NCBI RefSeq assembly: GCF_024741795.1 | Contig: NZ_CP102950.1 | Location: forward strand, 3,968,001-4,032,000 | Direction of reading: 5' to 3' | DNA from: Arthrobacter sp. CJ23 | GTDB taxonomy: Bacteria > Actinomycetota > Actinomycetes > Actinomycetales > Micrococcaceae | Length of the DNA stretch: 64,000 nucleotides | Part shown: piece by piece, positions 1-64,000 of the stretch | How positions within the stretch are numbered: the stretch's first letter is position 1 | Layout of the letters: each line of letters starts with the position of its first letter | The notes under the pieces: generated by a model | Seen by the model: only the letters and a program-made list of their open reading frames with translations | Database searches by the model: none | Told to the model about the DNA's origin: nothing | Position numbers and translations under genes: made by a program

Positions 1-384
1 TACGCGCAAAATGTGGCGCTGCTTACCAATGTCACCAAGAGTCTGATTTGCAAGAGTTTGAACTTGCTTCTCAGAAACTTTTGGAAAGGCTGCCCTATCG
101 CATGAGACGAGAACTATTCGCGAATTCTGGGAAGGCGGCCAATTTTGTAATGAATTCCCTATTGAACCGTCTTTAGCGATCTTCTTGTGCCAATTGGCTT
201 CGTAGGCCAAGAAGTGAACATCAGATTCAACATCGTCCTTGTCGGAGAACTCCCGAATCGGCGTAGTGGGATTATTCAATCGGGAAACGGTATCACGCCA
301 AACTGCTTCCCATCTGGGATTCATAGTCAGTAACGGAATCCATCTGACAACCAGCGCCTCCGGAGCGTAGCCTCCAGAATTCAA
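1..384 (-). CDS. Partial hypothetical protein, C-terminus beyond the window edge
   Basis: An open frame of 128 codons runs to the window edge with no stop, so only the N-terminal part is seen. The likely start is TTG at 384, which overlaps the TGA stop of the upstream membrane-protein gene (TTGA) and has a GGAG eight bases before it; an ATG at 324 is the alternative. The visible part is soluble and mixed-charge, with WRDTVSRLN and FLAYEANWHKK stretches. I do not recognise the family. Base composition is lower in GC than the rest of the window, like its neighbour. The overlap suggests the two genes are translated as a unit. Confidence 0.6.
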   Translation of the reverse strand, partial: MNSGGYAPEALVVRWIPLLTMNPRWEAVWRDTVSRLNNPTTPIREFSDKDDVESDVHFLAYEANWHKKIAKDGSIGNSLQNWPPSQNSRIVLVSCDRAAFPKVSEKQVQTLANQTLGDIGKQRHILRV

Positions 385-1013
385 TCTTTCGACTCCGGAA
401 GTTCTACAATCATCGCTTTCGTTCGATCGACATAAATCGTGACTGCCTCAGATCGCTCGGAATTTCCACAATCCGTCGGAGCCACACGGAAAGGAACAAG
501 ATCAGAGGCTCCCCTGAGATTTCCTAGCGCGACAACGGCATTGAACGATTTGCCTATCGCAGGGCACTCCGCAAGCCTCGGGGCATCATTCCCAAGTTCC
601 ACTACTACATCCCTACCCGCATCGGGAGTGAGTATGTTCAATGGTGGAACAGCTAAGAGGGCAGCAGCGGCCAGAGCGCCAGACACGGATCCCCACGTCG
701 TAATCAAGCGGATTTTGTCTACGATGACAGTCGCGAAATCTGACGTAGACCCCTTTCCCACGGGCTTGGCATATAGGGAAGCCCACAGATAGAGGCAGCT
801 GCTAATTACGAAAAGCACCCACGAAACGTACGCGGAGGACTGCGCGGACACCGATAAGTCATTCTTGATCGATGAGAATAGCAGTCCTGCGGTAAGCGCC
901 CCCGTTGCAGTCGCCAAGAGTGTCGCCGCTGAGCGGGAACGGTCACGGTACCGCTCAGCCGTTGAAGGACTCCCACCACCCGTTGATTCTTGCTGCTGTC
1001 CAGTCGACCCCAT
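381..1013 (-). CDS. Hypothetical membrane protein with three helices and a C-terminal soluble domain
   Basis: This 210-residue protein starts with a Gln/Ser/Gly-rich cytosolic segment. It then has three hydrophobic helices at about residues 28-48, 62-82 and 107-127, followed by an 80-residue domain with two cysteines (in LAECPA and TDCGN) that probably lies outside the membrane. I do not recognise a family. Codon use and GC are lower than in the core genes to the right. It is translationally coupled to the partial gene at 1-384. The pair looks like accessory DNA, possibly the edge of an island, but function cannot be inferred from the sequence alone. Confidence 0.6.
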   Translation of the reverse strand: MGSTGQQQESTGGGSPSTAERYRDRSRSAATLLATATGALTAGLLFSSIKNDLSVSAQSSAYVSWVLFVISSCLYLWASLYAKPVGKGSTSDFATVIVDKIRLITTWGSVSGALAAAALLAVPPLNILTPDAGRDVVVELGNDAPRLAECPAIGKSFNAVVALGNLRGASDLVPFRVAPTDCGNSERSEAVTIYVDRTKAMIVELPESKD

Positions 1014-1540
1014 CTCATGATCATAAGTCGGCGCAACACTCGCCGAAGGCTTATGTGACGCACGGCAGTTCAGAAGTGACTCCGATGAACAATTCAGACC
1101 GATCCGCGCAATGGATGGCGCTCATTGGGGAACCAGTGCTGGCACGGAAGCGTCGGAGCGGTAGTGCACGACGCAACTGCGGATCATGTCGCCTTGCTTC
1201 TCCTCCGACTGGGCATTGTGGTTGGATTTGCAGAGCTCGTGCCGGATGAAGCCAGACACCAAGACTCCCTCATGGAGGCGCGCCTGATCTGGCCCATTGA
1301 ACCCCTCCAGGCTCGGAAGCCGGTCGGCATCGTCGCCGCAGGTGGTCCCCGGACGGTCGGGCGGATTCCATGCCAGGACCAACAGACTCTGCGGGCAGTG
1401 GCCGCACATCCGGTGTAGCGCGATTCGCGGCCTTCGTCGAGCCATTTCACTTACCGGCTGCGCCAACGGCCTGTGGGGCGTTGACCCCGGACCATTCAAG
1501 CATCGAGACCAACTGATCGAGCATCTCACCGTTGGCCCAT
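1014..1540. other. Region without a convincing gene; possible decayed insertion-sequence remnant
   Basis: No frame here combines a good start, ribosome-binding site and protein-like composition. On the minus strand between about 1500 and 1150 two overlapping frames contain pieces that loosely recall the C-terminal part of IS3-type transposases (RGSMGQ in one frame, then HELCKS and a following basic segment in the next). A frameshift would be needed to join them. This is weak pattern matching; the stretch may simply be non-coding. Confidence 0.2.
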
Positions 1541-1556
1541 GAGTCAACACACCCCC

Positions 1557-1585
1557 TTGACTCCGCCCCTCCCATTCCCTAAACT
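1557..1585 (+). promoter_or_regulatory. Promoter of the glyoxylate/allantoin operon
   Basis: A TTGACT -35 box at 1557-1562 and a TAAACT -10 box at 1580-1585 are separated by exactly 17 bases, a near-ideal vegetative promoter. The predicted transcription start (about 1592) falls inside the operator repeats that follow, so a protein bound there would block transcription. The uraD promoter has the same -35 hexamer and the same layout. Confidence 0.75.
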
Positions 1586-1621
1586 TTTCATAAAGCAGAA
1601 TCTAAATTCCACAAAGCGGAA
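1586..1621. promoter_or_regulatory. Twin operator repeats, IclR/AllR-like
   Basis: Two 15-bp direct repeats, TTTCATAAAGCAGAA (1586-1600) and TTCCACAAAGCGGAA (1607-1621), start exactly 21 bp apart, two helical turns. The second is itself an inverted repeat, TTCC-N7-GGAA. They begin immediately after the -10 box. The same motif, TTCCATGATGCGGAA, occurs after the uraD promoter. In E. coli the equivalent operon is repressed by AllR, an IclR-family protein, so a similar glyoxylate- or allantoin-responsive repressor is inferred. No such regulator gene lies in this window. Confidence 0.65.
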
Positions 1622-1682
1622 ATTCTCCAAGAGCCAAGCAGCCCGGAAGATAGATCCCAGCCCCTCCTCGGAAGGACCTACG

Positions 1683-2483
1683 ATGACGTACACAGTGAAC
1701 TGCTCCATCCTCTTGACGGAGCTTCCCCTGCTCGAGCGCCCCGCAGCCGCGAAGGCTGCCGGTTTTGACGCCGTCGAGTTCTGGTGGCCCTTCGACACCT
1801 CCGTCCCCACCGACGCCCAGGTCACCGAGTTTGAGAACGCCATCAAGGATGCAGGCGTCCAGCTCACGGGCCTGAACTTCAACGCCGGCAACATGCCCGG
1901 CGGCGACCGCGGCCTGGTTTCCTGGACCGCCCGCTCCAGCGAATTCCTGGACAACATCGACGTCGTTGCAGGCATCGGCGAGCGCCTCGGCTGCAAGGCC
2001 TTCAACGCCCTCTACGGCAACCGCATCGACGGCGAATCGGCCGAGAAGCAGGACGCCATCGGCGCCGAGAACCTCGCCGCGGCAGCTGCCGGCGTTGCGG
2101 GCATCGGCGGCACCGTCCTCCTCGAACCCGTCAGCGGCGCCCCCAAGTACCCGCTCCTCACGGCCGAAGACGCACTCAAGGTCATCGCCCGCGTCAAGGC
2201 GGAATCCGGCGCCACCAACGTCAAGCTCCTCGCCGACTTCTACCACCTGGCAGTCAACGGCGACGACGTCGAATCCGTCATCCAGAACCACGCCAAGGAC
2301 TTCGGCCACATCCAGATCGCCGACAACCCCGGCCGCGGCGCTCCCGGAACCGGCACGCTCCCCCTCGGCGAATGGATCGCCCGCAGCCGCGAACTCGGCT
2401 ACGAGGGCTACATCGGCCTCGAGTACAAGGAACCGCAGGAAACGGCCTTCGCCTGGGCCATCCGCCAGCGCATCTCCAACTAG
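1683..2483 (+). CDS. hyi: Hydroxypyruvate isomerase
   Basis: The product interconverts hydroxypyruvate and tartronate semialdehyde in cytosolic glyoxylate metabolism. The ATG at 1683 follows GGAAGG by about seven bases and gives 266 residues, close to the usual 258-265; the open frame continues upstream but that part overlaps the promoter and operator. It is a xylose-isomerase-like TIM barrel: the N-terminus MTYTVNCSILLTELPLLERP, the active-site LEPVSG, the metal-site LADFYHL and the terminal IGLEYKEP are all family-typical. It is the first gene of hyi-glxR-gcl-glxK-allB, a gene set that matches the E. coli gcl/all cluster. Confidence 0.92.
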   Translation: MTYTVNCSILLTELPLLERPAAAKAAGFDAVEFWWPFDTSVPTDAQVTEFENAIKDAGVQLTGLNFNAGNMPGGDRGLVSWTARSSEFLDNIDVVAGIGERLGCKAFNALYGNRIDGESAEKQDAIGAENLAAAAAGVAGIGGTVLLEPVSGAPKYPLLTAEDALKVIARVKAESGATNVKLLADFYHLAVNGDDVESVIQNHAKDFGHIQIADNPGRGAPGTGTLPLGEWIARSRELGYEGYIGLEYKEPQETAFAWAIRQRISN

Positions 2484-2484
2484 T

Positions 2485-2550
2485 CCCAACTGAGTAGCGC
2501 TAAGTGTCGTTTTGGGCCCCCATAACGACAGATAGAGCTACCTAGTTGGG
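2485..2550. repeat. 66-bp imperfect palindromic intergenic element, copy 1
   Basis: The element starts with CCCAACTGAG and ends with CCTAGTTGGG, and its two arms pair over most of 33 bases, with TGTCGTT/AACGACA as inner stem. A second element of exactly 66 bp with the same ends and layout but different inner bases lies at 18391-18456. Here it sits between hyi and glxR, where the transcript would form a long hairpin that could attenuate or stabilise the message. Confidence 0.75.
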
Positions 2551-2596
2551 TCCGGCTTCCGCAATCACCACACAGACTTTCAGTAAAGGAAACACA

Positions 2597-3475
2597 ATGA
2601 GCAACGTTGCAGTCATCGGTCTCGGAATCATGGGCCTCCCCATGGCCATCAACCTGGTCAAGGCCGGCCACACCGTCACCGGCTTCAACCGCAGCCAGGA
2701 CAAGATCGACAAGCTCGTCTCCGAGGGCGGCAAGGGTGCCACGAGCATCGCCGACGCCGTCAAGGACGCCGACGTGGTCATCACCATGGTGCCGGACTCC
2801 CCCGATGTTGAGGGCGTAGTCAGCGGCCCCGAGGGTGTCTTCGCCAACGCCAAGAAGGGCACCATCTGGATCGACGCATCCAGCATCCGCCCGGATGTTG
2901 CCAAGCGCCTCTCCGCAGAAGCAACCGCAGCCGGCATCCGCCCGCTGGACGCCCCGGTCTCCGGCGGCGAACAGGGCGCCATCGACGCCGTTCTCTCCAT
3001 CATGGTGGGCGGCGAGGCAGCCGACTTCGAGGCAGCACAGCCGGTCCTCACCGCCGTCGGCAAGACCATCGTCCACGTTGGCCCCGCCGGCTCCGGCCAG
3101 ACCGTCAAGGCAGCCAACCAGCTGATCGTGGCCGTCAACATCCAGGTCCTGGGCGAGGCCATCGCCTTCCTCGAGGCCTACGGCGTGGACACCGACGCAG
3201 CCCTCAAGGTCCTCGGCGGCGGCCTGGCCGGCTCCAAGGTCCTCGACCAGAAGGGCCAGAAGATGCTCGACCGCAACTTCGACCCCGGCTTCCGCCTGGC
3301 CCTCCACCACAAGGACCTCGGCATCGTCACCTCCGCAGCCCGCGAAGCCAACGTCGCCGTCCCGCTCGGCGCCGTCGTCGCACAGCTCGTCGCCGCAACC
3401 GTCAACCAGGGCGACGGCGGCCTCGACCACTCCGGCCTCTTCAAGCAGGTCCTGCAGCTCTCCGGCCGCAAGTAA
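2597..3475 (+). CDS. glxR: Tartronate semialdehyde reductase (2-hydroxy-3-oxopropionate reductase)
   Basis: The enzyme reduces tartronate semialdehyde to D-glycerate with NAD(P)H, after Gcl. The ATG at 2597 follows AAAGGAA and gives 292 residues, the family length. Features of the beta-hydroxyacid dehydrogenase family are present: the dinucleotide-binding GLGIMGLPMAINL at residues 7-19, the substrate-binding DAPVSGGEQGA near 120, and the catalytic lysine in GQTVKAANQ near 170. The last codons are duplicated just beyond the stop (3464-3477 and 3480-3493 share 14 bases), without effect on the protein. It lies between hyi and gcl. Confidence 0.93.
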   Translation: MSNVAVIGLGIMGLPMAINLVKAGHTVTGFNRSQDKIDKLVSEGGKGATSIADAVKDADVVITMVPDSPDVEGVVSGPEGVFANAKKGTIWIDASSIRPDVAKRLSAEATAAGIRPLDAPVSGGEQGAIDAVLSIMVGGEAADFEAAQPVLTAVGKTIVHVGPAGSGQTVKAANQLIVAVNIQVLGEAIAFLEAYGVDTDAALKVLGGGLAGSKVLDQKGQKMLDRNFDPGFRLALHHKDLGIVTSAAREANVAVPLGAVVAQLVAATVNQGDGGLDHSGLFKQVLQLSGRK

Positions 3476-3531
3476 GCCGGGCCGCAAGTAAGCACCTCCG
3501 GCAGTAGCCGGACAACAAGCAAACCAGGGAT

Positions 3532-3556
3532 CCGCCGTCGTACATCACGACGGCGG
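3532..3556. repeat. Hairpin between glxR and gcl
   Basis: A perfect 10-bp stem (CCGCCGTCGT and its complement) with a five-base ACATC loop lies 62 bases before the gcl start. There is no T-tract, so it is more likely a message-processing or stabilising hairpin inside the operon than a terminator. Confidence 0.6.
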
Positions 3557-3619
3557 CTCCCCCACTACACCCAAATTCCGCCCCCAGCGGGCACCCCAAA
3601 GACTTTCAAGGAGTACACC

Positions 3620-5398
<1,779 letters not shown>

Positions 5399-5424
5399 TA
5401 CAGAAACTGAAAGGAGGTACCGGA

Positions 5425-6621
5425 ATGCGTGTGGTCATCGCCCCGGACAAGTTCAAGGGCTCGCTGTCCGCGCCCGACGTCGCCAAGCACCTGGAAGCAG
5501 GCCTGCTGGCCGGCTTCGCTGAAGCGTCAGGCGTGGCCTTTGAGGCCACCCGCATTCCGGTGGCCGACGGCGGCGAGGGCACCCTCGACGCCGCCGTCGG
5601 CTCCGGCTTCACCCGCCGGACCGCCACCGTCACCGGCCCCACGGGCCGGCCGGTCCAGGCCGACTTCGCTGTCCGCGACCGCGAAGCCGTGATCGAAATG
5701 GCCGCAGCCTCCGGGCTGGCGCTGCTTCCGGACGGCCCGCACTCGCGGACGGCCACCACCGCCACGAGCCTGGGCACCGGAGAACTCATCCGCGCCGCCC
5801 TGGACCTGGGCTGCCGCAAGATCATCCTCGGTGTGGGCGGCAGCGCCAACACCGACGGCGGCGCCGGCGTCCTGCAGGGCCTCGGGGCGGTGTTCCTGGA
5901 CGCCGAGGGCAAGGAACTCCCCGGCGGCGGCGCCGCCCTGGCCCGCCTGGACCGGATCGACTTCTCCGGCATGGACACCCGCCTGGAGGAGACCCGCTTC
6001 ACGCTGGCGTCCGACGTCGACAATCCCCTGCTCGGGACCAGCGGCGCCGCCGCGGTCTTCGGACCGCAGAAGGGCGCGACGCCGGACGACGTCATCACCC
6101 TGGACCTGGCCCTGGCCACCTTCGTCACGGTCCTCTCCGGTGAGCTGGGCGTCCGTGCCGAGCACGCCGCGGTCGCACCCGGCGCGGGAGCCGCCGGCGG
6201 CGTGGGCTACATTGCCATCGCCGCACTGGCCGCCAACCGCCGTCCCGGCATCGACGTCGTGCTCGAATTCACCGGGCTGGACGAGCGGCTGGAAGGCGCG
6301 GACCTGGTCATCACCGGCGAAGGCAGCCTGGACGAACAAAGCCTGCTCGGCAAGACGCCCATGGGCGTGGCCCGGGCAGCCGAGCGCGCCGGCGTCCCTG
6401 TCATCGCCGTATGCGGCCGCAGTACGCTGAGCGAAGAACAACTTTCGGACGCTGGTTTCCAGCAGGTCCACGCGTTGACAGACCTCGAATCAAACGTAGA
6501 CAAATGCATTGCTGAAGCAGGACCGCTGCTCGAACAACTGGGCAAGAGCATCGGCGCTCACCTGGCAGGGCTTCCCGCAAGCACCACGGCGACAGAAAAC
6601 AAGGAGTACCTCAATGTCTGA
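5425..6621 (+). CDS. glxK: Glycerate kinase, GlxK/GarK type
   Basis: The enzyme phosphorylates D-glycerate from GlxR, giving 2-phosphoglycerate in this kinase family, which enters lower glycolysis or gluconeogenesis. It has 398 residues; the ATG follows a strong AAAGGAGG. Family motifs are the N-terminal VVIAPDKFKGSLSA, IPVADGGEGT near residue 45, LGVGGSANTDGGAG near 138, and the C-terminal TGEGSLDEQSLLGKTP. It follows gcl by 26 bases and overlaps allB by eight bases, so the last two genes of the operon are coupled. Confidence 0.93.
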   Translation: MRVVIAPDKFKGSLSAPDVAKHLEAGLLAGFAEASGVAFEATRIPVADGGEGTLDAAVGSGFTRRTATVTGPTGRPVQADFAVRDREAVIEMAAASGLALLPDGPHSRTATTATSLGTGELIRAALDLGCRKIILGVGGSANTDGGAGVLQGLGAVFLDAEGKELPGGGAALARLDRIDFSGMDTRLEETRFTLASDVDNPLLGTSGAAAVFGPQKGATPDDVITLDLALATFVTVLSGELGVRAEHAAVAPGAGAAGGVGYIAIAALAANRRPGIDVVLEFTGLDERLEGADLVITGEGSLDEQSLLGKTPMGVARAAERAGVPVIAVCGRSTLSEEQLSDAGFQQVHALTDLESNVDKCIAEAGPLLEQLGKSIGAHLAGLPASTTATENKEYLNV

Positions 6622-7963
6622 AGAAATCGGCGCCTATGACCTCGTCATCCGCGGCCAGCGCATCCTGACCACCGCCGGCATCACCGCCCGCGAAGTGGGC
6701 ATCCGCGACGGCGTGATCGTCGCCATTGAGCCGCTGGGCAACGGGCTCACCGGCACCCAGGTCATCGAGCTGGCAGACGACGAGACCCTCATCCCCGGCC
6801 TGGTGGACACCCACGTGCACGTCAACGAGCCCGGCCGCACCGAGTGGGAGGGCTTCGCCTCCGCCACGCGCGCCGCAGCCGCCGGCGGTGTCACCACCAT
6901 CATCGACATGCCGCTGAACTCCATCCCGCCCACCACCAGCGTGGACGGCCTGGAGCAGAAGCGCGTGGTGGCCAAGGACCAGGCGTTCGTGGACGTCGGA
7001 TTCTGGGGCGGCGCCATCCCCGGCAACAAGGCGGACCTCCGCCCGCTGCACGACGAGGGCGTCTTCGGCTTCAAGTGCTTCCTGCTGCACTCCGGTGTGG
7101 ACGAGTTCCCGCACCTTGACGCGGACGAGATGGAAGAGGACATGGCCGAGCTCAAGTCCTTCGACTCGCTCATGATCGTCCACGCCGAGGACTCCCATGC
7201 GATCGACCGCGCACCGCACCCCGGCGGCGACCACTACGAAACCTTCCTGGCCTCCCGCCCCCGCGGCGCCGAGAACAAGGCGATCGCCGAGGTCATCGAA
7301 CGTGCCCGCTGGACCGGCGCCCGCGCCCACATCCTGCACCTGTCCTCCTCGGACGCACTGCCCATGATCGCTTCGGCAAAGCGCGACGGCGTCCACCTCA
7401 CCGTGGAGACCTGCCCGCACTACCTCACCCTCATGGCCGAGGAAATCCCGGACGGCGCCACGGCGTACAAGTGCTGCCCGCCCATCCGCGAGGCCTCCAA
7501 CCGCGAGCTGCTCTGGAAGGGCCTGCAGGACGGCACCATCGACTGCATCGTCTCCGACCACTCCCCCTCCACCCTTGACCTCAAGGACCTCGAAAACGGC
7601 GACTTCGCGGTGGCCTGGGGCGGCGTCTCCTCGCTGCAGCTGGGGCTCTCCCTGATCTGGTCCGAGGCCCGCCACCGCGGCATCACCCTGGAGCAGGTGG
7701 TTTCCTGGATGGCAGAGAAGCCCGCCGCACTGGCCCGCCTGCACAACAAGGGCCAGCTGGCCCTGGGCTACGATGCGGACTTCTCCATCTTCGCGCCGGA
7801 CGAGGCGTTCGTGGTGGACGTTACCAAGCTCAAGCACAAGAACCCGATCACGCCGTACGACGGCAAGGCGCTCTCCGGCGTCGTCCGCCAGACGTTCCTG
7901 CGCGGCACCGTGATCGACGGCCAGAACCCCGGCGGCAAGCTGATCCGCCGCGGTGGCGTCTAA
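6614..7963 (+). CDS. allB: Allantoinase
   Basis: The enzyme hydrolyses allantoin to allantoate in the ureide pathway. The ATG at 6614 overlaps the end of glxK and has AAGGAG within that gene; it gives 449 residues, typical of AllB. Amidohydrolase motifs are in order: DTHVHVNEPG (two metal histidines, about residue 61), the bridging lysine in FGFKCFLLHSG near 155, VHAED near 190, ILHLSSSDAL near 246 and the catalytic aspartate in VSDHSPS near 317. Dihydropyrimidinase is a relative, but the operon of glyoxylate genes and the nearby uraD-uraH pair support allantoinase. Confidence 0.92.
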   Translation: MSEEIGAYDLVIRGQRILTTAGITAREVGIRDGVIVAIEPLGNGLTGTQVIELADDETLIPGLVDTHVHVNEPGRTEWEGFASATRAAAAGGVTTIIDMPLNSIPPTTSVDGLEQKRVVAKDQAFVDVGFWGGAIPGNKADLRPLHDEGVFGFKCFLLHSGVDEFPHLDADEMEEDMAELKSFDSLMIVHAEDSHAIDRAPHPGGDHYETFLASRPRGAENKAIAEVIERARWTGARAHILHLSSSDALPMIASAKRDGVHLTVETCPHYLTLMAEEIPDGATAYKCCPPIREASNRELLWKGLQDGTIDCIVSDHSPSTLDLKDLENGDFAVAWGGVSSLQLGLSLIWSEARHRGITLEQVVSWMAEKPAALARLHNKGQLALGYDADFSIFAPDEAFVVDVTKLKHKNPITPYDGKALSGVVRQTFLRGTVIDGQNPGGKLIRRGGV

Positions 7964-7974
7964 GGCCCACCGCC

Positions 7975-8706
7975 ATGGCCGTCAACGCCTATGGTCCGCC
8001 ACCGGGCCGCACTGCGGTGACCCGGCGTCCCGGGTCCGCAGGGCGTCCCGGGCTGAACGCCCGCGGACTGGCTCTGTGGGTCCAGCCCGGCGAGAACCAG
8101 GACATCGATCCCGTAGTGTGGGCCCGGGCAGCTGAAATGGTGCTGGCCCGCGCCCTGAAACTTGCTCCGTCAGCGGAGGTCCGCATATGGCCCGCCGACG
8201 GAGCAGCAAAATCCGGCGTCGGCGCTGTCTCCTGGGGCGGCACTCCACAGGACACCGCCGACGCCGGTACCTACCCCGCCGTTACGCTCGCCGATGCTTT
8301 GGGACAGGCTGTTCCGGCCGGCGCGGGTGAGGCACTCGCCGCCGGAAGCACCGCCGTCGCGCCCGTCTCCCTGGCCGTGCGCCGCAGCCAGGTGGCCATC
8401 GACCTGGCCGCGGACACCGTCCTGCTGGACGGCGTCCCGGTGAGCTTCACAGGCATGGAATACAAGCTGCTGCGCTACCTTGTGGTGAACTGCTCGCGGG
8501 CCATCAGCCGCGAGGAACTGCAGCGTTTTCTGGAGTCATTTGACCTTCCCGGCGCTGCATTTCGGTCCATCGACGTATACGTTGGAAGGGTACGCCGGAA
8601 GCTGCACGCCGCCCGGCACGTGATTTCCACGGTGCGCGGCGGTGGCTACCAGTTCGTACCAGGACCCCATGCAACAGTGCGTGGACCGGCGGAATACAGC
8701 ATCTAG
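7975..8706 (+). CDS. OmpR/PhoB-type winged-helix protein without a receiver domain
   Basis: The C-terminal 95 residues are a Trans_reg_C winged helix: VLLDGVPVSFTGMEYKLLRYL, the recognition helix RSIDVYVGRVRRKL, and the wing STVRGGGYQFV. The first 140 residues are Ala/Gly/Pro-rich with no receiver (no acidic pocket or phospho-acceptor aspartate), so it is not a standard response regulator. The start is uncertain; the first ATG lies 12 bases after the allB stop and has no clear ribosome-binding site, suggesting coupling to allB. A role in regulating nitrogen or purine genes is only inferred from position. Confidence 0.75.
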   Translation: MAVNAYGPPPGRTAVTRRPGSAGRPGLNARGLALWVQPGENQDIDPVVWARAAEMVLARALKLAPSAEVRIWPADGAAKSGVGAVSWGGTPQDTADAGTYPAVTLADALGQAVPAGAGEALAAGSTAVAPVSLAVRRSQVAIDLAADTVLLDGVPVSFTGMEYKLLRYLVVNCSRAISREELQRFLESFDLPGAAFRSIDVYVGRVRRKLHAARHVISTVRGGGYQFVPGPHATVRGPAEYSI

Positions 8707-8788
8707 CCACGCTGTTTACAACAGTTAGAACCCGCCGAAGAACGAACCGTCGCTGGCAACACCAGCTGACTGAAACGTAAGGATCACC

Positions 8789-9256
8789 ATGGCCCAGAAA
8801 CTCCTCGTCGGCACGCAGGCACCCGATTTTGCGCTGCTCGACGCCGAAGGCACCAAGGTCTCGCTGTCCGACTACATCGGACGCAATGTGATTGTGTACT
8901 TCTACCCGGAAGCAGCCACCCCCGGTTGCACCACGGAAGCCTGCGACTTCCGCGACAACCTGTCCAGCCTGCAGTCCTCCGGCTACGACGTCCTGGGCAT
9001 CTCCCCGGACGCCCCGGAGAAGCTCGCAGCCTTCACCGGCGACTTCGCCCTCACGTTCCCGCTGCTCTCCGACGAGGACCACGCCGTGGCCCTCGCCTAC
9101 GGCGCCTGGGGCGAGAAGCTGGTTGACGGCGAAATCGTCGAAGGCTTGGTCCGCTCCACCGTGGTGCTGGACCGCGAAGGCAAGGTCAAGCTCACGCAGT
9201 ACCAGATCAAGGCGCAGGGCCACGTGGCCGCGCTGAAGGAAGAGCTGGGCGTCTAG
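8789..9256 (+). CDS. bcp: Thiol peroxidase of the BCP/PrxQ class
   Basis: This 155-residue cytosolic peroxiredoxin reduces hydrogen and organic peroxides, usually with thioredoxin. The peroxidatic cysteine is C47 in TPGCTTEACDFRD and the resolving cysteine C52 is five residues later, which is the typical atypical-2-Cys BCP layout. The N-terminal GTQAPDFALLDAEG and YFYPEAATPG are family-typical. The ATG follows AAGGA by about six bases. It is alone, with a bidirectional terminator after it. Confidence 0.94.
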   Translation: MAQKLLVGTQAPDFALLDAEGTKVSLSDYIGRNVIVYFYPEAATPGCTTEACDFRDNLSSLQSSGYDVLGISPDAPEKLAAFTGDFALTFPLLSDEDHAVALAYGAWGEKLVDGEIVEGLVRSTVVLDREGKVKLTQYQIKAQGHVAALKEELGV

Positions 9257-9293
9257 CCTTTAGTCCTGCCTTCCTGGCCTTCTTTGCACAGCA

Positions 9294-9335
9294 GACTGCC
9301 CCGACACACCGTGCCTACGGCGTGTCGGGGCAGTC
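9294..9335. terminator. Bidirectional hairpin terminator between bcp and the protease gene
   Basis: An 18-bp stem with one mismatch (GACTGCCCCGACACACCG pairs with the complementary arm) and a six-base loop lies between two convergent genes. Its position and strength fit a shared terminator. Confidence 0.8.
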
Positions 9336-9392
9336 GGCGTTTCAAAGAGGGTCAGGACCGCCGCGCCGGGCGCTGGAGCCCGGCGCCTGCGG

Positions 9393-10316
9393 TCAGAACG
9401 GCGAAAGCTGGCATCCCCACGAGAAGGAGGCGTTCCCGGCGACGTGGATGCCGACCACCATGCCGTCGGAGAGGGCCACATACGCCGAGCCCGAGTCACC
9501 TGGCTGGGTCACGTTGGCATCGAGGCGGATCATCGTATCGAACCAGGCCCAGCTGCCTGCGGCGGGCCACTCAACCTTCGTCGTGTAGGCCACGCTCGCG
9601 ATGCTCGCCTTCTGCACCGAGCCGGTTTGCTTGCCGACCAGCACGATCGACTCTCCCAGCACGGGGGCGCGGACGCCCCTGGGGACGCCGATCTGGGTGA
9701 TCTCCGGGGATCCCGTGGCCGGCGTGAGGTAGGTCCAGGCCAGGTCCTGGGTGTTGAAATGCGGGTGCGGCTGGGTGGCGCTGGGGTAGGTGACCACGGG
9801 GATGAATCCGTTGACCGTGCCAATCTTGTTGTTCACCCCGTTGCTGGGTTGGTACACATCAGCCCCGGCGTTGCCGTTGCAGGCAATGACGTGGTTGTTG
9901 GTCATCAGCCGGTACTTGGATGCCCACACAATGTTGACGCCAAGCGTGCCGGTCCCGGGCATGTTTTCGGCCCTGATCTGGTATCCGCCCTCGGCAGGCC
10001 GGATCCGTTCGTTGTTGATGTCGAGCCGGACGTCGCCGACTTCGACGACATCGGTGGGAACCGTAACCTCACGGACGGTGCCGTCCTCGCCCAGGGTATG
10101 GGCGGCGAATTGCTCCGGAATGGGGAAGTCCTCCGCACCAAGCTCGGCCACAGGCGTTTTCCTCACCACGTGCACCACGATCGAGCGCACGTCCGTCACT
10201 TGACCGTCCACGGCTTTGGGTCCCACGTCCAGGCCCACAATGTTGGGGCGCGACAACCAGGGCTTGACGGCCTCGATCAGCGCAGCATCGCTTGGGGAAT
10301 TTTCAGCAGAGTTCAC
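9393..10316 (-). CDS. Trypsin-like serine protease, apparently without a signal peptide
   Basis: The 307-residue protein keeps a chymotrypsin-fold triad: H142 in TNNHVIAC, D191 in NTQDLAWTYL and S275 in QPGDSGSAYV. The N-terminal 110 residues are a separate segment with KAVDGQVTDVRSIVVHV and no signal peptide or membrane helix; similar proteins are seen near repair or surface loci but the role is unknown. The start is GTG at 10316 after GGAGAGGG; an ATG just upstream is followed at once by a stop. It is a single-gene unit converging on bcp. Substrate and location cannot be read from the sequence. Confidence 0.75.
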   Translation of the reverse strand: MNSAENSPSDAALIEAVKPWLSRPNIVGLDVGPKAVDGQVTDVRSIVVHVVRKTPVAELGAEDFPIPEQFAAHTLGEDGTVREVTVPTDVVEVGDVRLDINNERIRPAEGGYQIRAENMPGTGTLGVNIVWASKYRLMTNNHVIACNGNAGADVYQPSNGVNNKIGTVNGFIPVVTYPSATQPHPHFNTQDLAWTYLTPATGSPEITQIGVPRGVRAPVLGESIVLVGKQTGSVQKASIASVAYTTKVEWPAAGSWAWFDTMIRLDANVTQPGDSGSAYVALSDGMVVGIHVAGNASFSWGCQLSPF

Positions 10317-10682
10317 GGCATTGCACCCTCTCCGAACAAGACAGTGAGCGGCTTCACGTGATCATTCAATTACGTTACGCCCTGTAACAGGATGGTAGGC
10401 TCGCCGGTTCTGAAAGACAACAGAAAAAGGGCCGCCTGCGCGGGCAAAGTTCCCTCCAAGCCCCTGGACAAGATCCTGGCAACCAGGGCGCAGGCCAACC
10501 GGCTGAACTGACGCACGTCAGCGTTGAGCCTTCTTGGGTCACCTCACAGCCGAGGCAGGGACTTCCTGTCGGCTCCGCCGCGTTGCCATGGGTTGTCCTC
10601 CCCATCGCGGGAAGCAGCTGAGCTGTGAAAGCATCGCATGATGGGCCGGTCATGCAGGGCCGGCATGGAATGGGGGCAAGAA
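10317..10682. other. Intergenic stretch between divergent protease and lipoprotein genes
   Basis: No credible gene is seen in these 366 bases. The part next to the protease start is AT-richer and should hold its promoter; TTACG and CTGTAAC elements are visible near 10370-10390 but no convincing -35/-10 pair stands out. The right part holds upstream ATGs of the lipoprotein frame (10638, 10668) that I consider less likely starts. Confidence 0.4.
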
Positions 10683-11246
10683 ATGGACTGCCGAATGGGC
10701 CGAAACGCGCTCCGGCAACGGCCAATTTTGATTGCAGCGCTGTTGGTGACAGGGGCACTCTTCCTGGCCGGCTGCGAGGCACGGCCGACTCCTGGCGCAC
10801 CCAGCAGCAGCCCGCCCCGCACCGCGGCCCCGGCGCCGGTGGCCGAGAGCTTCACGAAATACGATGCCGTGCGCGCTGAGTTCATCGCCGCATTGGAGGA
10901 AAAGATGCCCGACATCAGCTGGACTGTTGACGAGCCTGCCGGCATGGCCCTACTCAAGGATGGGAGATGCATGCTGTACCCGCAGACCATGAAGAGCAGC
11001 GCGGACATCGTGGAACCGTCGAAGCATTTTGCCGAAGTCTTCTCCGCCGGCGACCCCATCCTGGCGAAGCACGGCTTCCCCGCCTTCGACGGAACTGACC
11101 CTGTCCCCGGCGGCTGGGTGGTTGCGAGCAGCACGGACGCAGCCGGTGCCACAGTGACCGTCGAGTCCAAGAGCCCGGCCTACCTTCGCATCAGCGTCCC
11201 GGTTGATTCCAAAGCGTGCGATCCGAAAGAGATACCGGCCGGCTGA
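10683..11246 (+). CDS. Lipoprotein of unknown function
   Basis: The protein has a basic N-terminus (MDCRMGRNALRQRP), a hydrophobic stretch ILIAALLVTGALFLAGC ending in a lipobox, then a Pro/Ser/Ala-rich linker and a 130-residue globular domain with two cysteines (GRCMLYP and KACDPKE). It is therefore expected to be anchored to the outer face of the membrane. The start is uncertain: 10683 gives a typical lipoprotein signal, while 10638 and 10668 add 15 and 5 residues. The family is not recognised. It precedes the WXG100-calpain gene by 84 bases on the same strand and may belong with it. Confidence 0.75.
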   Translation: MDCRMGRNALRQRPILIAALLVTGALFLAGCEARPTPGAPSSSPPRTAAPAPVAESFTKYDAVRAEFIAALEEKMPDISWTVDEPAGMALLKDGRCMLYPQTMKSSADIVEPSKHFAEVFSAGDPILAKHGFPAFDGTDPVPGGWVVASSTDAAGATVTVESKSPAYLRISVPVDSKACDPKEIPAG

Positions 11247-11330
11247 CGGGGGACGTTCTCCCATCCGATGCCCGCTGCGCTGAAATACCGTGGCGTTGGC
11301 TTCAATCTCAAGACAAAAGGGGACAGACAG

Positions 11331-12410
11331 ATGCCGGGATTCTACGGTGCTGACATCGAACAACTGCGGGCACTCGCCAGGACGATGTCCCGGCACTCCG
11401 AAAAGATGACTGCGCTTTCCATGGAGCTGGGTCAGATCATTTCAAACTCTTCATGGGACGGACGGGACGCCTCGATGTTCCGGGCCGCGTGGGATTCCGA
11501 ACATCGCCCAATGTTGAAGCGTGTCGCCCTGGATCTGCAGGACCAGGCAGGCAAGCTGAACCGCAATGCGGACGAGCAGGACAAGGCCAGCTCGGGAGCC
11601 TCCGATTCCGGCGCGCCGGGCAAGCCGGACTCCAATCCTCCCGGAGACCCTGGTCCCCTGAACCCGGATCTCCCTGATGTCGATGTCCGTGGTGACGTCC
11701 GCGACGACCCCGCCGCCGGCAATCCCAGAGATATCCAGCAAGGACAGATCGGCGACTGCTGGCTTTTGGCAGGACTGGGCTCGGTTGCCCAGACGCTGGA
11801 CAGGGAAGGCAAACTCGACGAATTCCTCGCCACGCATATGCGTCCCGTGGGCGATCCTCCGGCCCACTGGGTAGTAACCCTTTACGAAGATGGGAAACCG
11901 GTGGAAGTCACTGTTGAGGCTAAGTCAACACCGGGCGGCGTCCGGGGTGCCGACGGCCAGCCGAACTGGCTCTCCATCTACGAGCGCGCGGCCGCCGAGC
12001 ATCGCGGCGGCTCGTACAACGACATCAACGGCGGATTCAGCAACGATGCCATGGAGCTGATGACGGGGAAGTCCGCCGACAGAGACGGCGAGCTGAGCCT
12101 GGATGAGCTTGAGGACAAGCTCGCGAACGGTGAAGCCGTTTCTGTGGGCACGGAAGATGTCAAGGACGAGGACTTTGACTGGTTCTGGGAGTCCGACGAA
12201 GTCAACCGCACCGATGTCGTCCCCAACCACGCATACATCGTGGTAGACGTGAAAACCAACGACTCCGGGGAGAAGATCGTTGTCTTGGCCAACCCCTGGG
12301 GCCCGTCCGGCGGCGATCTTGACGGCGAGCACAAGTCCGGCACTCTGGAACTGACCGAGGAGGAGTACAAGGAAAACTTTGACTCCGTGTACTCCATGGA
12401 TGTGAAGTAA
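11331..12410 (+). CDS. WXG100 domain fused to a calpain-type cysteine protease
   Basis: Residues 1-85 form a WXG100/ESX-like helical hairpin with the turn motif WDG at 42-44. A Pro/Gly/Asp-rich linker (about 87-133) leads to a papain-fold calpain catalytic domain with C143 in QGQIGDCWLLAGLGSVA, H300 in VPNHAYIVVDV and N321 in LANPWGPSG. The ATG at 11331 follows AAAAGGGG by eight bases; an upstream in-frame ATG (11268) would add 21 unrelated residues. WXG100 domains usually direct proteins to type VII secretion, so an exported protease effector is inferred. No type VII machinery genes are in the window. The small gene four bases downstream may encode its partner. Confidence 0.85.
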   Translation: MPGFYGADIEQLRALARTMSRHSEKMTALSMELGQIISNSSWDGRDASMFRAAWDSEHRPMLKRVALDLQDQAGKLNRNADEQDKASSGASDSGAPGKPDSNPPGDPGPLNPDLPDVDVRGDVRDDPAAGNPRDIQQGQIGDCWLLAGLGSVAQTLDREGKLDEFLATHMRPVGDPPAHWVVTLYEDGKPVEVTVEAKSTPGGVRGADGQPNWLSIYERAAAEHRGGSYNDINGGFSNDAMELMTGKSADRDGELSLDELEDKLANGEAVSVGTEDVKDEDFDWFWESDEVNRTDVVPNHAYIVVDVKTNDSGEKIVVLANPWGPSGGDLDGEHKSGTLELTEEEYKENFDSVYSMDVK

Positions 12411-12412
12411 GG

Positions 12413-12730
12413 ATGGCCGTGGAGCAGCTCGTAACAGTCAAACAAGGCATGCAGCCCAGCTTCGGCGGTGTCCTCGTCGGAATCGTGAAGATCGGCGTCG
12501 CGGACGCCGCCCCCGCAATCCAGGTCTGGATCCGGTCCTCCGGACAAGAGCGCAAGCAGGCCTTCCGTGAAGGCCAGTCCGTTCTGTTGCCCGGAGCTGG
12601 CACCTTGCGGGTTGAGTCAATCCGACCCGCTGACGGGGACGCCGCAGCGTTCGCGGTCCTGGCCTACGACTCCGAGGACACCAGCGAGAGCGCGTCAGCT
12701 CCGCTCAGGCCTTGGCGAGGGCTTCCTTGA
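12413..12730 (+). CDS. Small protein paired with the WXG100-calpain gene
   Basis: The 105-residue product is soluble and predicted beta-rich (alternating hydrophobic strands such as FGGVLVGIVKIGV and QSVLLPGAGTLRVESI), with no signal peptide or membrane helix. It starts two bases after the protease stop codon, so the two are surely co-expressed. It may be an inhibitor, immunity protein or chaperone for the protease; this is inference from position alone. Its last 26 bases overlap the convergent aminotransferase gene. Confidence 0.7.
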   Translation: MAVEQLVTVKQGMQPSFGGVLVGIVKIGVADAAPAIQVWIRSSGQERKQAFREGQSVLLPGAGTLRVESIRPADGDAAAFAVLAYDSEDTSESASAPLRPWRGLP

Positions 12731-13799
12731 GCGCACCGAGCACCAGTGTCACCGAGGCCGGGGTGGCGTTCGGGCCCATCATGCCGATCCGCCACACGGT
12801 GTCCGTGAACTCGCGCACGCCGCTGCCGATCTCCATGCTGAAGGTCCGCAGAAGGTAGCCGCGTACGGCAGCCGAGTCGACGCCGTCGGGCACTTTCACA
12901 GTGGTGAGGCTGGGCAGGCGGGCGCCTTCGGCGGCAAACAGTTCCAGGCCCATGTCCTGGAGGCCCGCCTGCAGCGCCGCCCCGGCGGCGCGGTGCCGGG
13001 CCTGCACGGCATCCAGGCCCTCGGCAAGGATGCGGTCAAGGGCCGCTTCGAGGCCGGCGATCATGGTGACGGGCGCGGTGTGGTGATAGGTGCGGGTCCC
13101 GCTGGCAGCGCCCACGTAGCCGCCGAGCAGCCCGATGTCGAGGTACCAGGAGCGCGGATCCTTGATGCGGCGCTCGAACGAGCGCTCGGACACGGTGAAC
13201 GGGGACAGCCCCGGCGGCACGCCCAGGCATTTCTGCGTGCCGGCGTAGCCGACGTCGATCCCCCAGTCGTCAGCGAGCAGCTCCAGCCCGCCGATGGAGG
13301 TCACGGCGTCGGTGATCAGCAGGGCATCGCCCTTGCCGGCACCGAGCGTGGCGATGTCCGAGAGCACGCCCACCGAGGTTTCGGCGTGGACGGCGGCGAT
13401 GACCTTGGGGTGGGGGTGCGCGGCCAGGACCTTTTCGGCGTCAACGGGCTGGCCCCATTCGTGGTCCACACGCACCACGGTGGCGCCGCAGCGCCTGGCG
13501 ACCTCGCACATCCGCTCCCCGAAGAGGCCGTTGACGGCGATGACGGCCACGTCGCCTTCGGACACCGTGTTCACGAAGGCGGCTTCCATGCCGCCGGAAC
13601 CGGTGGCACTCAACGGGAGGGTCCGCGCATTGGAGGTCCCCCAGACCGTCCGGAGCCCGGCGCACGTCCTGTCCAGGCGCTCGATGAAGACGGGGTCCAG
13701 GTGCCCGATCACCGGGTAGGCCAGGGCGGCCGTGGCCTCGGGGTAGCAATTGCTGGGGCCGGGACCGAACAGGAACCGGGAGGTCAGGATGGCTGGCAT
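12705..13799 (-). CDS. Class V aminotransferase of the alanine-glyoxylate / PucG group
   Basis: This 364-residue PLP enzyme has the family signature around the Schiff-base lysine (AGTQKCLGVPPG), the TDAVTSIGG cofactor aspartate segment, and the N-terminal FGPGPSNCYPEA. The group includes serine/alanine-glyoxylate aminotransferases and (S)-ureidoglycine-glyoxylate aminotransferase (PucG). Given the allantoin and urate genes on both sides, a glyoxylate-linked ureide function is plausible but not proven. The ATG follows GAAGGGG. It reads toward the small gene at 12413 and overlaps it by 26 bases. Confidence 0.85.
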   Translation of the reverse strand: MPAILTSRFLFGPGPSNCYPEATAALAYPVIGHLDPVFIERLDRTCAGLRTVWGTSNARTLPLSATGSGGMEAAFVNTVSEGDVAVIAVNGLFGERMCEVARRCGATVVRVDHEWGQPVDAEKVLAAHPHPKVIAAVHAETSVGVLSDIATLGAGKGDALLITDAVTSIGGLELLADDWGIDVGYAGTQKCLGVPPGLSPFTVSERSFERRIKDPRSWYLDIGLLGGYVGAASGTRTYHHTAPVTMIAGLEAALDRILAEGLDAVQARHRAAGAALQAGLQDMGLELFAAEGARLPSLTTVKVPDGVDSAAVRGYLLRTFSMEIGSGVREFTDTVWRIGMMGPNATPASVTLVLGALKEALAKA

Positions 13800-13885
13800 G
13801 GCGGAACCCCTTCACCTTAGTTGGGGACATTCTCCTCCCGCGGCCGCGGCAGAGCGAGCGGCGCACCCAGGCAGGGGCGACGGCG

Positions 13886-13929
13886 GCCACGGCAGCACGG
13901 TCCTGATTCCCGGTCCGTGCTGCCGTGGC
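13886..13929 (-). terminator. Hairpin terminator of ppsA
   Basis: A perfect 15-bp stem (GCCACGGCAGCACGG and its complement) with a 14-base loop starts eight bases after the ppsA stop in the direction of its transcription. Confidence 0.75.
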
Positions 13930-13936
13930 TGCTGCG

Positions 13937-16354
13937 TCAGCTGGCCGGTGCGCCCGCTGCGGCGCCGGCCTCCACAGCGGCTGCGGCACCGGCAAGCCGG
14001 AGCCAGGTGTCCACCACGGTGTCGGGGTTCAGGGACACGGAATCGATGCCTTCCTCGACCAGCCACTGGGCGAAGTCCGCGTGGTCGCTGGGACCCTGGC
14101 CGCAGATGCCCACGTACTTGCCGCGCTCCTTGCAGGCCTTGATGGCCATGCTCAGGAGTTTCTTGACGGCAGGGTCGCGTTCATCGAAGCCGCCCGCCAC
14201 AGTCGCGGAATCTCTGTCCAGGCCCAGGGCCAGTTGCGTCATGTCGTTGGAGCCGATGGAGAATCCGTCGAAGTAGTCCAGGAACTCGTCGGCCAGGACT
14301 GCGTTGGACGGGATCTCGCACATCATGATCACCTCGAGACCGTTCTCGCCGCGGACCAGGCCGTTCTCCGCCAGCAGTTCGATGACGCCGCGGGCCTCGT
14401 CCAGGGTCCGCACGAACGGGATCATCAGCTTGACGTTGCTCAGCCCCATCTCGTTGCGGACGAAGGACAGGGCCTCGCACTCGAGGTCGAAGCAGTCCCG
14501 GAAGCTCGGGTCCAGGTACCGTGAAGCGCCGCGGAATCCGAGCATCGGGTTCTCTTCGTGTGGCTCGTAGGCGGGCCCGCCAACCAGGTTGGCGTACTCG
14601 TTGGACTTGAAGTCGGACATGCGCACAATCACCGGCTCCGGCGCGAACGCCGCCGCGATAGTGGACACCCCTTCGGCCAGGCGCTTGATGTAGTAGTCGC
14701 GAGGGCTGCTGTACGCGGCGATCCGTTCCCGGATTTCCGCGGCCACGTCCGCCGGCTGCTCGCCCAGGTTCAGCAGCGCCTTGGGGTGAATGCCGATCTG
14801 GCGGTTGATGATGAATTCGAGCCGGGCCAGGCCCACGCCGTGGTTGGGCAGCTGCGCGAAGGTGAACGCCTGCTCCGGCGTACCGACATTCATCATGACC
14901 TTGACCGGGGCCTCGGGCAACTGGGTGATCTCGGTGTCCTCGACGCTGAAGTCCAGGAGCCCCTCGTAGATCACGCCGGTCTCGCCGTCGGCGCAGGAGA
15001 CCGTCACCTCGAGGCCGTCGGAGAGGGCGTCCGTGGCGTCCCCCGTGCCGACGACGGCGGGAATCCCCAGTTCCCGGGCGATGATGGCTGCGTGGCACGT
15101 GCGTCCGCCGCGGTTGGTGACGATGGCGGACGCCCGCTTCATGATCGGTTCCCAGTCCGGGTCGGTCATGTCGGCGACCAGGACATCGCCGGTCTTGAAG
15201 GCGGCCATCTGGTCGATCGCGGTGAGGATGCGGACGCTGCCGGCGCCGATGCGCTGGCCGATGGCGCGGCCCTCCACCAGCACCCGGCCGGTCGCGTTGA
15301 GGCGGAAGCGGCTCAGGCTGCCGGCGGCCCGCCGGGACTGCACTGTCTCCGGACGGGCCTGCAGGATGTACAGGCCGCCGTCGATCCCGTCCTTGCCCCA
15401 TTCGATGTCCATGGGGCGGCCGTAGTGGTTCTCGATGGCGACGGCGTGCCGGGCGAGCTGCTCGACGTCGTCGTCGCTGAGGCTGAAGCGGTTCCTCAGC
15501 GAAGCCTCCACCGGCACGAAGTCGATGGTGCGGCCGATCTCCCGGCTGCTCGTGTAGGTCATCTGCAGGGCCTTCTCGCCCAGTCCGCGCTTGAGGATGG
15601 CGGGACGGCCGGCCTGGAGCGCGGGCTTGTACACGTAGAACTCGTCGGGGTTCACTGCGCCCTGGACCACCGCCTCGCCGAGGCCGTAGGAGGAGGTGAC
15701 GAACACGGCGTCCTGGAACCCCGACTCCGTGTCCATGGTGAACATGACGCCGGAGGCCCCGACGTCGGAACGCACCATGCGCTGGATACCGGCAGAGAGT
15801 GCTACCTCGGCGTGCTCGAACTTGTGGTGCACGCGGTAGGCGATGGCCCGGTCGTTGTAGAGGGAGGCGAACACGTCCTTGATGGCGAGCAGGATGTTCT
15901 CGATGCCGCGGACGTTCAGGAAGGTTTCCTGCTGCCCGGCGAACGAGGCGTCAGGAAGGTCTTCGGCCGTTGCGCTGGAACGGACGGCCCAGGAGAGGTC
16001 CTCGGAGCCCCCGTGCTTGTCCACCAGTTGCTGGTAGGAGTTCCGGATCTGGGCTTCAAAGTCCGGCAGGAACGGCGTCTCGCGTATGAGCGTCCGGATG
16101 TCCTGGCCGGCCGAGGCGAGGGCCGTCACGTCGTCGGTGTCCAGGCCGAGCAGCCGCTCGGCGATCGTCTGGTCCAGGCCGGAGTCTGCCAGGAAGCTGC
16201 GGTAGGCGTCCGCCGTCGTGGCAAAGCCGTCCGGGACCTGGACGCCGGCGGAGGTGAGGTTCTGCACCATCTCCCCGAGTGAGGCGTTCTTGCCGCCTAC
16301 CCGGTCCAGGTCCCTGAGTCCGAGTTCCGAGAACCACAGAATGTCCGTTGTCAT
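13937..16354 (-). CDS. ppsA: Phosphoenolpyruvate synthase
   Basis: The enzyme makes PEP from pyruvate and ATP for gluconeogenesis. The ATG at 16354 follows AAGGAG and gives 805 residues, near the 790 of E. coli PpsA; the open frame extends 38 codons further but without family similarity. Domains in order: ATP-grasp part ([39 protein letters not shown]), the swivelling phosphohistidine domain [21 protein letters not shown], and the C-terminal PEP-binding barrel with [10 protein letters not shown] and the catalytic cysteine in GICGQGPSD. Its DUF299 regulator lies directly upstream on the same strand. Confidence 0.95.
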
Positions 16355-16504
16355 ATTTACTGCTCCTTTGCAGTGGATGGCATGCAGGGCTGCCGCCCGT
16401 TCACGGCTGTGGCCGGTCGCTGGGCGCGAATCCTGTCTACAGTGACACGTCCCAAGCACTCTATCCACATGATGTGCGACACACTGAAATTGTGAAAACT
16501 TTCC

Positions 16505-17323
16505 CTAATGCTTGAGGTTCATGCGCTGCAGAATCGTGGCAGCCATTTCCTCCACGGATACGGACGCTGAATTCAGGTAGGGGATCCGGTGGGAGACATA
16601 GAGCTGCTCGGCGCTCCGCAGTTCGAAGCCACACTGCCGCAAGGACGCGTAGGGTGAGCCGCGGCGCCGTTCGGTGCGGATCTGGCTCAGGCGCAGGGGG
16701 TTGGAGGAGAGCCCGAAACACTTCTCCACGAAGGGCCGCAGCGGCTTGGGGAGTCCTTCTCGTTCAAAGTCCTCATCCACCAGCGGGAAGTTGGCGGCGA
16801 AGATGCCGTGCTGCAGGGCAAGGTACATGGTGGTGGGTGTCTTGCCGCAGCGGGACGGAGACACCAGGATGACCTGGGCCTTTTCCAGCGCGCGCAGGCT
16901 CTGGCCGTCGTCGTGTTCCATGGCGTACTCGACGGCGGCCATCCGGGATTGATAGCGCTCCGCGTTCCCGAGGCCGTGCGCCCGCCCGGGTTCCCCGCTG
17001 GCGGGAGTACCAAGGGCCTGCTCCAGCAGTCCGACATGAGTCCCTATGAGATCCACGATGATCCCCTTGCACCTTCCCAGGGCCTCGCGGATATCGCTGC
17101 TGACGGCGGTGGAAAACACGATCGGCTGCGGACCGGCTGCGGCGAGGCCGTCGATGACTTTGACGACGGACCGCGCTTGTTCCACCGTGGTGATGAAGGG
17201 AATCGTGATGCGGTCGAAATTGTTTGCGGGGAACTGCGTCAGCAGGGTGTTTCCGAGCGTTTCTGCGGTGATGCCGGTGCTGTCCGAGAGGAAGTAAACA
17301 GGCCGAAGATCGTCACTGGTCAT
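16505..17323 (-). CDS. ppsR: PEP synthase regulatory kinase/phosphotransferase (DUF299)
   Basis: Members of this family inactivate PpsA by ADP-dependent threonine phosphorylation and reactivate it by phosphorolysis. The ATG at 17323 after GGAGAA gives 272 residues. Family motifs are YFLSDSTGITAETLGNTLL at the N-terminus, the P-loop-like SPSRCGKTPTTMYLA near residue 155, and the C-terminal NSASVSVEEMAATIL. It precedes ppsA by 150 bases on the same strand, as expected for a matched pair. Its 5' end lies close to the divergent uraD promoter. Confidence 0.92.
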   Translation of the reverse strand: MTSDDLRPVYFLSDSTGITAETLGNTLLTQFPANNFDRITIPFITTVEQARSVVKVIDGLAAAGPQPIVFSTAVSSDIREALGRCKGIIVDLIGTHVGLLEQALGTPASGEPGRAHGLGNAERYQSRMAAVEYAMEHDDGQSLRALEKAQVILVSPSRCGKTPTTMYLALQHGIFAANFPLVDEDFEREGLPKPLRPFVEKCFGLSSNPLRLSQIRTERRRGSPYASLRQCGFELRSAEQLYVSHRIPYLNSASVSVEEMAATILQRMNLKH

Positions 17324-17376
17324 GAGGCATTCTCCACCAAGGCGGTATTCTCTTGACACCAGCCCCGCCACTCAGC

Positions 17377-17404
17377 TTGACTATTACGTATGCTGAAATA
17401 ACAG
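17377..17404 (+). promoter_or_regulatory. Promoter of uraD-uraH
   Basis: TTGACT at 17377-17382 and TAACAG at 17399-17404 are 16 bases apart. The -35 hexamer is identical to that of the hyi operon and the operator begins directly after the -10 box in both, so the two units probably respond to the same regulator. Confidence 0.55.
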
Positions 17405-17419
17405 TTCCATGATGCGGAA
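17405..17419. promoter_or_regulatory. Operator matching the hyi twin repeats
   Basis: TTCCATGATGCGGAA matches the second hyi repeat at 12 of 15 positions and is an inverted repeat TTCC-N7-GGAA. A weaker copy (ATTACGTATGCTGAA, 17383-17397) lies 22 bp upstream. This links urate and glyoxylate breakdown in one regulon. Confidence 0.6.
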
Positions 17420-17510
17420 GCTTGAAGTCAGTTTCAGCCGGCCTTCGCGGGCCGGATATCCGCATAGCCGTCACCATGGATGCCAGCATTTGCACGAGGA
17501 ATGAACAAGC

Positions 17511-18023
17511 ATGCAGCTTGCAGTATTCAACAGTGTTGACCGCGCGGACGCCCTGGGCGTCCTCCGCCCCTGCCTGGACATCGAGCGCTGGGTGGAGCAG
17601 ATCGCGGATGCCCGCCCCTTCACCGGCCTCGACGCCCTGCTCGGCTTCGCGCGGGAAACGGCCGAGCCTTTCACCCCCGCGGAGGTGGCGGCGGCCCTCG
17701 CCCACCACCCCCGGATCGGCGAACGGCCCCAGGCCCAGACCACCGAGGCGGCCATGTCCCGCTCCGAACAGGCCGGCGTGGACCCGGGCGATGACGGCGT
17801 TGCGGCCGCCCTTGCCGAGGGCAACCGGGCCTACGAGGACAAGTTCGGCCGGGTCTTCCTGATCCGCGCCGCCGGACGCAGCGCCGCCGAAATCCTGGCC
17901 TCGCTCCAGGAACGCCTGGCGCACACCCCGGAAGAAGAAGACACCATTGTGGCCGGCCAGCTGCGCGAAATCGCCCTGCTGCGCCTTGCCAACGTGATCA
18001 GCGAAGAAGAGGTCGGCGCATGA
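17511..18023 (+). CDS. uraD: OHCU decarboxylase
   Basis: The enzyme decarboxylates 2-oxo-4-hydroxy-4-carboxy-5-ureidoimidazoline to S-allantoin, the last step of urate breakdown. The 170-residue protein has the catalytic histidine motif HHPRIGE near residue 66, with the typical Ser/Glu-rich helical bundle and NRAYEDKFGRVFLIRAAG. The ATG at 17511 has GAGGA nine bases upstream. It overlaps uraH by four bases (ATGA). Allantoin from this step is the AllB substrate. Confidence 0.92.
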   Translation: MQLAVFNSVDRADALGVLRPCLDIERWVEQIADARPFTGLDALLGFARETAEPFTPAEVAAALAHHPRIGERPQAQTTEAAMSRSEQAGVDPGDDGVAAALAEGNRAYEDKFGRVFLIRAAGRSAAEILASLQERLAHTPEEEDTIVAGQLREIALLRLANVISEEEVGA

Positions 18024-18361
18024 GCGTTTCCCAGGTCACCACCCACATCCTGGACACCGGCTCCGGGCGGCCGGCTGCCGGCGTCGCCGTCGGCCTGTAC
18101 GCGCGCGACGGCGGGAACTGGACGCTCGTTGCGGACGGCACCACCGATGCCGACGGCCGGATCAAGGACCTCGGCCCCGAACGGCTCGACGCCGGCGCCT
18201 ACCGTCTGAACTTCGCCACCGGAGCCTACTACGCGGGCCTGGGCACGGAGACGTTCTTCCCCGAAGTGGACCTGAACTTCACGGTGTCCGACGCCGGCGA
18301 GCACTACCACGTGCCGCTGCTCCTGAGCCCGTTCGCGTTCTCCACGTACCGCGGCAGCTGA
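18020..18361 (+). CDS. uraH: 5-Hydroxyisourate hydrolase (transthyretin-like)
   Basis: The enzyme hydrolyses 5-hydroxyisourate to OHCU. The 113-residue protein has the family N-terminal VTTHILDTGSGRPA, the FFPEVDLNF strand, and the C-terminal tetrapeptide YRGS preceded by YHVPLLLSPFAFS, all diagnostic of HIUases. It is coupled to uraD by an ATGA overlap. No urate oxidase gene follows in the window; a palindromic repeat ends the unit. Confidence 0.95.
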   Translation: MSVSQVTTHILDTGSGRPAAGVAVGLYARDGGNWTLVADGTTDADGRIKDLGPERLDAGAYRLNFATGAYYAGLGTETFFPEVDLNFTVSDAGEHYHVPLLLSPFAFSTYRGS

Positions 18362-18390
18362 GCCTCCGGGGCACGGCGCCTGCGGGGGTG

Positions 18391-18456
18391 CCCAACTGAC
18401 TCGCAATAGTGGTTGTTTTGGACGCTCAGAACAACCACTACTGCCAGTTAGTTGGG
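18391..18456. repeat. 66-bp imperfect palindromic intergenic element, copy 2
   Basis: Same length, same ends (CCCAACTGAC to TTAGTTGGG) and same arm layout as 2485-2550. The inner stem AGTGGTTGTT pairs with AACAACCACT, so many bases that differ from copy 1 differ in both arms and keep pairing. It lies 30 bases after uraH and may act as its terminator. Confidence 0.75.
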
Positions 18457-18499
18457 CGGGCGGAGCGAGACATAAACCCGGAACGGTAGGCTGGACGGC

Positions 18500-18874
18500 A
18501 TGGCTTCTGAGGACACCAACACCACCGGCGCGGGCCCGAACTCCGGCAACAACCCCGGAGGCGGCGCCCCCGCCCGCCGCGGCATCACCGTCCGCCGGGC
18601 GCCCAAGTTCGTTCCGTTCATGGCGCTCGGCGCCGTGGTGGGCATCATCATCGCGGCGTTCGTCGCCTACGGCCTGCCCGGCGATCCGAGCTTCGACGCC
18701 GGCGCGGTCTTCGGCTTCTTCCTGGTGGCCTTCGCCGCTGGCGGCGTGCTCCTCGGCGCCCTCTCCGCCCTCATCCTTGACCGCCTCAGCGTCCGCCGGG
18801 CCCAGCACGCCGTGGTCGAGGCCGTTCCGGACTCGGTCCCCGACGACGCCGGCGAGGACGACGCCGGCCGCTGA
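18500..18874 (+). CDS. Small two-helix membrane protein upstream of purF
   Basis: The 124-residue protein has a Gly/Asn/Pro-rich N-terminus, two membrane helices at about residues 38-57 and 67-92 (FMALGAVVGIIIAAFVAYGL and FGFFLVAFAAGGVLLGALSALIL), and an acidic tail. Similar small membrane proteins sit beside purF in many actinobacteria; function unknown. The start ATG has no strong ribosome-binding site. Confidence 0.75.
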   Translation: MASEDTNTTGAGPNSGNNPGGGAPARRGITVRRAPKFVPFMALGAVVGIIIAAFVAYGLPGDPSFDAGAVFGFFLVAFAAGGVLLGALSALILDRLSVRRAQHAVVEAVPDSVPDDAGEDDAGR

Positions 18875-19031
18875 CCACCCGCCGTCGGGCGCTGTTCCGC
18901 ACTGCCGGACGGCAGTCCCTGCCGGGTCACACAACCGCGGCGATGTGATGCGCGCCGCATTTTCGCCGCCGAGGCGGTCTTAAAGCCGAAGCGGGGAAGT
19001 TACCACGCCCGGGACGTGAGACAATCGACCA

Positions 19032-20657
19032 GTGGCACGTGGCGACGGAAAACTTTCTCATGATCTTCTCCCCGGCGAAAAAGGCCCTCAGGACGCTTGT
19101 GGCGTCTTCGGGGTCTGGGCTCCCGGTGAAGAAGTAGCAAAACTCACCTATTACGGGCTGTATGCGTTGCAGCACCGCGGACAAGAATCGGCTGGTATTG
19201 CTACCAGTGACGGCAAGCGCATCAATGTCTACAAGGACATGGGCCTCGTGTCCCAGGTCTTCGATGAGACGACCCTGAACACCCTCACCGGGCACCTGGC
19301 CGTTGGCCACTGCCGGTACTCCACCACCGGTGCAAGCCACTGGGCCAATGCGCAGCCGACCCTCGGTGCGACCTCCACCGGAACGGTGGCCCTGGCCCAC
19401 AACGGCAACCTGACCAACACCGCCGAACTCCGGGACATGATCCTTGAGCGCAACAACGGCCAGCTGACCGGTGAAATGAAGCAGGGCAACACCTCGGACA
19501 CTGCCATGGTCACCGCTCTCCTTGAAGGCGAGGAGGGCAAGACCCTGGAGCAGACCGCGCTGGAGCTGCTGCCCAAGATCAAGGGCGGCTTCTGCTTCGT
19601 CTTCATGGACGAAGGCACCCTCTACGCAGCCCGCGATACCTACGGCATCCGCCCGCTGTGCCTGGGCCGCCTGGAACGCGGCTGGGTTGTTGCTTCCGAG
19701 CAGTCCGCCCTGGCAACCGTGGGCGCGAGCTTCATCCGCGAGATCGAGCCCGGCGAGTTCATCGCCATCGACGAGGACGGCGTCCGCTCCCAGCGCTTCG
19801 CCGATGCCACGCCTGCCGGCTGCGTCTTTGAATACGTCTACCTGGCCCGCCCGGATGCAGCCATCGCCGGCCGCTCCGTGTACGAGGCGCGCGTGGAGAT
19901 GGGCCGCCAGCTGGCCCGCGAAAACTCCCACGCGGCAGACATCGTCATCCCGGTCCCGGAATCCGGCACCCCCGCAGCCGTGGGCTACGCCGAACAGTCC
20001 GGCATCCCGTTCGCGCACGGCTTCGTCAAGAACGCCTACGTGGGCCGCACGTTCATCCAGCCTTCGCAGACCCTGCGCCAGCTGGGCATCCGCCTCAAGC
20101 TCAACGCCCTGGAATCAGTGATCCGCGGCAAGCGCGTTGTGGTGGTGGACGACTCGATCGTCCGCGGCAACACGCAGCGCGCCATCGTGCGGATGCTGCG
20201 CGAGGCGGGCGCCAAAGAGGTCCACATCAAGATCTCCTCCCCGCCGGTCCAGTGGCCCTGCTTCTACGGCATCGACTTCGCATCCCGTGCCGAGTTGATC
20301 GCCAACGGCGCCACGATCGACGAGATTTCCCAGGCCATCGGCGCTGACTCGCTGGCCTACATCTCCGAGGATGGCATGATCGAGGCCACGCACCAGCCGC
20401 GCGAACGCCTCTGCACCGCCTGCTTCACGGGCAAGTACCCCATCGAGCTGCCCGGCGCCGACAAGCTGGGCAAGAACCTGCTCGAGCGCACCGACCTCGG
20501 CGGGCTGCCGACGCCGGACGCTTCCGCCGCGGACGCCGTGGACCCGGCGTCCAAGGCCGGCGCCACGGGCTGCGACCCGGGACCCGACGCCGAGTTCGAA
20601 AACCTGCTCACCGACGCTGATCGCCTGACCGAGGCCAAGACGAAAGGGTCTGTATGA
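19032..20657 (+). CDS. purF: Amidophosphoribosyltransferase
   Basis: PurF makes 5-phosphoribosylamine from PRPP and glutamine, the first step of purine synthesis. The product is 541 residues from a GTG at 19032. C23 in DACGVFGVW becomes the N-terminal nucleophile after removal of a propeptide of 22 residues, typical of the Bacillus-type enzyme. The glutaminase domain has YALQHRGQESAGIA and GHCRYSTTG; the PRPP loop VVVDDSIVRGNTQ is near residue 373. Cysteines in the C-terminal part (RLCTACFTGKYP) fit the iron-sulfur form. It overlaps purM by four bases. Confidence 0.96.
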   Translation: MARGDGKLSHDLLPGEKGPQDACGVFGVWAPGEEVAKLTYYGLYALQHRGQESAGIATSDGKRINVYKDMGLVSQVFDETTLNTLTGHLAVGHCRYSTTGASHWANAQPTLGATSTGTVALAHNGNLTNTAELRDMILERNNGQLTGEMKQGNTSDTAMVTALLEGEEGKTLEQTALELLPKIKGGFCFVFMDEGTLYAARDTYGIRPLCLGRLERGWVVASEQSALATVGASFIREIEPGEFIAIDEDGVRSQRFADATPAGCVFEYVYLARPDAAIAGRSVYEARVEMGRQLARENSHAADIVIPVPESGTPAAVGYAEQSGIPFAHGFVKNAYVGRTFIQPSQTLRQLGIRLKLNALESVIRGKRVVVVDDSIVRGNTQRAIVRMLREAGAKEVHIKISSPPVQWPCFYGIDFASRAELIANGATIDEISQAIGADSLAYISEDGMIEATHQPRERLCTACFTGKYPIELPGADKLGKNLLERTDLGGLPTPDASAADAVDPASKAGATGCDPGPDAEFENLLTDADRLTEAKTKGSV

Positions 20658-21814
20658 CCTCCGCAACCCCCGCCCCTGAAAATGCAGGCATCACCTACGC
20701 CTCCGCCGGCGTCGATGTCGAAGCGGGCGACCGCGCTGTCGAACTCATGAAGGACGCCGTCAAGGCGACCCACAACTCCTCGGTGCTCGGCGGCGTGGGC
20801 GGCTTTGCCGGCCTGTACGACGTCTCGAGGCTCCTGACGTACAAGAAGCCGCTCCTGGCCACCTCCACGGACGGCGTGGGCACCAAGGTTGCCATCGCGC
20901 AGGCCATGGACATCCACGACACCATCGGCTTCGACCTGGTGGGCATGGTGGTGGACGACATCGTGGTGGTGGGCGCCGAGCCGCTCTTCATGACCGACTA
21001 CATCGCCTGCGGCAAGGTTGTTCCGGAGCGCATCGCGGACATCGTCCGCGGCATCGCGGCCGCCTGCTCCGTGGCCGGCACCGCCCTGGTGGGCGGCGAA
21101 ACCGCCGAGCACCCGGGCCTGCTGGGTGAGCACGAATACGACGTCGCCGGTGCCGCCACCGGTGTTGTCGAGGCCGACGCCCTGCTGGGCCCGGACCGCG
21201 TCCGTGCCGGCGACGTCGTGATCGGCATGGCCTCCTCCGGCCTCCACTCCAACGGCTACTCCCTGGTCCGCCGCGTCATCAACCACGCCGGCTGGGCCCT
21301 GGACCGCCAGGTCTCCGAACTGGGCCGCACGCTGGGCGAGGAGCTCCTGGAGCCCACCCGTGTCTACGCCGCCGACTGCCTGGACCTCGCCCGCACCTTC
21401 CCGGTGACCGGCGCCGGTTCGCTGGCCGGTGCCGCCGTGCACGGCTTCAGCCACGTCACCGGTGGCGGCCTGGCCGCCAACCTGGCACGCGTCCTGCCGC
21501 AGGGCCTCGTGGCCACGGTTGACCGCGCCACCTGGGAACTGCCGGCCATCTTCAAGCTGGTCTCCGAGCTGGGCACCGTGCCCCTGGCCGACCTCGAGCG
21601 CACGCTGAACCTCGGCGTGGGCATGGTGGCCATCGTGTCCCCGGAGGCCGCCGACGCCGCCGTGGCCCGCCTCAACGACCGCGGACTGCCGTCCTGGGTC
21701 ATGGGTACCGTTGCCGCGGACTCCGACTCGATCATCAAGGCCGGCCCGGACTACGTCCAGGGCGCCAAGGGCGTCGACGGCGGCGCCGTCCGTCTGGTGA
21801 ACGCCTACGCCTAA
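20654..21814 (+). CDS. purM: Phosphoribosylformylglycinamidine cyclo-ligase (AIR synthetase)
   Basis: PurM closes the imidazole ring to form AIR in purine synthesis. The 386-residue protein has the family motifs YASAGVDVEAGDRAVELMKDAV at the N-terminus, LLATSTDGVGTKVAIAQ near residue 75, the VNCxxx-equivalent VVDDIVVVGAEPLFMTDYIA, and GGETAEHPG near 150. It is coupled to purF through an ATGA overlap. A very strong terminator follows. Confidence 0.96.
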   Translation: MTSATPAPENAGITYASAGVDVEAGDRAVELMKDAVKATHNSSVLGGVGGFAGLYDVSRLLTYKKPLLATSTDGVGTKVAIAQAMDIHDTIGFDLVGMVVDDIVVVGAEPLFMTDYIACGKVVPERIADIVRGIAAACSVAGTALVGGETAEHPGLLGEHEYDVAGAATGVVEADALLGPDRVRAGDVVIGMASSGLHSNGYSLVRRVINHAGWALDRQVSELGRTLGEELLEPTRVYAADCLDLARTFPVTGAGSLAGAAVHGFSHVTGGGLAANLARVLPQGLVATVDRATWELPAIFKLVSELGTVPLADLERTLNLGVGMVAIVSPEAADAAVARLNDRGLPSWVMGTVAADSDSIIKAGPDYVQGAKGVDGGAVRLVNAYA

Positions 21815-21833
21815 GCGCTTTGTCGCTTGAGTA

Positions 21834-21879
21834 AAAGAGCGGGCGGGCAGTTGATCCCTCAACTGCCCGCCCGCTCTTT
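21834..21879. terminator. Strong bidirectional terminator after purM
   Basis: A perfect 21-bp stem (AAAGAGCGGGCGGGCAGTTGA) with a TCCC loop and flanking A/T runs lies between purM and the convergent ABC ATPase gene; it can stop transcription from both sides. Confidence 0.92.
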
Positions 21880-21903
21880 CTTGTTACTCGCCGGCGCGGG
21901 GTC

Positions 21904-22704
21904 CTACAGCACCGCCGACAGGAAAGCCCGGGTCCGCTCGTGCTGCGGATGGTTGATGACGGATTCCGCGGGGCCTTCCTCGATGATGCGGCCATCGTGC
22001 ATGAACACCACGCGGTCCGCCACGTCACGGGCAAAGCCCATCTCATGGGTGACCACGATCATGGTCATGCCGCTCCGAGCCAGGTCCTTCATGACCCGCA
22101 GGACCTCGCCCACCAGCTCCGGGTCCAGGGCCGACGTCGGCTCGTCAAACAGCATCAGCTTCGGCTGCATGCACAGGGCCCGCGCAATCGCCACGCGCTG
22201 CTGCTGTCCGCCGGACAGGTGCCGCGGGTAGGCGTGCGCCTTCTCCTGCAGGCCCACCTTTTCGAGCAGGCCAAGGGCCCGACGCCGGACCTCGTCTTTG
22301 CGCTGTTTGAGCACCCTGAGCGGGGCCTCCATCAGGTTCTCGAGCACTGTCATGTGCGGGAACAAGTTGAAGTGCTGGAACACTATTCCGATGTCTGTCC
22401 GGTCGGAGCAGATCTCGTTGTGCGACTGTTCGTGGAGCTTGCTGCCCTTGATCCGGTAACCGACCACCCGGTCCTCAACCCAGAGCAGGCCGCCGTCGAT
22501 CTTTTCCAAGTGGTTCACGCACCGCAGGAAGGTGCTCTTCCCGGATCCGGAGGCGCCGATCAGGCAGACCACTTCACCGCTCTTGACGTCCAGGTCGATC
22601 CCCTTGAGGACCTCGTGGCTGCCGAAGCTTTTCCGGACACCTTCGGCCCGCACCAGCGGCACCTGCGTTGTTGCCGATCGCAAAGGCATGGATTCGATGG
22701 TCAT
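21904..22704 (-). CDS. Polar amino-acid type ABC transporter ATPase
   Basis: The ATPase of the importer encoded with the two genes upstream. The ATG at 22704 after GGAAAGGG gives 266 residues; the frame is open further but the extra part is antisense to the permease. Walker [10 protein letters not shown], signature LSGGQQQR, Walker [13 protein letters not shown] and the H-loop VVTHEMGFA are all intact. An insertion [21 protein letters not shown] before the Q-loop is common in the GlnQ/HisP group. It overlaps the permease by four bases. Confidence 0.93.
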
Positions 22705-23639
22705 GATGCGTTGCCCTTTCCTGTGGCCAGCGGCGAATGGACCCTGAAGAATTTCCGCAGCCGTTCCATGGTGGTGGGCGGCACGGAGCGGGAAGTGCCG
22801 CGGGAGAAGCGGCGTTCGAGATACCCCTGCCCGATGGTGAACACCGTGGTGATGATGATGTACCAGATGCTGGCCACCAGGAGCAGCGGCACCACCTGCA
22901 GGTTCTTGGAGTAGATGATCTGCGCGGAGTACAGCAGCTCGGGGACCGCGAGCACGCTGACCAGCGAGGTGGTCTTGAGCATGCCGATGAACTCGTTCCC
23001 GGTGGGCGGGATGATGACGCGCATGGCCTGGGGCAGCACCACGCGGACGAGGGTCTGGATCCGGGACATCCCCAGCGCCCCCGCGGCTTCGCTCTGGCCT
23101 TGGTCGATGGACTGGATGCCGGCACGCACGATCTCGGACATGTACGCGGCTTCGTTCAGGCCAAGGCCCAGGATCGCGGCCGCCAAGGGAGTGATGAGCT
23201 GGTTGGCGTCGAGGCTGACGCCGGGAATGCCGAAGGTGATTTCCGGGTACAGCGCCGACAGGTTGAACCAGAACAGCAGCTGCACCAGCACGGGAGTGCC
23301 GCGGAAGATGGTCACATAGGCGCTGGCGGAGGCCTTGACCACGGGGTTCGCGGACAGCTGCATCACGGCCAGGACCACGCCGAGTCCAACACCCAGCGCC
23401 ATGCACACCACGGTCAGGAACAGCGTGATCCCAATGCCGTTCACAATCGCGACGTCACGGAAATACAGTGCCACTTTGTCCCAGCCGAAGCGCGGATTTG
23501 TCACTGCCGAGATCACCAGCAGAATCACGACGGCGGCAACGGCCGTTCCTGCCACCCAGCGCCAGGGGCGCCGGGCCGGGACGACGGTGAACCGGCCTGT
23601 GCCCGTTCCGGTCTTGGGAAGGCTCATGAGTCCGCTCAT
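22701..23639 (-). CDS. Polar amino-acid type ABC transporter permease
   Basis: The 312-residue membrane protein has about six hydrophobic helices and the HisM-type permease signature [29 protein letters not shown] followed by ALGMS. The C-terminus is basic and cytosolic. Only one permease gene is present, so the channel is probably a homodimer. It overlaps both its neighbours (ATGA), forming a coupled binding protein-permease-ATPase unit. Confidence 0.92.
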
Positions 23640-24580
23640 TTCGTGCCACCGGCGTCGACGGCGTCTGCGCTGATGGTCACGGTCTGCGGAATCCCGTACT
23701 TGGTGTTGATCTGCTTGTACGTCTCGCTCGCGACGAGTGTTTTCACTGCAGCCACGATGGACGCTGTGAGCGGCGAACCCTTGGGCATCGCGATGCCGAC
23801 GGGCGTGGGGTCGTAGTCCTCATCACCCGCGAGCTCGAAGGCTCCCCCGGAGAGCTTGCTGGCGTACCCCATGCCGATGAGGCCGGACAGGACACTGTCC
23901 ACGCGGCCCGAGATGAGGGCAAGGTTCGCCTCATTCTGGGACGGGAAGAGCTGGATGTCGATGGGTGCTTTGCCGGCGTCGACGCACTGCTGGGAGAACG
24001 CCGGAAGCGTCTCGATTCCCTGGGTGGTCCCCTTCTCGCCGCCCACCTTGGTGCCACACAGCTTCAGTGGATCCAGGGTGAGCTTCTTGGGGTTGCCGGC
24101 CTTGACCGCCAGGCCGGAACCGCTGCTTTGGTAGGCGGCGAAGTCGGCGTTTTTCTGGCGTTCGGCCGTGACGTTGAACCCGGAGATGCCGACGTCGTAC
24201 TTGTGCGAGCTGACGCCCGGCAGGATGGTGTCGAAGGTGGCGGGCACCATCTTGACCTCCAGGCCGAGCGTCTCGCCGAGTGCCTTGGCGAAGTCAGCAT
24301 CCCAGCCGACCACCGTTTTGTTGTCGTCGGCGTAGAACTCGTAGGGCGGGAACGTGGGGTCCGTGCCGACCACCAGGGTTCCCTTGGCTTTGATGTCCGC
24401 GGGCAGCAGATCGGCCGCTGCGTGGTTGAATGCGGCGGCCGCCACGGTGGTGGTGTTTTGGTGGCCTGAAGTGGCGGCGGCTTCCTTGCCTGCATCCAGG
24501 GAGGCGGTGGTGCAGCCGGACATTCCGACGGCTGCCGCCAGGAGCAGCGCGCTGGTTCTGATGACGCTAGGACGGGACAT
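23636..24580 (-). CDS. Solute-binding lipoprotein of the amino-acid ABC importer
   Basis: The ATG at 24580 gives 314 residues with a lipoprotein signal (LLLAAAVGMSGC). The body has the family-3 binding-protein pattern: GTLVVGTDPTFPPYEFYADD, VVGWDADFAKALGE, and YDVGISGFNVTAERQKNADF. A cysteine pair (KLCGTK and SQQCVD) may form a disulfide. The ligand is unknown; the deacylase gene overlapping upstream suggests an acylated amino acid or a related compound. Confidence 0.92.
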   Translation of the reverse strand: MSRPSVIRTSALLLAAAVGMSGCTTASLDAGKEAAATSGHQNTTTVAAAAFNHAAADLLPADIKAKGTLVVGTDPTFPPYEFYADDNKTVVGWDADFAKALGETLGLEVKMVPATFDTILPGVSSHKYDVGISGFNVTAERQKNADFAAYQSSGSGLAVKAGNPKKLTLDPLKLCGTKVGGEKGTTQGIETLPAFSQQCVDAGKAPIDIQLFPSQNEANLALISGRVDSVLSGLIGMGYASKLSGGAFELAGDEDYDPTPVGIAMPKGSPLTASIVAAVKTLVASETYKQINTKYGIPQTVTISADAVDAGGTK

Positions 24581-25598
24581 GATGACCTTCCGGTGGGGTT
24601 GTTCCGTGGTCAACGGCGATGTTGACCAGGGTGGTGCCGACATTGACGATTGCGGGGTGCCGCACGATGGCGACCACCCCGTCGATCGGTGCGTGGAAAT
24701 CTTTGGCAGGCCTGTCGAGTTCCTCTACTGAATGGACTCGGGCCACGACGTCGCCTGCACTGACCTTCTGGCCGAGTTCCGCCACGGGTTCCAGGAGCCC
24801 GGCCATGGTGGAGTGGACGGCCGAGCGGGCGGTGAGTTCCACCCACTGAATGGGCTCTTCGGGAATGGCCGGCTCGTCCTTGAGCACGCCCCAGTGGCCC
24901 AGCAGCGAGCGAAGTCCTGTCCTCGCCCGGTTCAGGATGGGCAGGGACACGGTTCCTCGTCCGCCAAGCTCCGTGGAAATCATGGGCACACCGGCGAGAT
25001 CGGCGGCACCGCTGATGGAACCTGCCTTGAGCATGGGCTTGACCGCCACGGAGTAGGGGGCGTTGAAAGCCGAGACCGCGGAGACCTTCTCTGCCCAGAG
25101 TCCAGGGGTCGGGCCGAGGTAGACGAAGGCCGACGGGACGTACTCGGAGGCGATGCCGCCTGAGTGGATGTCCATGACGTAGTCAGCCATGGGGATGAGG
25201 TCTTCAGCCACAATGGACGCGATCTGACGGGCCGGGCCGCCATCGGCTTGGCCGGGCATCGCACGGTTGAGGTTCACGCCATCCACGCTGGCTACTCGCC
25301 GGCCTTCCCTGACGGCGGAGATGTTGAGCGCCGGCAGGATGATCAACCGCCCGGCAACATCGTCGGCCCGGACGGAACGGATCAGCTCCTGGAGCAGGAT
25401 CTGTCCTTCGTATTCATCGCCGTGTGTTCCGGCCAGCAGGAGCACGGTGGGCCCGTCACCGCCGCTGATCACTGCAATGGGTGAAGGGATCACAGCTGCA
25501 TCATTCTCGTTGTCCGAGTATTCGATCTCCAGGTAACCCAACTGCTTGCCTGCGGCGGCGAAGTCGATGCCGGCGATACGGGGGACGTGCAAAGTCAT
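24567..25598 (-). CDS. Zinc deacylase of the AstE/aspartoacylase family, DoeB-like
   Basis: The family removes acyl groups from acylated amino acids with a single zinc ion. Ligands are visible in GTHGDEYEG (HxxE) and DIHSGG; the catalytic glutamate is in ISTELGGRG. The ATG at 25598 gives 343 residues. The overall pattern, including NLNRAMPGQADGG and LPMADYVMDIHSGG, resembles N-alpha-acetyl-diaminobutyrate deacetylase (DoeB) of ectoine breakdown, but the other ectoine genes are absent. It overlaps the binding-protein gene by 14 bases and leads this four-gene operon. Confidence 0.8.
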   Translation of the reverse strand: MTLHVPRIAGIDFAAAGKQLGYLEIEYSDNENDAAVIPSPIAVISGGDGPTVLLLAGTHGDEYEGQILLQELIRSVRADDVAGRLIILPALNISAVREGRRVASVDGVNLNRAMPGQADGGPARQIASIVAEDLIPMADYVMDIHSGGIASEYVPSAFVYLGPTPGLWAEKVSAVSAFNAPYSVAVKPMLKAGSISGAADLAGVPMISTELGGRGTVSLPILNRARTGLRSLLGHWGVLKDEPAIPEEPIQWVELTARSAVHSTMAGLLEPVAELGQKVSAGDVVARVHSVEELDRPAKDFHAPIDGVVAIVRHPAIVNVGTTLVNIAVDHGTTPPEGHHVPS

Positions 25599-25630
25599 GG
25601 GGCAACTTTCATGAGGCTTGGTGGAATTGG

Positions 25631-25650
25631 ATTCACTGTATACAGTGAAT
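25631..25650. promoter_or_regulatory. Perfect 20-bp palindrome, GntR/FCD operator
   Basis: ATTCACTGTATACAGTGAAT is a perfect inverted repeat midway between the divergent deacylase operon and the GntR regulator gene (32 and 27 bases from the starts). GntR-family dimers bind such sites, so it probably controls both directions. Confidence 0.8.
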
Positions 25651-25677
25651 ACCGTGATGTAAACCACGTAGGATCAA

Positions 25678-26340
25678 ATGAGTTTTTATACCGATGAGGG
25701 GATGGGCGAAATGCCTGCGCAAGCTGCCAAGAAGGTGCGGCCACTGAGCGAACACGTCTACGACAGGATCAGCAATGACATCGTCAATGGCGTGATTGCC
25801 CCCGGTGCCGCGCTCGTCCAAGAGCAAATCGCGGAGGAGTATGGAGTTTCCCGCACTCCCGTCCGGGATGCGCTGACGCGGCTGGTGCACGACGGACTGG
25901 CAACGCTCGAGCCCGGGTCCGGCTACTTCGCCACGACGCTGACACGCTCAGAGGTTGAGGAAGTCTACGAGGTCCGCAAGGCACTCGAGGTCATGGCCAT
26001 CAAGCAGGCCGGCGCGAAATACACCAATCTTGAAATAGCGCGGCTGGAGCTGCTGATCGCCGAGGGCGCAGCCAGCACAGATGCCGAGGAGCTGTTCTCA
26101 GCCACGCGGGCCTTCCACTTGAGCCTGGCTGCACCCTCCCCCAACAGTTTTCTGCTGAAGACGCTGCAGTCCGTGTGGGACAACCCCGTCCAGCGGCTCA
26201 TCAGCCGCTCCTATCCGCTGGATCAGGACAAGCTTGATCGCGTGGCGGATGCGCACCGCAGAATCGTCGCAGCGGCCCGGGCCGGCGACTTGGACGTTTT
26301 GATTCCCCTGCTGGACCTCTGCCACGAGAAAGACCAGTAG
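25678..26340 (+). CDS. GntR-family regulator with FCD-type ligand domain
   Basis: The N-terminal half is a GntR winged helix (LSEHVYDRISNDIVNGVIAPGAAL, EEYGVSRTPVRDALTRLVHDGL); the C-terminal half is an all-helical FCD-like domain with VYEVRKALEVMAIKQA and HRRIVAAARAGD. The usual second metal histidine region is short. It is transcribed divergently from the deacylase/ABC operon and is its likely repressor. The start is uncertain: 25678 is the first ATG, with alternatives at 25702 and 25711. Confidence 0.88.
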   Translation: MSFYTDEGMGEMPAQAAKKVRPLSEHVYDRISNDIVNGVIAPGAALVQEQIAEEYGVSRTPVRDALTRLVHDGLATLEPGSGYFATTLTRSEVEEVYEVRKALEVMAIKQAGAKYTNLEIARLELLIAEGAASTDAEELFSATRAFHLSLAAPSPNSFLLKTLQSVWDNPVQRLISRSYPLDQDKLDRVADAHRRIVAAARAGDLDVLIPLLDLCHEKDQ

Positions 26341-26343
26341 CCC

Positions 26344-27114
26344 CTAGACCTGGATGAGGCTGAGGATGCCGCCCTGTGGATCCATGATGGTGGCCAGGGA
26401 GCCGTGGCCGGGGGTCGCATCCGGTTCCACGAGGACCTCCCCGCCCGCCTGGACGGCCGCCGCCGCGGCCCCGGCGATGTCGGCCACACCGAAGTAGATC
26501 TGCCAGCCCTCCTCGTCGCCTTCCTCGGAAGGGACCACGCCGGCCACCTCCTCGCCGTCGACCATCAGCGTGCTGTAGCTGCCGCCGTCGTCCTGCGGGT
26601 ATTCGGTCACCTCATGGCCAAAGAGCGTCTGGAAGAAGCCGACGGCGGCACGGGGCTCGGGCGTGAAGAGCTCGGCCCAGGCGAGGGCGCCGGGCTCGTT
26701 GAAGCGGCGGCTCCCGAAGTGCGTGCCGGCCTGCCAGATGCCCGTGGTTCCGCCGCCTGGCACCTCCAGGAACGCCATGATGCCGGTGTCCCCCACGGCC
26801 TCGGGCCCGAACTGGACCGTTCCGCCGGCATGGACCGTGTCCTCTGCAATGGCCTGCGCGTCATCGGCCGCGAAGTAGATGTTCCACTGCGCGTTGGTGC
26901 CGGCGGCCTCCTGCTGCGGGTTCTGCGGCGCGATCACGCTGACGAGGTCCCCGTCCACAAAGGCCTTGGCGTAACTGCGGCCGTCCGGGGTGGGCAGCTC
27001 CTCGAAGCTCCAGCCGAACACACGGCCGTAGAAGGCCTTGGCCGCCTCCACGTCCCTGGTCTGCAGGTCCGCCCAGCAGGGTTCGCCGTTGGAGTACTGG
27101 GTCCGGGCGGTCAC
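26344..27114 (-). CDS. Tandem VOC (glyoxalase-fold) protein
   Basis: The 256-residue protein has two VOC repeats, each starting with a WADLQTRDVEAAKAFY-like or WAELFTPEPRAAVGFF-like segment, about 125 residues apart. Both halves carry the pattern YGRVFGW / FQTLFGH. Proteins of this type are annotated as glyoxalase/bleomycin-resistance-like or hydrolase accessory proteins; no substrate can be named. It overlaps the similar upstream gene by four bases and probably arose by duplication. Confidence 0.85.
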   Translation of the reverse strand: MTARTQYSNGEPCWADLQTRDVEAAKAFYGRVFGWSFEELPTPDGRSYAKAFVDGDLVSVIAPQNPQQEAAGTNAQWNIYFAADDAQAIAEDTVHAGGTVQFGPEAVGDTGIMAFLEVPGGGTTGIWQAGTHFGSRRFNEPGALAWAELFTPEPRAAVGFFQTLFGHEVTEYPQDDGGSYSTLMVDGEEVAGVVPSEEGDEEGWQIYFGVADIAGAAAAAVQAGGEVLVEPDATPGHGSLATIMDPQGGILSLIQV

Positions 27115-27893
27115 GTGGCCACGCCCTTCATGATGCTGAAGGCAGCCCCGGCAGGATCCATGAGCACAGCAAAGCGGCCGATGCCGGGCACATCGAATGC
27201 TGGCGCAATCACGTGGCTTCCCAGCCCGACAGCCTGCGCCACCGCGGCGTCGACGTCGGCGACGTTGAAGTAGGTCATCCAGAACGGCGGCAAGCCCTCG
27301 CCGGGCAGTTTCATCACACCCGCCACAGGCTCCCCGTCCACCAGGAGACTTGTGTACTCCTCCACGTCTCCGGCCGGGGCGGTGCTGCTGGAGCAGCCCG
27401 TCACGGCTTCGTAGAAGGCCACGGCCGTGGGGACATCGCTGGTTTGCACCTCATTCCAGGCCATGGTGCCGGGCACGTTCACCAAGCCGGACCCATGGTG
27501 GGTGCCGGCCTCCCAGAAACCGATCTGGGCGCCGGTGGGATCGGCGGCGAAGAACAGGCGCCCGCCCCCGTTGGGGACAGTGTCCGGCGGGAAGACGATG
27601 GTTCCCCCGGCTGCCGCTGCCCGCTCGGCGGCCTCGTCAACGGAATCCACCGCGATGTAGTTGGCCCAATAGGACGGCATCCCTGCGGGCGCATCAGGCA
27701 GCTGCTGCATCAGGCCGGCCACATAGCGGCCCTGCAGCTTCGCCATGTAGTAGGTCATGCCCTGGCCGGCGTCCATGGAATCAAGTTCCCAGCCGAAGAG
27801 GCCACTGTAGAAGTTCTTGGAGACTTCAATGTCGGTGGACGAAAGGTCCACCCAACATGGCGTCCCCTGCTTGTAGCTCTCGACCTCCGGCAT
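27111..27893 (-). CDS. Tandem VOC (glyoxalase-fold) protein
   Basis: This 260-residue paralogue of the downstream gene starts at the ATG at 27893, after GGAAGGG. Both VOC halves are clear: PCWVDLSSTDIEVSKNFYSGLFGWE and MAWNEVQTSDVPTAVAFYEAVTG. Conserved late motifs (FWMTYFNVADVDAAV, FAVLMDPAGAAFSI) match those of its neighbour, supporting duplication. Substrate unknown. Confidence 0.87.
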   Translation of the reverse strand: MPEVESYKQGTPCWVDLSSTDIEVSKNFYSGLFGWELDSMDAGQGMTYYMAKLQGRYVAGLMQQLPDAPAGMPSYWANYIAVDSVDEAAERAAAAGGTIVFPPDTVPNGGGRLFFAADPTGAQIGFWEAGTHHGSGLVNVPGTMAWNEVQTSDVPTAVAFYEAVTGCSSSTAPAGDVEEYTSLLVDGEPVAGVMKLPGEGLPPFWMTYFNVADVDAAVAQAVGLGSHVIAPAFDVPGIGRFAVLMDPAGAAFSIMKGVAT

Positions 27894-27912
27894 GGCGTTC
27901 CCTTCCTTCTTG

Positions 27913-27975
27913 CAACGCGGGGTCACTTGCGGCCCATGTTGGGGCCCCGGATGGGCCGTAAGTGACCCCGCGTTG
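27913..27975. repeat. 63-bp palindromic intergenic element
   Basis: The arms CAACGCGGGGTCACTT and the matching AAGTGACCCCGCGTTG enclose an inner stem CGGCCCAT/ATGGGCCG and a central GGGGCCCC. It lies upstream of the VOC pair and downstream of the SRPBCC gene on the same strand. The architecture (long outer stem, short inner GC palindrome) is like the 66-bp elements but the sequence differs. Confidence 0.75.
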
Positions 27976-28016
27976 GAGTCTCCATGGACTACGCTATGGC
28001 GGTTCCCCTGCTTGCG

Positions 28017-28997
28017 CTAGGCGTGGATGGCGCGTCCCGTGAAAGCGACCAAGCGCTCAAGGCTCGACGCCGACTCGTCCACCGGGGTTGCGGGGGCGAA
28101 GCTGCCGCCTGCACGGACCTGCTCGCTGATGGTGTTCTGCGCCAGCACTTCCACGTAGTCCGTGAGCTCATCGGCCACGTGCAGTTCCAGGCCCATGGCC
28201 TTGGCGAAGTCCCAAGCGTGGACCAGGAACTCAAGGTTCAGGATGGAGGCGACCATGGTGGCAGGCAGTTCGGCGAAGCCCATGTCCACGGTGCCGTCCA
28301 GGCCACGGCGGTAGAAGGCCTCCAGCGCCGGCTGCGCAAGGTCGGCGATACGCACCTCGGGCGACTTGCCGGCGTCGTCGGTGACCTCGGCGCCCAGGGC
28401 CTTGGCAATGCCTGCAACGGAACCGGCCAGGTGGTCCACCAGCTGCGCCACATCGAAGTCCGCGCAGGGCGTCTGCTTCTGGGCGTCCTCCGCAGTGACG
28501 GCCGCGAGCACGCGCTGGACCACGGCAAGCGTGGCGTCCGCGGCGGTCAGTTCGTTGAGGTCCTGCGGAGCGGCCGCCCATTCATCGGCACCGGCGTCGC
28601 CCGTAGCTGCCTCGGCGAGCAGGCGGTCAAGGTAGTGGTTCCAGCCCTCGGCGTGGGCAGCGACGGCCTCCGGAGTCGCGAGTCCCTCGTGCACCAGCCG
28701 CACGGACGTGCCGGCTTCGGCGGGCTCAAGGGTGATGGACACCGTGGAAACGTTGTCCGCCGGTGCGCCCGGCTGCTCCCAGCCCCACGTAAACACGACG
28801 CGCTTCCCGGGCTCAATCTCGGTGAACGTGCCCGTCGCGTGGTGGCCGGGCGTCACGGTCCAGCGGAATTCCCCGCCGACCCTCAGGTCCACGCGCGCCG
28901 CAACGGCCTGCCAACGGCGCAGGCGGGCAGGCTGGGTGACGAGTTCAAAGGCCTCGTCGAGGCCGAGCGGCAGGAGGACTGTCTTGTCGAAGATCAT
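28017..28997 (-). CDS. SRPBCC (AHSA1) domain fused to a TIGR03086/DinB-like domain
   Basis: Residues 1-130 form a START/AHSA1 fold (VTQPARLRRWQ, FTEIEPGKRVVFTWGWEQPG, LVHEGL). Residues 145-326 resemble the mycothiol-dependent maleylpyruvate-isomerase/TIGR03086 group (TPCADFDVAQLVDHLAGS, LEFLVHAWDFAKAMG). Both domain types occur as separate proteins elsewhere; here they are one polypeptide. It is 21 bases after the ArsR gene and is probably controlled by it. Function unknown. Confidence 0.85.
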   Translation of the reverse strand: MIFDKTVLLPLGLDEAFELVTQPARLRRWQAVAARVDLRVGGEFRWTVTPGHHATGTFTEIEPGKRVVFTWGWEQPGAPADNVSTVSITLEPAEAGTSVRLVHEGLATPEAVAAHAEGWNHYLDRLLAEAATGDAGADEWAAAPQDLNELTAADATLAVVQRVLAAVTAEDAQKQTPCADFDVAQLVDHLAGSVAGIAKALGAEVTDDAGKSPEVRIADLAQPALEAFYRRGLDGTVDMGFAELPATMVASILNLEFLVHAWDFAKAMGLELHVADELTDYVEVLAQNTISEQVRAGGSFAPATPVDESASSLERLVAFTGRAIHA

Positions 28998-29018
28998 GAT
29001 GGGTCCTTTTCGAAGAGG

Positions 29019-29321
29019 TTAGTTGCCGCGGAAGTTGTGGGCGTCTGCCACGAGCTGGTCGAGTTCACTGGTCCAGAACTGCTCGAAGAGCCGGCGCAAC
29101 TCGCTCATGCCGTCCGGATTCACGGCGTAGAACCTGTTCCGCCCTACCTTTCGGGCTGAAACGAGCCCGGCCTGTTCCAGCAGGAGCAAGTGCTGGGAAA
29201 TGGCTGAGCGGCTGACCGTGAACTCCGCTGCAAGGTCTGTGACCGTGCGCTCCCCAACCGCCAGCAGCTGCAGCAGACGCCGACGGTTGGGTTCCGCGGC
29301 AACTTCCAGGGGGTCGAGCAT
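29019..29321 (-). CDS. ArsR-family transcription regulator
   Basis: A small winged-helix regulator: PNRRRLLQLLAVGERTVTDLAAEFTVSRSAISQHLLLLEQAGLVSARKVGRNRFYAVNP is the full HTH core. No metal-binding cysteines are present. I take the ATG at 29321 (100 residues) as start; GTG 29342 or ATG 29339 would add seven or six residues but would run into an operator-like inverted repeat. ArsR proteins paired with AHSA1 genes are common; it probably controls itself and the SRPBCC gene. Confidence 0.88.
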   Translation of the reverse strand: MLDPLEVAAEPNRRRLLQLLAVGERTVTDLAAEFTVSRSAISQHLLLLEQAGLVSARKVGRNRFYAVNPDGMSELRRLFEQFWTSELDQLVADAHNFRGN

Positions 29322-29329
29322 GATTAATA

Positions 29330-29347
29330 CGTTAGCCATCACTAACG
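29330..29347. promoter_or_regulatory. Candidate ArsR operator
   Basis: CGTTAG-N6-CTAACG forms an inverted repeat (29331-29347 with one extra flanking base) immediately upstream of the preferred arsR start. Its position over the promoter region fits autoregulation. Confidence 0.45.
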
Positions 29348-29376
29348 CATTCCGTCAACCCCCCGGCTTCCCTCAA

Positions 29377-30327
29377 CTACTTGAGGCTGCCCATAGTGAC
29401 ACCGGAACGCCAGTAGCGCTGCATCGCAATCATGAGCACCACCATCGGGATGGTCGAGATGAGCGAACCGGTGATCACCAGGCCTGTCAGGTCATATTGG
29501 CTATCCGTTCCGCGCTCGAGCCACGAGTAGAGGCCCAGCATGACCGGCCACTTATCGGCGCCCTTGAGGAACACGAGCGGCCACATGAAGGTGTTCCACG
29601 ATGCGACGAAGTGCAGGAGGAAGATCGTGGCGCCCGCCGTCGTCATCAGCCTGAGCCCCAGCGAGAAGAAGATCCGGTACTCGCCGGCGCCGTCGATCCT
29701 CGCAGCCTCCATGAGCTCGCTCGGCACGGCACCCTCCGCGTACACCTTCGCCAGGTAGACGGAGAACGATCCGAACATGCCGGGCAGGATCATCGCCCAA
29801 ATCGTGTCGTAGATGCCCATCTGGGTGAACAGCACGAATGACGGAACGATCATCAGGGTGCCCGGAATAAGGAACGACGCAATGATGAGACCCATCGTGA
29901 AGCCCCGGCCCCGGTACTGGTACTTGGCAATTGCGTAGCCAGCCGCGAGGGCAACCAGCGTCACCCCCACCGAGCCCAGGGTCGAGTAGACCACCGTGTT
30001 CCACAACCAGCGGGAGAAGATGCCCTCCTGATACGTGAAGAGCGCCACGAGGTTATCCCCCAGGCTGAACTGGCCGAACCAGAGGCCGTTCGTTGTATAG
30101 AGCTGCTCCTTCGACTTCGTCGAGGCCACGAAGAGCCACCACAGGGGACCCGCGGAATACATGGCGAGGAAGGCGAGGATACCAAGCATCACCCAACGGG
30201 AGACGCCCTGGGCCTCGTTCGCGGAGCGCTCCGCGTTAGGGTTTCGGCCCCATTTGCGGCGCGCACGCCCGGGTTTGGGCAGAGCCCCGTCCTGCAAAGT
30301 ACCTTGCCGCAGAACTGTCTGGGTCAT
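29377..30327 (-). CDS. CUT1 sugar ABC transporter permease (MalG/AraQ type)
   Basis: The 316-residue inner-membrane protein has six helices and the CUT1 EAA motif (MEAARIDGAGEYRIFFSLGL). The N-terminal 45 residues are basic. The C-terminus IAMQRYWRSGVTMGSLK is typical. It pairs with the upstream permease, whose stop codon it overlaps by four bases. No ATPase gene is present; such systems commonly borrow the shared MsiK-type ATPase encoded elsewhere. Confidence 0.94.
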   Translation of the reverse strand: MTQTVLRQGTLQDGALPKPGRARRKWGRNPNAERSANEAQGVSRWVMLGILAFLAMYSAGPLWWLFVASTKSKEQLYTTNGLWFGQFSLGDNLVALFTYQEGIFSRWLWNTVVYSTLGSVGVTLVALAAGYAIAKYQYRGRGFTMGLIIASFLIPGTLMIVPSFVLFTQMGIYDTIWAMILPGMFGSFSVYLAKVYAEGAVPSELMEAARIDGAGEYRIFFSLGLRLMTTAGATIFLLHFVASWNTFMWPLVFLKGADKWPVMLGLYSWLERGTDSQYDLTGLVITGSLISTIPMVVLMIAMQRYWRSGVTMGSLK

Positions 30328-31346
30328 GACTCAATCCTGTTCGTGAAGCGGTAGATGATGGCGGAAACTATGCCCACGACCACGCCGAGAACAATCGAGA
30401 GGGCTGTGGCGTAGTTGACGTTGCCCACCTGGAAGGCCTGGTTGTAGATCATCATGGCGGGGGTGAAGTCCTTGGTGATGGTTTCCGGTGTCACGGCGCG
30501 GAACAGCAGCGGCTCGCCGAAGATCTGGAGCGTTCCGATGATCGCCAACAGGCTTGTCAGGACCAAGGAACCGCGCAGGAACGGCACCTTGATGTCCAAA
30601 GCAATCCGCAGTTCCGAGGCACCGTCGATTCTGGCGGCCTCAAAAATCTCGTGGGGGATCGACTGGAGGGAGCCGTACATGATGAGCATGTTGAACCCGA
30701 TGCCGCCCCAGATAGCCAGGTTGCCGATCGACGACCAAATTGTGTCGCCCGAGAAGAAGTTCACGTCGAGCCCGAAGAGCTGGAAGAAATCCCCCAGCGG
30801 CCCCACTACGGGACTGTACAGATAGATCCAGATCATGGTGGCAACAAGGCCGGGCACCATGTAGGGGAGCAGGAGGACGATCCGAAAGCGTGCTGCAACC
30901 CGCCGCCGCACGCCGTCGAGCACCAGGGCCATGGCGAGGCTGACCAGCTGGCCAAGCGGCACGACGATGATCGCGTAAAGGAACACACGCAGCATCCCGG
31001 CCCAGAAAGACGTATCCGTGAGGGCCTCGGCGAAGTTCTCGAAGCCCACGAACGTTGAGGTGGCCTTGCCAAAGCCGAGACCCGACGTCTTGGTTGCAAA
31101 GACGCTTTCCTTGAGGGCCATCGCGATCGGGATCAGCGTAAATACCCCGAAACCGAGGAGGAAAGGCAGGCTCAGGGACGCGCCTTTCAGGTCCTGCTTG
31201 ACGCGCCATCCGGCCCGTGGTCGAAGCGACGGATCTCCCGGCCCATCCGCTTTGATCCCTTGCGTGGGGCGTTTCCCCCGCGGGGCCGTGCTGCCCCGCG
31301 GGGAACGGCGGCCCAGTCCGGCGGCCGTATTGGTGGTTGCTGTCAT
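30324..31346 (-). CDS. CUT1 sugar ABC transporter permease (MalF type)
   Basis: The 340-residue permease has a 60-residue Arg/Pro-rich cytosolic N-terminus, then six helices starting at LSLPFLLGFGVFTLIPIAMAL, with the EAA loop FEAARIDGASELRIALDIKVPFL. It is the partner of the 29377-30327 permease and lies 29 bases after the binding-protein gene. Confidence 0.94.
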   Translation of the reverse strand: MTATTNTAAGLGRRSPRGSTAPRGKRPTQGIKADGPGDPSLRPRAGWRVKQDLKGASLSLPFLLGFGVFTLIPIAMALKESVFATKTSGLGFGKATSTFVGFENFAEALTDTSFWAGMLRVFLYAIIVVPLGQLVSLAMALVLDGVRRRVAARFRIVLLLPYMVPGLVATMIWIYLYSPVVGPLGDFFQLFGLDVNFFSGDTIWSSIGNLAIWGGIGFNMLIMYGSLQSIPHEIFEAARIDGASELRIALDIKVPFLRGSLVLTSLLAIIGTLQIFGEPLLFRAVTPETITKDFTPAMMIYNQAFQVGNVNYATALSIVLGVVVGIVSAIIYRFTNRIES

Positions 31347-31375
31347 GGAGTCCTCCTGCTCTCGCTAACCAGCCG

Positions 31376-32698
31376 TCAGCTGGCGGCCGTGAACGAGATC
31401 CCCTTCTTCTGCAGGTCGGATGCCACGAAGTCCTGGACGTTCTTCAGGGCCTCGCTCAGCTTGATCTTGCCGGCGACTGCCTTGCCCCACTGGTCCTGGA
31501 GCTCCGGGAACCAGGCGTCGTAGTTCGGGCCAAGCTCGAACTTTCCAATAGTGGCTTTCTGGGCGTCCACCATGACCTCGGCTGCCTTCGCGTCGTCCAC
31601 GAAGAAGCCCTTCGGAACGATGTCCTTGACGTACGCCGACGGATCCTTCAGGGAGGTGGGGAGGCCCACCGAGCCGGTCTTAGGGTTCTTGCCTGCTTGA
31701 ATTCCTTCAGGGGTGAGGAGCCAGTCCGCGTACTTGACCACGGCTTCCGGGTTTTCGCAGCCGACCGGGACAAAGCTTGCTGTAGAGCGGCCCGGGGTGG
31801 CCTTCTTGCCGGACGAGAACTGCGGGATCTCAACGGCCTCCCAGTGCCCGGAAGTGGCCGGGAAATTGGTCTTGTAGCCGGTCAGCGACCACCACTGAGT
31901 GGTGGTGGAGGCCATCTTGCCAGAATCGAAATACGAGTAGAGGGCGGGCTTGTCCTTGTAGGTCTGGTTCGACACGAGGTCGTTGTCGATGAGCTGTTGG
32001 ACGATGTCTGCTGCGGCAAGGGTGGCCTTGTCCGTGAAGTTGACCTTCCACTTGTCGCCGTCGATCGAGAACCATTCAGCGCCGCCTTGCTGGGCGAGGT
32101 TCATCAGGGTGCTCGGGTCCTCGCCGGCCAGGTTAGTGACGTCAACGCCGTTCGCCTTGAAGGTCTTGCCCGCGTCCACGAACTCCTGCCATGTAGTGGG
32201 CACCTTAACGCCGAATTTGGCGTAGGTGTCTTTGTTGATGATCATGAACTGGCCATCGGCTCCCGCAGGAATGCCGTAGTACTGGCCGTTGACCTTTGCG
32301 GCAGCCTTGGCGCCGTCGTTGTACTTGTCCTCGGTGGGCTTGACGGCGTCGGTGATGTCCTGGGCCCAACCATTGACGACCATTGTGGTCAGGGGTGCGA
32401 AGCCCTGAACCAGGCAGGGAACGCCGCTCTTGGCTTCCATGGCGTTCCGGAAGTTCGTGGAGGTTGCCGTGTTGGAGGCCTGCAGGACGTAGTTGACCTT
32501 GACGTCGCTCTGGGCGGCGTTGAAGGCGTCAGCCATCGACTTGCCCGTCTCGGCATTCCAGCCCCACACGTCGATGGTGACGGGGCCTGACTGAACCTTC
32601 TGCGCAGCGGGGGCTGCTCCGCCAGCGCAGGCCGACAGCATGGCTGCGGCGGCGAGCGCGGCGCTCAGTGCGAGCATCTTTCCAGGTGCTTTCTTCAT
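31376..32698 (-). CDS. Sugar-binding lipoprotein of the CUT1 transporter
   Basis: The 440-residue family-1 solute-binding protein has a lipoprotein signal ending in AAMLSACAGG. The mature part starts with GPVTIDVWGWNAETGKSMADAF and contains YGIPAGADGQFMIINKDTYAKFG, typical of oligosaccharide binders. Genes for GH43 and GH36 enzymes on the same strand suggest plant oligosaccharides with xylose or galactose. A candidate LacI operator lies 55 bases upstream. Confidence 0.93.
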   Translation of the reverse strand: MKKAPGKMLALSAALAAAAMLSACAGGAAPAAQKVQSGPVTIDVWGWNAETGKSMADAFNAAQSDVKVNYVLQASNTATSTNFRNAMEAKSGVPCLVQGFAPLTTMVVNGWAQDITDAVKPTEDKYNDGAKAAAKVNGQYYGIPAGADGQFMIINKDTYAKFGVKVPTTWQEFVDAGKTFKANGVDVTNLAGEDPSTLMNLAQQGGAEWFSIDGDKWKVNFTDKATLAAADIVQQLIDNDLVSNQTYKDKPALYSYFDSGKMASTTTQWWSLTGYKTNFPATSGHWEAVEIPQFSSGKKATPGRSTASFVPVGCENPEAVVKYADWLLTPEGIQAGKNPKTGSVGLPTSLKDPSAYVKDIVPKGFFVDDAKAAEVMVDAQKATIGKFELGPNYDAWFPELQDQWGKAVAGKIKLSEALKNVQDFVASDLQKKGISFTAAS

Positions 32699-32752
32699 GT
32701 CTTTCTCTCCTTTGAGTCTTTCCTGTTGGGGGTGATTCTGAGGTGCGGTGGT

Positions 32753-32768
32753 GGGAATGCGTTATCCC
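32753..32768. promoter_or_regulatory. Candidate LacI operator before the binding-protein gene
   Basis: GGGAATGCGTTATCCC is an imperfect inverted repeat. It shares CGTTATCCC with the sites at 37931-37946 and 38034-38051 and is 55 bases upstream of the transporter operon. Confidence 0.5.
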
Positions 32769-32777
32769 GCTGGGTTT

Positions 32778-34532
32778 CTATCCCGCGCGGAGGTTCATCG
32801 GTCCTCCTGGATCGATTGGTGGTGCCTGTTGAATTGGTGGTGCCTGTTCGGTTGGGGTGAAGAAAGCAGTGGTGGACCCGGCGTGCCAGGCGCCGTAGCC
32901 GACCTTCTCGAAGTCCGCGGTCCAGCAGTGTTCGGCGAGGTCTGTGGCGGCAATGCCGACGAAGGCCCCGGTGAAGCGCAGGAGCCCAGCGTGGTCGTCG
33001 CTGAGCGGGCTCACGTCGATCGCGTCGCCCAGCGGGACCCAGGTCTCGCCGTCGAAGGAGGCAGAAGCCCGCACGGCTGCGCCGTCAAAAGCCACCTCGA
33101 GGTGCACCGGCCCGTGCTGGCCGGGATCGACGTCGAGGACGGCGTCGATCTCGCCTCGTGCGTCCCGGCGTTCGACGGCGAGAACGCGCCGCCCGTCGTC
33201 GTCCGCGGTCAGGTGCCAGAAGACGTGGCCTGTTGTGTCGTAGTAGGCGGTGACCCCCGCCCGGTGCGCGGGTTCAGCGGGATTCGCATGCACGACGGCG
33301 CGCAGGCGGCTTGTGGTGTCAGTGACGCGGTGCGCGATGAGGGACTGGGCGAACACGGAGCGCAACGAGTCGCGGCCGGTCAGGCTCAGGCGGAGGCTGT
33401 CGGAGCCGCCGGTGCCTGACGCGGGGACCCAGCGGGCCCACGCCTCGTCGGCTGGTCCGCGAAGGGTCATCCAGGAGTCCCCGAGGCTTTCGGGAGCCAG
33501 TACTCCGGAGGATCCGGGCCGTACCGCCGACTCCGGTTTGTGGCCCCCGTCGGATCCAACAGCGCCGGGCGCCGGGACTTCGAGCGCGGGATGGTGACCG
33601 CCGTGGGCGAGCCGGAGCCAACCGTCCTCCGCCCATTCGACGCGCTGGAGGCATGTCTCCCGGCCGAGCGGGCACACAGCACCTTCGGCCGCCTCAAGCG
33701 GGCGGGAAGCCAGGTGCACGAGGTACCACTCGCCGTCGGGCGTCACCACAAGCTCTCCGTGACCGGCCTTGTGCAGGCCGCCCGACGCACCGGTCTCGCC
33801 GTCGCGGGCGACGGCAAGCGGATCGAGGTCCCGCGTGGTGAGCACTGGCTGAGGGTCCTCTTGGTAGGGACCCTGGATGTCCCGGGAACGCGCGAGCCTA
33901 ATGCCGTGGTTCCATCCAGTACCGCCTTCGGCGAGGAGGAGGTTGTACCAACCGTCGCGGAAATAGAGGTTCGGTCCCTCGATGAGCTCGCCGGAGTAAG
34001 AGGTATGGATGACTACGGGAGCGCCCAGCCGTTCGAGCGTAGCGGGGTCCAACTCCTGGAGCTGGATGCCGCCGAACCTGGGGCTCCCCGTGCGGTGGTC
34101 CCATCGCAACCCCACGAGCCACCGCCGGCCGTCCGGGCCGTGGAACAGGGAGGCGTCGAAACCCCGCGATCCAACATAGACCGGGTCGCTCCATGGGCCT
34201 GCGAGCGACTCTGCGGTCGTGATGTAGTTGTCGAGGTCTTTCGCCTGCCCCGCCATGGTCCGCACGATGGTGTAGACGAGCCAGTAGCGACCATCGCTGT
34301 GGGACAGCGACGGCGCCCAGATTCCGCCCGAGTCGGGCACGCCCCGCAAGTCCAGCAGCGCCGGATCAGTCAGCGCGTAGCCGGCCGGGTGCCAGTTCAC
34401 GAGGTCGTCCGAAACATGGAAGCGGACTCCAGGGAACCATTCGAACGTGCTCGTGGCGATGACGTAGCGGCCCTCCGCACGGATGATCGACGGATCCGGG
34501 TGGAAACCGGGCAGGATCGGGTTGCGGATCAC
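32778..34532 (-). CDS. Glycoside hydrolase family 43 (beta-xylosidase type)
   Basis: The 584-residue enzyme has the five-bladed-propeller catalytic residues: D13 (base) in PGFHPDPSI, D126 in GFDASLFH and E185 (acid) in LIEGPNLY. A C-terminal beta-sandwich with WMTLRGPADEAW and VTAYYDTTGHVFW follows, as in XynB-like members. There is no signal peptide, so it acts on oligosaccharides imported by the neighbouring transporter. The start is a GTG overlapping the GH36 stop (GTGA). Xylosidase or arabinofuranosidase activity cannot be told apart from sequence alone. Confidence 0.9.
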   Translation of the reverse strand: MIRNPILPGFHPDPSIIRAEGRYVIATSTFEWFPGVRFHVSDDLVNWHPAGYALTDPALLDLRGVPDSGGIWAPSLSHSDGRYWLVYTIVRTMAGQAKDLDNYITTAESLAGPWSDPVYVGSRGFDASLFHGPDGRRWLVGLRWDHRTGSPRFGGIQLQELDPATLERLGAPVVIHTSYSGELIEGPNLYFRDGWYNLLLAEGGTGWNHGIRLARSRDIQGPYQEDPQPVLTTRDLDPLAVARDGETGASGGLHKAGHGELVVTPDGEWYLVHLASRPLEAAEGAVCPLGRETCLQRVEWAEDGWLRLAHGGHHPALEVPAPGAVGSDGGHKPESAVRPGSSGVLAPESLGDSWMTLRGPADEAWARWVPASGTGGSDSLRLSLTGRDSLRSVFAQSLIAHRVTDTTSRLRAVVHANPAEPAHRAGVTAYYDTTGHVFWHLTADDDGRRVLAVERRDARGEIDAVLDVDPGQHGPVHLEVAFDGAAVRASASFDGETWVPLGDAIDVSPLSDDHAGLLRFTGAFVGIAATDLAEHCWTADFEKVGYGAWHAGSTTAFFTPTEQAPPIQQAPPIDPGGPMNLRAG

Positions 34533-36772
34533 AGGCCCAGCCCTCCAATCGGCTCAGTGATTCGGAAGACGCGGGCGGCCGGCGCCTCCGCGATGGTGAC
34601 GTCGAGAACGGCCGTACTGTTGCGGTGCGCAAGGACTGCGTCACCGGCGCCCCAGGCGGGGAAAATCGTCTCAAGGCCAGCGCCCACGCCAACGCCGGGA
34701 AGCGGGATCGAGAGCGCCTCCTCGCCGCCACGGCGGTGGACGACGACGAGCGTCTCCGAGGGCGTGGCCGTCCCCTGGACGATCCACTCGTCCCGCCAGC
34801 CAGGCAACCCCAGGGGCCACAACGGCAGGCCGCGGGCGATGGTGGTCCGCAGGCCGCCGTAGGCCACGAGCGCGCTGCGGACGATGGCCCGCTGGACGGA
34901 CGAGAGAGTGTCTATGCGTCCGCCAAGGTGGAAGCGTGCCGCGAGGGGCGCCGCCAGGGCGAAGGCGATCATCTCATCCCCCATTGACCCATCGATGCTC
35001 GCCCACACGCCGGATTGCTCGGGGGTGATGGCGAGCGGCGCCGCGGCAGAGATCGGAGGCAGCAGGAGCATGTCCTGCTGGTCAGTCAGGGACTGTACGG
35101 GGAAGACGGACCCGGAGGCCGCATCCGTGCGCGAGCCGCCGGCGGCGCAACCTTCGATGATGAGTCCGGGGTACCGGTCCATGACTTCGGCGGCCCAGTC
35201 CAGCATCGCCCGGCTGTGGCCCAGGAGGCCGTTGCCGAAGGGCTCCATTCCGGAGGGTCCGGAGGTGCCGGCACCGGTGTCCACGTTGTAGTCGAGCTTG
35301 AGGTAGCCTAGCCCGTACTCGCCCACCACGCGGTCCACCACGTCGTCCAGATGGGCTCGCGCGGCGGGGTGACGAAGGTCCAGTTGGTAGCGCCCCCATT
35401 CCGAGACGCGGTGGCCGTGGCGGCGGAAGAACGCTTCAGGCGGCAGCACATTCGCAAGCGGGCTGCGACGGCCCACCACCTCGGGCTCAAGCCACAGCCC
35501 GGGACGCATGCCGGAGTCGTGCACGGTCCGCATGACGGCGGCGAGCCCGCCGCCCGGGAAACGGCTGGCGGCCGCCTTCCACTCCCCCACTGAGTCCCAC
35601 CAGCCGCCGTTCTCATCGTCGTACCAACCGGCGTCCATGCAGTAGATGTCCGCGCCGAGGTCCGACGCCGCTTCGACCAGCGGCAGGACGCGCTCCGTCG
35701 TCGGGTCCGACATGAGGCCGTTCAGGAAATCGTTGTAGATGATCGGCAGCTGGACGTTGTCCGGATGCTCGCGACGGACGGCCCGCCGATAGGTGGTGAG
35801 GGCGGCACCGAGTGCGGAAGCGCCGCCGTCGTCCCCAACACGTGCCGCGAGTCCCTGGGCCCGCTCGTGACGCGGCGACTGAACAAGCGTCACTGAGGCG
35901 GGAGCGGCATGGAAGGATTCGCCCGGTGCGAGCTTCGCAGTCCAGGCGTGCTCAAGGGCAGTGGGACCGGAGGCAACTACATATAGGTCGTCGTAACGGT
36001 CGGCGACCTCCCAATGCCAGGCGCCGTTCGTCTCGATCTGCCACGCGAGCAGCTTGCCCGTGCGGATGTCCTCAAGGACGCCCATCGGAAGGTGCTCGCC
36101 CGTGGACCACGCCCCCGTGCTGGTGAGGGCCACCCGGTTCTTGGAGCCGAGCTGATTGAAGCGGGTCATCCCGACGTCCACCAGGCCGCGCTCCGCAAGG
36201 GTCGCCCGCAGCCAGCGAAACTCGCCGCTCCACGGATTCGCGGCGTGCCACACGGCCGCCTCGTCCTCCCACTGAGCCCCGGCCGCAAGCCCGCCCAGCG
36301 CGAGCGACGAGACATGCTCCACAACGACGGGCGCGTCCCCGGCCGTGATCGTCGTGGCAATTCGCAGGACGGGACCGTCGCCGGGCAGCGAGAGCGTGGC
36401 CAGAACTTCAAGGCCGGTTTGCGCGTCCTGCATGACGAGTTGCCACCATGGCCCGGACACTGGGGCGCGCCCCTCGCGTTCACCGGGGACGGGGCCGTTG
36501 CCGTGCTTTTCCCGGATGAGCCGGAGCCGGTGCGCGGCGGCGCCATCGACGTGCCGCTTTCCGGCGGTCCCCATGCGGCCCTCGCCGGCCAAAGCGACGT
36601 CGACCAGCGGAAGGGCGGAACGGCGCAGCGTGGGTTCAGGGTCGCCAGGAAGTGCCAGGCCCGCGATCCTGGGCACGTCGTCCGGGCCCGCGGAGATGTG
36701 TACGGCAAGGTGCGCGTTGCCCCACGCGAGAAGGGTGAGGCCTTCGCCGACCTCTGGAGTCATGACGGTCAC
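34529..36772 (-). CDS. Glycoside hydrolase family 36 (alpha-galactosidase type)
   Basis: The 747-residue protein has the GH36 nucleophile D494 in GYLKLDYNVD and the acid/base D550 in IEGCAAGGSRTDAASG. An N-terminal beta-domain (AHLAVHISAGPDDVPRIAGL) precedes the barrel. There is no signal peptide, so it is cytosolic. The start is GTG, overlapping the dehydrogenase stop by four bases and preceded by AGGAAGGG. Activity is probably removal of alpha-galactosyl groups from imported oligosaccharides. Confidence 0.92.
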   Translation of the reverse strand: MTVMTPEVGEGLTLLAWGNAHLAVHISAGPDDVPRIAGLALPGDPEPTLRRSALPLVDVALAGEGRMGTAGKRHVDGAAAHRLRLIREKHGNGPVPGEREGRAPVSGPWWQLVMQDAQTGLEVLATLSLPGDGPVLRIATTITAGDAPVVVEHVSSLALGGLAAGAQWEDEAAVWHAANPWSGEFRWLRATLAERGLVDVGMTRFNQLGSKNRVALTSTGAWSTGEHLPMGVLEDIRTGKLLAWQIETNGAWHWEVADRYDDLYVVASGPTALEHAWTAKLAPGESFHAAPASVTLVQSPRHERAQGLAARVGDDGGASALGAALTTYRRAVRREHPDNVQLPIIYNDFLNGLMSDPTTERVLPLVEAASDLGADIYCMDAGWYDDENGGWWDSVGEWKAAASRFPGGGLAAVMRTVHDSGMRPGLWLEPEVVGRRSPLANVLPPEAFFRRHGHRVSEWGRYQLDLRHPAARAHLDDVVDRVVGEYGLGYLKLDYNVDTGAGTSGPSGMEPFGNGLLGHSRAMLDWAAEVMDRYPGLIIEGCAAGGSRTDAASGSVFPVQSLTDQQDMLLLPPISAAAPLAITPEQSGVWASIDGSMGDEMIAFALAAPLAARFHLGGRIDTLSSVQRAIVRSALVAYGGLRTTIARGLPLWPLGLPGWRDEWIVQGTATPSETLVVVHRRGGEEALSIPLPGVGVGAGLETIFPAWGAGDAVLAHRNSTAVLDVTIAEAPAARVFRITEPIGGLGL

Positions 36773-37833
36773 TGGGACCCTTCCTGATCAGTGTTTGGAG
36801 AAACGGGAGACGCGTAGCGGCCTTGACCTCGGAGTGGTTCGCCGCGGGTGAGGCAGCTCAGCTCGCCCACGATGAAGGAACCGAGCCGGGCGATCTCTCG
36901 CCCAACTGCGCCGGCCATGTGCGGGGTGAGGACGACGCCGGGCAACATATATAGCGGGTGGCCCGCCGGCAGGGGATCTGGCTCCGTGACGTCGAGGACC
37001 GCCCTGATACGCCCGGCGCGGATTGCCTCGACAAGGGCGTCCTGGTCGACGACGGCGCCGCGCGAGGTGTTGATGAGCGTCGCGCCGCCACGAAGGACGG
37101 CAAGCTCGGCGCTGCCGATCATCCCGGTGGTCTCCGGCGTAACGGGGACGTGGAGCGTGATTGTATCGCTGCGGCGAAGCAACCCGTCCAGGCTGGTGAG
37201 CTCCGCGCCGAGGGAGCGGGCGTCGTCGTCTGTGATTGTGGGGTCCGCAACGAGGACCTCGAAATCGAAGGGACGCAGGAGCTCGAGCACCCGCCGGCCG
37301 ATGCGGGACGCACCCACCACACCGACCGTGCGGCCGTAATTGCCGGCATCGGCGAACTCTGCCTCGCGGTCGATAAAGGCCTGCCGTTCCCGGTATAGCC
37401 GCTCAGCGCGAACGAGGTCCTTTCCTGCGGTCAGGATGGCGGCGAGTGTGTACTCGGCGACCGGCTGGGCATTGTCTTCGCCGGCATCCGAGAGGGCTAT
37501 TCCGCGCCGAATGGCGGCATCGACGTCGATAGCGGCCCGAGCGTCGCCGCCTGCCTGGAGTACGGCAACCAGGTGCGGCGCGCCGACGAGGTGCTCCTCC
37601 TCGAGGCGGGGCGCACCCCAACCGGAAACTACGACGTCGGCGACGGCCAGCTCATCGCGGGCGGAGGGAGCACTCCAGTCCAGCACGATGTCCTTGGCGA
37701 CGTCAGCCACGACAGCCAGCTCCTCCCGGACAACGGGCGGGAAGATGGCCTCCACTAGTTGTTGGCTCCCAGCGGCGACCACCACGCGGGGCCGGAAGCT
37801 TGGGCCACCTTGGACGGCACGGATCGGGACCAT
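36769..37833 (-). CDS. D-isomer specific 2-hydroxyacid dehydrogenase
   Basis: The 354-residue protein has the NAD-binding TVGVVGASRIGRRVLELLRPF near residue 168, the substrate arginine in NTSRGAVVDQDAL and the catalytic histidine in LTPHMAGAVG. Family members act on glycerate, phosphoglycerate or other 2-hydroxy acids. It leads the operon dehydrogenase-GH36-GH43, with a GGAGG ribosome site, and may process an acidic sugar product; the substrate is unknown. Confidence 0.88.
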   Translation of the reverse strand: MVPIRAVQGGPSFRPRVVVAAGSQQLVEAIFPPVVREELAVVADVAKDIVLDWSAPSARDELAVADVVVSGWGAPRLEEEHLVGAPHLVAVLQAGGDARAAIDVDAAIRRGIALSDAGEDNAQPVAEYTLAAILTAGKDLVRAERLYRERQAFIDREAEFADAGNYGRTVGVVGASRIGRRVLELLRPFDFEVLVADPTITDDDARSLGAELTSLDGLLRRSDTITLHVPVTPETTGMIGSAELAVLRGGATLINTSRGAVVDQDALVEAIRAGRIRAVLDVTEPDPLPAGHPLYMLPGVVLTPHMAGAVGREIARLGSFIVGELSCLTRGEPLRGQGRYASPVSPNTDQEGSQ

Positions 37834-37930
37834 GAAACCTCCTCATCGGGGTTCAGAAGGGAGCTTTCTTCAGCGAGAAACTCCGGTCGGGCAAACGATT
37901 TCCTGAAGTGTAGCTGTTGCGTGGGTCACA

Positions 37931-37946
37931 AGCAAACGTTATCCCA
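37931..37946. promoter_or_regulatory. Candidate LacI operator before the dehydrogenase operon
   Basis: The site contains AAACGTTATCCC, identical over 12 bases to the complement of the site at 38034-38051. It lies about 100 bases upstream of the dehydrogenase start and has a central AACGTT, typical of LacI-family operators. Confidence 0.6.
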
Positions 37947-38033
37947 CTGCCCTGATCTGGCGCGGGTGGAGGCTGTCGAAGTACCGCCTGGGACGTCGGT
38001 AGCTTGACACAAGTGTGATGCAGGTTCGATAAT

Positions 38034-38051
38034 GGGGATAACGTTTTCCCC
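38034..38051. promoter_or_regulatory. LacI-family operator, best copy
   Basis: GGGGATAACGTTTTCCCC is palindromic at 16 of 18 positions with the central CG of LacI operators. It lies between the divergent sugar operon and lacI. Confidence 0.65.
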
Positions 38052-38144
38052 TTCCCGCGATGACGTCGGTGGCAATGAAGCGATTGCTGACGGGTGCCGT
38101 GGCCTTCGCCACGGCGTCAGAAGCCCGCATCTTTTCCACGTGGT

Positions 38145-38270
38145 CGTACGCCTCATGACGATGGGAGCTACCACGATCGGTTCTTGTTGGCCATCATCCC
38201 GTTGGCGATATTCATGATCGCCACGCAGCGCTACTGGAAAATCGGCGTCACATTCGGAGCCGTCAAATAG
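38145..38270 (+). pseudogene. 3' relic of a CUT1 sugar permease gene
   Basis: From 38181 to 38270 the frame reads LLAIIPLAIFMIATQRYW then KIGVTFGAVK and stop, clearly the last membrane helix and tail of a MalG-type permease (compare IAMQRYWRSGVTMGSLK in the intact gene at 29377). Just upstream, LMTMGATTIG continues the helix region in another frame, so a frameshift separates them. The rest of the gene is missing. It is on the lacI strand, 80 bases before lacI. Confidence 0.8.
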
Positions 38271-38287
38271 AATGCCTGGTACCAAGC

Positions 38288-38303
38288 GGTGAAAACGATT
38301 GCC
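38288..38303. promoter_or_regulatory. Candidate LacI operator before lacI
   Basis: GGTGAAAACGATTGCC resembles the complement of the 38034 site (GGGGAAAACGTTATCC) at 11 of 16 positions and lies about 50 bases before the regulator start, where autorepression would act. Confidence 0.4.
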
Positions 38304-38350
38304 TGCTATGTCGCCTGCGCCGCGGCTATGAAAGGAAATGGTATTACGCT

Positions 38351-39382
38351 GTGAAGGTGACCACGGAAACTGCCCCCGCAAAGCGGAAGGTGCCAGTACT
38401 CGGCGATGTGGCCAAGGCCGCCGGCGTGTCTGTGCCGACTGTCTCACGCGTGCTCACCAGCAGTAAGTACGTAGCCCCGGAACTCCGTGAACGCGTCATG
38501 AAGGCTGTAACCGATCTCGGCTACCGCCCCAATGGCGCTGCCCGTGCCACAAGGTCCGGTAAGCGCTCCATGGTGGCCGTCCTGACGGGAGCCACTTCCA
38601 ATTACGGCTACGCCAAGACGATCGAAGGTGTTGAAAAGGCCGCCCGGCAAACGGGAATGTCCGTCATCATCGCGGTAGTGGAATCAGATGAAGAGGATGC
38701 CGTCAACGCAGCGATCGATCTCGTCCTCTCCCAGCCGGTGGCGGGAGTCATCGTCCTCGAATTCGACAGGCCTGGCTTGGCCGCCGTGAAGGCCTTCCCC
38801 AGCACCATCCCATTGGTTGTGGCGGGCGGCGGAACGCGCCGCCCTAAGGGAACAACGGGTGCGCTAATCGACGAGCGCGGAGCAGGGCGGGACGCCACTA
38901 ACCATCTCTTGGAGCTGGGCCACAAAACTGTGCACCATGTCGCCGTGCCCACGATGGGCAAGCATTCCGGGCGCACAGAGGGCTGGAAGGCCGCCCTGGA
39001 GGCAGCCGGCGCCGAGGTCCCCCCGATCCGTCACGCCACTTGGGACCCTGCCAGCGGCTACGCCGTCGGCCAGGAACTCGCTGCCCGCGACGACGTCACG
39101 GCCGTCTTCTGCGGGAATGACGACGTCGCAATCGGCGTCATGCGGGCATTCATGGACAGCGGCAAGCGGGTCCCGGAGGATGTGTCGATCGTGGGCTTCG
39201 ACGATCAGCCGCATGTGGCATTGTGGCGCCCGGCCCTGACCACGGTGCGCCAGGACTTTCAGGATCTGGGAGCCCGTGCATTCACTCTGTTGTCGTCAAC
39301 GATCGACTCCGGGGAACCGTCCGGTTCGTCGACAGTAAGGCCGGCACTCATAATTCGGGACTCCACGGCTGCCGCTAACTGA
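38351..39382 (+). CDS. LacI-family repressor of the oligosaccharide locus
   Basis: The 343-residue protein has the LacI HTH (VLGDVAKAAGVSVPTVSRVLTSSKYV), hinge helix region NGAARATRSGK and a periplasmic-binding-like core with VSIVGFDDQPHVALWRPALTTV. It is divergent from the dehydrogenase-GH36-GH43 operon, and operator-like sites lie before it, before that operon and before the transporter. It is the likely sugar-responsive repressor of the locus. The start here is GTG; several alternatives are close. Confidence 0.92.
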   Translation: MKVTTETAPAKRKVPVLGDVAKAAGVSVPTVSRVLTSSKYVAPELRERVMKAVTDLGYRPNGAARATRSGKRSMVAVLTGATSNYGYAKTIEGVEKAARQTGMSVIIAVVESDEEDAVNAAIDLVLSQPVAGVIVLEFDRPGLAAVKAFPSTIPLVVAGGGTRRPKGTTGALIDERGAGRDATNHLLELGHKTVHHVAVPTMGKHSGRTEGWKAALEAAGAEVPPIRHATWDPASGYAVGQELAARDDVTAVFCGNDDVAIGVMRAFMDSGKRVPEDVSIVGFDDQPHVALWRPALTTVRQDFQDLGARAFTLLSSTIDSGEPSGSSTVRPALIIRDSTAAAN

Positions 39383-39414
39383 CGGCCCACACAGGAGCAC
39401 CCGCCAACGGCGGC

Positions 39415-39442
39415 AGCGAAGTCACGTAAGCGAAGTCACGTA
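39415..39442. repeat. 14-bp tandem duplication
   Basis: AGCGAAGTCACGTA occurs twice without spacing in the short non-coding stretch after lacI. It is probably a simple slippage duplication. Confidence 0.8.
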
Positions 39443-39458
39443 TTAGATTACGAAGCAA

Positions 39459-39507
39459 AAAGGGCCCGTAGGGTACGCCAATGATTGGCGTACCCTACGG
39501 GCCCTTT
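39459..39507. terminator. 49-bp perfect palindrome, bidirectional terminator
   Basis: Two perfect 24-bp arms around a single central G start with AAAGGGCCCGTAGGG and end with the complement. It lies between convergent lacI and DUF3073 genes. Such a long perfect palindrome could also extrude a cruciform. Confidence 0.9.
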
Positions 39508-39598
39508 CAGAGAAGTTCGGCATCCGCGGATGCGCGACGACCTTGAGTACGACGGCGGTACGCAACTCAGTGCCAGAGGCACCTGTTGGTTGCGACAG

Positions 39599-39823
39599 CT
39601 ATCCGATGCGGCGGGTGTCTACCTCGTCGTCATCGTCTTCTGCGTACTTGTCCTCGTAGTCGGAGTAATCCGGCTCAGGGAGATCTTCTGCGAAGTGGCT
39701 CGTGGCACGACTTCCCGGACCCGTGAGCTCTCGCTGAAGGGCCGAATAGTCAGTGTTCGGGGAGTAGTACTTAATATCCCGAGCCTGCTTGGTAGCTTTT
39801 GCCTTTTGACGGCCGCGCCCCAT
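39599..39823 (-). CDS. DUF3073 protein
   Basis: This 74-residue protein starts MGRGRQKAKATKQARDIKYY and ends in a very acidic Tyr/Asp/Glu tail. The basic head and acidic tail are diagnostic of DUF3073, a small actinobacterial family of unknown function. The ATG at 39823 has AAAGGGGG upstream, a very strong ribosome site; the frame is open further but the extra part is not conserved-looking. Confidence 0.9.
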   Translation of the reverse strand: MGRGRQKAKATKQARDIKYYSPNTDYSALQRELTGPGSRATSHFAEDLPEPDYSDYEDKYAEDDDDEVDTRRIG

Positions 39824-40073
39824 GGCGTGACCCCCTTTTGTACTCGGACCGGAGGTGGTCACCTTGGCTATCGGTGAGGCCCCGGAATGTTTGGTCAATT
39901 TGTCGTATGTCTAGATTACATGCTTTCGAGAGCAACTGCTTGCCACGGCCGGGGGCTGGACTGTGTCGCCCGCGTGGATTCGCGGATTGCGCCGTCCTTT
40001 GCGCGGAAAAGTTGGGTAGAGTCACCCTAATTGCGGCCCGCGGAAGGCACGGAAGGAAGGCGCAGACGCGAAT

Positions 40074-40679
40074 ATGAGCCAGGACAGCATGCTCCCCGGC
40101 GACACTCCTCCACGGCGCACGTCCCCAGGGGATGGCGCTGTGTGGGCAGACGCAGCGGACACTGCGCAGGACCGCCGCGCGCTGCGCCAACGCCTGATCA
40201 TCGGCGGGATCATCGTCGTCTTCATGGTCCTGATCGGCATCACCATCTCGGTGCTGCTGGACAAGTTCGGCACGCACCAGGAAACGGTGGCCGACGCACC
40301 GGCGGTCCCGCAGCCCCGGCCTGTGCTGCCGGTGGTCCTGGAAACCAAGAACTTCCAGGTGGGCGACTGCTTCGTGAACTTCAACCCGGACGCCCCCACC
40401 TCCGAGGCGGTGGCCTGCACCGCCGGCCACTCGGCGCAGCTGGTGGCCATCAGCCGGTACCCCGACGACCAGGTCTACCCAGGCCGTGAAGGCCTCAAGA
40501 AGCGCACCCTGGAGACCTGCCAGGCAGCCACCCTCTCCGACAAGCAGAACAACTACGTGCTCACCTACCAGCTGGTGTACCCGAGCTCCACCAGCTGGGA
40601 CAAGGGCGACCGCCGCGTGGACTGCTTCGTGATGGTCAGCGACGGCAACACCATCAAGGACGATCTCTTGCCGAAGTAG
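40074..40679 (+). CDS. Membrane-anchored protein with a septum-formation-type domain
   Basis: The 201-residue protein has a charged 40-residue cytosolic head, one helix (LIIGGIIVVFMVLIGITISVLL, residues 42-63) and an extracytoplasmic domain with four cysteines in the pattern VGDCF, VACTAGH, LETCQ and VDCFV. This cysteine and histidine spacing matches the Septum_form group of actinobacterial proteins. Function is not established here. It converges on clpB with only three bases between stop codons. Confidence 0.8.
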   Translation: MSQDSMLPGDTPPRRTSPGDGAVWADAADTAQDRRALRQRLIIGGIIVVFMVLIGITISVLLDKFGTHQETVADAPAVPQPRPVLPVVLETKNFQVGDCFVNFNPDAPTSEAVACTAGHSAQLVAISRYPDDQVYPGREGLKKRTLETCQAATLSDKQNNYVLTYQLVYPSSTSWDKGDRRVDCFVMVSDGNTIKDDLLPK

Positions 40680-40682
40680 CGG

Positions 40683-43352
40683 CTACTCCTTCCGGCGCAC
40701 CGTGAGCCCGGTACCCACCGGCGCACCGCCGTCGGGCCCTGACAGGGCCTCAAGCCCCTCGATGGTGAGTTCGTCGACGTCGGCGGCAGTGTCCACCAAC
40801 ACGGTGTCGCCGTCCATGATGTGCCCCGACAGGATCTCCTTGGCCAGGCGGTCGCCGATCTCGCGCTGGACCAGGCGGCGCAGCGGCCGCGCACCGTAGG
40901 CGGGATCGTAGCCGGACATCGCCAGCCAGGCCCGGGCGCCGTCGCTGACCTCAAGGCTGAGGCGCCGGTCGCGCAGGCGCTTGGTCAGCTCGGCCACATG
41001 CAGCTCCACGATCCTGGCGAGCTCGTCCACGCTCAGGGCGTCGAACAGCACGATCTCATCGAGCCGGTTCAGGAACTCGGGCTTGAAGGAGGCGTTGACC
41101 ACCGCCATGACGGCGTCCCGCTTGGCCTTGGCGTCGAGCACCGGGTCCACCAGGAACTGGCTGCCGTGGTTGGACGTCAGCACCAGGATGGCGTTCCGGA
41201 AGTCCACGGTGCGGCCCTGACCGTCGGTGAGGCGGCCGTCGTCGAGGACCTGCAGGAGGATGTCGAAGACCTCGGGGTGGGCCTTCTCCACCTCGTCCAG
41301 CAGCACCACGGAGTACGGGCGGCGCCGGACGGCCTCGGTAAGCTGGCCGCCCTGCTCGTAGCCCACGTACCCGGGAGGCGCACCGACCAGCCGGGCCACG
41401 GAGTGTTTCTCCCCGTATTCGGACATGTCGATCCGCACCATGGCGTGTTCGTCGTCGAACAGGAAATCGGCCAGGGCTTTGGCGAGCTCGGTCTTGCCCA
41501 CGCCGGTGGGGCCCAGGAACAGGAACGAGCCGGTGGGCCGGTTGGGGTCGCTGATGCCGGCACGGGCACGGCGGACGGCGTCGGACACCGCGCCAACGGC
41601 CTTGGACTGGCCGATCAGGCGCTTGCCCAGTTCCTCCTCCATATGCAGGAGTTTCTGCGATTCGCCCTGCAGCATGCGCCCGGCCGGGATGCCGGTCCAG
41701 GCGGAAATGACCTCGGCGATGTCGTCCGCGGTGACTTCCTCGGCCACCATGAGCTCGGGCTTGGCGCCCCCGCCGGCCACCCGGGCGGACTCTTCCTCCG
41801 CGGCGTCGCTGAGCTCGTGTTCGAGTGCCGGCAGCTCGCCGTAGAGAATGCGCGACGCCGATTCCAGGTCGCCTTCGCGCTGGAACTTCTCCGCGGCGGA
41901 GCGCAGCTCGTCGATCTTGGCCTTCAGGTCACCCACCCGGTTGAGCCCGGCCTTCTCGGCCTCCCAGCGGGCGTTGAGGGCGGCGAGCGCCTCCTTCTTG
42001 TCCGCCATGTCGGCGCGGAGCGCGGCGAGGCGGTCCACGGAGGCGACGTCGGTCTCACCCTGCAAGGCCAGTTCCTCCATGGTGAGGCGGTCCACGGAAC
42101 GGCGCAGCTGGTCGATTTCCTCCGGCGCCGAGTCGATCTCCATGCGCAGCCGGGAGGCGGCCTCGTCCACGAGGTCGATGGCCTTGTCCGGGAGCTGGCG
42201 GCCGGAAATGTAGCGGTTGGAGAGCGTAGCCGCGGCGACCAGGGCGGAGTCGGCGATGGCCACCTTGTGGTGGGCCTCGTAGCGTTCCTTAAGCCCGCGG
42301 AGGATGCCGATGGTGTCCTCCACGCTCGGCTCGCCCACGTAGACCTGCTGGAAGCGGCGTTCCAGGGCAGGGTCCTTCTCGATGTTCTCGCGGTACTCGT
42401 CCAGCGTGGTGGCACCGATCAGCCGCAGCTCACCGCGGGCCAGCATGGGCTTGAGCATGTTGCCGGCGTCCATGGCGCTGTCACCGGTGGCCCCGGCACC
42501 CACCACGGTGTGGATCTCGTCGATGAAGGTGACGATCTGGCCCTCAGAGCCCTTGATCTCCTCGAGGACGGCCTTGAGGCGTTCCTCGAACTCACCGCGG
42601 TACTTGGCACCGGCAACCATCGAGGCAAGGTCGAGGGCAATCAGGGTCTTGCCGCGCAGGCTCTCCGGGACGTCCCCGGCCACCATGCGCTGGGCCAGGC
42701 CTTCGACGACGGCGGTCTTGCCGACGCCGGGCTCGCCGATGAGCACCGGGTTGTTCTTGGTGCGGCGGCTCAGGACCTGGATGACGCGCCGGATTTCGCT
42801 GTCACGGCCGATCACGGGGTCCAGCTTGCCGGAACGGGCCACGGCAGTGAGGTCCATGCCGAATTTCTCGAGGGCCTGGAAGGTGTTTTCCGGGTCCGGG
42901 GAGTTGACCTTGCGGTCTCCGCGGACACCCGGCAGGGCGGCGAGCAGCGCCTCATGGGAGGCTCCGGCGTCGCGCAGTATCCTCCCGACGGCCTCGCTCC
43001 CGCCGGAGAGCCCCAGCAGGAAGTGCTCGGTGGAGACAAAGGAATCGCCGAGTTTCTCGGCCTCGTTCTGGGCAGCCTGGATGGCCTGCATGGATTGGCG
43101 CGAGAGCTGGGCCTGCTGGACGGAGGATCCGGAGGAGGCGGGCAGTGCTTTGATGGCGGTGCTGGCCTGGACGCTGACGGCGTCAGGATCGGCGCCGGTG
43201 GCACGCAACAGCGCGACGGCGACGCCCTCCCGCTGGTCCATGAGCGCCTTGAGCAGGTGGGCCGGCTCCAGCTGGGGGTTGCCGGCCGTGGAGGCGTTCA
43301 TGGCGGCCGCGGAAAGAGCCTCCTGGCTCTTGGTGGTGAATTTGACGTCCAA
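40683..43352 (-). CDS. clpB: ClpB disaggregase
   Basis: ClpB, with DnaK, rescues aggregated proteins. I choose TTG at 43352 ([13 protein letters not shown]) after AAGGAG, giving 889 residues; no ATG fits the Clp N-domain start and the longer frame overlaps other genes. Two AAA domains are present: [15 protein letters not shown] and [15 protein letters not shown] as Walker A motifs, with the coiled-coil middle domain between them ([21 protein letters not shown]). An HspR-type inverted repeat lies directly upstream. Confidence 0.95.
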
Positions 43353-43386
43353 AGAGAGCTCCTTTCGGGAATCTGCCGTGTTCAAA

Positions 43387-43407
43387 GTTGAGTCTACTAT
43401 GCTCAAC
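43387..43407. promoter_or_regulatory. HAIR-like element (HspR operator) before clpB
   Basis: GTTGAGT-N7-GCTCAAC closely matches the HAIR consensus CTTGAGT-N7-ACTCAAG, the HspR site in actinobacteria. The arms extend to AAAGTTGAG/CTCAACTTT. It is 35 bases before the TTG start, so clpB is probably heat-induced through HspR. Confidence 0.75.
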
Positions 43408-43586
43408 TTTGCGGAATTGCCCTCTACGCCCAATGTTTGCCGACGGCGAAACGGGTGTCCAGCGCCGGGACCTGCAATGTGGAAATCCGCGCCCCGGCAC
43501 CCCTGCCGCCGAGGCGAGGGAAGCCCTAGGATCATGCTGTGACCGGCGGGAGGAACCCCGCAGGCACACCAAGACAAGGACGTACC

Positions 43587-43925
43587 GTGAAGAAATTTGT
43601 GGTTCTGTACAAATCTCCCAAGTCGGCCGCAGAGGCCATCGCCGAAGCCAGCCCTGAAGAGGCCGAAGCCGGCATGAAAATGTGGACGGACTGGGCGGCC
43701 AAGGCCGGCGACGGCCTGGTTGACTTCGGCACACCGCTTGGTGCAGCCAAGGTCATGAACGGCTCCTCTGTCTCCGATGGCGATGCCACGCTGGGCGGCT
43801 ACAGCATCGTCCAGGCCGAGGACTTGGACGCTGCAGTGGCCCTCATGGAAGGCCACCCGCACTTCATGTCCGGCGAAGGCGCCGAAATCCAGGTCATCGA
43901 AACCCTCGAGATTCCGGGGATGTAG
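43587..43925 (+). CDS. YCII-domain protein
   Basis: This 112-residue protein starts at GTG 43587 after AAGGA. The YCII/DGPF-like fold is suggested by KKFVVLYKSPKSA, GGYSIVQAEDLDAAVALMEGHPHF and the C-terminal IQVIETLEIPGM. Members are small ferredoxin-like proteins of mostly unknown function. It is a single gene, divergent from clpB. Confidence 0.82.
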   Translation: MKKFVVLYKSPKSAAEAIAEASPEEAEAGMKMWTDWAAKAGDGLVDFGTPLGAAKVMNGSSVSDGDATLGGYSIVQAEDLDAAVALMEGHPHFMSGEGAEIQVIETLEIPGM

Positions 43926-44015
43926 CCAAACGGTGGGCGCCCGGGCCTGCCTTCCCCGGCGCCCTCCAGGCTGCATCCCGCCCTCTTGCCGGGGCCCGCC
44001 CTCTAGGCTGGCATC

Positions 44016-44633
44016 ATGAATTCGATCGCCACAGCGGCAGAACTGGAAGAACTGATAGGCCTCCCCCTGGACCGGACGCGCCGGAAGGTCCGCAGCACGC
44101 TGAGCGACTTTGACCGGCAGTGGCTCGCCGCGAGCCCCTTCTGCGTGGTCTCGACGGCGGACGCCCAGGGCCGTGTGGACAGCTCGCCCAAGGGTGATCC
44201 GGCAGGGTTCATCCGGGTCCTGGACGACTCCACCATCGCCATCCCGGAGCGGCCGGGCAACAAGCTGGCCTTCGGCTTCCGGAACATCCTGGAAAACCCG
44301 AACGTCGGCATCTTGTCCGTGGTTCCGGGCCGCACGGACACGCTGCGGATCAACGGGCACGCCCGGATCGTCAGTGACGCGGACTTCTTCGACGACATGG
44401 TGGTGAGGGGGCACAGGCCCCGGGCCGCCGTGGTGGTTTCAATCGAGGAAGTGTTCACGCACTGCGGCAAGGCGTTCCTGCGCAGCGGCCTATGGGAACC
44501 AGGGACCTGGGGCGCCGAGGACCTGCCCTCCATCGCACTGCTGTCCAGGACCTACGTCCAGCCCGAGACGCCGTTGGCCGACATCGAGGCCTACTACGGC
44601 CCCAACTATGCGGAGCGGATTTACCAGGAGTAG
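44016..44633 (+). CDS. Pyridoxamine-5'-phosphate-oxidase-fold flavin protein
   Basis: The 205-residue protein is of the split-barrel PPOX group: SPFCVVSTADAQGRVDSSPKGDPAGFIRVLDDSTIAIPERPGNKLAFGFRNILENPNVGILSVVPG. This order (SSPKGDP, then RPGNK) is typical of the MSMEG_1061-like FMN-binding subgroup. The substrate is not known. It abuts the convergent modC stop. Confidence 0.85.
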   Translation: MNSIATAAELEELIGLPLDRTRRKVRSTLSDFDRQWLAASPFCVVSTADAQGRVDSSPKGDPAGFIRVLDDSTIAIPERPGNKLAFGFRNILENPNVGILSVVPGRTDTLRINGHARIVSDADFFDDMVVRGHRPRAAVVVSIEEVFTHCGKAFLRSGLWEPGTWGAEDLPSIALLSRTYVQPETPLADIEAYYGPNYAERIYQE

Positions 44634-45722
44634 TCACGCCGGGTAGATGGACACCAGCCCGGCCTTGATCACGAAGTAGACGGTCATGCCCGGGGCCAGG
44701 CCCAGGTCCGCCGAGGCCGCCGGCGTGATGTCGGCAGAGAGTTCGCCGCCGCGGACGCGGATCTGGTCGCCATGCGGCTCCAGGTCCGTGATGGTGACGG
44801 GGAAGGAGTTGCGCGGGCTGCCGTGCGCCTCGGTCAGGAAAACGGACACCGCCGACGGCGGGAAGACCGCCACGCCGTCGGGTCCGGAAGCGTCGGGTCC
44901 GGCTGCGTCGAATCCAGACTCCAGCGGGCCGGGCACGTCGTCGAGCTGGCCTGCGAAGACCTGGCCGGACGGGGTTCTGATCCCCTCCAAGGTGATGGTG
45001 CCGGCCACGAGGTTGAGCCCCGCCAGCCCGGCGGCAAACCTGCTCCGCGGCCGACCCAGGACCTCGCGGGTGGGGCCCTCCTCGGTGATGCGGCCGCCCT
45101 CCAGCACGATCACCCGGTCGGCCAGCATCAGCGCGTCCAGGACGTCGTGGGTGACGATGATGGCGCGCCGTCCGGCCAGGACGTGCCGGAGGAGCCTGCG
45201 CAGCATCGGTGCCGCGTGGATGTCCAGGGCAGCCATGGGCTCGTCCAGGAGCAGCAGCTCCGGGTCGGCGGCGAGGGCCCTGGCCACGGCCACGCGCTGG
45301 GCCTGGCCGCCGGACAGCTCGCCGGGGCGCCGGGAGGCCAGGGGCAGGGCGTCCACTTCGGCAAGCCAGTGCCGGGCCGTTTCCCGGGACGCCGCCCGGG
45401 AGGCGCCGGCGCTGCGGGGGCCGAAGGCCACGTTGTCCAGGGCGCTCAGGTGCGGAAACAGCAGGGGTTCCTGGGCCAGGAGGGCGGTGCCGCGCTGGTG
45501 CGGTGCGCTCCAGGAATGCGGCCCAGGGCCGAGTTCGAACAGCGTCCTGCCGCCGATGCTGGCCCGGCCGGCGTCGGGCCGGAGCAGTCCCGCGATGACC
45601 GCCATGAGCGTCGATTTCCCGGCCCCGTTGGGGCCCAGGATGGCCACGGTTTCGCCGGAACCCACCGTGAGGGAGACGTCGAAGCCGCGGGCCCGGAGTG
45701 TCGCTTCCAGGGTGAACGTCAC
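44634..45722 (-). CDS. modC: Molybdate ABC transporter ATPase
   Basis: The GTG at 45722 overlaps the modB stop (GTGA) and gives 362 residues. The ATPase domain has Walker [10 protein letters not shown], signature LSGGQAQR, Walker [13 protein letters not shown] and the H-loop VTHDVLDA. The C-terminal 70 residues hold a Mop/TOBE-type domain ([26 protein letters not shown]), the usual molybdate-sensing extension of ModC. Confidence 0.93.
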
Positions 45723-46537
45723 TGGGCCGCCTCCGCGGGGACGCCGGCGCGGCCGCGCCGGTAGCTGAGCCCCACCACAATGACGGCCACCGCCACAAGG
45801 ACCAGTGACAGCGCGACGGCGGCATCGGCGTCGGTCTCGCGCTGCAGGTAGATTTCCAGCGGCAGGGTCCTGGTCACCCCTTGCAGGCTGCCCGCGAAGG
45901 TGAGGGTGGCGCCGAATTCGCCCAGGCTCCGGGCGAAGGACAACACGGCTCCGGAGGCGAGTCCGGGCAGGACGAGCGGCACGGTGACCCGGCGCAGGAC
46001 CGTGGTGGGCCGGGCGCCGAGCGTCGCGGCCACGGCTTCGTATTTGCTGCCGGCCGTGCGCAGGGCGCCTTCGAGGCTGACCACCAGGAAGGGCAGGGCC
46101 ACGAACGTCTGGGCCAGGACCACCGCCGTCGTCGAGAACGCTACCTGGATCCCCGCGACCTCGAGGGACTTCCCCAGCAGGCCCTGCCGCCCGAAGGTGT
46201 AAAGCAGCGCGATGCCGCCGACGACGGGCGGGAGGACCAGCGGCAGCAGGACGAAGGCTCGCAGCACCCGCTGCCCCGGAAACTGCCCCCGGGCCAGGAC
46301 CAGGGCCAGCGGCACACCGAAGACGATGCACAGGAGCGTGCTCGCTGCGGAGGTGCGCAGGCTCAGGCCGAGGGCCGTGAGGGAGGCATCCGAGGTGATG
46401 AGCGGGATGAACTGGGGCCAGTTGACCTTGGCCACCATGGCGGCCAGGGGCAGCAGGACGAACAGGCCGCCTGCCGCGGCGATGGCATACACCCACCGCG
46501 GGATGGCCTGGTACGCACTTTGGTTGGCGTGATCCAT
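45719..46537 (-). CDS. modB: Molybdate ABC transporter permease
   Basis: The 272-residue permease has five to six helices and the ModB-type motif [44 protein letters not shown]. It is coupled to modC by a four-base overlap and follows modA by seven bases. Confidence 0.95.
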
Positions 46538-46544
46538 GTGCTCC

Positions 46545-47363
46545 CTACGGTGTGCCGAACCCGGCGTCGCCGAGGGTCTTCTTGCCTTCGCTGCCGGTGA
46601 CCAGCGCGATGAACGCCGCTGCCAGCTCCTTGTTCTTGCTCGAGCCTACTGTGGCGATCGGGTACGTGTTGACGGCCCTGTCCGACTCGGCGAAGGGGAT
46701 GCCCTTGACCTTGTCCCCGGCGCCCTGGACGTCGGTGGCGTAGACCAAGCCGGCGTCGGCTTCTTCCGAGGTGACCTTGCCCAGGACGTCGGTGACGGAC
46801 GATTCCTCGCTGACCGGGTTGAGCGTGGTCCCGGTCGCCTTCTCAACAGTGTCCGTGGCGGCACCGCACGGCACTTGGCTGGCGCAGAGCACCACCTTGA
46901 CGCCGGGCCTGGCCAGGTCCGCAAAGGAACTGATCGACGCCGGGTTGGACGGCGGCACGGCGATGGTCAGGACATTGGTGGCGAAGTTGGCGGCGGTCCC
47001 GTCGAGGAGCTTGGCGTCGGCAAGCTTGGCCATGTTCTTGGTGTCCGCCGAGGCGAAAACGTCGGCCGGGGCGCCCTGGGTGATCTGGGTGACGAGGTCC
47101 GAGGAACCGGCGAAGCTCAGGACCACCTTGGTGCCGGGGTTCGCTGCTTCGAAGTCGGCGGCCAGCTTGGTGAACGTGGCCTTCAAGGAGGCGGCCGCGA
47201 ACACTGTCACGGTGCCGGAAAGCTTCGGGGACTCGCTGACTGTTCCGCTGCCGGTCCCCACCGGAGAAGGAATGCCGGCACAGCCAGTCAGGCCCGCTGC
47301 CAGGCCGGCCGCCACGGCGCCTGCCACGAACAGGGCGGTGACGGTCTTGCGGGGGATCCTCAT
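46545..47363 (-). CDS. modA: Molybdate-binding lipoprotein
   Basis: The 272-residue binding protein has a lipoprotein signal ending GLAAGLTGC. The mature region has the ModA motifs [46 protein letters not shown] and [13 protein letters not shown]. It captures molybdate or tungstate outside the membrane. It overlaps the upstream regulator gene by four bases. Confidence 0.95.
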
Positions 47364-47770
47364 ACAATGCTCTTTCCCTGCGGCGTTTCAATGATGACGG
47401 TGGTGGCCTTGACGACGGCGGTGGCCACGGAACCGAGCTCGATCCCCAGCTCGCGGACGGCTTCGCTGCTCATGAGCGAGACCACGCGGAAGGGCCCGCA
47501 CTGCAGTTCCACCTGGGCCATGACCTTGTCTGCGGTGATTCCGGTGACCAGTCCGATGAAGCGGTTGCGGGCCGAGCTGCCTGCCCGCGAGGGGTCCTCC
47601 GGGAGCTGGGCCTGGGCGCGGGCCACGTGCGCCAGTTCCAGCCCGTCCACCACCAGGCGCCCGGACTCGTCCTTGTGCCCGGTGAGGGTGCCGTTCTCGG
47701 TCCAGCGCCGGACGGTATCGTCGCTGACGCCCAGGAAACGTGCGGCCTCTGAAATTCGTATCTGCGGCAT
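47360..47770 (-). CDS. Molybdate-responsive HTH-TOBE protein
   Basis: The 136-residue protein combines a MerR/excisionase-type HTH (IRISEAARFLGVSDDTVRRWTENGTLTGHKDESGR) with a C-terminal Mop-like TOBE domain (NRFIGLVTGITADKVMAQVELQCG ... VATAVVKATTVIIE). It leads the mod operon, so it likely senses molybdate and regulates it. It differs from E. coli ModE in using a different HTH type. The frame is open further upstream but the ATG at 47770 fits the HTH. Confidence 0.88.
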   Translation of the reverse strand: MPQIRISEAARFLGVSDDTVRRWTENGTLTGHKDESGRLVVDGLELAHVARAQAQLPEDPSRAGSSARNRFIGLVTGITADKVMAQVELQCGPFRVVSLMSSEAVRELGIELGSVATAVVKATTVIIETPQGKSIV

Positions 47771-47783
47771 GGAATCAGCATAG

Positions 47784-47799
47784 ATCCTCAAATGCGGAT
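47784..47799. promoter_or_regulatory. Possible operator before the mod operon
   Basis: ATCC-N8-GGAT forms a short inverted repeat 14 bases upstream of the regulator start in an AT-rich stretch that should hold the promoter. The arms are only four bases, so support is weak. Confidence 0.3.
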
Positions 47800-47986
47800 A
47801 AATCAGATCAATATCGACGCAAACGAAATATGACCGCTGGGCGTCCTGGCACGGCCACCGGACGGCCCCCGCACCGTCGCCGGGCATGGCCGTCCGAAAA
47901 TGTACGCCTTGCCTGTGGCTCCCCGGGCGCGGCAGCCGTATCGTTTCTGGTGGAGGGCAGGGCCATGGACGCGGAGGAGCGTCATC

Positions 47987-49321
47987 ATGGAACTGATCCG
48001 GCCGGACAGCCCGGACTACGACGAAACACGTAGGCTTTTCAACGCGATGATCGACCGGCGCCCGGCGGTCATCGCCCGGTGTTCTGATCCCGGCGACGTT
48101 GCCGACGCCCTGGCCTACGCACGCAACAACAGGCTGGATGTGGCGGTCCGGGCCGGCGGCCATTCGGTCGCGGGCATGTCCACCAACGACGACGGCCTGG
48201 TGGTGGATGTCAGGCCGATGAAGTCGATCAGCGTGGACCGCGGAAACCGCACCGTCACCGTGGGTGCGGGCGTGACCTGGGGCGAGTTCGACCGTGCCAC
48301 CGAGGAACACGGCTTGGCCACCACCGGCGGGCGCGCGTCCACTACAGGCGTGGCCGGCTTCACGCTGGGCGGCGGCTCCGGATGGCTGGAGCGCTCGTAC
48401 GGTTTCGCCTGCGACAACCTGCTCGCCGTGGACCTGGTGACGGCCGACGGCGGTCGCGTCACCGCGAGCGCCCAGGAGAACCCGGAGCTGTTCTGGGCCC
48501 TGCACGGAGGCGGCGGCAACTTCGGCGTCGCCACGTCCTTCACCTTCGCACTTCACGAGCTCGGCCCCACCGTGCAGGCGGGACTCATGCTCTTCCCCGG
48601 CGAGGCCGCAACGGACGTCAGCCGCGGATTCCGGGACATCGCGCTGGCAGCCCCCGACGCCGTCGGGACGGCCTTGATCTACCTCACCGCCCCGCCGGAA
48701 GAGTTCGTCCCCGAGCACATGGTGGGCAAGCTGGCACTCGGTGTGGCGTACCTTTATGCGGGCGACGCCGACGACGGCGCGATCCATGCCCTGCCGTTCC
48801 GGGACCTGGGCCCCACCGTGGACCTCGTGGAGCCCATGGGCTATGCCGACTTCCAAAGCATGCTCGACGACCCGCCCGGAATGTACAACTACTGGAGCGC
48901 CGACTACCACGACGAGCTCTCCAACGATGCCCTGGACCTGTTCGTGGACTCGGCCCAGCGCCTGCCGGGCGAACACTCACAGCAGCTCATCGCACGCTGG
49001 GGCGGGGCCGTGGGCGGCCCGGCAGCAGCCTCCACTCCCCTGCTCAACCGCAACGCGGCCTGGGTGAGCCATCCGTTCGGGCTGGCGGCTACCCCCGAAG
49101 GCGGGCAGGAAGCCAAGGCCTGGGTCAAGCAGTTCCGCCAGGGCATCGCCCCGTACTCCAACGGCGGGGTGTGGCTGAACTTCATCGGGCACGAGGGACA
49201 GGAGCGCATCGTGGCCGCCTATGGCGAGGACAACTACAAGCGCCTGGCCTGGGTGAAGCGCGAGTTCGATCCGGGGAACGTGTTCCGCGGCAACCAGAAC
49301 ATCCTCCCGGCCGAGGGCTGA
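47987..49321 (+). CDS. FAD-linked oxidase of the berberine-bridge type
   Basis: The ATG at 47987 after GGAGGAG gives 444 residues. The FAD_binding_4 domain has VRAGGHSVAGMSTNDDGLVVDV, whose histidine is the usual covalent flavin site, and GVAGFTLGGGSGWLERSYG. The BBE C-terminus has YKRLAWVKREFDPGNVFRGNQNI. The second (cysteinyl) flavin link of many BBE enzymes is absent: ATTGGRAST has no cysteine. Substrate unknown. Confidence 0.9.
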   Translation: MELIRPDSPDYDETRRLFNAMIDRRPAVIARCSDPGDVADALAYARNNRLDVAVRAGGHSVAGMSTNDDGLVVDVRPMKSISVDRGNRTVTVGAGVTWGEFDRATEEHGLATTGGRASTTGVAGFTLGGGSGWLERSYGFACDNLLAVDLVTADGGRVTASAQENPELFWALHGGGGNFGVATSFTFALHELGPTVQAGLMLFPGEAATDVSRGFRDIALAAPDAVGTALIYLTAPPEEFVPEHMVGKLALGVAYLYAGDADDGAIHALPFRDLGPTVDLVEPMGYADFQSMLDDPPGMYNYWSADYHDELSNDALDLFVDSAQRLPGEHSQQLIARWGGAVGGPAAASTPLLNRNAAWVSHPFGLAATPEGGQEAKAWVKQFRQGIAPYSNGGVWLNFIGHEGQERIVAAYGEDNYKRLAWVKREFDPGNVFRGNQNILPAEG

Positions 49322-49384
49322 ATCCCTCGATTCCCTGACGGGGGACCCGGCCAGGCAGGCCGGAGGCAGGACTACACTTTGGCC

Positions 49385-50254
49385 ATGGTCGTGTATCTGG
49401 ATCCGCCGATGTGGCCCGCGCACGGGACAGTATTCTCGCACCTCATCTCGGACGATTCGCTCGAGGAGCTGCACGCCTTCGCCGCGGCCGCACAGATCCC
49501 GGAGCGGGCGTTCGACGGCGACCACTATGACGTCCCCGAGCGCCGCTACAAGGACCTCGTGGCCGCGGGCGCCGTCCCCGTCGAGGCCAGCGTGCTGGTG
49601 CGCAAGCTCATCGCCAGCGGGCTCCGCATCCCCGCCCGCGGACGCAGCAAGTCCCTGACCGTTCCGCTCATGGCCCGGTGGAACCAGACGTTCCCGGGCC
49701 ACAAGGCGCTCGGCCGGGAACTGCTGGAGCGCTGGGGCGAGGACGGCCGGAGCTACCACAGCCGCACCCACCTGCTCGCCGTGCTGGAAGCCTTGGACCT
49801 CCTGACGGAGCCGGCGCTTCCGGCCCGCCGGGTGACCCTCGCGGCCTGGTTCCACGACGCCGTCTACGAGGGCGTTGCCGGGCAGGACGAGGAGGATTCG
49901 GCGCGCCTGGCCGAGGAGAAGCTCAGTGCCGCCGGCCTGCCCGCCGAGGACGTCGCGGAGGTCGCCCGGCTGGTCCGGCTCACGGCCAAGCACAATCCGG
50001 AACCGCACGACGCCGCCGGTGCGCTCCTGTGCGATGCGGACCTGTCCGTGCTGGGCGGCGAGCCGGACGAATACGCCCGCTACCTGGCCGCCGTCCGGCA
50101 AGACTACGCACATGTCAGCGACGACGATTTCGCGAAGGGCCGCGCCGCCGTTGTGCGCCACCTGCTGGCCCTGGACCCGCTCTTCCACGGCGAGCGCGCC
50201 AAAGAACTGTGGCTGGATGCCGCACGCCGCAACCTGGCCGCCGAGCTGGAATGA
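49385..50254 (+). CDS. DUF4031 domain fused to an HD-like hydrolase domain
   Basis: The first 85 residues (VVYLDPPMWPAHGTVFSHLISDD ... FDGDHYDVPERRY) match DUF4031. The rest is an HD-like domain: YHSRTHLLAVLEAL, the HD pair in AAWFHDAVYEG, then LTAKHNPEPHD and LCDADLSVLGG. Metal-dependent phosphohydrolase activity is plausible. I prefer the ATG at 49385 (289 residues) over a TTG six bases upstream. It overlaps the next gene by ATGA. Confidence 0.85.
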   Translation: MVVYLDPPMWPAHGTVFSHLISDDSLEELHAFAAAAQIPERAFDGDHYDVPERRYKDLVAAGAVPVEASVLVRKLIASGLRIPARGRSKSLTVPLMARWNQTFPGHKALGRELLERWGEDGRSYHSRTHLLAVLEALDLLTEPALPARRVTLAAWFHDAVYEGVAGQDEEDSARLAEEKLSAAGLPAEDVAEVARLVRLTAKHNPEPHDAAGALLCDADLSVLGGEPDEYARYLAAVRQDYAHVSDDDFAKGRAAVVRHLLALDPLFHGERAKELWLDAARRNLAAELE

Positions 50255-51051
50255 CGCAGCAGCCCAGCCCGCAAGAACCCGGCGCGCAGCCGCATGCGGC
50301 GCACCGGCAGCTTCCGTACACCGTCCGCTTCGAATGGGGGCTCGACGGCGCCCGGGCCGTTGCGCCGCAGGCGGACCTTGCCGTGGTGGTGGACATCCTG
50401 TCCTTCACCACGTGCGTGAGCGTCGCCGTCGACCGCGGCGCCGAGGTGCTGCCGTATCCGTGGAAGGACGTCTCGGCGGAGGATTTCGCGGCCCGCCATG
50501 GCGCGGAACTGGCCGGCCCGCGGGGCTCCGGGGGCCTGAGCCTTTCGCCGGCCAGCCTGCGGGCGGCGCCGGTGCTGCGGAGGGTGGTGCTGCCGTCGCC
50601 GAACGGTTCGGCCATCTGCCATGACCTGTCATCCGCCGCGCAACTGCTGGCCGCCGTGTCCCTGCGCAACGCCGCAGCGACGGCCGAATGGGTGGTGGCC
50701 ACTCTGCCGCCCGAGTCGGTGATCGCGGTAATCGCAGCCGGGGAACAATGGCCGGACGGCTCCCTGCGGCCGGCCATGGAAGACCAAATCGGTGCCGGCG
50801 CCTTCCTTGCCGGGCTGGCAGCGGCAGGCCTCGGCGGCTTCTCGCCGGAGGCCGTGTCCGCCGCGGCCGTGTTCGACGCAGCCGAGCCGCGCCTGGCCGA
50901 CATCCTGCGGGAGTGTTCCAGCGGCCGCGAGCTGATCGGCGCGGGCTACGCGGACGACGTCGAGATCGCCGCCGAACTGGACGGCAGCTCCGTGGTGGCC
51001 TTGCTGCGGGACGGGGCGTTCCGGCAGGAGCACCGGAGGATGGACCCATGA
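50251..51051 (+). CDS. ComB-like 2-phosphosulfolactate phosphatase family protein
   Basis: The 266-residue protein has the ComB motifs VVVDILSFTTCVSVAVDRGAEVLPY, LPSPNGSAIC and IAAGEQWPDGSLRPAMEDQIGAGAF. In methanogens ComB acts in coenzyme M synthesis; in actinobacteria the true substrate is unknown, and no other coenzyme M genes are seen. It is coupled on both sides by ATGA overlaps, to the DUF4031-HD gene and to a broken VOC gene. Confidence 0.85.
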   Translation: MTQQPSPQEPGAQPHAAHRQLPYTVRFEWGLDGARAVAPQADLAVVVDILSFTTCVSVAVDRGAEVLPYPWKDVSAEDFAARHGAELAGPRGSGGLSLSPASLRAAPVLRRVVLPSPNGSAICHDLSSAAQLLAAVSLRNAAATAEWVVATLPPESVIAVIAAGEQWPDGSLRPAMEDQIGAGAFLAGLAAAGLGGFSPEAVSAAAVFDAAEPRLADILRECSSGRELIGAGYADDVEIAAELDGSSVVALLRDGAFRQEHRRMDP

Positions 51052-51187
51052 CACACATTCGTCGCTTCGACCATGTCGGCATCACCGCTGCCGACCTCGA
51101 CGCGGCGACGGCGTTCTTCTTCGGGCTGGGCCTCGAGGTCGAGGGCCGGAGGGGATCATCGTGGCCCTGGCTGAGCGGATCGACTGA
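51048..51187 (+). pseudogene. VOC-family gene broken by an internal deletion
   Basis: The ATG at 51048 overlaps the comB-like stop and encodes RRFDHVGITAADLDAATA then FFFGLGLEVEG, a clear VOC N-terminus. At about 51146 the sequence changes to PEGIIVALAERID and stop (51146-51187), the usual C-terminus of the same family, but in a different frame. Roughly 90-100 central residues are missing. The reading frame from the ATG runs on into antisense of the next gene. It was the third gene of the operon. Confidence 0.85.
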
Positions 51188-51208
51188 CCGCGTTCAGCTG
51201 CGCCCTTG

Positions 51209-51568
51209 CTACCCCTTGTCCTCGATCCAAGCCCTGATCACGGCTTCCAGCGCCGGCTTCTTCGACTCGAAATCGGCGTCGTCCACGAAACGCGCCACAC
51301 GGGACACCTCGCCGTCGCCCTCCAGCAGGCCCAGCTCGTCCCTGATCGAGGCTCCCAGATGGAACATCAACGTGACGTTCTTCTTGGCCCGCGGAAAGAA
51401 CGAGGCGATGTTCCCTTTGAAAATGAAGGTGGGCGCCTGCCACTTGACGGCCTCGGAGACCCGGGGGTCGACGTCGAGAATGAACTCCCGGATCCTGGCC
51501 ACCAGTTCGCGGTGGGGGTTTTCGTAGGCCTGGAGCCAGCTGTCCACCTCGGGGTTCCGGTTGCTCAT
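51209..51568 (-). CDS. DUF1801 domain protein
   Basis: The 119-residue protein has the YdhG/DUF1801 pattern: WLQAYENPHRELVARIREFILDVDPRVSEAVKWQAPTF, GNIASFFPRAKKNVTLMFHLGA, and a C-terminal ALEAVIRAWIEDKG. Function is unknown; the fold is frataxin-like. The ATG at 51568 is the natural start. It is divergent from the sialidase gene. Confidence 0.87.
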   Translation of the reverse strand: MSNRNPEVDSWLQAYENPHRELVARIREFILDVDPRVSEAVKWQAPTFIFKGNIASFFPRAKKNVTLMFHLGASIRDELGLLEGDGEVSRVARFVDDADFESKKPALEAVIRAWIEDKG

Positions 51569-51640
51569 GGCAGCACCATATGCCCGTCCATGCATGAGCG
51601 GGACCCTGCCGGGCTTGCGCACGACTCGTATCATGGACAT

Positions 51641-53383
51641 ATGACCTCCTACCTCTCTCCGACGAATGGCAGCGCGCGTGGCAGCGCGCTCCCCCAGGCC
51701 CGTCCCGACGTCGAGCATGTCCTGGCGGTGCGCGGCACGGAAGGCTACCGGCAGTACCGCATCCCGGCCCTCGCGGTCAGCACGAGGGGCACGCTCCTGG
51801 CCGCCTACGACGGCCGGCCCAACCTGGACGACCTCCCCAACCCCATCGACCTCCTGCTGCGCCGCAGCACGGACAACGGCCGCACCTGGGGCGGGCAGCA
51901 GCTGGTGCGTACGGGCGCGGGGCTCAACGGCTACGGCGATCCGAGCCTGCTGGTGGACGCCGAGACCGGCCGGATCTTCATGTTCCACGCCGCCGGGACG
52001 CACGCGGGCTTCTTCGAAGCCATCGCCGGCCTGGAGCCGGACGACGACGTGCAGCATGCCGACGTCAGCTTCTCCGACGACGACGGCGCCACCTGGCAGC
52101 ACCGCCGGCTCACCGAACAGCTCAAGCTGGGTCAGCCCGACGCAGGTCCGCCCGACGCAGCACAGCGCGAACGCGGCATCACCGGCCTGTTCGCCTCGGC
52201 GGGCCAGGGCATCCAGGTCCACACCGGCCCGTTCAAGGGCAGGCTGGTGCAGCAGTATGTGCTTCTGGTGGACGGCGCCATCATGGCCGCCTCGGCCTAC
52301 AGCGACGACCACGGCGAGAACTGGACCCTGGGCGAACTCATCGGCACCGGCCCGGACGGCGTCGGGCCCAACGAGAACAAGGTGGCCTGCCTGGACGATG
52401 GCCGGCTGCTGCTCCATTCGCGCGCCACGCCGCGCCGCCTGGCGGCCGTGTCAGAGGACGGCGGGCAGAACTGGAGCCCGCTGCGGCCCGTGGAGGACCT
52501 CCCGGACCCCAGCGACAACGGCTCGCTGGTGCGCTTCGACGGCCTGCCGACTGTTTCCGCGCGGGCAGCCACGGCCACTGATGCCTGGCTACTCGCCAGC
52601 AACAACCAGGACACCCACCTGCGCCGCAACACCGTGCTGAGCCTGTCCCCGGACAACGGCGCCAGCTGGCCAGCCAAGCTGCTCCTGTGCGAGGGCAGCT
52701 CGGCCTACTCCACGGCGGCCCGGCTTCCGGACGGGAACATCGGGGTCCTGTACGAGCGGCAGGGCTACCGCGAAATCGTGTTCGCCTCGGTGCCCGCGGA
52801 GCAGCTGACGGAGCAGCTTGCATCGGCTGAACCGGTACCGGCGCCCGCGCCCGCCGCGCCCGCGGCCCGGCCCGCTGGCCTCGTCTTCCACATGGAGCTG
52901 CGCTCCATCACCCCCGGGCGCCCCGCCGTCTGGCGGAACGCCAGCGAGTTCCGCGTGATCCGCTCGGACAGCGACGGCGAATGGGACGTGCAGACCTGGA
53001 AGGAAATCGGCCAGGGCTACACGGAGCAGGACCAGGTCCTCGGCACCCGCGAGGCCCAGGACCTCAACTACGGCGCCATCATCCCGGGCTACAAGGCCGG
53101 GGACATCCTCGCCTTCACCGGGCGGGTCCGCAACGAGGGCACCCGGCCGGCTTCCGGCGTCGTACTCCACGGCCCGCACGCGAACGCGGCGGACTTCCCG
53201 CCCGCGGACCTCTTGCCGGGCGAGCAGGCACTCTACTTCACGCCTGTCTACACGGTCACGGAAGCGGACCTGGCCCGGGACACACTGGCGCTCAGCTTCA
53301 CGGCAGAGGCCGACGGCGGCGCTGTGCGTTTGGAGCGCAGTTTCAGTTTCGATCTGCCCACCGGAGCGGTGGTTGCTTCCTAG
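51641..53383 (+). CDS. Sialidase (exo-alpha-sialidase type), no signal peptide seen
   Basis: The 580-residue product from ATG 51641 has a six-bladed-propeller sialidase domain: the arginine motif YRIPALAVS at about 33-41 and five Asp boxes (STDNGRTWG, SDDDGATWQ, SDDHGENWT, SEDGGQNWS, SPDNGASWP). The YERQGYREIVFAS segment fits the catalytic tyrosine region. A 40-residue Ala/Pro linker leads to a C-terminal beta-sandwich of about 170 residues (FTGRVRNEGTRPASGVVLHG). No signal peptide precedes it, so it may be cytosolic or use an unrecognised route. It ends overlapping the convergent yccF gene. Confidence 0.88.
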   Translation: MTSYLSPTNGSARGSALPQARPDVEHVLAVRGTEGYRQYRIPALAVSTRGTLLAAYDGRPNLDDLPNPIDLLLRRSTDNGRTWGGQQLVRTGAGLNGYGDPSLLVDAETGRIFMFHAAGTHAGFFEAIAGLEPDDDVQHADVSFSDDDGATWQHRRLTEQLKLGQPDAGPPDAAQRERGITGLFASAGQGIQVHTGPFKGRLVQQYVLLVDGAIMAASAYSDDHGENWTLGELIGTGPDGVGPNENKVACLDDGRLLLHSRATPRRLAAVSEDGGQNWSPLRPVEDLPDPSDNGSLVRFDGLPTVSARAATATDAWLLASNNQDTHLRRNTVLSLSPDNGASWPAKLLLCEGSSAYSTAARLPDGNIGVLYERQGYREIVFASVPAEQLTEQLASAEPVPAPAPAAPAARPAGLVFHMELRSITPGRPAVWRNASEFRVIRSDSDGEWDVQTWKEIGQGYTEQDQVLGTREAQDLNYGAIIPGYKAGDILAFTGRVRNEGTRPASGVVLHGPHANAADFPPADLLPGEQALYFTPVYTVTEADLARDTLALSFTAEADGGAVRLERSFSFDLPTGAVVAS

Positions 53384-53781
53384 CGGTAGGTGCTGACGAA
53401 CGGCCGGTTGCTCGGGACGATCTGCTTGCCAAGCGGCATGAGCGAGACGGGGATGAGCTTCAGGTTGGCGATGGCCAGCGGGATCCCGATGATGGTGACG
53501 GCCATGGCGAAGGCCGTGACCACATGCCCGATCGCGATCCAGATGCCGGCCACCAGCAGCCAGATCACGTTGCCGAGCAGCGGGAACACGCCGCTTCCGC
53601 CGGGCTTCTCCACCACCATCCGGCCGAACGGCCACAGCGTGTAAGCGGCGATCCGGAAGGACGCGATGCCCCACGGGATGGTGACGATCAGCAGGCAGCA
53701 CACGATGCCGGCCATGAAGTACCCCAGCGCCAGGACGAAGCCGCCGAAGACGAGCCAGATGATGTTGAGCAGCGTTTTCAT
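53380..53781 (-). CDS. yccF: YccF family inner-membrane protein
   Basis: The 133-residue protein has two YccF domains of paired helices: LLNIIWLVFGGFVLALGYFMAGIVCCLLIVTIPWGIASFRIAAYTLWPFGR and the repeat NVIWLLVAGIWIAIGH ... GIPLAIANLKLIPVSLMPLGK. The internal duplication is typical. The function is unknown. It converges on the sialidase gene with a four-base overlap. Confidence 0.93.
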   Translation of the reverse strand: MKTLLNIIWLVFGGFVLALGYFMAGIVCCLLIVTIPWGIASFRIAAYTLWPFGRMVVEKPGGSGVFPLLGNVIWLLVAGIWIAIGHVVTAFAMAVTIIGIPLAIANLKLIPVSLMPLGKQIVPSNRPFVSTYR

Positions 53782-53864
53782 GTCTCAATTCTCCCGCGCG
53801 GGACGCCCCGAAAGCCTAGGGGTATGCCCTGAGTCGCCCCTGATCTTCAGCGCTGCCGGCCGCA

Positions 53865-54821
53865 CTACACGGTGGCGTACGGCAGCCGTTGAGGCTCGGT
53901 CAACTGCGCGTCCAGTTCCTCGGACGTCGGCGGATTGGCGCCCGGGCGGCTCACGGTGATCGCGGCGGCCCTTGCCGCGGTCTGTCCGATGGTTTCGAGC
54001 GCGGCCGGCACAAATGCTTCTTCACCGCGGGCCAGCAGCCCGAAGATGAGGGCTGCCATATACGAATCGCCGGCGCCGATGGTGTCGGCAACCGTGGTCT
54101 TCACGGAGGGGATGCTGAACCGGGCGCCGGGGGTGGCGAGCAGGGCGCCGTCGGCGCCCTTGGTGATGACGGCCAGGCCCGCGCCATGTTCCAGCAGGCG
54201 GGAGACGACGTCGTCCGGGGACAATGCCGGGTAAAGCCATTGCGCATCTTCGTCGCTGAGTTTAACCACGTCCGTGAGCGGGAGCAGATCCTCGAAGAGG
54301 GTGAGTGCCTCGGCATGGCTGCCCAGGAGCGCGGGTCGGATGTTGGGATCGTACGTGACCAGGCAGGACCGGTGGCACTGCTCGAGGAGCGTGCGGACGG
54401 TGCTGGCCCCTGGTGCCAGGAACGTGGCGATGGAGCCCGTGTGCAGGACCTTCGGGACCGTGGCCGGTGCCACGTGTGCCAGTTGCCAGGCGATGTCGAA
54501 GTCGTAGCTGGCGGAGCCATCTGCGGCCAGCGTGGCGGTGGCGGTTGCTGTCCGTTCGAGGGACGTGGATCCGGGAAGAAGCCTCACGCCGGCGCTCTGG
54601 AGATGGTTGCTGATGGCGGTGCCGTGTTCGTCCTCGCCGATCGCCGTGAGCAGCCCGGTGCGGACGCCGAGCCGGCCAAGGCCGTAGGCGACATTGGCCG
54701 GGGACCCGCCCGGATAGCTGATGGACCCTTCGGGGGCATTGACGATGTCGATCAGGGCTTCGCCGATGACGATGGCGTCCAGCTGGTCGTGGGCGGGGCT
54801 GCCCGGTTGAGGCTTCTGCAT
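53865..54821 (-). CDS. PfkB-family sugar kinase (fructokinase-like)
   Basis: The 318-residue kinase has the substrate-binding YPGGSPANVAYGLGRLG near residue 37 and the ATP/catalytic motif DTIGAGDSYMAAL with base D252. The pattern is that of fructokinases in this family. It is the last gene of the CUT2 sugar operon and should phosphorylate the imported sugar. A hairpin separates it from the ATPase gene. Confidence 0.9.
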   Translation of the reverse strand: MQKPQPGSPAHDQLDAIVIGEALIDIVNAPEGSISYPGGSPANVAYGLGRLGVRTGLLTAIGEDEHGTAISNHLQSAGVRLLPGSTSLERTATATATLAADGSASYDFDIAWQLAHVAPATVPKVLHTGSIATFLAPGASTVRTLLEQCHRSCLVTYDPNIRPALLGSHAEALTLFEDLLPLTDVVKLSDEDAQWLYPALSPDDVVSRLLEHGAGLAVITKGADGALLATPGARFSIPSVKTTVADTIGAGDSYMAALIFGLLARGEEAFVPAALETIGQTAARAAAITVSRPGANPPTSEELDAQLTEPQRLPYATV

Positions 54822-54867
54822 CTGGGTTCTTTCTTCGGGTTTACCGGCGGGGAATCCCGGTATGGAT

Positions 54868-54900
54868 CCGTCCGCGGACCTGTAGCAGGTCCGCGGACGG
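54868..54900. terminator. Hairpin between the CUT2 ATPase and the kinase
   Basis: A perfect 15-bp stem (CCGTCCGCGGACCTG and its complement) with a TAG loop lies 40 bases after the ATPase stop. It lacks a T-run and may reduce, rather than stop, expression of the kinase. Confidence 0.65.
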
Positions 54901-54939
54901 GGAGGGGGATCCCGAGGGCGGGAGGTGCTGCGCGACCTC

Positions 54940-55734
54940 TTAGGCCTTGGCTGCGCCTGTCATGATTGCGACGGCGTCGGTCATGCTGTGCGACTGCGGA
55001 GTGATGGTGGCCGCGCACTTGCCCAAGCGCTGGATGTGGATCCTGTCGGCCACATCGAACACGTGCGGCATGTTGTGGCTGATCAGGATGACCGGCAGGC
55101 CGCGGTCTCGCAGGTCGCGGACGAGCTGGAGGACCTGGTTGGATTCGCGGACGCCCAGGGCCGCCGTCGGTTCGTCAAGGACGACCACCTTGGAGCCGAA
55201 TGCCGCCGCGCGGGCCACGGCGACGGCCTGGCGCTGGCCGCCGGAGAGGTTCTCCACCGGCACCGTGACGTCCTGCAGGGTCGAGATGCCCAGCCGGGTC
55301 AGCTCTGCCTTGGCCTTCTTGCGCATGCCTTTGGTGTCGAGCATCCGGAACAGGCTCCCCAGGGGGCCGGGGAGACGTTCTTCACGGCCGAGGAACAGGT
55401 TCGAGGCGACGTCGAGGGCCGGCGAAACGGCGAGGTTCTGGTAGACCGTTTCGATGCCGTGGACGCGGGCGTCCTGCGGGCGTTTGAAGTGCACCTGCTG
55501 TCCCGATACATAGAGCTCCCCCGTGTCGGGAACCTCTGCGCCGGTGAGGCACTTGATGAGCGTGGACTTGCCGGCACCGTTGTCGCCGATGACGGCCAGG
55601 ACTTCGCCGGGGTACAGGTCCAGGCTGACGCCGTCGAGGCCGACGACACGGCCGAAGGTCTTGACGAGGTTCCTGGCCCTGAGGATGGGCTCACGGGTTT
55701 CGGTGCGGGGGGCTTCAAATTCTGTCATGGTCAT
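54940..55734 (-). CDS. CUT2 sugar ABC transporter ATPase, single domain
   Basis: The ATG at 55734 overlaps the permease stop and gives 264 residues. Walker A GDNGAGKST, signature LSGGQRQA, Walker B VVVLDEPTAALG and the H-loop LISHNMPHV are intact. Most CUT2 ATPases have two fused domains (about 500 residues); this one is a single domain like FrcA, consistent with fructose-type systems. Confidence 0.92.
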   Translation of the reverse strand: MTMTEFEAPRTETREPILRARNLVKTFGRVVGLDGVSLDLYPGEVLAVIGDNGAGKSTLIKCLTGAEVPDTGELYVSGQQVHFKRPQDARVHGIETVYQNLAVSPALDVASNLFLGREERLPGPLGSLFRMLDTKGMRKKAKAELTRLGISTLQDVTVPVENLSGGQRQAVAVARAAAFGSKVVVLDEPTAALGVRESNQVLQLVRDLRDRGLPVILISHNMPHVFDVADRIHIQRLGKCAATITPQSHSMTDAVAIMTGAAKA

Positions 55735-56777
55735 GACTTGACCTTTCGGATCCACTGATCGACGGACACGGCAATGATGATCAGGATGCCTACGGCGAGG
55801 GTCTGGTAGAGCACGTCCAGGCCGGCGAGGGAGAGGCCGTTGCGGAAGACACCTACGATCAGCGCTCCGAGCAGTGAGCCCCAGATGGAGCCGCGGCCGC
55901 CGAAGAGGCTGGTCCCGCCGATCACGACGGCGGTGATGGAGTCCAGGTTCAGGTCGACGCCGGCGTTGGGGCTGGCGGCGTTCGTGCGGCCGATCTGGAT
56001 CCAGGCGCCGACGGCAAGGACTGCACCGGCGGCGAGGTAGACGCTCATCAGGACGCGGTTGACGGGGATGCCGGCCAGACGGGCCGCCTCCTTGTCATCG
56101 CCCACGGCGTACACGTGACGTCCCCAGGCCGTCTTGCCCAGGATGAAGGCGACTGCGACGTAGAGCAGGAGCATCATGACAACACCGGTGGAGATGCGGA
56201 CCGGTCCGATCGGGAAAGTGCTTCCCAGCCAGGTGAGGATGCCCGGCATGGCGGATCCGCGGACGGTGCTGCCACCGGAGTAGAGCAGGGTCAGGGCGAT
56301 GAAGATGTTCAGGGTTCCGAGGGTGACGATGAACGGTGGGAGCCGGAATCTGGTCACCAGGAAGCCGTTGAGCGCTCCGGAACCTAGACCGACGACGAGA
56401 CCGGCGATGAGCGCCAGCGGTCCGGGGATACCGTTGCCGACCGCGATCTGGGCAATCACCATCGAGGACAGGATCATGACCGCGCCGACGGAGAGGTCGA
56501 TGCCGGCGGTCAGGATGATGAGGGTCTGGGCGATCGCCAGGGTGCCAACTACTGCGACCTGCTGGGTGATCAGGGACAGGTTCTCCACGCGCAGGAAGCG
56601 GTCGTTGAGAAGTCCGAAGACCACCACTGCGATCAGCAGGACGATGGCGGGGCTGAGGGCAGGGTATCGGTGGAGAACGTTGCGGATTCTGCTGAGAGGC
56701 GTCTGGCGGTCGAGGAATTCCTCGGCCAGGTCAGCATGCCCGGCGCTGGGCGGGCCGGCGGTCTGTTGCTGGGTCAC
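55731..56777 (-). CDS. CUT2 sugar ABC transporter permease
   Basis: The 348-residue permease has eight to ten helices and the RbsC/FrcC motifs LTAGIDLSVGAVM, RLPPFIVTLGT and NLDSITAVVIGGTSLFGGRGSIWGSLLGA. It is coupled to the ATPase through an ATGA overlap and pairs with the binding protein upstream. Confidence 0.94.
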   Translation of the reverse strand: MTQQQTAGPPSAGHADLAEEFLDRQTPLSRIRNVLHRYPALSPAIVLLIAVVVFGLLNDRFLRVENLSLITQQVAVVGTLAIAQTLIILTAGIDLSVGAVMILSSMVIAQIAVGNGIPGPLALIAGLVVGLGSGALNGFLVTRFRLPPFIVTLGTLNIFIALTLLYSGGSTVRGSAMPGILTWLGSTFPIGPVRISTGVVMMLLLYVAVAFILGKTAWGRHVYAVGDDKEAARLAGIPVNRVLMSVYLAAGAVLAVGAWIQIGRTNAASPNAGVDLNLDSITAVVIGGTSLFGGRGSIWGSLLGALIVGVFRNGLSLAGLDVLYQTLAVGILIIIAVSVDQWIRKVKS

Positions 56778-56825
56778 TGTATTGCTCCTGAACTTCCATG
56801 TTCCGTAACTGTCGTGCTGGACGTG

Positions 56826-56860
56826 CTGCGGGGAGACACCGTTGGCGCGTCTCCCCGCAG
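56826..56860. repeat. Hairpin between binding-protein and permease genes
   Basis: A perfect 12-bp stem (CTGCGGGGAGAC and its complement) with an 11-base loop starts just after the binding-protein stop. Such hairpins commonly protect the message and allow the binding protein to be made in excess. Confidence 0.65.
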
Positions 56861-56870
56861 AAGGGAGGCG

Positions 56871-57989
56871 CTACTTGCCCCAGCAGATGTCCCCTGCTGC
56901 AGCGGTGGTGATGCTCTTTACGCCGTCGGCGGGCTTGTCAGTGACGAGCTCGACGCCTGTGTTGAAGAAGTCCAGGCCCTCGGAGTTGGCCGGCTTCTTG
57001 CCGGTCTTTGCAAGCTCCACAATGGCCTTGACGCCCAGTTCGGCCATCTTGACCGGGTACTGCTGGGCCGTAGCGCCGATCACGCCGGACTTGACGTTGT
57101 TCACGCCTGCGCAGCCGCCGTCAACGGAGACGATGAGGACGTCCTTTTCCTTGCCCGCGGACTTGAGTGCCTCGTAGGCGCCGGCAGCGGCGGGTTCATT
57201 GATGGTGTAGACAACGTTGATGTTCGGGTTCTTGGAGAGCAGGGTCTCCATGGCCGTCCGGCCGCCGTCTTCGGCGCCCTGGGAAGCCTGGCTGCCGACG
57301 ATTTCGTAGTCGCCGCCCTTGCCGCCGGTGTACTTGCCGGTCTTGGCCTCGTCGCCGTTCTTCTTCTTGTCCGCGGTGTCGATGCCCAGGCCAGTCAGGA
57401 AGCCCTGGTCCCGGTTGTAGTCCACCGAGACAACCTTGTCGTCGAACAGGTCAATCAAGGCGATCACGGCCTTCTTGCCCGCAAGCTGCTTGGCGGTCCA
57501 CTTGCCGATGAGCTCTCCGGCGTTGAAGTTGTCCGTGGCGAAGGTGATGTCAGCGGCGTCGGCCGGGTCCGGCGGGGTGTCCAGGGCGATGACGAACAGG
57601 CCTGCGTCCTTGGCCTTCTTCAGCGCATCCACCACGGACGGTCCGTTGGGGGTGATCAGGATGCCCTTGTCGCCCTTTGAGATAGCATTTTCGATCGCCT
57701 GGATCTGGGTGTCCTCGTCGCCGTCGGCCTTGCCCGCGGCCAGCTTGAGGTCCACACCATCCGCAGCGGCGGCCTTCTTGGCACCGTCCTGCATGGAGAC
57801 GAAGAACGGGTTGGACGTGGTCTTCACAATCAGCGAAACGCCGATCTTGTCCGACGAGGAACCGCCGGTGGAGCCGGTGGCAGAGCTGTTCCCGCTGCAG
57901 GCCGTCAGGCTAAGGCTGCCGAGTGTCAGGACGGCGCCGACGGCGAGCAGGCGGCGTGCGACGGTCCGCTGGGCTGTGGAACTCAACAT
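56871..57989 (-). CDS. CUT2 sugar-binding lipoprotein (FrcB/RbsB type)
   Basis: The ATG at 57989 after GGAG gives 372 residues. The lipoprotein signal ends LGSLSLTACSG. The mature part has GVSLIVKTTSNPFFVSMQDGAKKAA, GILITPNGPSVVDALKKA and ALDTPPDPADAADITFATDN, family-2 binding-protein features. With the PfkB kinase this suggests uptake of fructose or a related free sugar. Confidence 0.93.
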   Translation of the reverse strand: MLSSTAQRTVARRLLAVGAVLTLGSLSLTACSGNSSATGSTGGSSSDKIGVSLIVKTTSNPFFVSMQDGAKKAAAADGVDLKLAAGKADGDEDTQIQAIENAISKGDKGILITPNGPSVVDALKKAKDAGLFVIALDTPPDPADAADITFATDNFNAGELIGKWTAKQLAGKKAVIALIDLFDDKVVSVDYNRDQGFLTGLGIDTADKKKNGDEAKTGKYTGGKGGDYEIVGSQASQGAEDGGRTAMETLLSKNPNINVVYTINEPAAAGAYEALKSAGKEKDVLIVSVDGGCAGVNNVKSGVIGATAQQYPVKMAELGVKAIVELAKTGKKPANSEGLDFFNTGVELVTDKPADGVKSITTAAAGDICWGK

Positions 57990-58022
57990 TGAATCTCCTG
58001 TTTTCGGGGCACCGATTGTGCC

Positions 58023-58036
58023 TGACAACGATGTCA
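58023..58036. promoter_or_regulatory. LacI operator before the CUT2 operon
   Basis: TGACAACGATGTCA is palindromic except for the two bases beside the central CG. An exact 13-bp copy (TGACAACGATGTC) lies at 58101-58113. This copy is 34 bases before the binding-protein start. Confidence 0.7.
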
Positions 58037-58100
58037 TGCATCATGTAACCAACGTCACAGGATAGAGTCAAGGGAAATATCGATAATGAAGGACGAGGTT

Positions 58101-58113
58101 TGACAACGATGTC
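58101..58113. promoter_or_regulatory. LacI operator over the lacI start
   Basis: An exact repeat of the 13-bp core at 58023. It covers the ATG start codon of the divergent regulator gene, so bound protein would block its own expression. The two sites are 78 bp apart, a spacing that could allow looping. Confidence 0.7.
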
Positions 58114-59152
58114 TAATCGTTACCAATCTGAGGTCACCAACAGCCGGCCAACGATGCGGCACGTGGCAGCGCTGGCCGGTGTAGGTATCAAGACGGTGTC
58201 GCGCGTCATGAATGATGAACCAGGCGTTTCGGAGGCCACGCGGCTCCGTGTCCTCGGCGCCTCGCAGCAGCTCAACTACCAGCTGGACATGGCTGCCGGC
58301 AGCCTCCGGCGGACAGGCCGCCAGACACTGAGTATCGGCCTGCTGCTGCCCAGTGTCTCCAACCCGTTCAGCGGAGAGATCCATCGCGCGCTGGAAGACG
58401 CGCTCGCCCTTCGCGGGATCGCTGTCTTCGCCGCCAGTTTGGATGATGATCCACAGCGGGAGAAAGCGCTGGTGGAAGCCTTCCTGCGCCGGCGCGTGGA
58501 CGGGCTCGTGCTGACGCCGATAGCCAAGAGCCAGGCCTACGTCATCCCCGAGCATTCGCGGGACCTGCCGATGGTCTTCATCGACCGCGAACCGGTCGGC
58601 ATCGATGCGGACGCGGTGGTGACGGACAACGCCGTGGGCGGGGCGAAGGCCGCCGCGCATTTGCTGGCGCAGGGGCACCGGAAGCTCGCGTACCTAGGTG
58701 ACCGCACGGAAATCCAGACCGCCAGGGAGCGGAGGCGGGGCTTTATCGAGGAGCTCGGCCGGGCGGGTGTGGCGACGTCGGCCGTTCCTGTTCGCGAAGG
58801 GCTCCACAACGAGGAGTCGGCACGGCTGGCAGCGCGGGAGTTGCTGGCCTCCGAGAACCCGCCCACGGCAATTTTTTCCAGCCAGAACCTCGTCACGTTC
58901 GGGGTGATGCGGGCCCTCAAGGAACTGGGTGCAAGCCGGCGCGTGGCGCTGGTGGGGTTTGACGACTTCACCCTGGCCGACATGATGGAGCCGGGGATCA
59001 CTGTCATTGCCCAGCACCCTGAGCGGATCGGCAAGCTCGCGGCCCAGCGGATCCTTGCCAGAATCGATGGCGATCACGGAGCCGCGCAAACCTACGTCGT
59101 CCCGTCGGAACTGATCACCAGAGGATCCGGCGAGATCCGGCCGCTGGACTGA
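58109..59152 (+). CDS. LacI-family repressor of the CUT2 operon
   Basis: The 347-residue protein has the HTH MRHVAALAGVGIKTVSRVMNDEPGVSEATRLRVL, hinge LDMAAGSLRRTGRQT, and a sugar-binding core with SIGLLLPSVSNPFSGEI and VALVGFDDFTLADMMEPGITVI. I choose ATG 58109; a TTG nine bases upstream is less likely. It is divergent from the CUT2 operon and followed by a small monooxygenase-fold gene. Confidence 0.93.
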   Translation: MSNRYQSEVTNSRPTMRHVAALAGVGIKTVSRVMNDEPGVSEATRLRVLGASQQLNYQLDMAAGSLRRTGRQTLSIGLLLPSVSNPFSGEIHRALEDALALRGIAVFAASLDDDPQREKALVEAFLRRRVDGLVLTPIAKSQAYVIPEHSRDLPMVFIDREPVGIDADAVVTDNAVGGAKAAAHLLAQGHRKLAYLGDRTEIQTARERRRGFIEELGRAGVATSAVPVREGLHNEESARLAARELLASENPPTAIFSSQNLVTFGVMRALKELGASRRVALVGFDDFTLADMMEPGITVIAQHPERIGKLAAQRILARIDGDHGAAQTYVVPSELITRGSGEIRPLD

Positions 59153-59202
59153 CAACTACCGCCCTTCAGAACACTCGGAACCAACAGAGCAAAGGACTGG
59201 AC

Positions 59203-59496
59203 ATGACCAAAACGCTGTACGCGGAATTCACCGTCAAGCACGGCAGCGAAGCCAGAGTGGCTGAGATGATGGCCGAGCTGACTGGCCACGTCCGCCGGGA
59301 ACCGGGGAACGTCATGTTCCTGCCCTACACCCGGGAGACAAACCCGCGGGAGTACTTCGTTTTCGAGGTCTACCGGGATGAGCCTGCATTCCAGGAGCAC
59401 ATCAGCGCGGAATACGGCCGAACGTTCAATGCGGAACTTGCCGATCACATCGAAGGCGACGGCTCTGTCCTGACCTGGCTCCAGCCGCTGGCTTGA
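59203..59496 (+). CDS. Antibiotic-biosynthesis-monooxygenase (ABM) domain protein
   Basis: The 97-residue dimeric ferredoxin-like protein has TLYAEFTVKHGSEARVAEMMAELTGHVRREPGNVMFLPY and YFVFEVYRDEPAFQEHISAEYG, typical ABM/YgiN-like motifs. It is 50 bases after lacI on the same strand. Some relatives act on quinones or on sugar-derived aldehydes; the role here is unknown. Confidence 0.88.
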   Translation: MTKTLYAEFTVKHGSEARVAEMMAELTGHVRREPGNVMFLPYTRETNPREYFVFEVYRDEPAFQEHISAEYGRTFNAELADHIEGDGSVLTWLQPLA

Positions 59497-59768
59497 CTCT
59501 AGAAATCGTCGGTACTGGTGCCGCAGCGAATCCCTTGCCGATCGTCGGCGTCGGATCAGACACGACGGCCTGGGTCCAGGTACATCGTTGTCAGTGGCAG
59601 AGCGCCGGAACACGTCGCCCCGTTCCCGGTGAGTACCGGGGCGATGGTGGCGACGGCACTGATGACGGAAAGGATCGCGGGCAGGATCGCCAGCGCGCAG
59701 AAGACGGTGGCCGCGCCTATGGCCAAGCGCGGTCGGCCATAGGCGCGGATGGAAGGGCACAGGGAGGC
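59497..59768. other. Intergenic stretch with an orphan membrane-like frame on the minus strand
   Basis: The minus-strand frame 59556-59768 begins directly after the trpF stop and reads, in its hydrophobic part, AIGAATVFCALAILPAILSV then ISAVATIAPVLTGNG, ending in MYLDPGRRV. It looks like part of a small membrane protein but has no ATG or GTG start and no ribosome site; only TTG is available. It may be a remnant or a chance frame. Confidence 0.3.
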
Positions 59769-60365
59769 TTAGGCCTTAGCGGCCTTCACGAAGGCGCTCA
59801 CCAAGGCGAGGTCCTTCACTCCGCGGGAGGACTCGACGCCGGAGGAGACATCCACGCCCCAGGCGCCTGCCGCTTCCGCGGCCTGGGCAACGTTGTCCGG
59901 GGCGAGCCCGCCGGCCAGCAACCACTTGCGCCCACCGAGGCCCTTGGCCTGGACCGAGGCGTAGTCCCAGGACTCCCCCGATCCCGGCACGGCGGCGTCG
60001 ATCAGGAACACTTCCTCGCCCAGGTCCCCGAACTCCTCGGCAGCGGCACCCATGGTGACGGCCCGGATGAGCCGCATGCCGGCGTCGTGCACTGTTGTGA
60101 CATCCTCGGCAGTGCGGTGACCGTGCAACTGGACCCATTCCAGGCCCGCGGCGCGCGCAGTGGCGACGGCGTCGGCGGCGGGCTCGTGGCGGAAGACGCC
60201 CACCGCGACAACGCCGTCGGGCACGCCCGGAAGCAGCCCGCGGACCTGCTCCGGCGTGACTTCGCGCGGGCTGGCGGTGAGCACAAAGCCGACGGCGTCC
60301 GCCCCGGCGTCCACCGCGGCCTGGACAGACTCGGCCGTGCTCAGGCCACACACTTTGACGAACAT
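59769..60365 (-). CDS. trpF: Phosphoribosylanthranilate isomerase
   Basis: TrpF isomerises phosphoribosylanthranilate in tryptophan synthesis. The ATG at 60365 has GGAGG upstream and gives 198 residues. Key residues are the catalytic cysteine in MFVKVCGLS, the aspartate in FLIDAAVPGSG and the phosphate-binding LAGGLAPDNV and GVDVSSGVESSRGVKD. It is alone, away from other trp genes. Confidence 0.94.
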   Translation of the reverse strand: MFVKVCGLSTAESVQAAVDAGADAVGFVLTASPREVTPEQVRGLLPGVPDGVVAVGVFRHEPAADAVATARAAGLEWVQLHGHRTAEDVTTVHDAGMRLIRAVTMGAAAEEFGDLGEEVFLIDAAVPGSGESWDYASVQAKGLGGRKWLLAGGLAPDNVAQAAEAAGAWGVDVSSGVESSRGVKDLALVSAFVKAAKA

Positions 60366-60428
60366 TCCGATGCCTCCAAGCAATTTCCTTCATATGACGT
60401 TAGCAAGCGCCTGTGCCGCCGCCGAACC

Positions 60429-60505
60429 CGGGGCCCTCGCATGGGCCCACGCCGCCAGGGTTCCCTGGGCGAGCGGAGCGAGTCTAGGGAGGCGGCGGGG
60501 ACTAG
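60429..60505. repeat. 77-bp direct repeat, left copy, ending at the IS insertion point
   Basis: This stretch starts CGGGGCCCTCGCATGGG and ends GGCGGCGGGGACTAG. It is identical over 77 bp to 61956-62032. Without the insertion sequence the copies would start 113 bp apart as tandem repeats. The final CTAG is the IS target. Confidence 0.9.
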
Positions 60506-61915
60506 TACTACAGCCGCGTTTATTTTCCCGCTTACCGTTGTCTGTAGTGGTGTTTGCGGGCGGTGTGTTGGTGTTTTCGGCGCCAGCGTGAGCGGCCCAG
60601 GACATGGCCGGGGTCGGGGATGCGGGCCCAGGCGAGGCGGGTGATGAGGTGCCGGATTTCGGGCAGGGAGAGCGCTACGAGGTCTTCCGGCCCGGTTCCG
60701 GCGCCCCTTTTTTGGCCTTGACGGCGGTGAGGAAGGCGTGGGCGAGCATGGACAGGGTGATGTGCCGGTACCAGCCGGTGTACTGGCGGACCTGGTAGTG
60801 GTCCAGGCCGGCCTCGCCCTTGGCGGTCTGGAAGGTTTCCTCGATCGACCAGCGGATCCCGGCGATCCGGGCCATTTCGGCCAGGGCGACGCGTTTGGGG
60901 GTGTGGCAGATGAAGTACGCGAGCTCGGAAGGGTTGGCCAGGTTGCGGCGGGCCAGCAGCCAGTGTTCGGCCCGGCCGTCTTCGGCGCCGTTGATCCTTA
61001 CCCTGGCCCAGGCGTAGTCGCGGATCCCCTTGGAGCCCTCGCCGGCGGAGCGGGTCCGCCACGCGGACGGGACCAGGTCCGCGACCGCCGCGTCGGCGCG
61101 CTTTTCGGTGCCGAGGAAGGATCCGTCCTTGACCACGACGCGCTGGGAGACCGGGACCGCGAGGACGTAGTAGATCCCGCGGTCCTCCAGGGCACGGCGC
61201 AGCCGGTGGTACTGCCCGTAGACGGCGTCCCCGGCCGCCCATTTCGCCGGGACCCCGGCGTCCAGGGCCCGTTCGATCATGTCGATGGCCAGGGCCGGTT
61301 TGGTCTTGAACCCGCGGCCGGCCGGGATGCCGGCTCCCGCGCACCGGTCCGGATCATCCGTCCATTCCTTGGGCAGGTACAGTTCCCGGTCCAGGAACGT
61401 CCGCCCGTGCCTGGTGGCGTAGCTGAGGAACACGCCGATCTGGCAGTTCTCCACCCGGCCCGCGGTCCCCGAGTACTGGCGGGCGACCCCGGCGGACCGC
61501 CGGCCCTTCTTCAGGAAGCCGGTCTCGTCCACGACCAGCACCCCGTCCGGGTCTCCGATCTTGTCCACGACGTAGGAGCACAGATCGTCCCGCAGCCCGT
61601 CCGGGTCCCAGTCCGTGCTTGAGAGCAGCCGCTGCATCCGGTCCGGAACCCGGTGGCCGGCACGCTCCGAGAGCGTCCAGGAGTTCTTCCGTTCCTCCTC
61701 CGAGAGCAGCCCCCGCACATACTCCACCGCGTTCGCCCGCGGCTCCGACCGGGCGAACCTGCCCCCGATCAGCTCCCCGACCTCGACCAAACCATCGGCC
61801 CATTCCCGCACATCCGCCACGCAAATATCATCACCCACCCGACAGGATTAACACGGATGGGCCCTGAAATCCGGTTAAAACGCCGATGCGCGGGAAAATA
61901 AACGCGACTGTAGTA
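60506..61915. mobile_element. IS701-family insertion sequence, complete
   Basis: The 1,410-bp element has terminal inverted repeats, TACTACAG[C/T]CGCGTTTATT continuing TTCCCGC, at both ends with one difference in about 25 bases. It is flanked by the 4-bp direct repeat CTAG, the target duplication known for IS701 elements. One intact transposase gene is inside. It is inserted between trpF and hutD, at the end of a 77-bp repeat. Confidence 0.93.
60675..61838 (-). CDS. IS701-family transposase
   Basis: The 387-residue transposase starts at GTG 61838. The DDE-type catalytic set is visible: D104 in LVVDETGFLKKG, D204 in AAGDAVYGQY, and E333/E334 in RWSIEETFQTAKGE. Length and motifs are those of intact IS701-family enzymes, so the element is likely functional. 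Confidence 0.93.
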   Translation of the reverse strand: MGDDICVADVREWADGLVEVGELIGGRFARSEPRANAVEYVRGLLSEEERKNSWTLSERAGHRVPDRMQRLLSSTDWDPDGLRDDLCSYVVDKIGDPDGVLVVDETGFLKKGRRSAGVARQYSGTAGRVENCQIGVFLSYATRHGRTFLDRELYLPKEWTDDPDRCAGAGIPAGRGFKTKPALAIDMIERALDAGVPAKWAAGDAVYGQYHRLRRALEDRGIYYVLAVPVSQRVVVKDGSFLGTEKRADAAVADLVPSAWRTRSAGEGSKGIRDYAWARVRINGAEDGRAEHWLLARRNLANPSELAYFICHTPKRVALAEMARIAGIRWSIEETFQTAKGEAGLDHYQVRQYTGWYRHITLSMLAHAFLTAVKAKKGAPEPGRKTS

Positions 61916-61955
61916 CTAGCGCCTGGTCCGCTCCCAAACTTCGCTTCGCTCAGTT

Positions 61956-62032
61956 CGGGGCCCTCGCATGGGCCCACGCCGCCAGGGTTCCCTGGGCGAG
62001 CGGAGCGAGTCTAGGGAGGCGGCGGGGACTAG
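61956..62032. repeat. 77-bp direct repeat, right copy
   Basis: Identical to 60429-60505. It contains GGGCGAGCGGAGCGAGTCTAG and other palindromic GC-rich pieces and ends just before the hutD gene. It is probably an intergenic repeat family of this lineage. Confidence 0.9.
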
Positions 62033-62041
62033 GCTTAGCCC

Positions 62042-62671
62042 ATGGAGATCATCCGTTTTGCTGACATCCGACCCGAACCGTGGCGCAACGGCGGCGGGGT
62101 GACGCGCGAGCTGGCCAGCAGCCCGAAGGCGGCATCGTCGCAGGACGGCGCCTGGGATTGGCGCGTCAGCATCGCGGAGGTCTCCAAAGCCGGCGACTTC
62201 TCGGCCTTCCCCGGCATGGAGCGGGTCATCACGGTGATCGACGGCGAGCTGCTGCTGCTGACTGTCGACGGCGGCGAGCACCCCCTGGAGAAGTACCGCC
62301 CCTTCCGTTTCTCCGGCGAAGCGGCTTCCCACGGAGCACTGCCCACTGGCGACATCCGTGACCTCAACGTCATCGCCAAAAAGGGCGCCTACAAGGGCCA
62401 CACGGCCATCATCGAGCTCTCCAAGAAGCGGGCGCACCCCGTGTTCGAGGGCCAGCTGGCGATCCTGCTCGAGGGCAAGGCCGCCGTGGTTCCGGGAGCT
62501 GAGCCGGAAGCGGCCCCGGAAGATGCCGACGCTGCCCCCGCAGCACCTGCCGAACCCGTGGATCTCGCACGCTACGACGCCGTGGTGGGCTCCGGCCTCC
62601 ACACCCCGGAGATCCTGGGCCGCGGCTTCCTGGCCGTGGTGTCGATCGACGCGGTCCCGCACGCGCACTAG
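62042..62671 (+). CDS. HutD/Ves family protein
   Basis: The 209-residue cupin-like protein starts MEIIRFADIRPEPWRNGGGVTREL and has WDWRVSIAEVSKAGDFSAFPGMERVITVIDGELLLL, the HutD/Ves signature. A Glu/Ala/Pro-rich insertion (about 153-172) interrupts the C-terminal part. HutD occurs with histidine-utilisation genes in other bacteria but none are nearby; the role is unknown. Confidence 0.88.
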   Translation: MEIIRFADIRPEPWRNGGGVTRELASSPKAASSQDGAWDWRVSIAEVSKAGDFSAFPGMERVITVIDGELLLLTVDGGEHPLEKYRPFRFSGEAASHGALPTGDIRDLNVIAKKGAYKGHTAIIELSKKRAHPVFEGQLAILLEGKAAVVPGAEPEAAPEDADAAPAAPAEPVDLARYDAVVGSGLHTPEILGRGFLAVVSIDAVPHAH

Positions 62672-62784
62672 CCACGCACGAGGCTCGGCGCGCGCTGGGC
62701 ACTGAATGGGTGACGCTGGCCACCATGAGTGGCCACCCGGCGCCGGGCTTGCTAGCCTGAAAGCAAGGTTCCCCTCCGGAACCT

Positions 62785-62823
62785 CCGGACGACGGTTCAG
62801 TACCCGGCACGCGACAAGACTGG
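62785..62823 (+). promoter_or_regulatory. Guanidine-III (ykkC-III) riboswitch
   Basis: Three conserved blocks of this riboswitch class occur in order and with correct spacing: CCGGACGA (62785-62792), GTACCCGG (62800-62807) and GACAAGAC (62813-62820). They form the known pseudoknot with CCGG/CCGG pairings. The AAAGGA ribosome site of the SMR gene follows immediately, so ligand binding would free or expose it. The downstream genes are the expected guanidine exporters. Confidence 0.9.
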
Positions 62824-62839
62824 CCAAAGGAAAACCGTC

Positions 62840-63154
62840 ATGTCCTGGGCCATTCTCATTTTCTCCGGCGCGCTCGAAGCCGTCTGGGCCGCCGCACTCC
62901 ACCGCTCCAAAGGCTTCCGCAGGCCCGTTCCGGTGCTCGTCTTCCTGGTCTCGGTCATCGCCAGCACCGCCGGCCTTGCGGTCGCCATGCAGTCCATCCC
63001 CACCGGCACCGCCTACGCGGTATGGGTGGGCGTCGGCGTGGTGCTGACCTCCGCCTACGCGATCATCACCAAAGTCGAGCGCCCGACGGCGGCCCGCCTG
63101 CTGCTGCTCTTCGGCATCGCCGCGTGCGTGGTCGGCCTGAAGGTGGTGGCGTAG
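62840..63154 (+). CDS. SMR-family transporter subunit, Gdx/SugE type
   Basis: The 104-residue protein has four membrane helices and the essential glutamate E13 in SGALEAVWAAAL. The GTAYAVWVGVGVVLT stretch is typical of the SugE/Gdx branch, which exports guanidinium against protons. It lies 17 bases behind a guanidine-III riboswitch and two bases before its paralogue. The pair probably forms a heterodimer. Confidence 0.92.
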   Translation: MSWAILIFSGALEAVWAAALHRSKGFRRPVPVLVFLVSVIASTAGLAVAMQSIPTGTAYAVWVGVGVVLTSAYAIITKVERPTAARLLLLFGIAACVVGLKVVA

Positions 63155-63156
63155 CC

Positions 63157-63537
63157 ATGGCGGCGAAGACCGGTTTCGCCTGGACCGTCCTGCTGGCCTC
63201 CGCCGTGCTCGAAGCCGTCTGGGCCACGGCGCTGGGCCTGTCCGACGGTTTCACCCGCTTGGCGCCCACACTGGTGTTCGCCGTGACGGCGGCACTGAGC
63301 ATGGTGGGGCTCGGCCTGGCCGTGAAGCGCATCCCGCTCGGCACGGCCTACGCCGTCTGGGTGGGGATCGGCGCGGCACTGACGGTCGGCTGGGCAATGG
63401 CCACCGGCGTCGAACCCGCCAGCCCGCTCAAGCTGCTGTTCATCGCCGGAATCGTGGGCTGCGCCGCCGGGCTGAAGGCCCTTCCGGCGAGCAAGTACGA
63501 GGCGGTCAGCGAACACACTGAATCGGGCCGGCGTTAG
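63157..63537 (+). CDS. SMR-family transporter subunit, second of the pair
   Basis: The 126-residue paralogue has four helices and the glutamate in ASAVLEAVWATAL. GTAYAVWVGIGAALTVGWAMATG matches the first subunit. It adds a 20-residue hydrophilic C-terminal tail. Its ATG is two bases after the stop of the first gene, so both are under the riboswitch. Paired SMR genes commonly encode opposite-topology subunits. Confidence 0.92.
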   Translation: MAAKTGFAWTVLLASAVLEAVWATALGLSDGFTRLAPTLVFAVTAALSMVGLGLAVKRIPLGTAYAVWVGIGAALTVGWAMATGVEPASPLKLLFIAGIVGCAAGLKALPASKYEAVSEHTESGRR

Positions 63538-63562
63538 GCCGCCCGGGCCGCGGAACCTGGCC

Positions 63563-64000
63563 CTAGGCTTCGCTGCGCTCCGTAATCCACCAACCGATGC
63601 CGAGTGGAATCAGGTACCAAAGGGTCAACGACGAGACCACTTCCAGAGCCGAAGGCGCCTCCGGCCCTCCAAGCAATGCACTCATGGCCGTGATCGTGCT
63701 GAGGTAGCCGCTTGCGTCCGGGAGGAGGGTAAGGATGAGCCCGTTTCCGACAAGACTGACGAGTATGACAGTGATGATTGCCAAGGCAGTACGGCGGATC
63801 GCTGCGGCGAGAGCCACGCCGAACAGCATGCTCAAGAGGCACGATGCCAGGCCGGATAGAAGCTCCTGCCCCACACCGTCGAAGGCTCCTCCGGTCGCCG
63901 TTCCCCCACCGCCCAGGGCCGCAGCCACAACAGCCGACAGCAGGAACACAAAAAGCTGAAGGGCCACAGCCAGCACGGCGGCGGCAAGGACCTTGGCCCA
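63563..64000 (-). CDS. Partial membrane protein, probably ABC-2 type permease C-terminus
   Basis: The frame is open to the right window edge (146 codons including the stop), so the N-terminal part lies outside. It has four hydrophobic helices (FVFLLSAVVAAALGG, LASCLLSMLFGVALAAAI, LAIITVILVSLVGNGLILTLL, LTLWYLIPLGIGWWI). The WAKVLAAAVLAVALQLFVF entry and the pattern of helices resemble ABC-2 permeases that accompany an ATPase, but this is not certain. Confidence 0.65.
   Translation of the reverse strand, partial: WAKVLAAAVLAVALQLFVFLLSAVVAAALGGGGTATGGAFDGVGQELLSGLASCLLSMLFGVALAAAIRRTALAIITVILVSLVGNGLILTLLPDASGYLSTITAMSALLGGPEAPSALEVVSSLTLWYLIPLGIGWWITERSEA

Follow-up and report, generated by a model that had tools for sequence, protein, structure and literature searches.

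Proteins that join a WXG100 domain to a calpain domain have been in print since 2015, when they were reported from Herpetosiphon and Segniliparus (Rawlings 2015, PMC4631099). A role as exported toxins was suggested there, a reviewer called the fusions likely type VII secretion system (T7SS) toxins, and the same paper doubted that any bacterial calpain had received a sound biochemical characterisation. Neither "operon" nor "Arthrobacter" appears in the available text of that paper, whose passages on the fusions name no partner genes. Zhang (2012, PMC3482391) described polymorphic toxins of the T7SS that carry papain-like domains, among them Tox-PL1. A third group of described systems consists of the staphopain-staphostatin pairs of staphylococci, the SpeB-Spi pairs of streptococci and the Bacteroides C10 protease-Bti pairs, in which a secreted papain-like protease is encoded alongside its inhibitor, the latter being cytoplasmic or, for some Bti, a predicted lipoprotein (PMC3462683).

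The locus analyzed here lies in a 64,000-nucleotide stretch of the Arthrobacter sp. CJ23 chromosome (hereafter the window) and encodes a lipoprotein, a calpain fusion and a small all-beta partner. Its fusion protein has the same two domains as those described from Herpetosiphon and Segniliparus (PMC4631099), a type that the original prediction had taken as news. Like the toxins of Zhang (2012), it combines a WXG carrier with a papain-like peptidase in actinobacteria; the Tox-PL1 entry of that paper names no immunity protein, whereas the present system has two conserved candidates, and the word "calpain" was not found in the available text (PMC3482391). With the staphostatin, Spi and Bti pairs the trio shares a small gene beside the protease gene (here in all 41 loci L021-L061). 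It differs from them in protease family (C2, against C47 and C10), in its predicted T7SS-like export route and in having two unlike putative guards per cassette, and no sequence link to their inhibitors was found. No description of a bacterial calpain immunity protein or of a calpain-type T7SS effector was found in the open-licence PMC literature, a search scope that does not establish absence from print. The fusion type is thus known, while the two linked companions, the protease specificity of the partner, the compartment switch and the link to an EccC locus are new.

The three genes probably form an accessory effector cassette (probability about 0.6), comprising a T7SS-exported protease, a cytoplasmic inhibitor and a lipoprotein conferring immunity outside the cell. 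The WXG100-like hairpin would deliver the protease, a cysteine enzyme of the calpain type, to a type VII-like machine, whose ATPase would most likely be the EccC encoded at 1448 kb of the same genome. The cytoplasmic beta protein may bind the protease domain and hold the protease inactive until export, much as staphostatin does for staphopain and Spi for SpeB, while the lipoprotein, on the outer side of the membrane, would shield producer and kin cells against the protease once it is exported. If so, papain-like T7SS effectors would gain a two-compartment immunity logic, and the calpain fold a natural class of protein inhibitors.

The calpain fusion and its two neighbours

The fusion protein scored 65.4 bits against the Pfam Peptidase C2 model (curated cut-off 23.8), and its Cys-His-Asn triad, in the expected order, was invariant over 29 aligned rows. 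The fold obtained for its L054 orthologue was that of a calpain protease core, and the N-terminus displayed a helical hairpin with a W-x-G turn. Pfam search and alignment therefore confirmed the predicted union of a hairpin bearing a WDG motif with a calpain domain whose triad is intact, and the domain make-up is established (Table 1). As the hairpin remained under the curated cut-offs of the WXG100 superfamily (16.4 bits against 27.3, and 22.9 against 44.85), it is named WXG100-like. YxxxD/E is the type VII export motif that follows such hairpins; it was not found here, Y5 being the sole tyrosine within residues 1-130, and Q83 and S87 were conserved in the hairpin region in its place (29-row alignment).

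Table 1. Coordinates of the trio in the window
Feature	Position	Strand	Basis or detail
WXG100-like/calpain (Peptidase C2) fusion, 359 aa	11331..12410 (TAA stop included)	+	Pfam search and alignment; fold from orthologue L054
Helical hairpin, WXG100-like, residues 1-90	11331..11600	+	
WDG motif, residues 42-44	11454..11462	+	W42 and G44 invariant in 29 aligned rows
Calpain catalytic domain, residues 131-325	11721..12305	+	Extent per Pfam match
Catalytic Cys143 codon	11757..11759	+	Sequence and alignment
Catalytic His300 codon	12228..12230	+	Sequence and alignment
Catalytic Asn321 codon	12291..12293	+	Sequence and alignment
Lipoprotein gene, 202-aa ORF	10638..11246	+	Probable start Met16 at 10683; lipobox LAGC, Cys46
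All-beta partner protein of 105 aa, putative cognate inhibitor	12413..12730	+	Profile comparison, loci

The upstream lipoprotein displayed a lipobox and extracytoplasmic features, and in its family the lipobox cysteine C46, C111, C194 and L142 were invariant over 25 aligned rows. A trypsin-like protease gene (9393-10316 on the minus strand of the window; PF13365, E 1.5e-7) adjoined the trio.

The partner gene started 2 bases downstream of the protease gene, and no signal peptide was visible by eye in its product. Residues from about 90 onwards formed a tail absent from close relatives, and the ORF overlapped the convergent gene at 12705-13799 (minus strand) by 26 bp (12705-12730). That convergent gene is aminotransferase-like, and the ORFs of close relatives are shorter. 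In a fused model of protease and partner (pLDDT 83.6, pTM 0.61) the partner fold was confident. A search of PDB sequences with partner profile A5 (E up to 10) matched six chains, none of them an inhibitor; the Foldseek search gave no clear match (best E 0.14), and staphostatin, chagasin and cystatin were absent among the fold matches listed. With neither a sequence link nor a clear fold match to known inhibitors, the partner can be likened to them in function at most and is not classed as one of them. Of 21 partner-family members, 5 weakly matched Pfam DUF6406 (PF19944), a family itself without assigned function, at E values of 1 or less, the best (0.012) falling short of significance; the L078 lipoprotein reached 14.7 bits of the 26.9 needed and the window partner did not match at all, so that the similarity is sub-threshold and the relation unproven. 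Resemblance of the partner to a 155-aa neighbour of the WXG carrier at 4157 kb (E 0.03) was not accepted as homology.

Linkage of the three genes in related loci and genomes

The contig scan retrieved 71 distinct loci, among which the 41 loci L021-L061, spread over several actinobacterial families, carried the partner family directly adjoining the calpain and the lipoprotein family nearby without exception in profile searches. These same loci supplied the seeds of the partner profile, which therefore depends on them; the adjacency does not. The lipoprotein gene lay upstream on the same strand in L021-L039, upstream and divergent in L040-L051, L053-L055 and L057-L059, downstream on the opposite strand in L052 and L056, and downstream on the same strand in L060 and L061, with a second copy in L031 and L045. 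The conserved linkage of the three genes is thus established and a chance neighbourhood is ruled out; since it outlives rearrangement, it suggests a functional tie rather than the shared descent of a block. The lipoprotein, mentioned only in passing in the original prediction as the gene preceding the protease, was as strictly linked as the partner.

Searched with partner profile A2 (E up to 0.01), the 6688 ORFs of at least 50 aa from the 71 loci yielded only six further matches outside the 41, each directly 3' of a calpain (L065, L070, L074, L078, L079 and L089). The Brachybacterium loci L063, L064, L070 and L072 retained the lipoprotein; the profile recognised the partner in L070 alone and missed the small downstream ORF in the other three as well as in L062, where neither partner nor lipoprotein was recognised by profile.

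Among 149 Micrococcaceae genomes, full-length WXG-calpains were encoded by eight genes in seven genomes, and the eight partner genes occurred in the same seven, every one adjacent to a calpain; absences in this census are provisional, as a limited number of candidates was scored per genome. The co-occurrence in relatives on which the inhibitor prediction leaned was therefore borne out, both at the 41 loci and in the restriction of the partner to exactly the seven calpain genomes. Gene order was swapped in G054:C14, with the partner ORF 5' of the calpain. A lipobox-bearing ORF (by eye; L099:4013-4801) adjoined the second calpain of G054 and was not among the lipoprotein-profile matches. Partial calpain matches in G129 and G001 were accompanied by no A2 match; the G129 calpain (L098:4156-6827) had a different, longer N-terminus, and a membrane-anchored protein (by eye), not the partner, was encoded beside it.

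The lipoprotein profile matched 52 genomes, eight of which (E below 1e-18) were counted as real, as was an additional G113 copy (1.7e-11); most of the remaining listed matches covered the signal-peptide end. The strong matches were confined to the seven calpain genomes and a truncated relic in G128, an orphan lipoprotein (L101:6308-6700) in a genome without calpain match. This relic sat between relatives of the genes flanking the L045 trio, a methyltransferase-like gene and a short regulator-like ORF (by eye).

Prepilin-type calpains and the compartment of the partner

Twelve distant calpains (L065-L069, L073, L074, L076-L079 and L089) displayed a prepilin-like N-terminus, as called by a simple motif-plus-hydrophobic rule that fitted 11 of the 12 (L077 being similar by eye) and none in a set of 118 proteins. 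DUF4244 was matched weakly by L065 (E 0.034) and L067 (E 0.0025); DUF4244, or prepilin-like segments of this kind, are features of Flp pilins. A Tad-like system may display the prepilin-type calpains.

In all 12 cases the next gene encoded a lipoprotein with a signal segment, its lipobox found by pattern in 11 and by eye in L068. Aligned as a group (alignment A3, 11 of the 12, L076 omitted), these lipoproteins matched the partner family in profile comparison (probability 95.8, P 6.9e-9), while A2 alone recovered five of the 12 (L065, L074, L078, L079 and L089; E 3e-6 to 3e-3). The lipoprotein family of the trio was found near none of the 12 within the flanking DNA covered, which is short at L065, L079 and L089. 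In a protease tree built from 49 of the 71 loci, T7SS-type rows shared one branch (86/92), and the 12 prepilin-type rows shared another (93/87) with three ungrouped long-branch rows. The compartment switch corresponds to one event in this tree and is counted once.

Judged from these sequences, the beta protein seems to go with the protease and with the compartment that the protease occupies. Where the protease bears a prepilin-like N-terminus, the beta domain would itself be made as a lipoprotein, in loci whose flanking DNA gave no match to the other lipoprotein family. We tentatively propose, at somewhat less than even odds, an undescribed family of bacterial-calpain inhibitors whose compartment depends on the export route, that is, cytoplasmic and complemented by a separate lipoprotein guard beside T7SS-type proteases, and itself a lipoprotein with no second guard beside prepilin-type ones.

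Carrier domains, alternative roles and the candidate exporter

Of the 149 genomes, 31 contained the hairpin carrier domain, many copies being joined to other C-termini; an initial 33 had included two doubtful genomes that were dropped, G001 (match confined to 79-250) and G103 (E 3.4e-4, position unlisted). In the genome of the window (G000), further carriers lay near 3430, 4157, 4195 and 4326 kb and the domain stood alone at 4520 kb; the C-terminal matches of its carriers included DUF6973 (2.5e-30) and DUF2515 (6.5e-6). Three of its carriers (L094:3649-5885, L095:4446-6043 and L015:3072-5759), with DUF2515, DUF6973 and unassigned C-termini, resemble a polymorphic effector set.

The protease could alternatively process surface or secreted proteins of the producer itself, with partner and lipoprotein regulating it in their respective compartments. 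The prepilin-type relatives do suggest roles at the cell surface, and a releasing function has been proposed for some of the papain-like peptidases found in polymorphic toxins (PMC3482391). The patchy distribution of the family (7 of 149 genomes), the presence in the same genome of several other carriers whose C-termini differ from that of the protease, and the truncated orphan lipoprotein of G128, a genome without calpain match, which immunity would predict, argue against a processing enzyme and make this role unlikely.

EspG and the LXG-linked Lap proteins act as export chaperones or targeting factors. The small beta protein could be another such factor rather than an inhibitor, leaving immunity to the lipoprotein only, and its small size, its apparent lack of a signal peptide and the tight linkage of its gene to a T7SS-type substrate would fit. 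The window partner was the single A2 match in its genome, and beside other carriers of the same hairpin A2 matched nothing in the 149 genomes; the partner is therefore tied to the protease and not to the carrier, its specificity for calpain-bearing carriers is established, and a general carrier chaperone is disfavoured. The partner was also kept in L060 and L061, where the calpain N-terminus differs and has no Pfam name, and the family occurs as a lipoprotein with prepilin-type calpains, which renders a role in export, without inhibition, slightly less probable still than the processing one.

The least probable alternative makes the lipoprotein an anchor, or a receptor, that retains the protease on the producer surface or aids its secretion. 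The lipoprotein genes seen by eye beside carriers L094, L095 and L015 might point to such a general role (none was seen near the 3430-kb carrier, L097). Against it, the carrier-side lipoprotein compared with that of the window, one of the three (at 4157 kb), showed no similarity in BLAST and was rejected as a homologue, as expected of toxin-specific immunity, and strong matches to the calpain-lipoprotein profile were confined to the seven calpain genomes and one relic.

For the export step of the effector cassette, the candidate machine is marked by an EccC-like ATPase gene at 1448378-1452820 of the genome (L019:8378-12823). Its orthologues (at least 62% identity) were found in 30 of the 149 genomes, nearly full-length in 29 and in two pieces in G091. 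Carriers and this EccC co-occurred, both being present in 30 genomes, a carrier alone in one (G144), EccC alone in none and neither in 118; Fisher p-values for this association overstate it, related genomes not being independent. Five genomes with relatives at 39-49% identity (G142, G074, G141, G075 and G112), for which no carrier was listed, were not counted as EccC-positive. The two traits also varied together within genus g7, where G037 and G104 lacked both and G006, G084, G121 and G135 had both. A copy of the hairpin domain followed the EccC match at 119-234 bases in 11 of the 30 genomes, as a stand-alone 89-aa protein in G053; unlike these 11 relatives, the genome of the window showed no stand-alone WXG100 ORF beside its EccC.

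FHA, kinase and RDD/FHA genes lay upstream of the 1448-kb EccC (1425-1448 kb, L092), and transglutaminase-like, DUF58-like and MoxR-like genes and two very large repeat proteins were recognised there by eye. YukD was not found in the genome (best 13.4 bits against a cut-off of 27, with controls matching), and the EccB model matched nothing there and was likewise silent in controls, which makes it uninformative. The type VII system expected in this genome is thus partly borne out, by an EccC locus co-occurring with carriers, and the prediction of an exported effector with its inhibitor is supported in part. The phylogenetic profile indicates that the 1448-kb EccC is likely the exporter of the carriers. 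The conserved trio hence names a protease, a candidate inhibitor and a candidate immunity protein, and the candidate exporter is narrowed to a single EccC locus.

Another EccC-like protein, encoded at 3096 kb, was rejected as the exporter; it was enriched with carriers (E below 1e-200 in 15 of 31 carrier genomes against 10 of 118 others, p 2e-6), yet tracked them much less well than the 1448-kb EccC. At E up to 1e-60 its matches extended to 105 of the 149 genomes, cross-matches to other EccC-like proteins included. A third EccC-like protein of G000 corresponded to a 1511-codon frame that begins some 2.2 kb past the WXG100 gene located at 2781 kb. The region holding both (2766-2798 kb; L017, L018) has low GC3 and may be a mobile island.
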